A stretch of 34,508 bases of DNA, from assembly GCA_902780585.1 (NCBI GenBank), contig CACZGA010000027.1, positions 1 to 34,508 on the forward strand. Direction: 5' to 3'. The position numbers and the translations under genes were made by a program. Of this stretch, positions 1 to 34,508 are shown in pieces; positions within the stretch are counted from its first letter, which is position 1; every line of letters begins with the position of its first letter. The notes beneath the pieces were generated by a model. The model did no database searches, was not told the DNA's origin, and worked only from the letters and a program-made list of their open reading frames with translations. The DNA is from an uncultured Erysipelotrichaceae bacterium. Its GTDB lineage: Bacteria; Bacillota_I; Bacilli_A; RF39; UBA660.

Positions 1-422
1 CTACATCAGATGGTGTGATAGGCAATATACCTATTATACAAGGTGAGACTGAGAAAAACGAAACTGGTGTAGCTGTATCCGCTACTAGTGAAGGCGAAAA
101 TGTTCTTCATGTCCATAGTGATGGGGCAAAAGGTAGAGCCTTACTTGTTACGAATAGTCAAATGGGAAATCTATCTGATCATGGAAAAACTGTTGCTTTG
201 CCATTTTCAACTTCCACAGGAGCAGTTAATAATGAGACTGCAAGCCAGACTAGTGGGAAAATGCCTAGTGTAGAAGAATTGACTGCACAAGCTGTTGCAC
301 TTAATAAGGCTGGTAATTCAGAGGAAGCTAAAAAAATAATGGATGCAGTACATGAATTATTGGAAGGTAATGCACAACCAGAAGCTGGGAAACAAAAAGT
401 GCTTGTAAATACAGCTGCTTAG
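1..422 (+). CDS. Hypothetical protein, 5' end outside window
   Basis: The frame is open from the left edge, and the first in-frame GTG (15) has no ribosome binding site before it, so the gene almost certainly begins upstream. The visible 140 residues are hydrophilic, rich in Ser, Thr, Ala, Glu and Asn, and have no Cys or membrane segment. A short amphipathic helical stretch (around PSVEELTAQAVALNKAGNSE) lies near the C-terminus. No family is recognised. The next gene begins 10 bases after the stop, with its ribosome binding site right behind the stop codon, so the two are probably co-transcribed. The Asn/Thr-rich beginning could belong to a low-complexity cytoplasmic or surface protein; the sequence does not decide. 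Confidence 0.7.
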   Translation, partial: TSDGVIGNIPIIQGETEKNETGVAVSATSEGENVLHVHSDGAKGRALLVTNSQMGNLSDHGKTVALPFSTSTGAVNNETASQTSGKMPSVEELTAQAVALNKAGNSEEAKKIMDAVHELLEGNAQPEAGKQKVLVNTAA

Positions 423-431
423 GGGGATAAT

Positions 432-965
432 ATGGAAACTAGTTTAATGGGAAAAGATATGACTAGAGATGATTATCAAGATTATATTGATAAGATTGTT
501 AATATCTTTAGAATATCTGATAGTTATAGTTCTATCTTATTTGATCTTAAAATAAATAATTATCAAGCTTTGGCGAAGATGTCTATTATTAATAGAGAAG
601 GTCAAAAGGAAGAATTTCATGATACTTTGTTAGAATGTAATCAAGATTTTTCTTCTTTTTTCTTAATACCTTTAATTCAAAAAATATGTGAGGTAGCAGA
701 AGTAGAGACGAAAGATATTGTTAATCTTTCAGATGATGAGCTTGTTACTTTTAGAATGATAACAAAACATAATGATTTATTTACAGTTGATGGATTAAGT
801 CCGGATGACGCTAATAGTTTATTATCTTTATCAAAACAAACTAATAATATTGAGAAAGAAGTTATTAGTAATGATAATAGTGGTGTTGGTGGGGTATCTA
901 GCTTTTTACTTTTGATTGGATTAATTACAGTGGCTTTTATTGCTATGATAATGATTATTAGATAA
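432..965 (+). CDS. Hypothetical tail-anchored membrane protein
   Basis: A 177-residue protein whose start is set by GGGGGA at 422-427. Residues 1-150 are soluble, acidic and mainly predicted helical. Residues about 155-176 form one hydrophobic segment that ends the protein with only one Arg after it, which is the arrangement of a C-terminal tail anchor with the bulk in the cytoplasm. There is no signal peptide and no recognised domain. It sits between an unknown gene and a membrane metallopeptidase in the same direction with short gaps, so an operon is likely. Function unknown. Confidence 0.75.
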   Translation: METSLMGKDMTRDDYQDYIDKIVNIFRISDSYSSILFDLKINNYQALAKMSIINREGQKEEFHDTLLECNQDFSSFFLIPLIQKICEVAEVETKDIVNLSDDELVTFRMITKHNDLFTVDGLSPDDANSLLSLSKQTNNIEKEVISNDNSGVGGVSSFLLLIGLITVAFIAMIMIIR

Positions 966-992
966 TTTGATAGTTGAAAGGAGATGTTCGTT

Positions 993-1943
993 ATGCATAA
1001 GAGAAAAGTTACTTTTTATGCAAACATTCTTATCGTACTTTCAACTATTTTTATTTTTGCAGGAATTTTTTTAGAATTTTCTTCTTATAATAATGTTTAT
1101 TTAGTAAATGAAATAGATATTGATGAAGAAGAGCCGGTTATTTCTATTACACCAGTTGATGGAAGTGAGATTATTACAGATAGTAGTATTACTATAGATA
1201 ATTCAGATAATTTGGATACTTCTATTCAGTCTAAATCTGTTGGTACTATTGAAGAAGTAATAGATAGTAATGATAAACTTAGAAAAGAAATAGAGAAAGA
1301 TTATAATATTAAGATATATTATGGGGAAGAGACTTCTAATTATACAGTTCAAGATATAACTACTTATCCAATTAATGATAAAGATGTTATTACTAATCAA
1401 TTAAATAGACTTAAAAATACACTTGCTTTGTATCCTAAAGAGTTATTCCTTGAAATTAAAAATGGTGGGATACCTTTATCTATTTATTTAATTAATAATT
1501 ATTCTGAAAATAGTGTAACAGGTGTTACTGATTCTAGTTATAATTACGCAATTATTTCTATTGCGGCAGTTTATCCATTAGAAGAATCTTTTTACCATGA
1601 ATCATATCATTATATTGAAAGATATATGTTTAAAGTAGGAGCAAGGTTTAGCAGTTGGGGAGCTCTTAATCCAGAAGGATTTTCATATGGTTCTATTTAT
1701 AATAAGTATTCATATGTTAATACATTTTTAGATACGGCACCTTTTGTTAATAATTATTCTCAAACATCAGATGCTGAGGATAGAGCTTCTACATTTGAAT
1801 ATATGATGGCTTCTAGTAAAGCTAGTTGCTTAAATAATGGGACAACTGTATGGCAAAAGGCTACTTATATATCACGTACAATAGAAGCTTCATTAGATAG
1901 TGTAAGACCAGATACTTTAGAGTATTGGGAAAGATATTTGTAA
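993..1943 (+). CDS. Membrane-anchored HExxH (gluzincin-like) metallopeptidase, putative
   Basis: The ATG at 993 is chosen over the in-frame ATG at 984 because the strong site AAAGGAG (977-983) abuts 984 but lies 9 bases before 993. Of 316 residues, 9-31 form an N-terminal signal anchor, followed by an acidic, low-complexity stalk and a C-terminal domain outside the membrane. That domain holds H202-E203-S-Y-H206, the HExxH zinc site. About 56 residues later, E262-D-R-A in a helix with FE (268-269) is the likely third zinc ligand, as in gluzincins. This spacing resembles the catalytic core of anthrax lethal-factor-like and M48-like zincins, but I cannot name the family. The gene is followed after 12 bases by a Nudix gene. 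Substrate unknown; a wall- or envelope-facing protease is an inference. Confidence 0.7.
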   Translation: MHKRKVTFYANILIVLSTIFIFAGIFLEFSSYNNVYLVNEIDIDEEEPVISITPVDGSEIITDSSITIDNSDNLDTSIQSKSVGTIEEVIDSNDKLRKEIEKDYNIKIYYGEETSNYTVQDITTYPINDKDVITNQLNRLKNTLALYPKELFLEIKNGGIPLSIYLINNYSENSVTGVTDSSYNYAIISIAAVYPLEESFYHESYHYIERYMFKVGARFSSWGALNPEGFSYGSIYNKYSYVNTFLDTAPFVNNYSQTSDAEDRASTFEYMMASSKASCLNNGTTVWQKATYISRTIEASLDSVRPDTLEYWERYL

Positions 1944-1955
1944 AGGAAGTATAAA

Positions 1956-2474
1956 ATGAAAGAAATAGTTATTAATGATTACCAATTAAAAGATGAAGAT
2001 ATTTCTGAGAAAGTTGTAAGAGTAAAAGCTTTAATTATAAATTCTCAAGGAAAAATAATTCTTGCTCATAATAATAATACTTATCAACTTCCGGGTGGCC
2101 ATTTGGAAGAAAATGAAACAACAGATCAATGTATTATTAGAGAAATAAAAGAAGAAACGGGGATTTCTTTAGAGGTTAAGGAAGGACCTTTTTTATGTAT
2201 TACTACTTATGATAATAATTATTTTAATTCTGGTAGAAAAGTATTAAATATCATTTATTATTATCGCTTTTTTACTGATGAGGTTCCTAATTTTGAAGAA
2301 ACTCATTATGATTCTTTAGAATTAGAGTCTGATTTTAATCTCTTTTATCTTAATTTTGATGGGTTTGAGTCTTTTTTACAGAAACATATGTCTTCTGGAG
2401 AAATAGATCCTAAAATAGGTAGAGAGATGCTACATGTTATGGATGAGTATCATAAAATGTTTCCTAATGAATAA
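1956..2474 (+). CDS. Nudix hydrolase
   Basis: A 172-residue cytoplasmic protein with a complete Nudix box at residues 48-70: G48, E54, then REIKEETGI (62-70), matching Gx5Ex7REUxEExGU. The E66/E67 pair binds the divalent metal. Nudix enzymes cleave nucleoside diphosphates linked to another group; the substrate (oxidised nucleotide, ADP-ribose or sugar nucleotide) cannot be told from sequence. The start follows AAAGGAAG. It is the last gene of the left-hand run and ends directly at an intrinsic terminator. Confidence 0.9.
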   Translation: MKEIVINDYQLKDEDISEKVVRVKALIINSQGKIILAHNNNTYQLPGGHLEENETTDQCIIREIKEETGISLEVKEGPFLCITTYDNNYFNSGRKVLNIIYYYRFFTDEVPNFEETHYDSLELESDFNLFYLNFDGFESFLQKHMSSGEIDPKIGREMLHVMDEYHKMFPNE

Positions 2475-2505
2475 AAACTCAATTTTAGTAAATTGAGTTT
2501 TTTGT
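2474..2505 (+). terminator. Rho-independent terminator after the Nudix gene
   Basis: An 11-bp stem, AAAACTCAATT (2474-2484) with AATTGAGTTTT (2491-2501), around a 6-base loop and running into T residues. It begins at the stop codon. Confidence 0.85.
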
Positions 2506-2516
2506 TTGTTCTGATA

Positions 2517-2545
2517 TTGTTTTATATTTGTTTTTCCTGTATAAT
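2517..2545 (+). promoter_or_regulatory. Promoter of tig
   Basis: TTGTTT (2517-2522), a 17-base spacer, then TATAAT (2540-2545). The expected start of transcription is about 15 bases before the ribosome binding site GGAGGGA. Confidence 0.7.
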
Positions 2546-2566
2546 ATTAGACGTTGGAGGGATATT

Positions 2567-3832
2567 ATGGCAAAGAAAGAAAATAAAAATATACATGAAG
2601 TATCTATAAAAATAGAAGGAAAAGAATGGGAAGCTGCTGTTGATAAGGCTTTTAAGGTTAAACAAAAGACTGCTAAAGTAGATGGTTTTCGTAAAGGTAA
2701 AGTGCCTAGAAATGTTTATGAAAATAAGTTTGGTAAAGAATCTTTATATTTTGAAGCAGCAAATAGTTTAGTACCTGTAGCTTATGATAAGATGATGGCT
2801 GAGTCTAAGTTAGAACCTGTTGCTAGACCTAGTGTTGATATTAAAGATATTAGTGATAAAGGTGTAGAATTTAATTTTAAAGTTATTACAAAACCAGAAG
2901 TTACTGTTAAAAAATATAAGGGATTAAATATTAAACCTGATAAAGTAGAAGTTACTGAAGAAGAGATTAATCATGAACTTGGTCATTTATTAGAAAGATA
3001 TACAGAGTTAGTGGTTAAAGACGGAGCTGTTGAAAATGGTGATGTAGCAATTATTGATTTTGAAGGATTTAAAGATGGAGTTGCTTTTGAAGGTGGAAAA
3101 GGAGAAAACTATTCTTTAGAGATTGGTTCTGGTTCATTTATACCTGGCTTTGAAGAAGGCGTTATTGGTATGAAAGTAGGAGATGAAAAAGATTTAGATC
3201 TTACTTTCCCTGAAGATTATGGTGTAGAAGATTTAGCTGGAGCTAAAGTAGTATTTAAAGTTAAGGTTAATGAAATTAAACAAAAACAAACTCGTGAATT
3301 AGATAAAGATTTCTTTGATGATTTAGGAATGGAAGGAATTGATACTGAGGAAAAATTAAAAGATGAAATTAAAGCTTCTATTCAAGCTCAAAAAGAAATG
3401 GATGCTGAAAATGCTTATATTGATAAAATTTTAGAAGAAGTTTCTAAAAATGTTGAAGTAGAAATTCCTGAAGAAATGGTAGAAGATGAAATTGATCATT
3501 TAATGGAACATTTTGAGCAACAAATTAAAATGCAAGGATTGTCATTAGATTTATATTATCAATTTACTGGTTCTGATGAGAAAGCTTTGAGAAGTCAAAT
3601 GGAAAAAGAAGCTTACAAGAATGTATTATATAGATTCATGCTTGAAGAAGTTGGTATTTTAGAAAAAGTTGAAGTTACTTTAGAAGAAGCTGAGAAAGAA
3701 GCTGAGAGTTTAGCTGAAAAGTATCAAATGAAAAAAGAGGATTTCTTAGAGAAAATGGGTGGATTAGATTTAATTCAATATGATTTAAAAATGCACAAGA
3801 CAATTGATTTATTAAAAGAATTAAATAAATAG
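2567..3832 (+). CDS. tig: Trigger factor (ribosome-associated chaperone, prolyl isomerase)
   Basis: Trigger factor binds L23 at the ribosomal exit tunnel and shelters nascent chains. The start at 2567 is set by GGAGGG (2557-2562); the earlier in-frame codon lies within the promoter. The 421 residues are close to the normal length of about 430. The ribosome-binding loop GFRKGKVP (40-47) is intact. The FKBP-type isomerase domain follows (about 150-245, with DFEGF, SGSFIPGFEEG and GAKVVFKVKVNEI), then the helical C-terminal substrate cradle. It is a single-gene unit with its own promoter and terminator, and Lon is the next gene. Acidic composition and codon use match its neighbours. Confidence 0.97.
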   Translation: MAKKENKNIHEVSIKIEGKEWEAAVDKAFKVKQKTAKVDGFRKGKVPRNVYENKFGKESLYFEAANSLVPVAYDKMMAESKLEPVARPSVDIKDISDKGVEFNFKVITKPEVTVKKYKGLNIKPDKVEVTEEEINHELGHLLERYTELVVKDGAVENGDVAIIDFEGFKDGVAFEGGKGENYSLEIGSGSFIPGFEEGVIGMKVGDEKDLDLTFPEDYGVEDLAGAKVVFKVKVNEIKQKQTRELDKDFFDDLGMEGIDTEEKLKDEIKASIQAQKEMDAENAYIDKILEEVSKNVEVEIPEEMVEDEIDHLMEHFEQQIKMQGLSLDLYYQFTGSDEKALRSQMEKEAYKNVLYRFMLEEVGILEKVEVTLEEAEKEAESLAEKYQMKKEDFLEKMGGLDLIQYDLKMHKTIDLLKELNK

Positions 3833-3854
3833 GAAGTTTTTCTTCCTTTTTTTT
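3831..3854 (+). terminator. Terminator after tig
   Basis: A short stem, AGGAAG (3831-3836) with CTTCCT (3842-3847), around a T5 loop, followed by a run of eight or more T. Confidence 0.8.
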
Positions 3855-3889
3855 GTTTTAATATTATTCATATGTAGTTAGGATTGATA

Positions 3890-3985
3890 TTGTTTATATG
3901 AAACAGCCATTTATAATTAATACTTGTTAAGTAGTGTTATAAAGAAATTTTATAGTATTTTATTTACTATAAAATTTTTTGTTTT
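3890..3985 (+). other. Promoter-like box followed by an AT-rich hairpin and T-tract, upstream of lon
   Basis: TTGTTT (3890-3895), 16 bases, TATAAT (3912-3917). About 28 bases later is a perfect 13-bp inverted repeat, AAATTTTATAGTA (3945-3957) with TACTATAAAATTT (3965-3977), a 7-base loop and a following T-rich run. It could be a short transcript with its own terminator, an attenuator in a long lon leader, or an operator. The stem is almost all A-T, so hairpin strength is modest. Confidence 0.4.
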
Positions 3986-3988
3986 TGG

Positions 3989-4016
3989 TTGAAAAAAAAT
4001 AGAATTAATTTATAAT
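3989..4016 (+). promoter_or_regulatory. Proximal promoter of lon
   Basis: TTGAAA (3989-3994), 16-base spacer, TATAAT (4011-4016). It lies just downstream of the inverted repeat at 3945-3977. No CIRCE or CtsR-type heat-shock operator was seen. Confidence 0.65.
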
Positions 4017-4052
4017 AGAGAACAGTATTTTAATTATTTGGGAGGTGTTACA

Positions 4053-6365
4053 ATGAACGATAAATTAATTGTTTTAATTATTAATGATATGGTAATATTT
4101 CCTAATAATGAAGTAAGAATAGAATATGATAATACTTATGATAAAGCTATGATTGATATTGTTGATAAAATTGATGATAGTATGATGCTTATTGTTAATC
4201 CTATTGATGATAGTGGGGTTTCAGTTACTTCTTTTCCTAAGTATGGGGTACTTGGACGTTTAAAATTAAAAATGAATGTACCAAATGGGAAAACACGTAT
4301 TGTTATTGAGGGAATTGAAAGAGTTAATATTTCTTCTTTTGAAGAAGATGGAAAATTTTTTAGAGCTAGTTATGAACAAATAATAATACCTGAAAGTTCA
4401 GATGATAAGGATTATTTTTCTATTCTGGTTAAAAGTTTAGAAAATTATATTAGTAAAGTTCCTTATATGGGTAATGCTATTATGAGTCAATTAAGTGGGG
4501 TTCATACTTTGGATGAATTATGTGATTTAATTGTTAGTTTTTTACCTGTAGGATATGAGGAAAAGAAAAAGTATATTACAACTATATCTCCTATTAAAAG
4601 AGCAAAGTATTTAATGGAAGATATGAATAGAGACTTAAAATTCGTAGAGTTAGAGCAAAAAATAGAATCTGAAGTTGAAAAAGAATTAAATGATAGTCAA
4701 AAAGAATATTTCTTACGTGAAAAAATAAAATTAATGCAGAAAGAACTTGGAGAAGGTAATAATAAAGATAATGAAGTAGAAAGATTATCTAAGAAGATTT
4801 CTAAGTTAAAATGTAGTGCTAAAATAAGAGAGAAAATTAAAAGAGAACTTGATCGTTATGATAGTTTAAATAGTAATTCTCCAGAACTTGGTATGGTACG
4901 TGAGTATTTAGATTGGATGATATGTTTACCTTGGAATCATTATACGAAAGATACAGATGATTTAGTTAAAGTAAAACATATTTTGGATTCATCGCATTAT
5001 GCTTTAGAAGAAGTAAAAGATCGTATACTAGAGTATTTAGCTGTTAAACAAAATACTAATAATTTACGTAGTCCTATATTATGTTTAGTAGGACCTCCTG
5101 GTGTTGGTAAAACTTCTTTGGCACTAAGTATTGCGAAAAGTTTAAATCGTAGTACGGCTAAGATTAGTGTAGGTGGTATTAATGATGAAGCTGAAATTGT
5201 AGGACATCGTAGGACTTATATAGGTGCTAATCCAGGTAGAATTATTCAAGGCATAAGAAAAGCCGGAACACAGAATCCAGTCTTTATTATTGATGAAATT
5301 GATAAGATGACTAAAGATTACAAGGGTGATCCGGCTAGTAGTTTACTTGAAGTATTAGATCCCGAACAAAATAGTAAGTTTTCTGATCATTATATTGAAG
5401 AAGAATTTGATTTATCAAAAGTAATGTTTATTGCGACTGCGAATTATGTAGAACAAATTCCATATGAATTAAGAGATAGATTAGAAATAATTAATATTTC
5501 TAGTTATACAGAATATGAAAAAGTAGATATTGCTAAGAATCATTTAATACCTAAGCAATTAGAAGAACATGGACTTACTAGCTTACAAGTTCAGTTTGAA
5601 GATGAAGCTATTTTAACAATAATTCGTCACTATACAAAAGAAGCAGGTGTACGTGAGTTAGAGCGTTCTATTGCGACTGTATTAAGAAAGATTGTTAAAA
5701 AATTATTACTTAGTCGTGATATTGCTTTCTATTTTGTAGATAATGCTATGATAGAAGAATTATTAGGTAAGAAAAAGTATTTCTATTTAGATAATATTGA
5801 TGAAAATGAAATTGGTGTTGTTAATGGGATGGCATATACAGTATTTGGTGGGGATATTTTACCAATTGAAGCTACTTTATTTAAAGGAAAAGGAGAATTA
5901 ATTTTAACTGGTTCTTTAGGGGAAGTAATGCAAGAGTCTTGTCATATTGCTTTGGACTATATTAAGTCTAATATGGATGTATTTGATATTAATAGAGATG
6001 TTCTTGAAAATAATGATATACATATTCATGTGCCTGAAGGGGCAGTTAATAAAGATGGTCCTTCGGCAGGAGTTACTATTACAACTGCACTTATTAGTTT
6101 GTTTAGAAGACAAATTGTGGATAAAAAGATCGCTATGACAGGAGAGATTACTTTAAGAGGAAGAGTATTAGGAATTGGCGGTTTAAAAGAAAAGGTAATT
6201 GGTGCTCATAGAGCAGGAGTTAGAAAAGTATTTATACCAGTGGAAAATGAAAAAGACTTAGATGAAATTCCGGAAGATATTAAAAAAGATATTACTTTTA
6301 TAAGTGTTCGCAATTATGATGATATTTATAATTCTTTATTTAAAAATAGTAAAAAAGGAGATTAG
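4053..6365 (+). CDS. lon: ATP-dependent Lon protease
   Basis: Lon unfolds and degrades misfolded and regulatory proteins as a cytoplasmic hexamer. ATG 4053 is chosen because GGGAGGTG precedes it; the upstream in-frame GTG lies before that site. Of 770 residues, about 1-200 form the N-terminal substrate domain, followed by coiled coil. The AAA+ module has Walker A GPPGVGKT (347-354) and Walker B VFIIDEIDK. The C-terminal protease domain has the Ser-Lys dyad: S671 in DGPSAG and K714 in GLKEKV, the same 43-residue spacing as E. coli Lon. It is complete, monocistronic, and follows trigger factor, so the two form a proteostasis neighbourhood. The stop codon lies inside the terminator loop. Confidence 0.97.
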   Translation: MNDKLIVLIINDMVIFPNNEVRIEYDNTYDKAMIDIVDKIDDSMMLIVNPIDDSGVSVTSFPKYGVLGRLKLKMNVPNGKTRIVIEGIERVNISSFEEDGKFFRASYEQIIIPESSDDKDYFSILVKSLENYISKVPYMGNAIMSQLSGVHTLDELCDLIVSFLPVGYEEKKKYITTISPIKRAKYLMEDMNRDLKFVELEQKIESEVEKELNDSQKEYFLREKIKLMQKELGEGNNKDNEVERLSKKISKLKCSAKIREKIKRELDRYDSLNSNSPELGMVREYLDWMICLPWNHYTKDTDDLVKVKHILDSSHYALEEVKDRILEYLAVKQNTNNLRSPILCLVGPPGVGKTSLALSIAKSLNRSTAKISVGGINDEAEIVGHRRTYIGANPGRIIQGIRKAGTQNPVFIIDEIDKMTKDYKGDPASSLLEVLDPEQNSKFSDHYIEEEFDLSKVMFIATANYVEQIPYELRDRLEIINISSYTEYEKVDIAKNHLIPKQLEEHGLTSLQVQFEDEAILTIIRHYTKEAGVRELERSIATVLRKIVKKLLLSRDIAFYFVDNAMIEELLGKKKYFYLDNIDENEIGVVNGMAYTVFGGDILPIEATLFKGKGELILTGSLGEVMQESCHIALDYIKSNMDVFDINRDVLENNDIHIHVPEGAVNKDGPSAGVTITTALISLFRRQIVDKKIAMTGEITLRGRVLGIGGLKEKVIGAHRAGVRKVFIPVENEKDLDEIPEDIKKDITFISVRNYDDIYNSLFKNSKKGD

Positions 6366-6377
6366 TATCTCCTTTTG
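6353..6377 (+). terminator. Terminator overlapping the end of lon
   Basis: A 10-bp perfect stem, AAAAGGAGAT (6353-6362) with ATCTCCTTTT (6367-6376). The TAG stop is in the TAGT loop. The T-tract is only the stem's own four T residues, so some read-through is possible. Confidence 0.7.
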
Positions 6378-6406
6378 TTGATAAAAAAATATTTGATTGA
6401 TATAAT
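6378..6406 (+). promoter_or_regulatory. Promoter of the rubrerythrin gene
   Basis: TTGATA (6378-6383), 17-base spacer, TATAAT (6401-6406). It is one of the best consensus promoters in the window. No PerR-type operator was recognised. Confidence 0.8.
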
Positions 6407-6436
6407 AAAATAAATTAATTAGAAAAGAGGTTTATT

Positions 6437-6979
6437 ATGGAACTAAAAGGAAGTAAAACAGAACAAAACTTATTAGCTGCTTTTGCAGGGGAATCTCAAG
6501 CTAGAAATAAATATACTTATTTTGCTAGTAAAGCTAAGAAAGATGGTTATGAGCAAATTGCTGCTATATTTGAAGAAACTGCTAATAATGAAAAAGAACA
6601 TGCTAAAATGTGGTTTAAAGAATTACATGGAGGAGAAATCCCTTCTACAGAAGAGAATTTAGAGGCAGCTGCTGATGGTGAAAACTATGAGTGGACTGAT
6701 ATGTATGAAGAATTTGCTAAAGTAGCTGAAGAAGAAGGATTTACAGCAATTGCTAAAAAGTTTAGAGGTGTAGCAGCTATTGAGAAAGAACATGAAGAAA
6801 GATATCGTAAATTACTTGAAAATGTTAAAGGTGATTTAGTATTTAGTAAAGACGGAGATAAAGTTTGGATTTGTCGTAATTGTGGACATGTATGTGTTGG
6901 TAAGAGCGCACCAAAAGTATGCCCTGTATGTGCTCATCCACAATCTTATTTTGAAGTTAAAGCTGATAATTATATGTAA
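6437..6979 (+). CDS. rbr: Rubrerythrin
   Basis: A non-haem diiron peroxidase that reduces hydrogen peroxide in anaerobes, using electrons through its rubredoxin domain. It is 180 residues long. The ferritin-like four-helix bundle has iron ligands in [19 protein letters not shown] and [10 protein letters not shown]. The C-terminal rubredoxin-like knuckle has C146-x2-C149 and C162-x2-C165. Length and domain order are those of classical rubrerythrin. It is monocistronic with a strong promoter and terminator, which suggests high expression. It indicates an oxygen-exposed anaerobe. Confidence 0.97.
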
Positions 6980-6999
6980 AAACTCTTCGGAGTTTTTTT
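6978..6999 (+). terminator. Terminator after rubrerythrin
   Basis: AAAAACTC (6978-6985), a TTCG tetraloop, GAGTTTTT, then more T. The stable UUCG loop makes this a convincing intrinsic terminator. Confidence 0.9.
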
Positions 7000-7005
7000 C
7001 TTTTA

Positions 7006-7014
7006 TGCTATAAT
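7006..7014 (+). promoter_or_regulatory. Extended -10 promoter of the U32 gene
   Basis: TGCTATAAT, with no recognisable -35 at 17 bases because that place is taken by the preceding terminator. Confidence 0.6.
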
Positions 7015-7037
7015 ATGAGTGGTTTTGGGGTGATAAA

Positions 7038-9182
7038 ATGAAAAAACCTGAATTGTTAGTACCAGCTGGTAATATGGAATGTTTATATCAAGCTGTACAA
7101 AATGGGTGTGATGCGGTTTATTTAGCTTGTAAAAACTTTGGGGCTAGGAAGTTTGCGGCTAATTTTACAAATGAAGAAATAGTTGAAGCAATTCGATATT
7201 GTCATTTGTATGGAGTAAGAGTATTTGTAACAATGAATACTTTAGTTAAAAATGATGAAGTAGATGATTTTTTAAAACAAGCTTTATTTTTGTATAAAAC
7301 TGGAGTAGATGCTTTAATTGTTCAAGATTTTGGAATGATATGTCTTCTGCGGGAGAAGTATCCTAATTTGGAAATACATGCTTCTACGCAAGCTAATGTT
7401 TGTTCTAGAGAAGTATGCAAACTATATTATAAATTAGGAGTTAAAAGAGTAGTTTTTGCTAGAGAATTAAATATTGATGAGATTAAGAATATTGATGTTC
7501 CAATTGAAAAAGAAGTATTTATACATGGAGCTTTATGTATTTCTTATTCTGGATGTTGTCTTATGAGTAGTATGTTAGGGGGTAGAAGTGGTAACAGAGG
7601 AGAATGCGCTGGAGTATGTAGAATGCCTTTTTCTTTAATAAAGAAAGATAAAGTTATTAAAAAGAAACAGTATCTTTTAAGTACTAAAGAGTTAAATACT
7701 ATACCTTGTTTTGATGACTTATTAAATAGTAATATTGATAGTTTTAAAATAGAAGGTAGGATGAAAGGACCAATATATGTTGGTTTTATTACTAGACTTT
7801 ATAGAAGATTAATTGATGGAGATGAATTGGATTTATCTGCGGAGTTAGATTCTTTAAGAACTATTTTTAATAGGGAATTTACCGTAGGTCGTTTATTTAG
7901 GGCTAGTGATGAAGAATTAATGAATACTATTTCTCCTAATCATATTGGTTTAAGAATTGGTAGGGTAGTTAAAGTATTAAAAAATAAAGCATGTATTCAA
8001 CTTGATGTAGGCCGTTCTTTACACCAACATGACGCTATTCGGTTTCAAAAGAGTGGAGAGGGTTTTGTTGTTAATTATTTGTATGATGAGGCAATGAAAC
8101 TTACTAATTTAGCTAATAATATATGTTATGTTGAACATACTGATTATTTAGAAAAAGGAGATATTGTTTATAAAACTCAGGATTTTTGTTTACAAAAAGA
8201 ATTCCAAGATATAAATAAGAGAAAAGTTGAGGTTTCTTTTTCAGTAAAAGCTTTTGTAGGTAAAAAATTAGAAATTGAAATTAGTGATGGAGTGCATAGT
8301 ATAATTGAGTATGGTGATATAGTAGAAGAGTCAATTAAAGCACCTCTTACTAAAGAATCTATTTGTAAGCATCTTGGTAAATTAGGGGATAGTTCATTTG
8401 TAGGTACTTTTAATATTAACTGTGATTCTAATATATTTATTCCTATTCAAAAAATAAATGATATTCGTAGAAAACTTGTTCTTAAGTTAATGGATATTCG
8501 TATGAATGATAAAAAAGAAGTAGTGGAAAAAGAAGTGTCTTTTGAATATATAACATATGAATCTAATAATTATTCTAGTGCTTTTGTTAGAACAGAAGAG
8601 CAATATTTAGCTTGTAGAAGATTACTTAAAGGAAGAATTTATACTGATAATCTATTATTATGGAATAATTATGAGAATAAAGATTCTTACCTTTACTTTT
8701 CACCATTAAGATGTTCTTATAAAATTAATAATTATTCACGGATGTTAGAGTCTGATTACAGGACTGATTTTAGTAATAGTATTGGGAATTATACTTTAAA
8801 TGCTACTAATATTTATACGGCATATTACTTACGTAAATTAGGTTTATTATCATTATGTTTATCTGTTGAATTATCAAATGAAGATATTAATCAATTTATT
8901 AATTTATTTAGGGATAAATTTGGTTCTATGGACTTTGAAGTATTAAGCTATGGTAGAGTAGAAAATATGATTATAAAAGGTAATATATTAGGTTTAGATA
9001 GTAATTCTTATGATTACTATCTAGTTGATTCTAGAAGTAGAAAGTTTCCAGTATATTATGATGGAATATTAACTCATGTACTTAATCATGAAATAGTAAG
9101 TAATACTTGTAATTGTGGCAAAAGATATGACTTTTATGATGAGAAAGAGAAAGATATTATTAAGATTGTAAATAATAATTAA
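7038..9182 (+). CDS. U32 family peptidase / RNA C5-hydroxylation enzyme (RlhA/TrhP-like)
   Basis: The family includes RlhA (5-hydroxycytidine in 23S rRNA) and TrhP (tRNA wobble uridine hydroxylation), iron-sulfur proteins long labelled collagenase-like peptidases. The 714 residues begin with KKPELLVPAGN, typical of the family. The U32 signature EVFIHGALCISYSGCCLMS is present at about 159-177. C167, C173/C174, C190 and C194 can supply cluster ligands. After residue about 380 there is a second region like the DUF3656-containing long form. Whether it acts on rRNA or tRNA cannot be told. It is monocistronic, with ribosome binding site GGGGTGAT. A true protease role is less likely given what is known of the family. 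Confidence 0.88.
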   Translation: MKKPELLVPAGNMECLYQAVQNGCDAVYLACKNFGARKFAANFTNEEIVEAIRYCHLYGVRVFVTMNTLVKNDEVDDFLKQALFLYKTGVDALIVQDFGMICLLREKYPNLEIHASTQANVCSREVCKLYYKLGVKRVVFARELNIDEIKNIDVPIEKEVFIHGALCISYSGCCLMSSMLGGRSGNRGECAGVCRMPFSLIKKDKVIKKKQYLLSTKELNTIPCFDDLLNSNIDSFKIEGRMKGPIYVGFITRLYRRLIDGDELDLSAELDSLRTIFNREFTVGRLFRASDEELMNTISPNHIGLRIGRVVKVLKNKACIQLDVGRSLHQHDAIRFQKSGEGFVVNYLYDEAMKLTNLANNICYVEHTDYLEKGDIVYKTQDFCLQKEFQDINKRKVEVSFSVKAFVGKKLEIEISDGVHSIIEYGDIVEESIKAPLTKESICKHLGKLGDSSFVGTFNINCDSNIFIPIQKINDIRRKLVLKLMDIRMNDKKEVVEKEVSFEYITYESNNYSSAFVRTEEQYLACRRLLKGRIYTDNLLLWNNYENKDSYLYFSPLRCSYKINNYSRMLESDYRTDFSNSIGNYTLNATNIYTAYYLRKLGLLSLCLSVELSNEDINQFINLFRDKFGSMDFEVLSYGRVENMIIKGNILGLDSNSYDYYLVDSRSRKFPVYYDGILTHVLNHEIVSNTCNCGKRYDFYDEKEKDIIKIVNNN

Positions 9183-9217
9183 TAATTGAAATATCTGTAT
9201 AAAAATATAAATTAATA

Positions 9218-9226
9218 TGATAAAAT
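9218..9226 (+). promoter_or_regulatory. Extended -10 promoter, weak
   Basis: TGATAAAAT with no good -35 box. It gives a very short leader before the thioredoxin-like gene. Confidence 0.4.
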
Positions 9227-9244
9227 ATTATTATGAGGAGTGGT

Positions 9245-9772
9245 ATGGTGAAGAAAACTAAAGAAAATGAAACTAAGAATATTTTTCATAATTATATAAT
9301 ACTAGCTTTTGTATGTTTAGTTTGTATTGGTTTTACATTGTATTTATGTGAAATCTATAAGGTAAATGATGAAGAGAAGAAAAAGACTCCTGTTATTGAT
9401 GGTATTTTATTAGAAATTTATAAAGATGATTTAGATCATTATGTTATGGATAATCCATCTGCTATTATATATATGTGTACTGCAAATGATGATGTTTGTA
9501 GAAATTTTGAAAAAGATTTTAAAAAATTACTTAGAAAAAAAGATTATAGGAATCAAATAATTTATCTTAATTTAACAGATATAGATCAAGATGTTTTCGT
9601 TAATGACTTTAATGCAAGATATCATTATAAAAATAAACTTACTACTAATTATCCAGCTTTTGTATTATTCGAAGATGGAGAAGTAAAAAGTATATTACAA
9701 GGAAAAGAAAATAAAACTTTGAAAATTAGTAAAGTAAAACAATTTTTAGAATTAAATGAAATAGGAGAGTAG
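9245..9772 (+). CDS. Membrane-anchored thioredoxin-fold protein, putative
   Basis: ATG 9245 (or GTG 9248) is preferred to ATG 9233 because GAGGAG (9235-9240) overlaps that earlier ATG. About 175 residues: a short basic N-terminus, one membrane segment (about 17-35) and a domain outside the membrane. The domain reads like a thioredoxin fold: a beta strand SAIIYMC, C78-x6-C85 where thioredoxin has CxxC, the strand IIYLNLTD, and YPAFVLFEDGEVK with the cis-proline-type segment. The widened cysteine pair argues against ordinary disulfide oxidoreductase chemistry. It ends in a hairpin and is followed 25 bases later by trmL. The family is not named with certainty. Confidence 0.65.
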   Translation: MVKKTKENETKNIFHNYIILAFVCLVCIGFTLYLCEIYKVNDEEKKKTPVIDGILLEIYKDDLDHYVMDNPSAIIYMCTANDDVCRNFEKDFKKLLRKKDYRNQIIYLNLTDIDQDVFVNDFNARYHYKNKLTTNYPAFVLFEDGEVKSILQGKENKTLKISKVKQFLELNEIGE

Positions 9773-9781
9773 TCTCCTTTT
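9763..9781 (+). terminator. Hairpin between the thioredoxin-like gene and trmL
   Basis: AGGAGA (9763-9768) with TCTCCT (9773-9778) and only four T after it. The stop codon is in the loop. It is a weak or partial terminator, because trmL follows closely with no separate promoter visible. Confidence 0.5.
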
Positions 9782-9797
9782 CAAATGGAGGTTAATA

Positions 9798-10307
9798 ATG
9801 AATCATATAGTATTATTTGAACCAGAAATTCCACAAAATACTGGTAATATTATGAGAACTTGTGTAGCGACTAATACAAAATTGCATTTAATAAAACCTT
9901 TTGGCTTTGTACTTGATGATGCTCATTTAAAAAGAAGTGGAGTAAATTATATAGATAAATTAGAGTATTATGTTTATGAAAATTTTGCTGAATTTAAAGA
10001 GAAGAACCCAGGCGTTTATTATTATTTTACGAGATATGGGCATAAGCCTCATACAAGTTTTAATTATGAAAACTTAGATAATAAAGATTTATATTTTATA
10101 TTTGGAAAAGAATCTACAGGTATTCCTAAAAGTATTTTACAAGAAGACTTGGAACATTGTATGAGAATTCCTATGACTGATAAAGTTAGGGCATTAAATG
10201 TATCTAATAGTGTGGCGATTGTTATTTATGAAGCTTTAAGACAACAGAATTATAATGATTTATTATTAGAAGAGCCTCATAAGGGTGCTGATTTTTTAGA
10301 AAGATAA
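9798..10307 (+). CDS. trmL: tRNA (cytidine(34)/carboxymethylaminomethyluridine(34)-2'-O)-methyltransferase TrmL
   Basis: A SPOUT-class enzyme that methylates the 2'-OH of the wobble base of tRNA-Leu isoacceptors using S-adenosylmethionine. The 169 residues match the family length. Seen in order: the N-terminal IVLFEPEIPQNTGNIMRT substrate motif, KLHLIKPFGF, then the knotted cofactor-binding motifs FGKESTGIP and IPMTDKVRALNVSNSVAI. The start follows TGGAGG. It may be co-transcribed with the preceding gene through a weak terminator. A strong terminator follows. A tRNA-Leu(TAA), a likely substrate, is encoded in this window. Confidence 0.95.
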   Translation: MNHIVLFEPEIPQNTGNIMRTCVATNTKLHLIKPFGFVLDDAHLKRSGVNYIDKLEYYVYENFAEFKEKNPGVYYYFTRYGHKPHTSFNYENLDNKDLYFIFGKESTGIPKSILQEDLEHCMRIPMTDKVRALNVSNSVAIVIYEALRQQNYNDLLLEEPHKGADFLER

Positions 10308-10332
10308 AAATCCTTTTTTAAGGATTTTTTTA
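10306..10332 (+). terminator. Terminator after trmL
   Basis: AAAAATCCTT (10306-10315), loop TTTT, AAGGATTTTT (10320-10329), then more T. Confidence 0.88.
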
Positions 10333-10341
10333 TGATATAAT
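10333..10341 (+). promoter_or_regulatory. Extended -10 promoter of yutD
   Basis: TGATATAAT. The -35 position falls inside the trmL terminator and has no consensus. Confidence 0.55.
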
Positions 10342-10359
10342 TAATGAGAGGTAGATAAA

Positions 10360-10638
10360 ATGAAAAATATAGAAATTAATGGAATAAAATATGAGGTTGT
10401 TAGGGATGATAATAATTGTGTTAATAGAGAAGAATTAGCTGAAAAAATAACTGATTATTTTGATAGTTATGATTATATTTTTGGGGATTATTCCTATGAT
10501 AAAGTACGATTAAAGGGGTATTATGATTCTAAAAATAAGAAAGCTAAGGAGATAAATGATATTAAAAATTTAGATGATTATATAAAGAATTATTGTAGTT
10601 TTGGGGCAAGAGTTTTTTTGTTAAAAAAAATCAAATAA
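10360..10638 (+). CDS. yutD: YutD-like (DUF1027) protein
   Basis: A 92-residue cytoplasmic protein. YDYIFGDYSYDKVRLKG, followed by DSKNKKA and LDDYIKNYCSFGARVFLLKK, matches the conserved core of the Bacilli protein YutD. The family's function is not established. Length is normal. Ribosome binding site GAGAGG lies 8 bases before the ATG. It is monocistronic. An AT-only hairpin (10633-10655) covers the stop but lacks a T-tract. Confidence 0.85.
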   Translation: MKNIEINGIKYEVVRDDNNCVNREELAEKITDYFDSYDYIFGDYSYDKVRLKGYYDSKNKKAKEINDIKNLDDYIKNYCSFGARVFLLKKIK

Positions 10639-10643
10639 ATAAC

Positions 10644-10671
10644 TTGTATTTATTTCGAAATATGATAGAAT
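10644..10671 (+). promoter_or_regulatory. Promoter of the DUF1292 gene
   Basis: TTGTAT (10644-10649), a 16-base spacer, TAGAAT (10666-10671) with an upstream TG making an extended -10. Confidence 0.5.
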
Positions 10672-10702
10672 TGTATTATATGGATAGTAAGGGAGGAATA
10701 AT

Positions 10703-10978
10703 GTGGAAGCTGTAGAAAATGAAAAGACAATGATGTCAATAATTGCAGAAGATGGTTCTACTGAACAGGTAGAAGTTATTTTAGCATTTGAATTTAAAGA
10801 TACTAAAAAAGAATATGTAATATATACTAAAAACGAGAAAGATGAGAATGGAAATGTTACTATTTATGTGTCTCATGTTGATCGATCTTCTAGCGAACCT
10901 AAATTAGTAGGTGTTGAGGACGAAGACGAGTGGAATCGAATTAAGGACGTATTACGTGAATTATCTAAACCAGAATAA
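10703..10978 (+). CDS. DUF1292 family protein
   Basis: A GTG start; the overlapping ATG at 10701 is in another frame and closes at once. Ribosome binding site GGGAGGA. The 91 acidic residues, with MSIIAEDGSTEQVEVILAFEF then EYVIYTKNE and DEDEWNRIKDVLREL, match the small DUF1292 (YrzB-like) family of Firmicutes, whose function is unknown. It is followed after 20 bases by the Ala-rich gene with a very strong ribosome binding site, so the two are likely one transcript. Confidence 0.85.
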   Translation: MEAVENEKTMMSIIAEDGSTEQVEVILAFEFKDTKKEYVIYTKNEKDENGNVTIYVSHVDRSSSEPKLVGVEDEDEWNRIKDVLRELSKPE

Positions 10979-10998
10979 TAATTAAGGAGGTTTGACTT

Positions 10999-12129
10999 AT
11001 GAATGAACAGGGTGTATTTACATTTAAATCAAGTGGATTAAATGAATTAATTGATTCTTTTTTACCAAAAGGATTTGTAGAGGCTGTAAACCAAGCTGGT
11101 CCTGTGATTGCAACAAAGGCAAGAGCACTTTTACTTCGACCAGCTAGTTATGAAAATGCTGCGGCAAGAATTAAAGATGGAATTGCTAAATCTATAGAAA
11201 ATATTGCTAATAGTGAAGTTGCTCAAAGTATTGTTGATAAAGCAAGTGAATTTAGTAATAGTGTTGTTAGTAGTGATTTTGTTAATAATATTTCAGTAGC
11301 AGTTGATGAAGCTATTAATAATATTGCAAATAGTGAAACTGCTCAAAATATTGCTGATAAGGCAGCTGAATTTGGAGATAATGTTGCTAAGAATATTATA
11401 AAAGCAGTTGAAGTATCAGAAGAGAGAATAGAGGCATTAAAACAAGGTAATTTTGAACCTGTAGACTTTGCAGAAACTGTAAAAACTAATGGAGCAAAAT
11501 TGGCTAATCGTGCTATTAAACTTACTGAACCTATGTTTGCTAGAATCGTACCTACTGCAAAAGCGTTTGCGAAAGCTGCTGTTCAAAAAGTTGGTAATGT
11601 TGTTAATGCTGCTAAGGAAAATGATAACGTGAGAGATGCAGTTGTTAATATAACTGATTTTGCTGCAAGAGCTAAAGAGAATGTAGCTGAACGTGTTGAT
11701 TTTGCTGCGGATAAAGTTAATTCTGTTTATGAAGCAGCAACTGAAGCAATTAATAATTCTGATTCTTTAGAAGCTTTAAAGGATAAACTTTTACAAGTAA
11801 AAGCTGCTTTCCTTGAAGCTACCGAGAAAAATAAGGAAGCTATCTCTATGGAGGATGCTGCAAGAGCTGCTTTAGAAGCTGCTAATGATAGAAAAAAACA
11901 AGCTGAAGAAAAAATGTCTAAAATGATTGAAGTTATAACAGATAAGGTTGGAGCACTTCATACTCAAACTGCAGAAATAATAAATGCTGCAAATAGATTT
12001 TATGGGCAAGCAGAAGAAAATAACAAGATGGCTGAAGAAGTTGAGGATATGATAAATGGAGATGGAAAAATAATAGATTTTCCACAAGATGCTGCAGAAT
12101 CAGAAAAGGGTAGAGCTAGAGCTGCATAA
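10999..12129 (+). CDS. Ala-rich helical repeat protein, unknown function
   Basis: A 376-residue protein, rich in Ala, Glu, Asn and Val, predicted almost entirely helical. It has no signal peptide, no Cys and no membrane segment. Two related 40-residue units (see repeat entry) lie near residues 68-130. Further heptad-like stretches continue with regular Ala/Val spacing, as in amphipathic-helix proteins (apolipoprotein-, phasin- or LEA-like). The last quarter (about 270-350) is a likely coiled coil. The strong ribosome binding site AAGGAGGT suggests high expression. I do not recognise a family. A lipid- or polymer-surface coat or a structural role is only an inference. Confidence 0.7.
   Translation: MNEQGVFTFKSSGLNELIDSFLPKGFVEAVNQAGPVIATKARALLLRPASYENAAARIKDGIAKSIENIANSEVAQSIVDKASEFSNSVVSSDFVNNISVAVDEAINNIANSETAQNIADKAAEFGDNVAKNIIKAVEVSEERIEALKQGNFEPVDFAETVKTNGAKLANRAIKLTEPMFARIVPTAKAFAKAAVQKVGNVVNAAKENDNVRDAVVNITDFAARAKENVAERVDFAADKVNSVYEAATEAINNSDSLEALKDKLLQVKAAFLEATEKNKEAISMEDAARAALEAANDRKKQAEEKMSKMIEVITDKVGALHTQTAEIINAANRFYGQAEENNKMAEEVEDMINGDGKIIDFPQDAAESEKGRARAA
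11200..11386 (+). repeat. Degenerate 120-base (40-residue) repeat within the Ala-rich gene
   Basis: AATATTGCTAATAGTGAA (11200-11217) recurs as AATATTGCAAATAGTGAA (11320-11337). The following codons also align (IANSE.AQ.I.DKA.EF in both), giving a 40-residue period. Confidence 0.7.
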
Positions 12130-12147
12130 ATATAAATATGATATTAT

Positions 12148-12173
12148 GAAAGTAGAAATACTTTCTTTTTTTT
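12148..12173 (+). terminator. Terminator after the Ala-rich gene
   Basis: GAAAGTA (12148-12154), a GAAA tetraloop, TACTTTC (12159-12165), then eight T. Confidence 0.9.
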
Positions 12174-12174
12174 G

Positions 12175-12200
12175 ATAAAAAAAGTATCACTAGGATACTT
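12175..12200 (-). terminator. Terminator of the NifU-like gene (minus strand)
   Basis: Stem of + strand positions 12182-12188 and 12194-12200 (AAGTATC/GATACTT), followed on the minus strand by a T-tract. The stop codon lies in the loop. It is back to back with the terminator at 12148, so the convergent genes are insulated. Confidence 0.8.
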
Positions 12201-12444
12201 CTTCATTTATGTTTCTTACTTCTTTTATTTCTGGTATTTCATTAATAATCATTTCTTCAATACCATCTTTTAGTGTTATATCGATCATTGCACAGTCTTT
12301 ACAAGCACCTGTTAGGGTAACGTAGACTATTTTTTCTTTTTTATCATATTTGATAAATTCTATATTTCCGCCATCATTTATTAAGAATGGTCTTATTTTA
12401 TCTAAAATTGCTATTATTTTTAGTTCTATTTCACTTTTTTTCAT
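12190..12444 (-). CDS. NifU-like iron-sulfur carrier (NifU C-terminal domain)
   Basis: An 84-residue single-domain Nfu protein, which carries and delivers Fe-S clusters. It has the typical INDGGNIEF segment (22-30) and the cluster-binding motif C48-x2-C51 in GACKDCAMIDITLK. The ATG at 12444 is preferred to the in-frame GTG at 12453 because GGTG stands a few bases before it and the GTG has no site. It is the only minus-strand gene in this part. No suf genes are in the window; rubrerythrin and the U32 enzyme are possible iron-protein clients. Confidence 0.92.
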   Translation of the reverse strand: MKKSEIELKIIAILDKIRPFLINDGGNIEFIKYDKKEKIVYVTLTGACKDCAMIDITLKDGIEEMIINEIPEIKEVRNINEEVS

Positions 12445-12460
12445 TGCTTTCACCGAAAAG

Positions 12461-12469
12461 ATTATATCA
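12461..12469 (-). promoter_or_regulatory. Extended -10 promoter of the NifU-like gene
   Basis: TGATATAAT read on the minus strand, 16 or so bases before the start. It stands back to back with the S1 gene's promoter region. Confidence 0.5.
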
Positions 12470-12506
12470 TTTTTTTTAGGTTACGTAAACTGATTCTTTT
12501 ATTTTA

Positions 12507-12515
12507 TGATATAAT
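12507..12515 (+). promoter_or_regulatory. Extended -10 promoter of the S1-domain gene
   Basis: TGATATAAT without a clear -35. Confidence 0.55.
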
Positions 12516-12539
12516 ACATTGTGTAAGGGAGTTTTGCTT

Positions 12540-12908
12540 GTGAAAATGTATGAAGTAGGATCTATTGTAAGTGGTAAAGTAACAGGTATTGAAGAGTATG
12601 GAATATTTTTATCTTTAGATAATGGGACAACTGGTTTAATTCATATTTCCGAAATATCATCTGCTTTTGTACGCGATGTTTCTGATTATGCTAAAGTAGG
12701 TGATGTTATTAGTGCAAAAGTTTTAGCTTATGATGAAAAAATGGATAAATTAAAATTAAGTATAAAATATGCTGAAGATGATAAGAAAAAGAATACTAAT
12801 CGAGAAATCGTTGAAAATGGAAGAGGCTTTGATGGTTTAAGGGAATCTTTGGATTTTTGGATTGATGATAAACTAAAAGAAATACAGCAAAAAGAAAAAA
12901 TTAGCTAA
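12540..12908 (+). CDS. S1 RNA-binding domain protein (YugI/GSP13-like)
   Basis: GTG 12540 is chosen because AAGGGAG (12525-12531) lies 8 bases upstream; the in-frame TTG at 12519 precedes that site. Of about 122 residues, 4-75 form one S1 OB-fold domain (EVGSIVSGKVTGIEEYGIFL, GLIHISEIS, VGDVISAKVLAYD, KLKLSIKYA). A charged C-terminal tail ends in KEIQQKEKIS. Size and layout match the Bacillus YugI/GSP13 general stress group, whose members associate with ribosomes. It lies just before the tRNA block, which has its own promoter. Confidence 0.88.
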   Translation: MKMYEVGSIVSGKVTGIEEYGIFLSLDNGTTGLIHISEISSAFVRDVSDYAKVGDVISAKVLAYDEKMDKLKLSIKYAEDDKKKNTNREIVENGRGFDGLRESLDFWIDDKLKEIQQKEKIS

Positions 12909-12914
12909 TTTTTG
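12896..12914 (+). terminator. Possible weak terminator after the S1 gene
   Basis: AAAAATTAGCTAATTTTT is a perfect palindrome that includes the stop codon and ends in T residues. The loop would be only four bases and the stem is A-T rich. Confidence 0.4.
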
Positions 12915-12943
12915 TTGACAAAACAGCAAGAAATTGGTATATT
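12915..12943 (+). promoter_or_regulatory. Promoter of the tRNA block
   Basis: A perfect TTGACA (12915-12920), a 17-base spacer, TATATT (12938-12943) with an upstream TG. This is among the strongest promoters here, as expected for stable RNA. Confidence 0.85.
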
Positions 12944-12977
12944 TAATACTGTCAACTGATGTTGGTGGGATATTTTT

Positions 12978-13054
12978 GGGCGATTAGCTCAGTTGGTTAG
13001 AGCACCTGCCTTACAAGCAGGGGGTCACAGGTTCGAGTCCTGTATCGCCCACCA
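12978..13054 (+). tRNA. tRNA-Val(TAC)
   Basis: Acceptor GGGCGAT/ATCGCCC, anticodon stem CCTGC/GCAGG around CTTACAA, standard T-arm, CCA encoded. First of the block. Confidence 0.97.
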
Positions 13055-13057
13055 TTT

Positions 13058-13133
<76 letters not shown>

Positions 13134-13141
13134 TTTTTTTT

Positions 13142-13226
13142 GGAGAGGTAGCGAAGAGGCTAAACGCGACAGACTGTAAATCTGTTCTCTTTGAGTTCGA
13201 TGGTTCGAATCCATCTCTCTCCACCA
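13142..13226 (+). tRNA. tRNA-Tyr(GTA)
   Basis: Acceptor GGAGAGG/TCTCTCC (one G-U), anticodon loop CTGTAAA, long variable arm as expected for bacterial tRNA-Tyr, CCA encoded. Confidence 0.95.
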
Positions 13227-13236
13227 CTTTTGTTTT

Positions 13237-13311
13237 TGCCTCGTAGCCAAGTGGTAAGGCATCAGACTTTGACTCTGACATGCGTTAGTTCGAATCTAAC
13301 CGAGGCAGCCA
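13237..13311 (+). tRNA. tRNA-Gln(TTG)
   Basis: Acceptor TGCCTCG/CGAGGCA, anticodon loop CTTTGAC in stem TCAGA/TCTGA, discriminator G, CCA encoded. Confidence 0.96.
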
Positions 13312-13319
13312 ATTAATAT

Positions 13320-13395
13320 GATCTGTTAGCTCAGTTGGTAGAGCATTTGACTTTTAATCAAAGGGTCATGAGTTCGAATCTCATACAGGTCACCA
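13320..13395 (+). tRNA. tRNA-Lys(TTT)
   Basis: Acceptor GATCTGT/ACAGGTC with one T-G pair, anticodon loop CTTTTAA in stem TTTGA/TCAAA, CCA encoded. Confidence 0.96.
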
Positions 13396-13401
13396 TGTTG
13401 T

Positions 13402-13490
13402 GCCTGAGTGGCGGAATTGGTAGACGCACAGGACTTAAAATCCTGCGAGAATCAACCCTCGTGCCGGTTCAAGTCCGGCCTTAGGCACCA
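13402..13490 (+). tRNA. tRNA-Leu(TAA)
   Basis: Acceptor GCCTGAG/CTTAGGC, anticodon loop CTTAAAA in stem CAGGA/TCCTG, long variable arm (class II), CCA encoded. A likely substrate of the TrmL encoded at 9798. Confidence 0.95.
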
Positions 13491-13497
13491 CTTATAT

Positions 13498-13590
13498 GGA
13501 GGAATACCCAAGTCTGGTTGAAGGGACCGGTCTTGAAAACCGGGAGGTCGCGCAAGCGGCGCAGGGGTTCGAATCCCTTTTCCTCCGCCA
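13498..13590 (+). tRNA. tRNA-Ser(TGA)
   Basis: Acceptor GGAGGAA/TTCCTCC, anticodon loop CTTGAAA in stem CCGGT/ACCGG, long GC-rich variable arm, CCA encoded. Confidence 0.96.
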
Positions 13591-13606
13591 CTTATATTTT
13601 ATATAT

Positions 13607-13683
<77 letters not shown>

Positions 13684-13695
13684 ATTTATTTATAT

Positions 13696-13772
13696 GGTTC
13701 CTTGGTGCAGCTGGTTAACACGTTTGCCTGTCACGCAAAAGATCGCGGGTTCGAGTCCCGTAGGAACCGCCA
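13696..13772 (+). tRNA. tRNA-Asp(GTC)
   Basis: Acceptor GGTTCCT/AGGAACC, anticodon loop CTGTCAC in stem TTTGC/GCAAA, discriminator G, CCA encoded. Confidence 0.96.
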
Positions 13773-13778
13773 TTATTT

Positions 13779-13833
13779 GGCTTCATAGCTCAGAATCCCT
13801 GTGTCGCTGGTTCGATTCCCGCTGGAGCCACCA
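13779..13833 (+). pseudogene. Truncated tRNA-Phe remnant (internal deletion)
   Basis: Only 55 bases. The acceptor arms pair (GGCTTCA/TGGAGCC) and CCA is encoded, but the sequence jumps from the first part of the D-arm (TAGCTCAG) to the 3' side of the anticodon stem (AATCCCTGTGTCGC). The D-loop, the 5' anticodon stem and the anticodon are missing, about 21 bases. The T-stem GCTGG/CCCGC also has a T-C mismatch. The remaining 3' half reads like Bacilli tRNA-Phe, and fMet-Asp-Phe is a common gene order in Bacilli tRNA blocks, which supports the identity. It cannot form a cloverleaf or decode. A sequencing or assembly deletion cannot be excluded. Confidence 0.75.
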
Positions 13834-13872
13834 ATTTATTGTTTTTTAGCTAGTAGCTAGGCTCAATATCTC

Positions 13873-13949
13873 GCGCTCGTAGCTCAGTTGGATAGAGTGT
13901 TTGGCTACGAACCAAGAGGTCGGGGGTTCGAATCCCTCCGAGCGCACCA
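13873..13949 (+). tRNA. tRNA-Arg(ACG)
   Basis: Acceptor GCGCTCG/CGAGCGC, anticodon loop CTACGAA. A34 would be edited to inosine by TadA. CCA encoded. A 39-base spacer, the longest in the block, separates it from the Phe remnant. Confidence 0.96.
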
Positions 13950-13953
13950 TACT

Positions 13954-14030
13954 CGGGAAGTGGCTCAACTTGGTAGAGCACTTGGTTTGGGACCAAGGGG
14001 TTGCAGGTTCAAATCCTGTCTTCCCGACCA
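13954..14030 (+). tRNA. tRNA-Pro(TGG)
   Basis: Acceptor CGGGAAG/CTTCCCG, anticodon loop TTTGGGA in stem CTTGG/CCAAG, CCA encoded. Last of the block. Confidence 0.96.
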
Positions 14031-14039
14031 TTGAATATT

Positions 14040-14074
14040 AAAACAACTTTACTATAAGTTGTTTTTTTTTTTTT
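14040..14074 (+). terminator. Terminator of the tRNA block
   Basis: AAACAACTT (14041-14049) with AAGTTGTTT (14056-14064), six-base loop, then a run of more than ten T. Confidence 0.92.
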
Positions 14075-14081
14075 GATTCTG

Positions 14082-14090
14082 TGTTATAAT
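14082..14090 (+). promoter_or_regulatory. Extended -10 promoter
   Basis: TGTTATAAT; the -35 place is occupied by the terminator's T-tract. Confidence 0.55.
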
Positions 14091-14121
14091 ACGTACGCAT
14101 AAAAGAAGAAAGGGGAAGTTT

Positions 14122-14784
14122 ATGAATATATATCTTGTAAAAAAAGAACCTTGTAATAGTGAAATAAAAAAGCCTAATTCTAAGGATTTAGAAGCTAAAG
14201 CATTACGTATTGCTAGAAACCAAAGATCGTTAGACAGATATAGAGCTAATATTATAGCAGAAAAGAAAAAAGCAGAAGATTTGATGGGGATGTCTTTTCT
14301 TGAAGAACTACGTAAAACTGGAAAAGCTGTGAAAGATTTGGCTTTGCTTGGTTCTATATTTGGTGGAAACGATGAAGCTCTTACGCAAGGTTTTTTGGAT
14401 TATTTTAATGAAAATGCTCATCGTATGAGTCCACAATCTTTACGTCGTTATAAACAATTTATAATTTTAGTTAGGCGTAAAATTGAAGAAGCGGATGCAA
14501 AATTTATAAGGGAAGAAAGGGAAAGAGAAAGACATGCTTATATAGATGATGTGACTTTAGATTTTGTTTTGGAAAACTTTGAAAGCATTAAAATAATTGA
14601 TGGCGAGGCTATTTGTTCGGATCCTGAAATAATGGAAGATTTTTTTTGGGAAGCTGATATTGATTTTAGGGATAGCAATTATGTTAATGGTATTATTATA
14701 GAGTTATATAATATGTTGGAAGAGGATGCAAAGGCTGCAGAATTTGATGGAAACAAAAAAATTGGAGAAAAAAAGAAATCCTAA
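14122..14784 (+). CDS. Hypothetical charged helical protein
   Basis: A 220-residue cytoplasmic protein with ribosome binding site AAAGGGGAAG. Residues 20-60 and 105-145 are highly charged and probably coiled (RRYKQF, RRKIEEADAKFIREERERER). The C-terminal third is acidic and ends in a Lys-rich tail. There is no signal peptide and no family I can name. It has its own promoter and terminator and stands directly after the tRNA block. Confidence 0.7.
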   Translation: MNIYLVKKEPCNSEIKKPNSKDLEAKALRIARNQRSLDRYRANIIAEKKKAEDLMGMSFLEELRKTGKAVKDLALLGSIFGGNDEALTQGFLDYFNENAHRMSPQSLRRYKQFIILVRRKIEEADAKFIREERERERHAYIDDVTLDFVLENFESIKIIDGEAICSDPEIMEDFFWEADIDFRDSNYVNGIIIELYNMLEEDAKAAEFDGNKKIGEKKKS

Positions 14785-14805
14785 AAATTGCTATTTCTTT
14801 TTTTT
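14769..14805 (+). terminator. Terminator after the charged helical protein gene
   Basis: AAAAAAGAAAT (14769-14779) with ATTTCTTTTTT (14793-14803), loop of 13 bases, then T. The stem begins within the last codons. Confidence 0.65.
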
Positions 14806-14806
14806 G

Positions 14807-14835
14807 TTGTATTTGAAAAGATATGATGCTATAAT
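14807..14835 (+). promoter_or_regulatory. Promoter with extended -10
   Basis: TTGTAT (14807-14812), 17-base spacer, TATAAT (14830-14835) preceded by TGC. Confidence 0.75.
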
Positions 14836-14861
14836 AACGAGTATTAAGGAGGTAATACATA

Positions 14862-15581
14862 ATGAGTCAAATTTTAACTAATGGAGTAGAGCAAAATGTC
14901 ACAGGGGCATCACGTTTAAGTGGTGAGATTACCTCTAGTGATTTAAGTAATAGTGCTATTGCTAAAAATAAAAAAGATATGGCAAAAGCATTGAAAAATT
15001 TAGAGACTCCTCAAGATAATAATGGGAAAGGTAATAAAATTAGGGAGAAAAATACAGGACGTATGTTTGAACGCTATGAAGCGTTCATAAGAAGAATTGA
15101 AGGTCAAAAGAATCGTGCTAAAATTAGTAGTATAGAATCTGCTATTGACGATTTGATGCTTCAATATATAGAATTTGCACCAGGTTTGAGTGGTGGTAGA
15201 TTAGATATTTTGGAGAGAACAATTTTAAGTAAAGTTTTAGGGTTAGTAGATAGTCGACGCCATGTTGCAGGTGGTTTGCCTAATGGATATGTTGCTGTTG
15301 AAGTTAGTAATAAAAGTAAGAGCACTGTAGATCCTATACAACTAGATATCCAAAATGCTGTTTTGGGTTATGCTGAGAAACTTGGATTTGAATTAGCAGA
15401 TGGAGAAGTTAGAAGTTTATTAATTGAAGCAATTATGGAAAGATTTAGTATTTCTAAAGATGATGTGACAGTTATTAATGCAATAGATGGATATATTAAT
15501 AGTGCTTGTGAATTAATATTTATGAAAACTACACCAGAAGTAAATAATAGATCTACTAGTGTTACTACTGGGGGAAAATAA
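14862..15581 (+). CDS. Hypothetical protein
   Basis: A 239-residue protein with the strong ribosome binding site TAAGGAGGT. The N-terminal 60 residues and the C-terminal 15 are Ser/Thr/Asn-rich and probably disordered. The middle (about 65-225) is a compact helical domain with no Cys except one near the end. It has no membrane segment and no family is recognised. Its disordered, Ser/Thr-rich start resembles the style of the partial gene at the window's left end, but I saw no clear homology. Confidence 0.7.
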   Translation: MSQILTNGVEQNVTGASRLSGEITSSDLSNSAIAKNKKDMAKALKNLETPQDNNGKGNKIREKNTGRMFERYEAFIRRIEGQKNRAKISSIESAIDDLMLQYIEFAPGLSGGRLDILERTILSKVLGLVDSRRHVAGGLPNGYVAVEVSNKSKSTVDPIQLDIQNAVLGYAEKLGFELADGEVRSLLIEAIMERFSISKDDVTVINAIDGYINSACELIFMKTTPEVNNRSTSVTTGGK

Positions 15582-15584
15582 GAT

Positions 15585-15613
15585 AAAAGAAGGCATAGTG
15601 TATGCCTTCTTTT
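15585..15613. terminator. Bidirectional terminator
   Basis: A 13-bp perfect stem, AAAAGAAGGCATA (15585-15597) with TATGCCTTCTTTT (15601-15613), GTG loop, with A-run on one side and T-run on the other. It serves both convergent genes. Confidence 0.92.
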
Positions 15614-16527
15614 TATTTATTTGTTAATCTAAAGAAGTTTATAGATGGTCTACAGAATAGTCTTATGCCTTTTTCTGAACCTAGACCACTTGATATGTAT
15701 AAATCTGAATCTTTAATATTATAGTGTTCGTTATTATATTTTAATGCACCTTTTTCTTTTATTAATGGATAATTGATAAATGGAATACGAATTGTTCCAT
15801 TATGAGAATGGCCAGCTAAGAATAAATCAGTGGGGTAGACATTTATAATATCATCTACAACATCTGGTTCATGTAGTAAGCTTATTGTAAATATATTGGC
15901 GTTATGAGTTTCTCCGGTGAAATAATTATAAGCATTTTCTATATTTTGATTATTTTTGCTTGAAGATAGTCCTACTAATAAGATTGGTTCATTACTATCT
16001 TTATATAATAATTCAGACTCGTTTCTTAATAAAGTAAAAGAACTTTGATTATATATGGTTGATATTTCTTCAGTATCTGAGTCTCCTAATATAGCATATT
16101 TTCCTAAAGATGAAGTTATACTTTTTAGCTTGTTAGTTAATTTTTCTTGTTTTTTTGTTGTTAGGGAATAATCTTTTGATATTAAGTCACCGGTAAAAAC
16201 TACTAAGTCTGGTTTTCTTTCATTTATTAGTTTAATAGTATTATCTAGTTCTTTAAATGAAAATGTACTACCAAAATGTAAGTCGCTTATTTGAATAATT
16301 TTTATACCATTAAATGAAGTTGGTATTTTTTTATTTTTTATTCTGTATTCCCTTACTACTACTTTTACAGTAGAAATATATGTAGTATATCCATAAAAAC
16401 AAGTTGAACCTATTAATACTATTAATATTATAATTATTAGGCTTTTTATTATTTTTTTTCTTTTTTCTTTGTTTTGTTCTTTTTGGATTTCTTTATGTAT
16501 TTCTTCGTTTATTTCTTCTCTAGTCAT
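15613..16527 (-). CDS. Membrane-anchored metallophosphoesterase (YkuE/YaeI-like) with altered motif
   Basis: Calcineurin-like phosphoesterase of 304 residues. Residues 1-28 are charged and cytoplasmic, 29-49 cross the membrane, and the catalytic domain starts at about 62. Metal-binding motifs in order: D82-x-H84 in SDLHFG, G113-D114 in VFTGDL, then GDSD (148-151) where the family has GNHD, H219 in LLHEPD and H240-S-H242 in AGHSH. Related proteins include Bacillus YkuE and lipid A precursor hydrolases such as LpxG. The GNHD to GDSD change replaces the metal-bridging Asn by Asp and the proton-donor His by Ser, so activity may differ. The start is supported by GGTGAG. Its substrate is unknown. 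Confidence 0.88.
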   Translation of the reverse strand: MTREEINEEIHKEIQKEQNKEKRKKIIKSLIIIILIVLIGSTCFYGYTTYISTVKVVVREYRIKNKKIPTSFNGIKIIQISDLHFGSTFSFKELDNTIKLINERKPDLVVFTGDLISKDYSLTTKKQEKLTNKLKSITSSLGKYAILGDSDTEEISTIYNQSSFTLLRNESELLYKDSNEPILLVGLSSSKNNQNIENAYNYFTGETHNANIFTISLLHEPDVVDDIINVYPTDLFLAGHSHNGTIRIPFINYPLIKEKGALKYNNEHYNIKDSDLYISSGLGSEKGIRLFCRPSINFFRLTNK

Positions 16528-16542
16528 ATTCTCACCAATTAT

Positions 16543-16551
16543 ATTTTATCA
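16543..16551 (-). promoter_or_regulatory. Extended -10 promoter of the metallophosphoesterase gene
   Basis: TGATAAAAT on the minus strand, about 15 bases before the start codon. Confidence 0.45.
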
Positions 16552-16657
16552 TATTTTTGTGATATGTGATATTTTTCTGAAATGAAGGTAAAAAACTTTA
16601 TACTTTTCTTTTGATTGTGATATGATAATAGCAGTAAGTAGAAAGGTTGTTGATAAA

Positions 16658-17347
16658 ATGAAGAGTAAAATATGGGTTATATTTGGTATTGTAGTTATTG
16701 GCTTATTGTTTTTAACAACAATGATACCTCAAAAAGAAGAGGAAAAAGTAGAAGAAGATTTATTGGGTATTGATTATAATATTGAAGGTAATCTTGCAAC
16801 TTTGAATTATGATACTACTAATCCGGTAGTAGCAATGTATATTAAAGGTTATGGTTCTATTGTGATGGAGTTATATCCTGATATTGCGCCTAATACGGTT
16901 AATAATTTTATTTCATTAATTAAAAATGGTTTTTATGATGATAATACATTTCATCGTTTAGCAAAAGGTTTTGTTTTACAAGGAGGAGATCCTACTGGTA
17001 GTGGTAATGGTGGGCCTAGTTATACTATTGCGGGAGAGTTTAAAGAGAATGGATTTGAAAATAATTTATCACATGAAAAATGGGTTGTTTCAATGGCAAG
17101 AACTTCAGCAGATATGGATTCAGCTGGTAGTCAATTCTTTATATGTTTAGAGGATGCAACTTATTTAGATGGAAGTTATGCTTCTTTTGGAAAAGTTATA
17201 GATGGCTTTGATACAATTAAGTTAATTGAAAAAAGAGAACAAGTTGTGGATACTGAAAGTGGTGCTTTAAAAGAAAATTTAACTTTAGTTAAGACTGTTA
17301 TGGATTTAAAGGGAAAAGAATATCCTGATGTGAATATTATTGGTTAG
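16658..17347 (+). CDS. Membrane-anchored cyclophilin-type peptidyl-prolyl isomerase
   Basis: ATG 16658 is chosen because GAAAGG (16641-16646) precedes it, although at a long 11 bases; the upstream in-frame ATG at 16622 would lie in the promoter region. Of 229 residues, about 4-22 form a signal anchor and a short acidic linker follows. The cyclophilin domain (about 60-220) has FHRLAKGFVLQGGDPTGSG, MARTSADMDSAGSQFF and YASFGKVIDGFD. It would assist folding of proteins outside the membrane, as PrsA or PpiA-type proteins do. The next gene, an ABC exporter, starts 39 bases after its stop with its own -10 box. Confidence 0.93.
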   Translation: MKSKIWVIFGIVVIGLLFLTTMIPQKEEEKVEEDLLGIDYNIEGNLATLNYDTTNPVVAMYIKGYGSIVMELYPDIAPNTVNNFISLIKNGFYDDNTFHRLAKGFVLQGGDPTGSGNGGPSYTIAGEFKENGFENNLSHEKWVVSMARTSADMDSAGSQFFICLEDATYLDGSYASFGKVIDGFDTIKLIEKREQVVDTESGALKENLTLVKTVMDLKGKEYPDVNIIG

Positions 17348-17351
17348 TATA

Positions 17352-17360
17352 TGTTATAAT
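17352..17360 (+). promoter_or_regulatory. Extended -10 promoter of the ABC exporter
   Basis: TGTTATAAT just after the cyclophilin stop; no clear -35. Confidence 0.5.
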
Positions 17361-17386
17361 TCTATTGTTGTTTTGGATGTGATACT

Positions 17387-19117
17387 GTGATTAAAGAATT
17401 AAAAAAGAATATAAAGTTTGCCTGGAAATATGCAAAGGATGAAAAGTTTAAAATTATTGGATTAGGTATTTGCACTTTTTTGCATATTATAATTAGTGTA
17501 GTTGCGCCTCTTGTTAGTGCGCAAGTTATTGTGAAGTTAACTGATAATCAGTTAAAACAAGTATTTTATTTAGCTGTTTTATTATTTATTATTAATATTA
17601 TTAGAAGAATGCTTGATTATTTGTGTAGTTATTTTTCACAAGTTACTTATCGTGAAACGTTTACTAGACTACAGTTAGATTTAGGTAGAACTATTTTAAA
17701 ATTGAAAAATTCTTGTGTTGATGAGAACTCTTCAGGAGTATTTATACAAAGACTTACTGGAGATACTGGTAAAATAGCTGATGTTTTTAATTTGATTAAT
17801 TTTCATTTGTTAGATATTTTAACGGATATAGGTATATTTGGGGCAGTTTTCGTAATTGATGTTCGTATTTTTGCTTACTTAATTTTAATGGTTTTAATAA
17901 TTGGTTTTCTTGAGAGAAAAAAGATTAATGTTATAACTGAAAAAGATAAGATATTAAGAAAAGAAAATGAAAATGTATCGGGTTTTATTGGAGAATTAGT
18001 ACGTGGAGTACGAGATATTAAAATGTTAAGTGCAGAGAAAAGCTTTTTAACTAGTTTACAAGGAAGATTAGTTTCTCTTAATCAAAAACGTTATGATATG
18101 AGTAGTACTGGTAGAAATTATCAATTAGGAATTGGTAGTTTACATGAGATATTTGATTTAACAATGATTGCATTAATGCTTTATTTAATATCAATTAATG
18201 AGTTAACTGTGGCGTTAGCTTTAGTTGTTCATAATTATTTAGGAAGGGCTAGTTATGCGGTTAATAGTTATAGTCATTTGTTGGAGCAATTAAAGAACTT
18301 TAATTTATCAGCAAATCGTATATTTGATATTATTTATAGTAATGAGTTTCCTAAAGAAAAGTTTGGAAAAAAACATTTAGATAAAGTTAATGGTAATTTT
18401 GAATTTAAAAATGTTACTTTTTCTTATAAAGATGATGAAGTGGTATTAAAGAATTTAAGTTTCAAAGTAAAACCTAATTCTACGGTGGCTTTTGTTGGTA
18501 AGAGTGGGGCAGGGAAAACTACTATTTTTAGTTTGTTATGTAAAATGTATGAACCTACTGAGGGTAATATATTTATAGATGGAATTGATATTAGGGAGTT
18601 AGATCGTGAATCTATTCGGGATAATATTACGATTATTTCACAAAATCCATATATCTTTAATGTTAGTATTCGTGATAATTTGAAATTAGTAAAAGAAGAT
18701 GTTACTGAAGAAGAAATAGTGGAAGCGTGTAGGGCTGCCTGTTTAGAAGATTTTATTTCATCTTTGCCTTCTGGGTATGATACTATTGTAGGAGAAGGTG
18801 GAATTAGTTTAAGTGGTGGTCAGAGACAAAGATTGGCGATTGCGAGGGCTTTAGTTCAAAAAACAAAAATCATCTTATTTGATGAAGCTACTTCAGCTTT
18901 GGATAATATTACGCAAACTAAGATACAACAAGCAATTGAAAATATGAAAGAAGATTATACAATATTAATAATTGCTCATAGATTATCTACTATAATTAAT
19001 AGTGATAGAATATTATTTTTATCTGATGGTAAAGTTATGGCAGAAGGTACGCATGATGAATTATTAAATAATTGTCAGGATTATAGAGATCTATATGATG
19101 CTGAAATTGAAAAATAG
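17387..19117 (+). CDS. ABC exporter, fused membrane and ATPase domains
   Basis: A 576-residue ABCB-type half transporter expected to work as a homodimer. It has six membrane helices in residues about 20-300. The ATPase domain has Walker A GKSGAGKTT (371-379), signature LSGGQ (475-479), Walker B ILFDE (D499, E500) and switch H531 in IAHRLS, all intact. The start is GTG with only a weak site (GGATGTGA). No neighbouring second half-transporter or dedicated substrate gene is visible, so the substrate (lipid, peptide or drug) cannot be given. Confidence 0.93.
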   Translation: MIKELKKNIKFAWKYAKDEKFKIIGLGICTFLHIIISVVAPLVSAQVIVKLTDNQLKQVFYLAVLLFIINIIRRMLDYLCSYFSQVTYRETFTRLQLDLGRTILKLKNSCVDENSSGVFIQRLTGDTGKIADVFNLINFHLLDILTDIGIFGAVFVIDVRIFAYLILMVLIIGFLERKKINVITEKDKILRKENENVSGFIGELVRGVRDIKMLSAEKSFLTSLQGRLVSLNQKRYDMSSTGRNYQLGIGSLHEIFDLTMIALMLYLISINELTVALALVVHNYLGRASYAVNSYSHLLEQLKNFNLSANRIFDIIYSNEFPKEKFGKKHLDKVNGNFEFKNVTFSYKDDEVVLKNLSFKVKPNSTVAFVGKSGAGKTTIFSLLCKMYEPTEGNIFIDGIDIRELDRESIRDNITIISQNPYIFNVSIRDNLKLVKEDVTEEEIVEACRAACLEDFISSLPSGYDTIVGEGGISLSGGQRQRLAIARALVQKTKIILFDEATSALDNITQTKIQQAIENMKEDYTILIIAHRLSTIINSDRILFLSDGKVMAEGTHDELLNNCQDYRDLYDAEIEK

Positions 19118-19145
19118 AGGGAACTAGATTAGTTCTCTTTTTATT
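19118..19145 (+). terminator. Terminator after the ABC exporter
   Basis: AGGGAACTA (19118-19126) with TAGTTCTCT (19130-19138), one G-U pair, then T residues. The true loop may be larger than three bases. Confidence 0.75.
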
Positions 19146-19162
19146 AATTTTATTTATAACCT

Positions 19163-19191
19163 TTGACTTTTTTATAAAAATATGTTATAAT
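19163..19191 (+). promoter_or_regulatory. Near-consensus promoter
   Basis: TTGACT (19163-19168), 17-base spacer, TGT then TATAAT (19186-19191). It has both a good -35 and an extended -10, and drives the small membrane protein and probably the J-domain gene. Confidence 0.82.
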
Positions 19192-19238
19192 ATGTACACA
19201 TTTGAGGAATACAACTAGATTTATAGGGGGTTCTTATT

Positions 19239-19487
19239 ATGAAAAAAGGTAATCGTGTGTTAGCAATATTAGAAGTTATTGAATTAGTATTATCTATAAT
19301 TGCGGTTATATTATTAACATTATTATTTCGTTATGAAACATCCAATAATAGATATATATTTTTAATGGTGGATTGTTATGTTATTTATTTAATGTCTAAA
19401 ACTATAACTGAATTTACTAAGAGAATTCAGAGAAGACGTATTATAAAACAAGAATTAGATTCTTTTCCTAAGAAAGTGTCTTTTTAA
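19239..19487 (+). CDS. Small two-helix membrane protein, unknown
   Basis: An 82-residue protein with ribosome binding site TAGGGGG. Two hydrophobic segments (about 9-28 and 38-55) are joined by a short loop, and a basic C-terminal tail (RIQRRRIIKQ) should face the cytoplasm. No family is recognised. It shares a transcript with the J-domain gene 31 bases downstream, since no terminator or promoter separates them. Confidence 0.7.
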   Translation: MKKGNRVLAILEVIELVLSIIAVILLTLLFRYETSNNRYIFLMVDCYVIYLMSKTITEFTKRIQRRRIIKQELDSFPKKVSF

Positions 19488-19518
19488 TGATAAATAGGAA
19501 TTAAATGAGGTGTTTGTT

Positions 19519-20298
19519 GTGAAATTTTTTGATGGTATTACTAATAGAGAAGATTTGAAAAAAGCATATCATGCATTAATGAAGGATAATCATCCTGATA
19601 CTAAGCCTGAGGATGAGAGGGATGCTTATACTAAAATATGTCAAGCTATAACAGATCAATATACTTCTTTATATATAATTCTTCCAAGTGCAGATGATTT
19701 GGGATTGGATAAAAAAGATAAAAATGGTTGGGGGGAAGCATATCGTGTATTTGGTGATATTAGACAGGGTTTGGATAAGCTTCCAATTTATAGGAAATAT
19801 TATAAAAAGAATTTCTATGAAAGTTATCCTGATGATGACCCTGGTGTTGTTCAAAAAGGTGTTTCAGAGTATGAAGATGGTATTTTGTATGCTAATGAAT
19901 GGTATATTAGTAAGTTAGATACTATTTGTTTTAATAAATTACATCTTTCTTTAGATGAGGTTAACACGTTATATGAACTATGTGGACGAAATGCAGAAAA
20001 ATTTAAAAGAGTTATTGCTTTCTTTTCTACTTTAGCTATTGCGTCTTATGATATTCATGCTAATTTGGCGGCTGATAATCCTGTTCCATTTTTTGATGAT
20101 GAAATACCATTGGAGGGAATACCTGATTATAGTTCGTCACTGGTTTTTAATAGTATTGATAATCCTGATCTTTGGAAAAAATATATGGATGATTATACTT
20201 GGAGGTCTTTTGCAACATTTTGTGGGTTACAGAGGGACTCTTTTGAAAGAAGATATATTTCAAAATTAACGGAGACACCTAGAATAGAGAGAAGATGA
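19519..20298 (+). CDS. J-domain (DnaJ-like) protein
   Basis: GTG 19519 is chosen because ATGAGG (19505-19510) lies 8 bases upstream; the other in-frame GTG at 19510 overlaps that site. Of 259 residues, 1-50 form an N-terminal J-domain with helix II LKKAYHALMKDN and the H25-P26-D27 motif that stimulates DnaK. Zinc-finger and G/F regions of DnaJ are absent, so this is a class III J-protein. The rest is acidic and helical and not recognised; it probably picks the client. DnaK is not in the window. Confidence 0.75.
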   Translation: MKFFDGITNREDLKKAYHALMKDNHPDTKPEDERDAYTKICQAITDQYTSLYIILPSADDLGLDKKDKNGWGEAYRVFGDIRQGLDKLPIYRKYYKKNFYESYPDDDPGVVQKGVSEYEDGILYANEWYISKLDTICFNKLHLSLDEVNTLYELCGRNAEKFKRVIAFFSTLAIASYDIHANLAADNPVPFFDDEIPLEGIPDYSSSLVFNSIDNPDLWKKYMDDYTWRSFATFCGLQRDSFERRYISKLTETPRIERR

Positions 20299-20299
20299 T

Positions 20300-20328
20300 A
20301 AAAGCCAATTGATATTGGCTTTTTTTAT
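20300..20328 (+). terminator. Terminator after the J-domain gene
   Basis: AAAAGCCAAT (20300-20309), TGAT loop, ATTGGCTTTT (20314-20323), then T. Confidence 0.9.
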
Positions 20329-20335
20329 TTATATA

Positions 20336-20364
20336 TTGACATAATTGCTAAACAATATTATATT
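20336..20364 (+). promoter_or_regulatory. Promoter of glyS
   Basis: TTGACA (20336-20341), 17-base spacer, TATATT (20359-20364). It fixes the start of the T-box leader at about 20371. Confidence 0.78.
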
Positions 20365-20370
20365 TATTTC

Positions 20371-20490
20371 ATAAGTGTGATGACGGGTGTGGAATACCCA
20401 GAGCAGTATAGTATCGAGCTGATTCTTCTAGAATAAGTAAGGTGGAACCGCGGAGTTTACTTCGTCCTTACGTTATTCTAGAAGTTTTTT
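20371..20490 (+). promoter_or_regulatory. Short T-box riboswitch controlling glyS (transcription termination type)
   Basis: The T-box AAGGTGGAACCGCGG is at 20439-20453. Its TGGA (20443-20446) would pair with a UCCA tRNA end, matching the U73 discriminator expected of tRNA-Gly. The terminator is a long stem: CTTCTAGAATAA (20425-20436) with TTATTCTAGAAG (20473-20484), plus GTAAGG/CCTTAC, then six T. Only about 68 bases lie between the predicted transcript start and the T-box, so a full-size Stem I does not fit. The hairpin GGGTG-TGGAA-TACCC (20385-20399) displays GGA, a glycine codon, in its loop and is the likely specifier. Uncharged tRNA-Gly would favour the antiterminator and glyS expression. 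Confidence 0.9.
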
Positions 20491-20521
20491 GTTTTTTACT
20501 ATATAATAAGGAGGATTTTTT

Positions 20522-21898
20522 ATGGAAAAGTTAACAATGGAAAAATTAGTTAATTATTGCAAACAATATGGTTTTATATTTCAAGGATCTGAAATATATG
20601 GAGGTTTATCAAATTCTTGGGATTATGGTCCTTTAGGAAGAGAATTAAAAGAGAATATTAAAAGAGCTTGGTGGAGAGAGTTTATTCAGAAAGAGAAGAA
20701 TAGTTATGGATTAGATGCTGCTATTATTATGAATCCTGAAGTATGGGTTGCATCTGGTCACGTAGCAAGTTTTGCTGACCCTTTAGTTGATTGTAAAGCA
20801 TGTAAGGCAAGACATAGAGCTGATAAATTGATTGAGGACTTTACAGGAGGAAAAGAGACTGGTGATGGATGGGACAATAAAAAGTTAGAAAAATATATTG
20901 CTGATAATAATATTCCTTGTCCTAAGTGTGGAAAAAGTGATTTTACTGAAATTAGAAAGTTTAATTTGTTATTTGAAACTCATATTGGTGTTACTGAAGA
21001 TTCACAATCTAAAGTATATTTACGTGGAGAGACGGCTCAAGGTATATTTGTAAACTTTAATAATGTACTTAGAAGCCAAAGAGCAAAGGTACCTTTTGGA
21101 ATAGGGCAAATAGGTAAGGCCTTTAGAAATGAAATTACACCTGGTAACTTTACTTTTAGAACAAGAGAGTTTGAACAAATGGAGTATGAGTTTTTCTGTA
21201 AACCAGATACTGATTTAGAGTGGCATAAGTATTTTAAAGAAAAATGTTTAAAATTCTTAGAATCTTTAGGATTAAAAGGAGATAATTTAAGATATAGAGA
21301 TCATTCTAAGGAAGAATTATCGTTCTATAGTAAGGCAACTACTGATATTGAATTCTTATATCCTATGGGTTGGGGAGAATTATGGGGAATTGCTGATAGA
21401 ACAGACTATGATTTATCTGTTCACGAAGAGCATTCTAAAACAGAACTTAAATATTTAGATCCAGAAACTAATGAAAAATATGTACCTTATGTTATAGAAC
21501 CATCTGTTGGAGTTGACAGATTATTACTTGCTATTTTATGTAATGCTTATGAAGAAGAGGAATTAGATAATGACACTAGAGAAGTTTTACATATTCTTCC
21601 TTCTTTAGCACCTTATAAAGTTAGTGTACTTCCTCTTGTTAAAAAGTATCATAGCGATAAAGCTAATGAAATCTATCAAGAACTATCTAAATACTTTATG
21701 ACTTCTTATGATGAGACTGGAAGTATTGGTAAAAGATATCGTAGGAGTGATGCAATTGGAACTCCTTGGTGTATAACAATAGATAATGATACCTTAGAAA
21801 ATGGTACTGTTACTATACGAGATCGTGATACGATGGAGCAGATTACTATGAAGGTAGATGAGGTTATTCCATACATTCAAGAAAGAATTCAATTTTAG
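20522..21898 (+). CDS. glyS: Glycyl-tRNA synthetase, dimeric type
   Basis: Joins glycine to tRNA-Gly. The 458 residues are of the single-chain dimeric class II type found in many Firmicutes, mollicutes and eukaryotes, not the tetrameric GlyQ/GlyS form. Seen: EIYGGLSNSWDYGPLG near the N-terminus, a zinc-like set C91-x2-C94 and C133-x2-C136, FNLLFETHIG, the motif 2 region RGETAQGIFVNF (168-179), FEQMEYEFF, and a C-terminal anticodon-binding domain (about 360-455). The start follows AAGGAGG. It is controlled by the T-box leader upstream. Confidence 0.97.
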   Translation: MEKLTMEKLVNYCKQYGFIFQGSEIYGGLSNSWDYGPLGRELKENIKRAWWREFIQKEKNSYGLDAAIIMNPEVWVASGHVASFADPLVDCKACKARHRADKLIEDFTGGKETGDGWDNKKLEKYIADNNIPCPKCGKSDFTEIRKFNLLFETHIGVTEDSQSKVYLRGETAQGIFVNFNNVLRSQRAKVPFGIGQIGKAFRNEITPGNFTFRTREFEQMEYEFFCKPDTDLEWHKYFKEKCLKFLESLGLKGDNLRYRDHSKEELSFYSKATTDIEFLYPMGWGELWGIADRTDYDLSVHEEHSKTELKYLDPETNEKYVPYVIEPSVGVDRLLLAILCNAYEEEELDNDTREVLHILPSLAPYKVSVLPLVKKYHSDKANEIYQELSKYFMTSYDETGSIGKRYRRSDAIGTPWCITIDNDTLENGTVTIRDRDTMEQITMKVDEVIPYIQERIQF

Positions 21899-21911
21899 AA
21901 TTCTTTTTTTT
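21882..21911 (+). terminator. Terminator overlapping the end of glyS
   Basis: AAAGAATTC (21882-21890) with GAATTCTTT (21898-21906), seven-base loop, followed by T. The stop codon lies at the loop and stem border. Confidence 0.82.
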
Positions 21912-21944
21912 GTGTAAAGTTTAAATTTTTTTTTACAAAGATTA

Positions 21945-21973
21945 TTGCATGTTTTATTTTTGTAATTTATAAT
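21945..21973 (+). promoter_or_regulatory. Promoter of the TasA-like gene
   Basis: TTGCAT (21945-21950), 17-base spacer, TATAAT (21968-21973). It leaves a leader of about 40 bases. Confidence 0.68.
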
Positions 21974-22021
21974 TGGATTATAGAATATGATAGATGTTTT
22001 CTATAGGAAAGGGATGAAATT

Positions 22022-22558
22022 ATGAAGAAAACAAAAAGAAGATTGAGTGTCATTGTATTATTACTTTTATTAATGTCTGTAACAATCGGTTATTCTGCTT
22101 TAAGTTCTAACTTAGATATTACAGGTACTTCTAAAATTAGTAATGCAAAGTGGGATGTTCATTTTGATGAGCCTACAGTTACTACAGGAAGTGTTACTGC
22201 TACTAATCCACCAGAACTTTCAAATGAGGATTTAAGTATTACTTATTCAGTAGTCTTAACTACTCCAGGTGATTTTTATGAATTCACAGTGGATGTTGTA
22301 AATGATGGTACTGTACCTGCAAAACTTAATGCTGTTCCTACTATTTCTGGTGTAAGCCCTGCTCAAGATGTATATACAAATTATACATTCACACATGCAA
22401 ATGGAAGTGCTGTAGCTGCTGGAGAAACAATTGCTGCTGGAAATTCTGCAAGTTTTAAAGTCAGAGTTGAATTTGATCGTAATATTGCTGCTTCTGATTT
22501 ACCAGAACAAGAACAAACTATGAATTTAACAGTATCAATGAACTACGTTCAAGCTTAA
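22022..22558 (+). CDS. TasA/camelysin-like secreted protein with SipW-type signal peptide
   Basis: A 178-residue exported protein. The N-terminus MKKTKRRLSV plus a Leu-rich core and GYSALSS (about 23-29) is the style of signal peptides cleaved by SipW-type peptidases; cleavage probably follows the Ala of YSA. The mature part has the DITGTSKISNAKWDVHF beginning seen in TasA/camelysin-like and related fibre proteins, then a beta-sandwich with alternating hydrophobic strands and no Cys. It is followed by a strong terminator and then by a SipW-type peptidase. A role as a surface or fibre subunit is inferred from these relatives; no protease motif is visible despite the camelysin label sometimes used. 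Confidence 0.75.
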   Translation: MKKTKRRLSVIVLLLLLMSVTIGYSALSSNLDITGTSKISNAKWDVHFDEPTVTTGSVTATNPPELSNEDLSITYSVVLTTPGDFYEFTVDVVNDGTVPAKLNAVPTISGVSPAQDVYTNYTFTHANGSAVAAGETIAAGNSASFKVRVEFDRNIAASDLPEQEQTMNLTVSMNYVQA

Positions 22559-22566
22559 TAGTAATT

Positions 22567-22612
22567 ATTACAAAGAGTAACTACCTACGGGTAGTTTCCT
22601 TTGTAATTTTAT
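22567..22612 (+). terminator. Terminator between the TasA-like gene and the signal peptidase
   Basis: A two-part stem, ATTACAAAG/CTTTGTAAT (22567-22575, 22599-22607) and AACTACC/GGTAGTT (22579-22585, 22590-22596), with a TACG loop and T after it. It would let the substrate gene be expressed much more than the peptidase. Confidence 0.82.
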
Positions 22613-22645
22613 ATATTTATCATTGATATGGTAGATATATAAAAT
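22606..22645 (+). repeat. 11-bp inverted repeat overlapping the signal peptidase promoter
   Basis: ATTTTATATAT (22606-22616) and ATATATAAAAT (22635-22645), 18 bases apart. The right arm fills the spacer of the promoter. It could be an operator, but with A-T only it may be chance. Confidence 0.35.
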
Positions 22646-22651
22646 TATAAA
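22623..22651 (+). promoter_or_regulatory. Promoter of the signal peptidase gene
   Basis: TTGATA (22623-22628), 17-base spacer, TATAAA (22646-22651). Confidence 0.65.
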
Positions 22652-22669
22652 GAATAGAAGGGAATTTAC

Positions 22670-23821
22670 ATGGATAAAAGAAGTTTTAAAACTAGTATCT
22701 TATTAATTGTATTTTTACTTTATACATTTTTATATAAGTTTTTAATTTTCCCTAATTATATGAAGCATTCTGATATAATTACAGCATCTTTTTTTATCTT
22801 GTATTTATTTGCTTCTATAAAGTGTTTAGGTTATCGTAGGGATAAGATGACTATTTTAACAAGGAATATTTTAAAAGTACTTATATTCCATTTATTATTG
22901 TTTTTTATTGCACTATATGGAGTAGGATTCTTTGTAGGATTTTTAAAAAATTCTTATTCAAGAGCTCTTTACTCAATATTTGATAATGCATTTGGTCTTT
23001 TACTAATTATTATATTAGAAGAAGTATTACGATATGTAATAATATGGGCTAATAAAGATAAAAAGCATTATGTGATTTTATTTACATTAGTTCTTATTTT
23101 ATTTGAATGTTTTATGGGAATACGTTCTATTGATTATAGTGATTGGACTAGTGTCTTTAGAGCAACTGCAACTATTATTTTGCCTGTTATTGTTAAGAAT
23201 GTAATGTTAAGTTATCTTTGTTATCATGTTGGGTATAAGATTCCTTTACTATATAGGGTGGTAATGGATTTATACATATTTATTGTCCCTGTTGTGCCTA
23301 ACTTAGGTGAATATGTTAATTCTATGGTTTTAATTAGTTTACCACTTATGATATACATTAGTTCATTAGGAATGGTTGATTATCATACTGGTAAAGAGGA
23401 ACCTGTTTTAAATAAATCTAATTTTGATTTACTTGATATTCCTATTTCAATTGTACTTATTACTGTTGTTTGTTTAATATCTGGTTTGTTCCCACATTTT
23501 ATGGTAGGTGTTGGGTCTGATTCTATGAGTCCAGTTATTAATAAAGGGGATGCGGTAATAATACATAAAGTTAAAGATGTTTCTTCTGTAAAGAAGAAAG
23601 ATATTGTTGCTTATCAAAAAGGTGATAAATTAATTATTCATAGAGTTGTTAGTATAGATGAGAAAAATGGAAAATTATATTTTACAACAAAGGGTGATGC
23701 TAACGGAGGAAATGACCCTGAAATTGTAAAAGAAAGTCAAATAAGGGGAGTAGTTAAAGTTAAAGTTCCTTATGTTGCTTATCCAACGGTTAGACTTAAT
23801 GAATATTTAAATGGAAGGTGA
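22670..23821 (+). CDS. SipW/ER-type signal peptidase I with polytopic membrane extension
   Basis: A 383-residue membrane serine peptidase. Residues 1-235 hold about seven or eight membrane helices not found in ordinary SipW. After another membrane helix (about 256-276) comes the catalytic S26B domain: S285 in GSDSMSP, H324 in IIHRVVS (His where the bacterial type has Lys) and GDANGGNDP (342-350), the Asp-bearing box of the ER type. It would cut the signal peptide of the TasA-like protein encoded just upstream. Its stop overlaps the ribosome binding site of the next gene, so those two are translationally linked. Stop codon TGA. Confidence 0.88.
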   Translation: MDKRSFKTSILLIVFLLYTFLYKFLIFPNYMKHSDIITASFFILYLFASIKCLGYRRDKMTILTRNILKVLIFHLLLFFIALYGVGFFVGFLKNSYSRALYSIFDNAFGLLLIIILEEVLRYVIIWANKDKKHYVILFTLVLILFECFMGIRSIDYSDWTSVFRATATIILPVIVKNVMLSYLCYHVGYKIPLLYRVVMDLYIFIVPVVPNLGEYVNSMVLISLPLMIYISSLGMVDYHTGKEEPVLNKSNFDLLDIPISIVLITVVCLISGLFPHFMVGVGSDSMSPVINKGDAVIIHKVKDVSSVKKKDIVAYQKGDKLIIHRVVSIDEKNGKLYFTTKGDANGGNDPEIVKESQIRGVVKVKVPYVAYPTVRLNEYLNGR

Positions 23822-23826
23822 TTTTT

Positions 23827-24720
23827 GTGAGATTAAAAGGTTTACTATTAGTTATTGCAGGTATTCTGTTAGGCCTTGTTTCATATGTTTTACTACATGA
23901 ATCATATTTTGGTTATTTAGTGTTAATACTAGCTATTGCTGTAGTACTTGTTATTATGGGTATTAATTTAATTCATGTTGGAAGTAGTCCAGAAAAGATG
24001 TATGAAGCTAATGTTAAAGATATTTTAGTAACTTTTGATTCTATTTTAATTCAGAATAATGAAGTACCTAAAATTGATGGTAGAAATGTTATTATTGTAG
24101 AATCTATTGATGATTTAGTAGATGCTCAATTAGAGATAAGAAAACCAATTTGTTATTTTAAACAAACTGAATCATGTGCTTTTGTATTATTAGATGATAA
24201 AGAAGCTTATGTTTATGTTGAAAAATTAAATGATGATGTAGTTTCTCCTTTAGAAATAGCGATTAAAGATGAGAAAATAAAAAATAAAAGTGTTAATGAT
24301 GTTGATTCTGAGATGTTAAGGGATATAGATAAGACTACTATTGTTAGATTATCTAATAGAAAGAGTTATAAAATATCACCTATTCGTAAGAAGGCAAAAG
24401 AATTAGAAAAGCAGAGATTGGATGAAATAAATAAGGATACATCAGAGAATGAAGTGGAGAAACAGGCACCTGTTGAAATGAAAAATGAAGAAGAAAAACA
24501 AGTATCTGTTGAAGTGGCACCTGTTGTTAGTGAAAAGCCAGAGAATGAATTAGAGAAGCAAGTACCTGTTGAAATAAATAATGAAGTTGATAATCAAGTG
24601 ACTGGTACAATAATTAATGAGGCAAAAGAAAATGAAGTAGTTATAAATGATGAAGCTAATATAAGTGACATTGATAATGAAAATAAAGATGTGTTACCAG
24701 AAGGGTTAGAAATATTGTAA
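23827..24720 (+). CDS. Membrane protein of unknown function linked to the signal peptidase
   Basis: GTG 23827 is chosen because GGAAGGTGAT (23813-23822) precedes it; the other in-frame GTG at 23818 lies within that site. 297 residues: two close membrane helices (about 4-24 and 28-48), then a cytoplasmic domain of about 140 residues (VTFDSILIQNNEVP, IDDLVDAQLEIRKPICYFK, CAFVLLDDKEAYVYVEK) with alternating strands and helices. The tail is Glu/Lys/Val-rich, with three degenerate repeats of the form EKQ.PVE. It starts 5 bases after the signal peptidase stop, so it is probably an accessory of that secretion module. No family can be named with confidence. Confidence 0.7.
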   Translation: MRLKGLLLVIAGILLGLVSYVLLHESYFGYLVLILAIAVVLVIMGINLIHVGSSPEKMYEANVKDILVTFDSILIQNNEVPKIDGRNVIIVESIDDLVDAQLEIRKPICYFKQTESCAFVLLDDKEAYVYVEKLNDDVVSPLEIAIKDEKIKNKSVNDVDSEMLRDIDKTTIVRLSNRKSYKISPIRKKAKELEKQRLDEINKDTSENEVEKQAPVEMKNEEEKQVSVEVAPVVSEKPENELEKQVPVEINNEVDNQVTGTIINEAKENEVVINDEANISDIDNENKDVLPEGLEIL

Positions 24721-24724
24721 TAAT

Positions 24725-24753
24725 AAAATACATGAGTATTCATGTGTTTTTAT
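24725..24753 (+). terminator. Terminator after the accessory membrane gene
   Basis: AAATACATGA (24726-24735), GTAT loop, TCATGTGTTT (24740-24749), one T-G pair, then T. Confidence 0.75.
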
Positions 24754-24756
24754 TTA

Positions 24757-24765
24757 TGATATAAT
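24757..24765 (+). promoter_or_regulatory. Extended -10 promoter
   Basis: TGATATAAT; no good -35. Confidence 0.55.
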
Positions 24766-24794
24766 ACTATTGGATTTTATTATGGAGGTGTTTT

Positions 24795-25532
24795 ATGGTT
24801 AAAATAGGTATTCCTTTAAGATATAATCATATGAGTGATGGAAGATGTATTTTATATCTTTCGGAAAGATTAAGAAGGACTATGCAGAAAGCAGAGGCTT
24901 TTATTGTTCCCATTGTGCAAGTACAAGATTTAGATTATATGGATACTAAATATACAGAATTTCCAGAATTAACAGATGATGAAAAAAAGATAATTGATGA
25001 TTATTTGGATATGGTCGATGGGGTGTTATTTCCTGGAGGAATTAAAATTTCCCTTTTTGATAGATATTTACTAGATAGGTGTGTAGAAAGAAATATTCCA
25101 GTACTTGGTATTTGTTTAGGTATGCAATTATTAAGTTCTTATAAACATGATTTTAAAATGATTGAAAATGATTCAAATATTAATCATCGTCAAGAAAATG
25201 ATGATGAATTAACACATAAAGTTTCTATTGTAAAGGATAGTTTGTTATATAAGATTATTAATAAAGATGAAATAATGGTTAATAGTTTTCATCGTTATCA
25301 TGTAGGAGAATGTCCTAATTGTATAGTTAATGCTTATAGTGAAGATGGTTTTATTGAAGGGATTGAAAGAAGAGATGGAGCTTTTTTCTTAGGAATTCAA
25401 TGGCATCCTGAAATTAGTTATGAATTTGATGAAGATTCTAGAAAAATAATAGATACTTTTATTAAAAAAAGTTTAGTGCTCGAAATGGGAAAAAAAAGAC
25501 ACATATTGTTACCTATGTTACAATGTAAGTGA
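24795..25532 (+). CDS. Class-I glutamine amidotransferase-like hydrolase (peptidase C26, PuuD-like)
   Basis: A 245-residue member of the gamma-glutamyl-gamma-aminobutyrate hydrolase family, which splits gamma-glutamyl amides. The catalytic triad is visible: C107 in GICLGMQ, and H204 and E206 in WHPE. DGVLFPGG (75-82) is the oxyanion strand region. The N-terminal KIGIPLRY is typical. The family also includes enzymes trimming gamma-glutamyl groups in polyamine or glutamine breakdown; the true substrate is unknown and no puu genes are near. The last 20 residues (KKRHILLPMLQCK) form one arm of the terminator hairpin. Ribosome binding site TGGAGG. Confidence 0.88.
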   Translation: MVKIGIPLRYNHMSDGRCILYLSERLRRTMQKAEAFIVPIVQVQDLDYMDTKYTEFPELTDDEKKIIDDYLDMVDGVLFPGGIKISLFDRYLLDRCVERNIPVLGICLGMQLLSSYKHDFKMIENDSNINHRQENDDELTHKVSIVKDSLLYKIINKDEIMVNSFHRYHVGECPNCIVNAYSEDGFIEGIERRDGAFFLGIQWHPEISYEFDEDSRKIIDTFIKKSLVLEMGKKRHILLPMLQCK

Positions 25533-25576
25533 CGAAACTATACATTTAAGGTAACTAAAATATGTGCTTTTTAATT
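25491..25576 (+). terminator. Large terminator hairpin beginning inside the coding sequence
   Basis: Left arm 25493-25514 (AAAAAG, CACATATT, GTTACCT) pairs with right arm 25549-25572 (AGGTAAC, AATATGTG, CTTTTT). There is a one-base bulge on the left and a three-base bulge on the right. It ends in a T-tract. The left arm is coding. Confidence 0.75.
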
Positions 25577-25716
25577 GTATCAAGGAATGGAAATAGCTGA
25601 ATTTTAGATAATGGTGAAAGGCCTATTAGTCGTGAAATAAAAAGGGGATTGGTCATAGTTGGTGTTTATAATTGGAAAGAGTAGACTTGGTAATACTGGC
25701 CTTTTGTCTTTTTATG
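25577..25716 (+). other. Unexplained structured non-coding stretch
   Basis: No gene is visible. AAAGGCC then TATTA (25617-25628) pairs with TAATA, a CT bulge and GGCCTTT (25691-25704), and TGTCTTTTT follows, like the end of a transcript. The 60 bases between hold G-rich unpaired runs. It could be a small RNA or the remnant of a leader. I recognise no known riboswitch. Confidence 0.35.
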
Positions 25717-25725
25717 TGTTATATT
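25717..25725 (+). promoter_or_regulatory. Extended -10 promoter
   Basis: TGTTATATT, seven bases before the start of the AGGGGAGG site region; no clear -35. Confidence 0.45.
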
Positions 25726-25746
25726 AGACAAAGGGGAGGTTTTAAA

Positions 25747-26310
25747 ATGGTGCTTCGAAAAGTTATGTTTCCGTCTCCTACGGTAAAAATTGAAGAACAA
25801 CCTAAAATTTTATCAATGTATTATGGTGGAAATGGTGATGTTTATTGGGACATTCAGTATAAGGGGCTTGAAGATAATTTGTTTGATGGAGAAATTGAAG
25901 TTGGTCAAGAAATTCCTGAATTGTTTGAACAATTTAACATTTTATATAATGGAATTGTTGATCGCTTTGGAACTGAAAATTTTATTGGTGGTAGACTATT
26001 TAATCCAGATACTAATACAATAACTTGGTTTTCTGATAATGATATAAGTTTTAAGGAAGCTAATATTTTATATATTACAAAAGGAGAAAAATCATTTAAA
26101 ATTAGAATAGTTGCCCAATTAGCAGAAGATGGTAAAGTAAAAGATGAGGGACAAAACGGAAATTTAATTGCTGTTCGTTTTCGTACTGAAGGTAGCAGAT
26201 ATGATGATTGTTTTCGTTTTTTTACAGATATGTATCAATCATTAATGGCTATTCTAAATGAAGAATCATCCAAAGGGAAGATGCTTTTAAAGCAAAAACC
26301 AGAAGTATAA
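25747..26310 (+). CDS. Hypothetical protein
   Basis: ATG 25747 is chosen because AAAGGGGAGG (25730-25739) precedes it; the upstream in-frame ATG at 25672 lies in the non-coding stretch. 187 residues, soluble, no Cys except one near residue 158, mixed alpha/beta with aromatic-rich strands (MYYGGNGDVYWDIQYKG, NTITWFSDND). It has no signal peptide and no family is recognised. Single gene, with no clear terminator before the infC promoter. Confidence 0.7.
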   Translation: MVLRKVMFPSPTVKIEEQPKILSMYYGGNGDVYWDIQYKGLEDNLFDGEIEVGQEIPELFEQFNILYNGIVDRFGTENFIGGRLFNPDTNTITWFSDNDISFKEANILYITKGEKSFKIRIVAQLAEDGKVKDEGQNGNLIAVRFRTEGSRYDDCFRFFTDMYQSLMAILNEESSKGKMLLKQKPEV

Positions 26311-26347
26311 TTTTATAATAAAGAATGTTGTTTTAATAAAAAAAGTG

Positions 26348-26375
26348 TTGACAAAATATATTTTTATGATAGACT
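26348..26375 (+). promoter_or_regulatory. Promoter of the infC-rpmI-rplT operon
   Basis: TTGACA (26348-26353), 16-base spacer, TAGACT (26370-26375) with an upstream TG (26367-26368). Perfect -35, moderate extended -10. Confidence 0.68.
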
Positions 26376-26381
26376 ATTACT

Positions 26382-26482
26382 AGTCAAGAAAAAAAGGAAA
26401 GAGATTTATATCCACCTGATCAGCGAATAGCGTTGTATGGTTTTTAAGTGGATATAAATTTTATATCTGCTTTTCTTATTTT
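26382..26482 (+). promoter_or_regulatory. Structured 5' leader of infC (position of the L20 leader)
   Basis: A long stem, ATTTATATCCAC (26404-26415) with GTGGATATAAAT (26448-26459), encloses a small hairpin CAGCG-AATAG-CGTTG. The right arm can instead pair forward: GATATAA (26451-26457) with TTATATC (26461-26467), followed by a T-rich run. The two folds exclude each other. In Bacillus the same place holds the L20-binding autoregulatory leader, so L20 control of this operon is likely, although the sequence match to that leader was not tested. Confidence 0.65.
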
Positions 26483-26497
26483 ATGGAGGTGTTATTT

Positions 26498-27028
26498 ATC
26501 GCAAAGGATAATAATAACATGTTGATTAATGATCAGATTAGGGTTCCAGAAGTATTAGTAATTGGGCCTAATGGAGAACAAGTAGGGGTTAAGTCTATAA
26601 GTGACGCTAGAACTTTAGCTAGTTATGCGGCGCTTGATTTAGTACTTATTAGTCCTAATGCTAATCCACCGGTTTGTAAAGTAATGGATTATAATAAATT
26701 CCGTTATGAAAAACAAAAGAAGGCAAAAGAGGCTTTAAAGAAACAAAAAGCTAGTATGTCTGAATTAAAAGAGTATCGTTTATCGCCTGTTATTGATGTT
26801 GGAGATTTTGAAACTAAATTGAGAAATGCAACAAAGTATCTAGAAAAAGGTGATAGAATTAAACTTACTATTCGTTTCAAGGGTCGTCAAATGGCTCATA
26901 CTGAATTAGGTAGGGAAGTTCTTGATCGTTTTGCCGACAGAGTAAAAGAAATTGCAGATGTAGAACAAAGTCCTAAGCTAGATGGTAGAACTATGACTAG
27001 TGTTTTAGCGCCAAAGAAAGACAAATAA
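26498..27028 (+). CDS. infC: Translation initiation factor IF-3, AUC start
   Basis: IF-3 binds the 30S subunit and rejects wrong start codons and tRNAs. The best start is ATC at 26498: GGAGG (26485-26489) lies 8 bases before it, and the encoded IAKD aligns with the start of Bacillus IF-3, which uses AUU. The in-frame ATG at 26483 overlaps the ribosome binding site and has none of its own. About 177 residues: N-terminal domain ([19 protein letters not shown]), a Lys-rich linker helix ([15 protein letters not shown]) and C-terminal domain ([21 protein letters not shown] in parts). A rare start codon fits the known self-control of IF-3. First gene of the operon. Confidence 0.95.
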
Positions 27029-27044
27029 TTAAGGAGGAGATAAT

Positions 27045-27230
27045 ATGCCAAAGATTAAGACACATAAAGGTACTGCAAAAGTAGTAAGAAAACGTAAAAA
27101 TGATGTTGTAATTGGAAAACCAGGAAGTAGACATAATACTGGTAAGAAAAGTGCTAATTTCAATAGAAGCTGTAGAAAGGGATCTAACCTTAGTAAGGCA
27201 GATCAAAATAGATTAAAGAATATAATCTAA
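27045..27230 (+). CDS. rpmI: Ribosomal protein L35 (bL35)
   Basis: A 61-residue basic protein of the 50S subunit. PKIKTHKGTAKVVRKRK, then SRHNTGKKS and LSKADQNRLKNII are typical. It lies 16 bases after infC with the strong site AAGGAGG, and 22 bases before rplT: the standard operon order. Confidence 0.97.
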   Translation: MPKIKTHKGTAKVVRKRKNDVVIGKPGSRHNTGKKSANFNRSCRKGSNLSKADQNRLKNII

Positions 27231-27252
27231 TTAATTTTGAGGAGGAAGATGT

Positions 27253-27861
27253 ATGGCAAGAGTAAAGAATGGAGCAGTTACAAAAGCTCGTCATAAAAAA
27301 GTATTAAAAGAAGCTAAAGGTTATTTTGGTAGTAAACATAGATTGTATAAATCTGCTAAAGAACAATTAATGCATTCTGGACAATATGCCTTTAGAGATA
27401 GAAAGCAAAAGAAGAGAGATTTCCGTAAATTATGGATTACTAGAATTAATGCTGCTTGTAGACAAAATGATATTTCTTATTCAAGATTTATTGAAGGTCT
27501 TACTAAAGCAGGTGTTGAAGTTAACCGTAAAATGTTAAGTGAAATCGCTATTAGTGATCCAAAGACTTTTTCAGAATTAGTAAAAGTTGCTAAAGATGGA
27601 AAAGCTGGTAAAATTACAAAGGCTACTGAAGTTACTGGTAATGAAGTAACTATAGGAGCAGCTAAAGCAGAAAAGAAAGAAACTACTAAAAAAGAAACAG
27701 TAAAGAAAGATACTGCTAAAAAAGAAGAAAAAGAAGAGAAGAAAGAAACTGTTGATTATTCTAAAATGACAGTTGCTGAATTAAAGAGTGTTGCTAGTAA
27801 AAAGAAAATAAATGTTACTGGTATGAAAAAAGCTGAAATTATTGAAGCATTAAATAAATAA
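27253..27861 (+). CDS. rplT: Ribosomal protein L20 (bL20) with C-terminal Rho_N/SAP-like extension
   Basis: The first 117 residues are ordinary L20 ([48 protein letters not shown]), an assembly protein of the 50S subunit and repressor of its operon. The protein is 202 residues, about 85 longer than usual. Residues 118-166 form a linker that becomes a Lys/Glu/Thr-rich repeat (KKET, KKDT). Residues 167-202 look like a helix-extension-helix module with TVAELKSVA and [10 protein letters not shown], as in Rho N-terminal and SAP-like nucleic acid-binding domains. Ribosomal S2 in the next operon ends in the same kind of module. Base composition does not differ from the core, so this is not an obvious recent insertion. 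Confidence 0.96.
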
Positions 27862-27877
27862 ACATACTAATGAATTG

Positions 27878-27905
27878 ACTAGTCTAGTGCCAATAGGTGA
27901 TTAGT
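27878..27905 (+). other. Hairpin in the rplT-rpsB gap
   Basis: ACTAGTC (27878-27884) with GATTAGT (27899-27905), one G-T pair, 14-base loop, no T-tract. TTGACT (27875-27880) could be a -35 box, but no good -10 follows. Possibly a leader element for rpsB; otherwise rpsB is co-transcribed with rplT. Confidence 0.35.
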
Positions 27906-27945
27906 TTTAGAAATTAGTAGAAGTAAAACGAAAAGGAGAAATAAA

Positions 27946-28905
27946 ATGACTGTTGTATCAATGAATTATTTATTAGAAGCTGGTGTTCAATTTGGACATC
28001 AAAAGAGAAGATGGAATCCTAAAATGAAGGAGTATATCTTCACTACTAGAGATGATATTTATATTATCGATTTACAAAAAACTGTAAAGAAACTTGAAGA
28101 AGCTTATGAAGCAATGAAAGAAATTGCTCAAAACGAAGGAACTATATTATTTGTAGGAACTAAGAAACAAGCTCAAGAAGCTGCTGAAGAAAGTGCTGTT
28201 CGTACTAATATGTTCTTTGTAAATGAAAGATGGTTAGGTGGAACTTTAACTAACTTCAAGACTATTCGTTCTAGAATTCGTAGAATGGAAGATATTGAAA
28301 AAATGGAATCTGATGGTACATTTGAAGCTTTACCTAAGAAAGAAGTAATTGGATTACGTAAAGAATATGATAAATTAAATAAGAATTTACGTGGTATCCG
28401 TGAAATGAAGAAAATTCCACAAGCTATGGTTATAGTAGATCCTCGTAAAGAAGAAATTGCTATTAAAGAAGCTCGTATATTAGGAATTCCAGTATTTGGT
28501 ATTGTAGATACTAACTGTGATCCTGATATGGTAGATTATGTTATTCCAGGAAATGATGATGCAGTTCGTTCTGTTAAATTACTTATTGGTGTTTTAACAA
28601 ATGCAATTGCTGAAGTAAATGGAAATGAAGTTCTTGACTTTATTAGTGAAGATGATAAAAATAAAGCTGAAGCTAAAGAAGAAGTTAAGGAAGAAGTAAA
28701 AGAAGTTAAAGAAAATAAAAAAGCTTCTGCTGTAAGTGAAGTAAAAGAAGTTAAAGAAACTAAGGAAGTTGTTAAAGAAGAAAAAGTAGAAGAAGATTTA
28801 AATAGTTTAACATTAGCTGATTTAAAATCAAAAGCTAAAGATGCAGGTGTTAAAGGATATTCTACTATGAAAAAAGCTGAATTAGTTGAAGCTTTAACAA
28901 AGTAA
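27946..28905 (+). CDS. rpsB: Ribosomal protein S2 (uS2) with C-terminal Rho_N/SAP-like extension
   Basis: Residues 1-236 are normal S2 of the 30S subunit ([50 protein letters not shown]). The protein reaches 319 residues, about 80 beyond the usual end. Residues 237-283 are a Glu/Lys/Val-rich charged linker with KEEVKE-type repeats. Residues 284-319 are a helix-extension-helix module, [17 protein letters not shown] then [12 protein letters not shown], close in sequence to the end of L20 in this window. Ribosome binding site AAAGGAG. The gene is followed by a terminator and then tsf, the usual neighbour. Confidence 0.96.
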
Positions 28906-28915
28906 TTTACTTATT

Positions 28916-28938
28916 AAAGGAGTATTACTCCTTTTTTT
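28916..28938 (+). terminator. Terminator between rpsB and tsf
   Basis: AAAGGAG (28916-28922), five-base loop, CTCCTTT (28928-28934), then T to 28938. It separates two genes that often share a transcript; TATAAT at 28955-28960 may restart transcription for tsf. Confidence 0.8.
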
Positions 28939-28954
28939 GATTAAAAAAATGGTT

Positions 28955-28960
28955 TATAAT
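28955..28960 (+). promoter_or_regulatory. Probable -10 box of tsf
   Basis: TATAAT with no good -35 at 16-18 bases, because that place is the terminator's T-tract. Confidence 0.4.
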
Positions 28961-28983
28961 AATAAAGAAATGGAGGATTTATT

Positions 28984-29877
28984 ATGTTTAGTGCAAGTGA
29001 TGTAAAAGAATTAAGAGAAAAAACTGGAGCAGGTATGATGGATTGCAAAAAAGCATTAGATGCTTGTGAAGGAAATATGGATAAGGCTATTGATTGGTTA
29101 AGAGAAAAAGGTATTGCTAAAGCTGCTAAGAAAGAATCTAGAATAGCTGCTGAAGGTATTACTGAAGGAATTAGTAATGAAAATGATGCAATTATATTTG
29201 AAGTTAATTGTGAAACTGATTTCGTTACTAAGAATGAAAAGTTCCATGATTTAGTTAAAGAATTAAAAGATGCTTTAATTGGATCAAGTGCTAAGAATGA
29301 AGAAGAAGCTAATGATGTTAAATTAGCTGATGGTAAGACAATTGCTGAGAGAATAGTTGAAGCAACTGCTACTATTGGTGAGAAGATTAGCTTTAGACGT
29401 TTCCAAAGAATTACAAAAAATGATGATGAAGTATTTGGTGTTTATTCACATATGGGTGGAAAGATTACAGCTATTGTTGTTATTAAGGGAGCAGTTGATA
29501 CTGATGTTGCTAGAGATGTAGCAATGCAAGTATGTGCAATGAATCCAGTTGCTGTAAATAGTGATCAAGTACCAGCTGATATGGTTGAACATGAAAAAGA
29601 TATGATTAAAGCTGAAATTAAGAACGATCCTAAAAATGCTAGTAAGAGTGATGAAATTCTTGATAAAATGGCTACAGGTAGACTTTCTAAATTCTATAAA
29701 GAAAATTGCTTAGTTGAGCAAGCATTTATTAAAGATTCTTCTTTAACTGTTGGGAATTATGTTAAAAACAATGGTGGAGAAGTTATCTCTATGGTAAGAA
29801 TTGCTGTTGGTGAAGGAATTGAGAAAAAACAAGAAAACTTTGCTGAAGAAGTAGCTGCTCAAATGAGAGGTAATTAA
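28984..29877 (+). CDS. tsf: Elongation factor Ts
   Basis: Nucleotide exchange factor for EF-Tu. The 297 residues match the normal length. The N-terminal UBA-like domain ASDVKELREKTGAGMMDCKKAL and the conserved VNCETDFVTKNEKF segment are intact, followed by the core domains ending in VRIAVGEGIEKK. Unlike S2 and L20, it has no C-terminal addition. Ribosome binding site TGGAGG. Monocistronic unit between two terminators. Confidence 0.97.
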   Translation: MFSASDVKELREKTGAGMMDCKKALDACEGNMDKAIDWLREKGIAKAAKKESRIAAEGITEGISNENDAIIFEVNCETDFVTKNEKFHDLVKELKDALIGSSAKNEEEANDVKLADGKTIAERIVEATATIGEKISFRRFQRITKNDDEVFGVYSHMGGKITAIVVIKGAVDTDVARDVAMQVCAMNPVAVNSDQVPADMVEHEKDMIKAEIKNDPKNASKSDEILDKMATGRLSKFYKENCLVEQAFIKDSSLTVGNYVKNNGGEVISMVRIAVGEGIEKKQENFAEEVAAQMRGN

Positions 29878-29881
29878 TAAT

Positions 29882-29914
29882 AACAGTCAATGTTTACATT
29901 GGCTGTTTTTTTTG
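29882..29914 (+). terminator. Terminator after tsf
   Basis: AACAGTCAATG (29882-29892) with CATTGGCTGTT (29897-29907), one T-G pair, then eight T. Confidence 0.92.
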
Positions 29915-29966
29915 GAGTTCTTTTTTTTAATAAATTATGATATGCTATGAGGGTAGAGGTGTTAGC

Positions 29967-30320
29967 ATGGATAAAACTGAAAAAAGCATTGATAAAATAG
30001 ATGAACAGATAGATTCTTTGCTAAATAATAAGAAAAAGAGTATTAAATCTAATGATAAAAATATAATAAATTATGATAATGTTAGTACAGATACTAAAAA
30101 AATTGAAAAAATAGGGGACTTAGAAGAAAAAGATGATGTTATAGTTGAAGAAACTAAGAAGATTGATACTGTGGCTGAAGTTCCTGAAGAGAAAAAAGAA
30201 GTTACTGTAGTAAATAAAAAAATTGAAGAGGATGATTCAATTAATCCGATTCTTATTGCGGTTATTATAGGATTGGTTGTTATTATGATAATTTTATATG
30301 CTATACTTTTAACGAGATGA
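29967..30320 (+). CDS. Small tail-anchored charged protein, unknown
   Basis: ATG 29967 is preferred to the in-frame ATG at 29937 because AGAGGTG (29955-29961) precedes it. 117 residues: 1-90 are Lys/Glu/Asp-rich, low complexity and probably disordered or helical. Residues about 94-115 form one membrane segment that ends the protein (ILIAVIIGLVVIMIILYAIL). This makes a cytoplasmic charged tail on a C-terminal anchor. The next gene has the same design, so the two may work together. No family is recognised. Confidence 0.65.
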   Translation: MDKTEKSIDKIDEQIDSLLNNKKKSIKSNDKNIINYDNVSTDTKKIEKIGDLEEKDDVIVEETKKIDTVAEVPEEKKEVTVVNKKIEEDDSINPILIAVIIGLVVIMIILYAILLTR

Positions 30321-30324
30321 GTAC

Positions 30325-30352
30325 TTGTTTTTTCGATATTTTTTGATATAAT
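30325..30352 (+). promoter_or_regulatory. Promoter with extended -10
   Basis: TTGTTT (30325-30330), 16-base spacer, TGA then TATAAT (30347-30352). Confidence 0.65.
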
Positions 30353-30376
30353 ATGCGGATATAAGGGGATGATTAC

Positions 30377-31279
30377 ATGGCTAATAGTAGACGTAAACGT
30401 TCTTTAAAAAAGACTGATAAAGAATTAAAGAAACTTTTAAAAGAAAAAGATAAAATTGATGATTTAGTTGAACTAAAAGAGTTTAAAAGTACTTCTCCTA
30501 AAAAGAAGAGTTCTGTTGTTGCGGCTGAGAGAAAGAAAACTACTTCTAGGAAGAAAGAAGCTATTGTAACACCTGAAAGAAGAAGTGTTTCTAAAAATAA
30601 GAAAAAGACTCGTTCGGTTACTGTTAACAAAGAAGAAAAAGAGAAACTTAAGAATAGTAATAGTTCTAAGAAGACAAGTAGTACTAAGAAAACACGTAAA
30701 GCTATTGTTAATAAGCCAGCTAAAGATAATTTAAAAAAGTCTACCCCTAAAAAAAATAATAAGACACGTAAAGCTATTGTTAATAAAACAGCTAAAGATA
30801 ATTTAAAGAAATCTGTAATAGAAGAAAAAGAAGTAGATATTAAAGAAACTAATATTACTCCAACTGTGGAAGAAGAAAAAGGGGTAATTCTAGAAGATAA
30901 AATAGAATATTTATTTGATGAAGGTGAATCTTATGATGAAGTCCCATATTCTGTTGGGGTACATGCTGACTTAGAAGATACTGTAGATATTACTATTGAT
31001 ACTGAAGCAAAGAGAGCAGATGATGATTATTATGAGAGAATTCGTTCTATAGTAGAGAATACAGGGGAATATCATAACCTTTATGATGATAATACTGCTA
31101 ATGATGTTATGGAAGATACAGGTTTTTTAGTAACTGATGTTGGTATTCAGAGTCAAGATGAGGAGTATGTTCCGAAAAAGATTAGTGGGTTAAAGATTTT
31201 AACTATTTTTCTATTTACTATTTTTATGTTATTATGTATAGCTTTTATTATATTTGTAATATATGTTTGTACATATTAG
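30377..31279 (+). CDS. Lys-rich tail-anchored protein with internal repeats, unknown
   Basis: A 300-residue protein. Residues 1-150 are very basic (Lys/Arg/Ser/Thr), beginning MANSRRKRSLKKTDKELKK, and contain two copies of TRKAIVNK.AKDNLKKS 24 residues apart. Residues 150-265 are acidic. Residues about 272-298 form a C-terminal membrane segment. A basic cytoplasmic part on a membrane anchor could bind nucleic acid, ribosomes or acidic lipid; this is inference only. It follows a gene of the same layout and ends at a terminator. Ribosome binding site AAGGGGATGA. Confidence 0.65.
   Translation: MANSRRKRSLKKTDKELKKLLKEKDKIDDLVELKEFKSTSPKKKSSVVAAERKKTTSRKKEAIVTPERRSVSKNKKKTRSVTVNKEEKEKLKNSNSSKKTSSTKKTRKAIVNKPAKDNLKKSTPKKNNKTRKAIVNKTAKDNLKKSVIEEKEVDIKETNITPTVEEEKGVILEDKIEYLFDEGESYDEVPYSVGVHADLEDTVDITIDTEAKRADDDYYERIRSIVENTGEYHNLYDDNTANDVMEDTGFLVTDVGIQSQDEEYVPKKISGLKILTIFLFTIFMLLCIAFIIFVIYVCTY
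30692..30814 (+). repeat. Tandem 72-base-spaced repeat in the Lys-rich gene
   Basis: Two near-identical units of about 51 bases start at 30692 and 30764, both opening with ACACGTAAAGCTATTGTTAA. They encode the repeated TRKAIVNK.AKDNLKKS. Confidence 0.85.
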
Positions 31280-31296
31280 TATAATTGTGTAAAGTG

Positions 31297-31328
31297 AGGC
31301 GCATGTATTATTTACTGCGTTTTTTTTA
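31297..31328 (+). terminator. Terminator after the Lys-rich gene
   Basis: AGGCGCA (31297-31303) with TGCGTTT (31316-31322) including two G-T pairs, an inner GTA/TAC after a one-base bulge, then a T-tract. Confidence 0.75.
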
Positions 31329-31330
31329 TT

Positions 31331-31339
31331 TGTTATAAT
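31331..31339 (+). promoter_or_regulatory. Extended -10 promoter of the protease gene
   Basis: TGTTATAAT; the -35 place overlaps the terminator. Confidence 0.55.
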
Positions 31340-31363
31340 GAAAATGATAGGATAGTGTTGTAT

Positions 31364-33964
31364 ATGAGGAAAAAGATAATTCTATTATTGTTGTTTGTCT
31401 TTTTAATAGGGTCTTTTTTTGGATGCTCTTTTTTCAAGAAACCTTCTATTAAAACTGTTTTAAAAACAGATGCTTATACTTATTTATCAGATGAAGCTAA
31501 AGAGTTTATTGAAAATGTTTATGAAGAGACTGGTGAAGTAATTTTAACAGAAAAAAATAAAGAAGATAATGTGCCATATTTAAACCCTAAATATGTTGAA
31601 TATTTATCATTAAGTGATGAAGAAAAGGAAGAAATAGATGAGGTGCCTAATGCTTATTTAGTTGAGTTTTCTGTTGATAAAGCTAATGGAGATTATCCTA
31701 CATCTTATGATTTGAGAAATGTTGGTGGTAAAAATTATACTACACCTGTAAAGAATCAAAAAACTTTAAATTTGTGTTGGGATTTTACTTCTATTTCTCA
31801 AGCTGAGAGTTATCTTTTATTAAAAAGTGGAAAAAGTTATACAACATCATTTCCTTTACTATCTACAAGACAAATAGATTATGCTACTAGTACTGATGGG
31901 CTTGTTGATTATACAAATGAAGAGGGTGTTAGAGTTCTTGCGGATGGTGGTAACTTTCTAACATCTAGCGAACTTTTGGTTAATGGATTAGGATTTGTTA
32001 AGGAAAATACTTTTCCGCTTGATTATAATATGACAAAAAAAGAAATGTACAAAGTACTTAATTATGGTAATTCAACTTATGAATTAAATAATAGTACTTA
32101 TTTACCTACTATTACAATTGATACCTCTTTATCGGAAAAAAATGATATCATTTCTACTATTAAGGGTTTAGTTATAGAAAATGGTGGGGCTTATGTTGGA
32201 ACACAAGCACCTGGATATCCTTGTAGTTCTCCTAATGGTAATGATTCAATTATTAGCGTTGATGGTACTTGTGTTGAGAATGGTGGACATGCCATGCATG
32301 TTATAGGTTGGGATGATAATTATTCTTATTCTTATTGTAAAGTAGGTAGTTCTCATTCTAATGATATTTCTTCTTGTGCTAGTGAAAATATAGTACGGGG
32401 GACAGGAGCATGGTTACTTAAGAATTCTTGGGGCACATCTAATCCTTATGTCCATTTGGCTTATGATTCTTTAGGTGATGAATTTTATATTATGACTGAT
32501 ATTTCAGATATGAGTACACGTAAATGGGATAATAATTATCATATTGCTTATGATCCGTTTTATGTATATTTTAGTACTTCTGATACTCAGACTTTTGAAA
32601 AGAAAATAGCGGGAAATGAAAAAATAGAAAAAGTAAAATTCTTTTCTTATGGTAAAGGAGGAACATTTAATATTTCTATTACATCAGGTGATGAAACTTA
32701 TAAAAATATTTTAAGTGTTTCAGTTCCATATCCGGGATATTATACAGCAGATTTATCTAATTATAATATTATTGCGAAAGGTGATAATATTAAAGTTACT
32801 ATTACTAGTACTAATAGAGTTTATTTGATGAAAAAATCTATGGCTTTATTTACTTCTAATGTATCTGAGGAGCCTGTAATTGATACACCAAATAAGAATT
32901 ATCATTTTGATAAAAGTAATTCTAGTTATACTTTCCGTTTATATTCTAATACTAAGAATATTTTACCTAATAAAAGTATGACTTATGAATTATGGAAAGG
33001 TAATGAAGATTATTCTAATTATTTAAATGTATCTTATAATGTAACTTCTAAAAATGATATTTATAGTCGTATTGTTTTAGCACCATCTTTACTTGAAGGA
33101 GTGTATACTTTAAAAACTATTTATGGTAATGCGAGTGATTCTGTTACAGTGTCAATTGGTAATTTAGATTACTGGGATGTTACTTTTATGGCGAATAATG
33201 GTACTAATAATACTAGTTCTCAAACTGTAGAAGCTAATAAAGCATTTAATTTAAATAGTAATACATTTACTAGAACTGGTTATCATTTTAAGAGTTGGAA
33301 TACCGCGGCTGATGGCTCTGGAACAAGCTATCAAGATAATCAAAGTATATCTGGAATAGACCATAATTTAACTTTATATGCCCAATGGGAAGCTAATACT
33401 TATGTAGTATCCTTTAATTCTAATGGTGGACAAGGTACTATGACAAGTCAGAGATTTACTTATGATGTTTCAGCGGCTTTAAAAGATAATGCATTTACTA
33501 AAGAAGGTCATAGATTTGCTTCATGGAATACTAAGGCTGATGGAAGTGGAAAAGTGTATGCTGATGGAGCAGTTGTTTCTAATCTTACTTCGGTTAACCA
33601 AAAAGAAATTATTCTGTATGCCCAATGGGTTGATGATGTTCCTTATGTTATTCAGAATTATCGAGTAGATGAAGAAAATCATATTATAGATTTAATTGGG
33701 AAAGAAACAACATCATATTATTATAAGAAGAATTTTGTTTTGAATACTGGTTATTCTGTTTCTATTGATATTGGAACTAAGACCTATGTATATACAGGCT
33801 CTGTAGTTAAAACTGATTTATTGAGAATGAGACAACATTTGTTAGGTAATTCTTTGGCGATGGCTCCTGCTAAGGCTGCTGATATTAATGAAGATGGTAT
33901 ATTGAATTCTGCTGATTTATTAAGAATTAGGCAACATTTACTAGGTTCAAAAATTATTTCATAG
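31364..33964 (+). CDS. Papain-like (C1A) surface lipoprotein with InlB-type repeats and C-terminal dockerin
   Basis: ATG 31364 (weak site GGAT) opens a lipoprotein signal with lipobox GSFFGC and acylated C21. The protein has 866 residues. Residues about 105-375 are a papain-fold peptidase: oxyanion Q132, nucleophile C138 in LCWDF, H309 in GGHAMHVIGWDD, N354 in KNSWG, so all catalytic residues are present. A beta-rich region follows (about 385-600), like the lectin-like domain paired with such peptidases. Next are two Listeria-Bacteroides (InlB B-type) repeats, each ending in LYAQW. The last 55 residues are a type I dockerin: the second calcium segment (from D840, DINEDGILNSADLL) is perfect, but the first keeps only the helix (TDLLRMRQHLLG). 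The partner cohesin could be on the next gene product. Confidence 0.9.
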   Translation: MRKKIILLLLFVFLIGSFFGCSFFKKPSIKTVLKTDAYTYLSDEAKEFIENVYEETGEVILTEKNKEDNVPYLNPKYVEYLSLSDEEKEEIDEVPNAYLVEFSVDKANGDYPTSYDLRNVGGKNYTTPVKNQKTLNLCWDFTSISQAESYLLLKSGKSYTTSFPLLSTRQIDYATSTDGLVDYTNEEGVRVLADGGNFLTSSELLVNGLGFVKENTFPLDYNMTKKEMYKVLNYGNSTYELNNSTYLPTITIDTSLSEKNDIISTIKGLVIENGGAYVGTQAPGYPCSSPNGNDSIISVDGTCVENGGHAMHVIGWDDNYSYSYCKVGSSHSNDISSCASENIVRGTGAWLLKNSWGTSNPYVHLAYDSLGDEFYIMTDISDMSTRKWDNNYHIAYDPFYVYFSTSDTQTFEKKIAGNEKIEKVKFFSYGKGGTFNISITSGDETYKNILSVSVPYPGYYTADLSNYNIIAKGDNIKVTITSTNRVYLMKKSMALFTSNVSEEPVIDTPNKNYHFDKSNSSYTFRLYSNTKNILPNKSMTYELWKGNEDYSNYLNVSYNVTSKNDIYSRIVLAPSLLEGVYTLKTIYGNASDSVTVSIGNLDYWDVTFMANNGTNNTSSQTVEANKAFNLNSNTFTRTGYHFKSWNTAADGSGTSYQDNQSISGIDHNLTLYAQWEANTYVVSFNSNGGQGTMTSQRFTYDVSAALKDNAFTKEGHRFASWNTKADGSGKVYADGAVVSNLTSVNQKEIILYAQWVDDVPYVIQNYRVDEENHIIDLIGKETTSYYYKKNFVLNTGYSVSIDIGTKTYVYTGSVVKTDLLRMRQHLLGNSLAMAPAKAADINEDGILNSADLLRIRQHLLGSKIIS

Positions 33965-33974
33965 GAGGTAATAT

Positions 33975-34508
33975 ATGAAAAAAATAGTTAGTATAATCAT
34001 TTTTTTAGCAGTGTTTTTTATGGTTCAATTACCGGTTCATGCTGCTGCTAGTTTGGGAGTAAATACGAGTAGTGTTACTGTGGGAGGAAGTTTTACAGTT
34101 TCTGTTAATGTATTTGCTGCTGCTTGGAATGTTCATGTGTCTGCCTCTGGACCTGTTAGTGGTTGTTCTATCAATCAAGCAGATACTTCTGCAGATGCTA
34201 TGAATACTTCAGCAAATTGTACAGCGACAGGTGCTGGTACGATTAATATTTCTTTATCTGGAGATGTTACTATGGAAGATGGTAGCAATATGGCAGCTAG
34301 TGGTCATGCTACTGTTGTAGCTAATAATCCTGCACCACCTCCTGATCCTACACCAACACCAACTCCAACTCCAACACCAACGCCAACACCAACTCCTACG
34401 CCAACACCAACACCTAGACCATCAAACCCTTCTCCACAGCCTGCACCAACTTCACCAGTTACGGCTGGAGTGGATACTAGAAGTGGTAATGCTAATTTAA
34501 GTAGTTTA
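33975..34508 (+). CDS. Secreted Ig/cohesin-like protein with Pro-Thr linker, 3' end outside window
   Basis: 178 codons are visible and the frame is open to the edge. The start follows AGGAGGT, 10 bases after the dockerin protease stop. A signal peptide (about 1-23, ending VHAAA) is followed by one beta-sandwich domain (about 24-120: SLGVNTSSVTVGGSFTVSVN, AAWNVHVSASGPVSG, GTINISLSGDV) with two Cys that may form a disulfide. The N-terminal pattern of valine-rich strands and the SASGPV segment resemble bacterial cohesin or Ig-like modules. Then comes a (Pro-Thr)n linker of about 30 residues typical of extracellular multi-domain proteins. A role as cell-surface partner of the dockerin protein is inferred from position. 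Confidence 0.78.
   Translation, partial: MKKIVSIIIFLAVFFMVQLPVHAAASLGVNTSSVTVGGSFTVSVNVFAAAWNVHVSASGPVSGCSINQADTSADAMNTSANCTATGAGTINISLSGDVTMEDGSNMAASGHATVVANNPAPPPDPTPTPTPTPTPTPTPTPTPTPTPRPSNPSPQPAPTSPVTAGVDTRSGNANLSSL
34347..34420 (+). repeat. Pro-Thr coding short-period repeat
   Basis: A run of six-base units of the form CCAACN or CCTACN encoding Pro-Thr. Gain or loss of units keeps the reading frame, so linker length can vary between strains. Confidence 0.8.

Follow-up and report, generated by a model that had tools for sequence, protein, structure and literature searches.

The leader of glyS at positions 20371–20490 of the window (the whole stretch of DNA analysed, 34,508 nucleotides from a gut-dwelling member of the Bacilli) is very probably a transcriptional, glycine-specific T-box riboswitch at minimum size, which would sense tRNA-Gly through a tiny hairpin. 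The basis for this reading is comparative and comprises the position of the promoter, both Stem I helices, the identity of the codon, the architecture of the terminator and the absence of a distal Stem I and of Stem II. From these features we infer tRNA binding, a response to charging and termination itself.

Locus and parts of the glyS leader

Upstream, the leader is bounded by the terminator of the previous gene, whose stop codon is at 20298, and downstream by glyS. The features of the locus were assigned as follows.

20300..20323, + strand: intrinsic terminator of the upstream gene, with a 10-pair stem, 4-nt loop and T tract
20336..20364, + strand: sigma-A promoter TTGACA-17-TATATT, with -35 at 20336–20341 and -10 at 20359–20364; 11/12 matches
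20371..20378, + strand: lower Stem I, 5' strand AUAAGUGU; the triplet UGU 20376–20378 pairs with GCA 20403–20405; covariation in relatives
20379..20383, + strand: K-turn, 5' side GAUGA, with the 3' side AGA at 20400–20402; near-invariant among short-form relatives
20385..20399, + strand: decoding hairpin, GGGU 20385–20388 / ACCC 20396–20399 with loop GUGGAAU 20389–20395; compensatory changes at all four pairs
20391..20393, + strand: specifier codon GGA (Gly), flanked by U20390 and A20394; relatives have only GGA, GGC or GGU
20403..20409, + strand: lower Stem I, 3' strand GCAGUAU; covariation in relatives
20410..20421, + strand: 12-nt single-stranded linker in the place of Stem II, ending in a purine string (GAGCUG); 9–15 nt in relatives
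20422..20434, + strand: Stem III AUUC/GAAU, then AA; 99.7 % of cells paired, with changes on both sides
20425..20490, + strand: terminator, with arms 20425–20442 and 20466–20484 and U tract 20485–20490 (six U); the antiterminator is embedded inside
20438..20470, + strand: antiterminator, A1 UAAGG 20438–20442 / CCUUA 20466–20470 and A2 GCGGAG 20450–20455 / CUUCGU 20460–20465
20443..20449, + strand: T-box bulge UGGAACC; by sequence, UGGA 20443–20446 is complementary to the UCCA-3' of tRNA-Gly (U73)
20508..20514, + strand: Shine-Dalgarno sequence AAGGAGG, assigned from sequence, outside the terminator
20522..21898, + strand: glyS, dimeric glycyl-tRNA synthetase, 458 aa (NCBIfam NF003211 glycine--tRNA ligase, E 2e-203)

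Judged from the promoter position, transcription would start at about 20371, which is exactly the 5' strand of Stem I. Stem I is 39 nt long and consists of the lower stem, the K-turn GAUGA/AGA, a 4-bp helix and a 7-nt apical loop GU-GGA-AU; the K-turn and lower stem together occupy 20371–20383/20400–20409, and the K-turn agrees with the Rfam T-box consensus (gCgaUGA / GGAGC). The T-box core of the leader reads AAGGUGGAACCGCGG. Folding of the Stem I region alone with ViennaRNA favoured another structure, the program being unable to model K-turns, and the decoding hairpin alone was not unusually stable (z -1.08).

A first-pass annotation of this DNA had reported a T-box, a UGGA bulge for a U73 tRNA and a strong terminator, and all three are present, at 20438–20470, 20443–20446 and 20425–20490 respectively. 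It had taken the promoter and the previous terminator, which are present at 20336–20364 and 20300–20323, to limit the leader to about 68 bases before the T-box, in near agreement with the 67 nt measured from the predicted +1 (20371) to the antiterminator helix (20438). The 5-bp hairpin with GGA in its loop that it placed at 20385–20399 is real, but its conserved form has 4 bp and a 7-nt loop, the fifth pair G20389–U20395 being mostly not conserved in relatives; nor is this hairpin the whole decoding element, as had been suggested, given that Stem I also has the K-turn and lower stem and extends to approximately 39 nt. The lack of Stem II and the engulfing of the antiterminator by the terminator are features beyond that annotation.

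The leader carries the expected marks of a T-box. The 7-nt bulge UGGNACC lies between A1 and A2, with A2 closed by G-U (20438–20470), and a glycine specifier, GGA at 20391–20393, precedes glyS in a genome that encodes tRNA-Gly(UCC) with U73, fitting both the GGA codon and the UGGA bulge. The anticodon loop of this tRNA is CUUCCAA. Both complete tRNA-Gly genes, (UCC) and (GCC), end in U-CCA, so that UGGN fits the discriminator as UGGA against U73. The element RRRxG–Stem III–AA is found in the forms AAAGUG/AAAGCUG-AUUC..GAAU-AA, with one extra base before the G of the purine string in many leaders, that of the window included.

An Rfam search at the gathering threshold found nothing at the window leader. 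The leader scores 32–37 bits against a gathering score of 93 for RF00230, with 32.4 bits (E = 7.6e-6) on the window at a permissive threshold, a shortfall that fits the missing parts of Stem I and Stem II. The permissive alignment of Stem I was rejected, because it pushes Stem I onto the upstream terminator. Long-form relatives in the window's family likewise fall below the Rfam cut (61–72 bits). Eleven other T-boxes in the same genome scored 63–138 bits with the Rfam model, and these carry visibly long leaders, those cut by contig edges aside. At one locus (L011 1501–1695; G000:C15:19507–19701) a tRNA gene is placed between a T-box and the gene it precedes: it comes immediately after the terminator of a full-length T-box and is itself followed by a 345-aa ORF, presumably pheS. 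Eleven tRNA genes form a cluster on the + strand of the window at 12978–14030. Another contig of the same genome (G000:C69; L204, L206) is dense in tRNA genes, among them one with a CUA anticodon and one for an odd tRNA-Gly(UCC), and may be phage or contamination.

Conservation, distribution and origin of the short form

GlyS was used to collect the sequence ahead of the gene in 99 related genomes and on 80 named genome contigs; the relatives are uncultured Bacilli, many of animal gut origin. A motif requiring TGG[AC] extracted 53 distinct short leaders, and a covariance model was built on 26 of them. With this model, for which TGG[AC] was not required, 69 short leaders were recovered from the collected loci, all at 71 bits or above, and the apical loop contains UGGA or UGGC in every one of them. 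In more distant members of the family the codon is GGA, GGC or GGU, each of which specifies glycine. Among the loops GU-GGA-AA is the most frequent; it has seven bases, with the codon at an anticodon-like place and a U preceding it.

Covariation among homologous leaders had been proposed as a check in the first-pass annotation and was borne out: both Stem I helices covary, with a glycine codon always in the loop. The lower Stem I triplets flanking the K-turn covary as UGY/GCA, AGY/GCU, CGU/GCG and AAC/GUU (compensatory pairs UA 48, AU 24 and CG 3), and the upper helix occurs as GGGU/GCCY, AGGU/ACCU, UAAG/CUUA, GUGU/ACAC, GGAU/AUCC and others. In an alignment of 79 leaders, which was fitted to the structure and in which ten rows are other than short forms, the shared structure was paired in 96.9 % of cells compared to 43–50 % in slid controls, the covariation score was 0.359 compared to 0.144 in shuffles (0/500), and both sides change at 18 of 20 pairs. 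A1 and A2 were paired in 100 % of cells with compensatory changes in each, and a G-U closes A2 in 74/79 leaders. In a MAFFT alignment of 26 leaders, made independently, 93.4 % of cells were paired and the score was 0.253 compared to 0.138 in shuffles (0/500).

A promoter matching at least 9 of 12 positions was found in 46 of the 53 leaders; the spacer is 17 nt in 42 of them, and the -10 box ends 13–15 nt before GAUGA in 41 of the 46 leaders with a scorable promoter. Transcription would thus begin at the first bases of Stem I, and a longer Stem I cannot hide upstream of a promoter fixed 13–15 nt before the K-turn. This fixed distance in relatives upholds the earlier view that there is no room for a full Stem I with an elbow platform. 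Lower Stem I and Stem III were separated by 9–15 nt with a mode of 12 in the 53 leaders, two outliers being parsing failures; such a linker is too short for Stem II and the IIA/B pseudoknot, which we therefore take to be absent. A possible Stem II hairpin in the linker, CAGC..GCUG, looks convincing in some leaders but was rejected, since it is not kept in G006, G018 and G032 and would take bases of the covarying lower Stem I.

In the class-wide search, 38 of 395 genomes matched the covariance model at E≤1e-9, all of them in the window's own family, which contributes 54 of the 395. Among 392 phylum-wide genomes, every match above 60 bits was in that family. Within the family 353 of 386 genomes matched at 1e-6, and each of the approximately 150 best places listed scored at least 83 bits; the weakest in-family matches include long forms and other T-boxes. 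The short form was not found in the sampled genomes outside the family (395 class-wide, 392 phylum-wide). Judged by these matches, the short form is family-wide. Two weak matches outside the family (L255, L256) were ordinary long T-boxes, and a third (L257) belongs to an Asp T-box.

This second reduced T-box is a transcriptional leader in another family (f10; L257–L265 and L268, e.g. L257 145–268) with an apparent GAC (Asp) specifier, and it precedes an ORF that by its look is a putative GNAT-like acetyltransferase. Some relatives have a long Stem I with a distal module, while in others it is capped by a 4–5 bp hairpin; L261 has an ultra-short Stem I with the codon in the apical loop, and L266, L267 and L269 are long sisters. 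No Stem II was found in any of the Asp-type leaders of this family that were examined.

A long Stem I with an AGGUA loop and distal module is present ahead of glyS in two genera of the window's family, g3 and g231 (L029, L240, L242–L244). Compared to the short form, these long leaders have approximately 65 nt more Stem I, with the AGGUA specifier loop and distal module, and the same K-turn; the g3 form also shares the 12-nt linker, Stem III, the bulge and the terminator with its embedded antiterminator. As the g3 long form matches the short form elsewhere, loss of approximately 65 nt is the simplest origin, and the short form most likely arose by such a loss of distal Stem I, whereby the internal specifier loop would have become an apical loop. 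A tree of 83 GlyS proteins contained several separate GlyS lineages within one genus and family with a near-identical short leader ahead of them, and the regulator thus appears to outlive replacement of the glyS gene. The tree was unusable for counting Stem I losses because the family holds several exchanged GlyS lineages.

Some members of the family depart from the common form. Short glyS-type leaders seemingly without Stem III, retaining only the Stem I hairpin, linker and antiterminator, occur in g227 (L222, L231), g253 (L224, L228) and g300 (L232). The bulge is UGGG in place of UGGA in g232 (L220, L235), g227 (L225) and g296 (L226), which would call for either G-U pairing with U73 or an altered discriminator in the tRNA; the g232 short leaders have a GGU specifier. 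At several loci (L030, L039 and L041; G010, G012, G013, G017, G023 and G033) the short leader lies approximately 380 nt or more upstream of glyS and precedes another ORF of up to approximately 180 aa, so that both genes would be under the switch.

Terminator architecture and proposed switching

The terminator region of the window has an MFE of -26.7 kcal/mol compared to -8.2 kcal/mol for the antiterminator and Stem III without tRNA. The default state would therefore be off and something must hold Stem III, uncharged tRNA-Gly being the obvious candidate. The 3' arm of the terminator finds its partner ahead of the T-box, in Stem III and the flanking bases, in at least 46 of the 53 leaders, and the terminator thus contains the whole antiterminator; in most of the remaining leaders the U tract was apparently misplaced by the script. 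In the published picture of T-boxes the terminator takes its 5' strand from the 3' strands of A1 and A2 (PMC7583486), so that there is competition for the 3' strand of the antiterminator, whereas in the short glyS leader the antiterminator is swallowed. This terminator is also unlike those of most other T-boxes of the same genome. It is not unique, since glyS leaders from two species of Clostridium (L162, L170) fold alike, and a T-box in the same genome located before probable metG (L004) also folds in this way.

In the proposed mechanism, RNA polymerase would start at about 20371 and at once make the 39-nt Stem I, composed of an A/U-rich lower stem, the K-turn, 4 bp and the GGA loop. The apical loop might adopt a U-turn, and its GGA would pair with the UCC anticodon of tRNA-Gly; the pairing could be widened to UGGAA with U33–A37 of tRNA-Gly(UCC). 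After the linker, Stem III and the antiterminator would form, and the UGGA bulge would pair with the 3' UCCA of uncharged tRNA-Gly. With uncharged tRNA bound, Stem III and the antiterminator would be kept from the arm at 20471–20484 and glyS would be transcribed. With charged tRNA or none, this arm would invade Stem III to form an 18-bp hairpin enclosing the antiterminator, and transcription would stop at the U tract. Given that neither elbow platform nor Stem II is present, affinity would come from bivalent binding of the anticodon loop and NCCA, perhaps with a K-turn-binding protein.

The same switch could instead owe its affinity mainly to an L7Ae-type K-turn binder such as YbxF or to another trans factor. 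No part of the reduced Stem I is better conserved than the K-turn, and K-turn binders have been proposed as T-box helpers (PMC7583486); the geometry needs the K-turn as well, however, and we consider this version unlikely. A decaying T-box, in which a working terminator and a relic Stem I would attenuate glyS constantly with no tRNA sensing, agrees with the strong reduction of Stem I and with the seeming loss of Stem III in some genera of the family, as would be expected of serial losses. Yet both Stem I helices show strong compensatory change, the U-GG is invariant and only glycine codons occur, and a relic would not keep the covariation of A1 and A2 and the fixed promoter distance across the family, which makes decay very improbable.

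Most T-boxes have long leaders, and a second promoter-like site at 20309–20337 might suggest a normal long Stem I with a start further upstream. This site overlaps the terminator hairpin at 20300–20323 and would add only approximately 27 nt, and the upstream stretch is otherwise the previous gene, with its stop at 20298. The Rfam fit over this stretch is poor, and relatives share the same promoter at the same distance and have unrelated sequence further upstream, leaving next to no weight to an upstream start with conserved Stem I elements, which the first-pass annotation had named as evidence against a short leader. Equally hard to credit is translational control of the kind seen in actinobacterial T-boxes, where translational ileS leaders are known to have an ultrashort Stem I. 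A hairpin followed by a strong U tract ends 51 of the 53 leaders, as anticipated in the earlier prediction of transcriptional action, and the Shine-Dalgarno sequence of the window (20508–20514) is outside the hairpin.

Relation to known T-box classes

Four classes of T-box have been described: class I with a long Stem I and Stem II, class II with glycine specificity and a long Stem I without Stem II, class III with a short Stem I, the codon in a 5–6-nt apical loop and a required Stem II, mostly translational, and class IV with an intermediate Stem I and Stem II (PMC10482949). The elbow motif and the Stem II S-turn, singly or together, reinforce the binding of tRNA (PMC10482949). Fast transcriptional T-boxes generally need the elbow platform and are compromised when it is disabled, and according to a 2020 review a truncated Stem I of the translational kind hardly binds tRNA unless Stem II is present (PMC7583486). 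In light of these findings on truncated Stem I and the platform, a T-box with neither elbow platform nor Stem II is unexpected.

The glyS leader is best described as a predicted new architectural variant of a known riboswitch family, lacking both the elbow platform and Stem II. It is rated as a variant rather than as categorically new because TBDB mentions truncated Stem I among class I hits (PMC7778990), so that prior notice is possible, and because the comparison with the literature is partial. We think it somewhat probable that it represents a fifth T-box architecture: transcriptional, with a 7-base decoding loop resembling an anticodon loop, with neither elbow platform nor Stem II, and with a terminator that displaces Stem III and not the antiterminator, having arisen within a single family of Bacilli through precise loss of the distal part of Stem I; the comparable reduction of an Asp T-box in a second family suggests more than one occurrence. 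If true, the minimal RNA for tRNA selection and charge sensing within the time of transcription would become directly testable, and a switch of approximately 120 nt would be a simple model and tool. A family-wide short form would also explain why Rfam-based annotation misses such leaders.

With class II (the Bacillus subtilis glyQS type) the short leader shares glycine specificity, transcriptional action, the K-turn, the absence of Stem II with a flexible single-stranded linker (here 9–15 nt), a discriminator with the UGGA bulge and the Stem III purine string (PMC10482949). Class II leaders have a long Stem I with a distal double T-loop that binds the elbow, whereas here Stem I is 39 nt and nothing is present above the specifier; the internal specifier loop with its AGUA S-turn is likewise lacking, the codon being in the apical loop, and the specifier is GGA in place of the GGC of glyQ T-boxes (PMC7583486). 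With class III (Nocardia and Mycobacterium ileS) it shares a short Stem I with a K-turn, the codon in the apical loop and the absence of an elbow platform (PMC10482949), and the earlier statement that ultra-short Stem I is known from actinobacterial translational ileS T-boxes is correct for this class. In contrast to class III, which requires Stem II with an S-turn and the IIA/B pseudoknot, the 9–15-nt linker leaves no space for either; the short leader is also predicted to be transcriptional, is specific for glycine rather than isoleucine, has a 7-nt rather than a 5–6-nt loop and is found in Bacilli rather than Actinobacteria. Class IV (Actinomyces odontolyticus ileS) has no elbow platform either, but has Stem II and carries the codon in a side bulge (PMC10482949). 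Thus, by its discriminator, codon, K-turn and bulge the glyS leader is a predicted member of the T-box family outside all four published classes, in line with the first-pass proposal that a transcriptional glycine version would be a different design.
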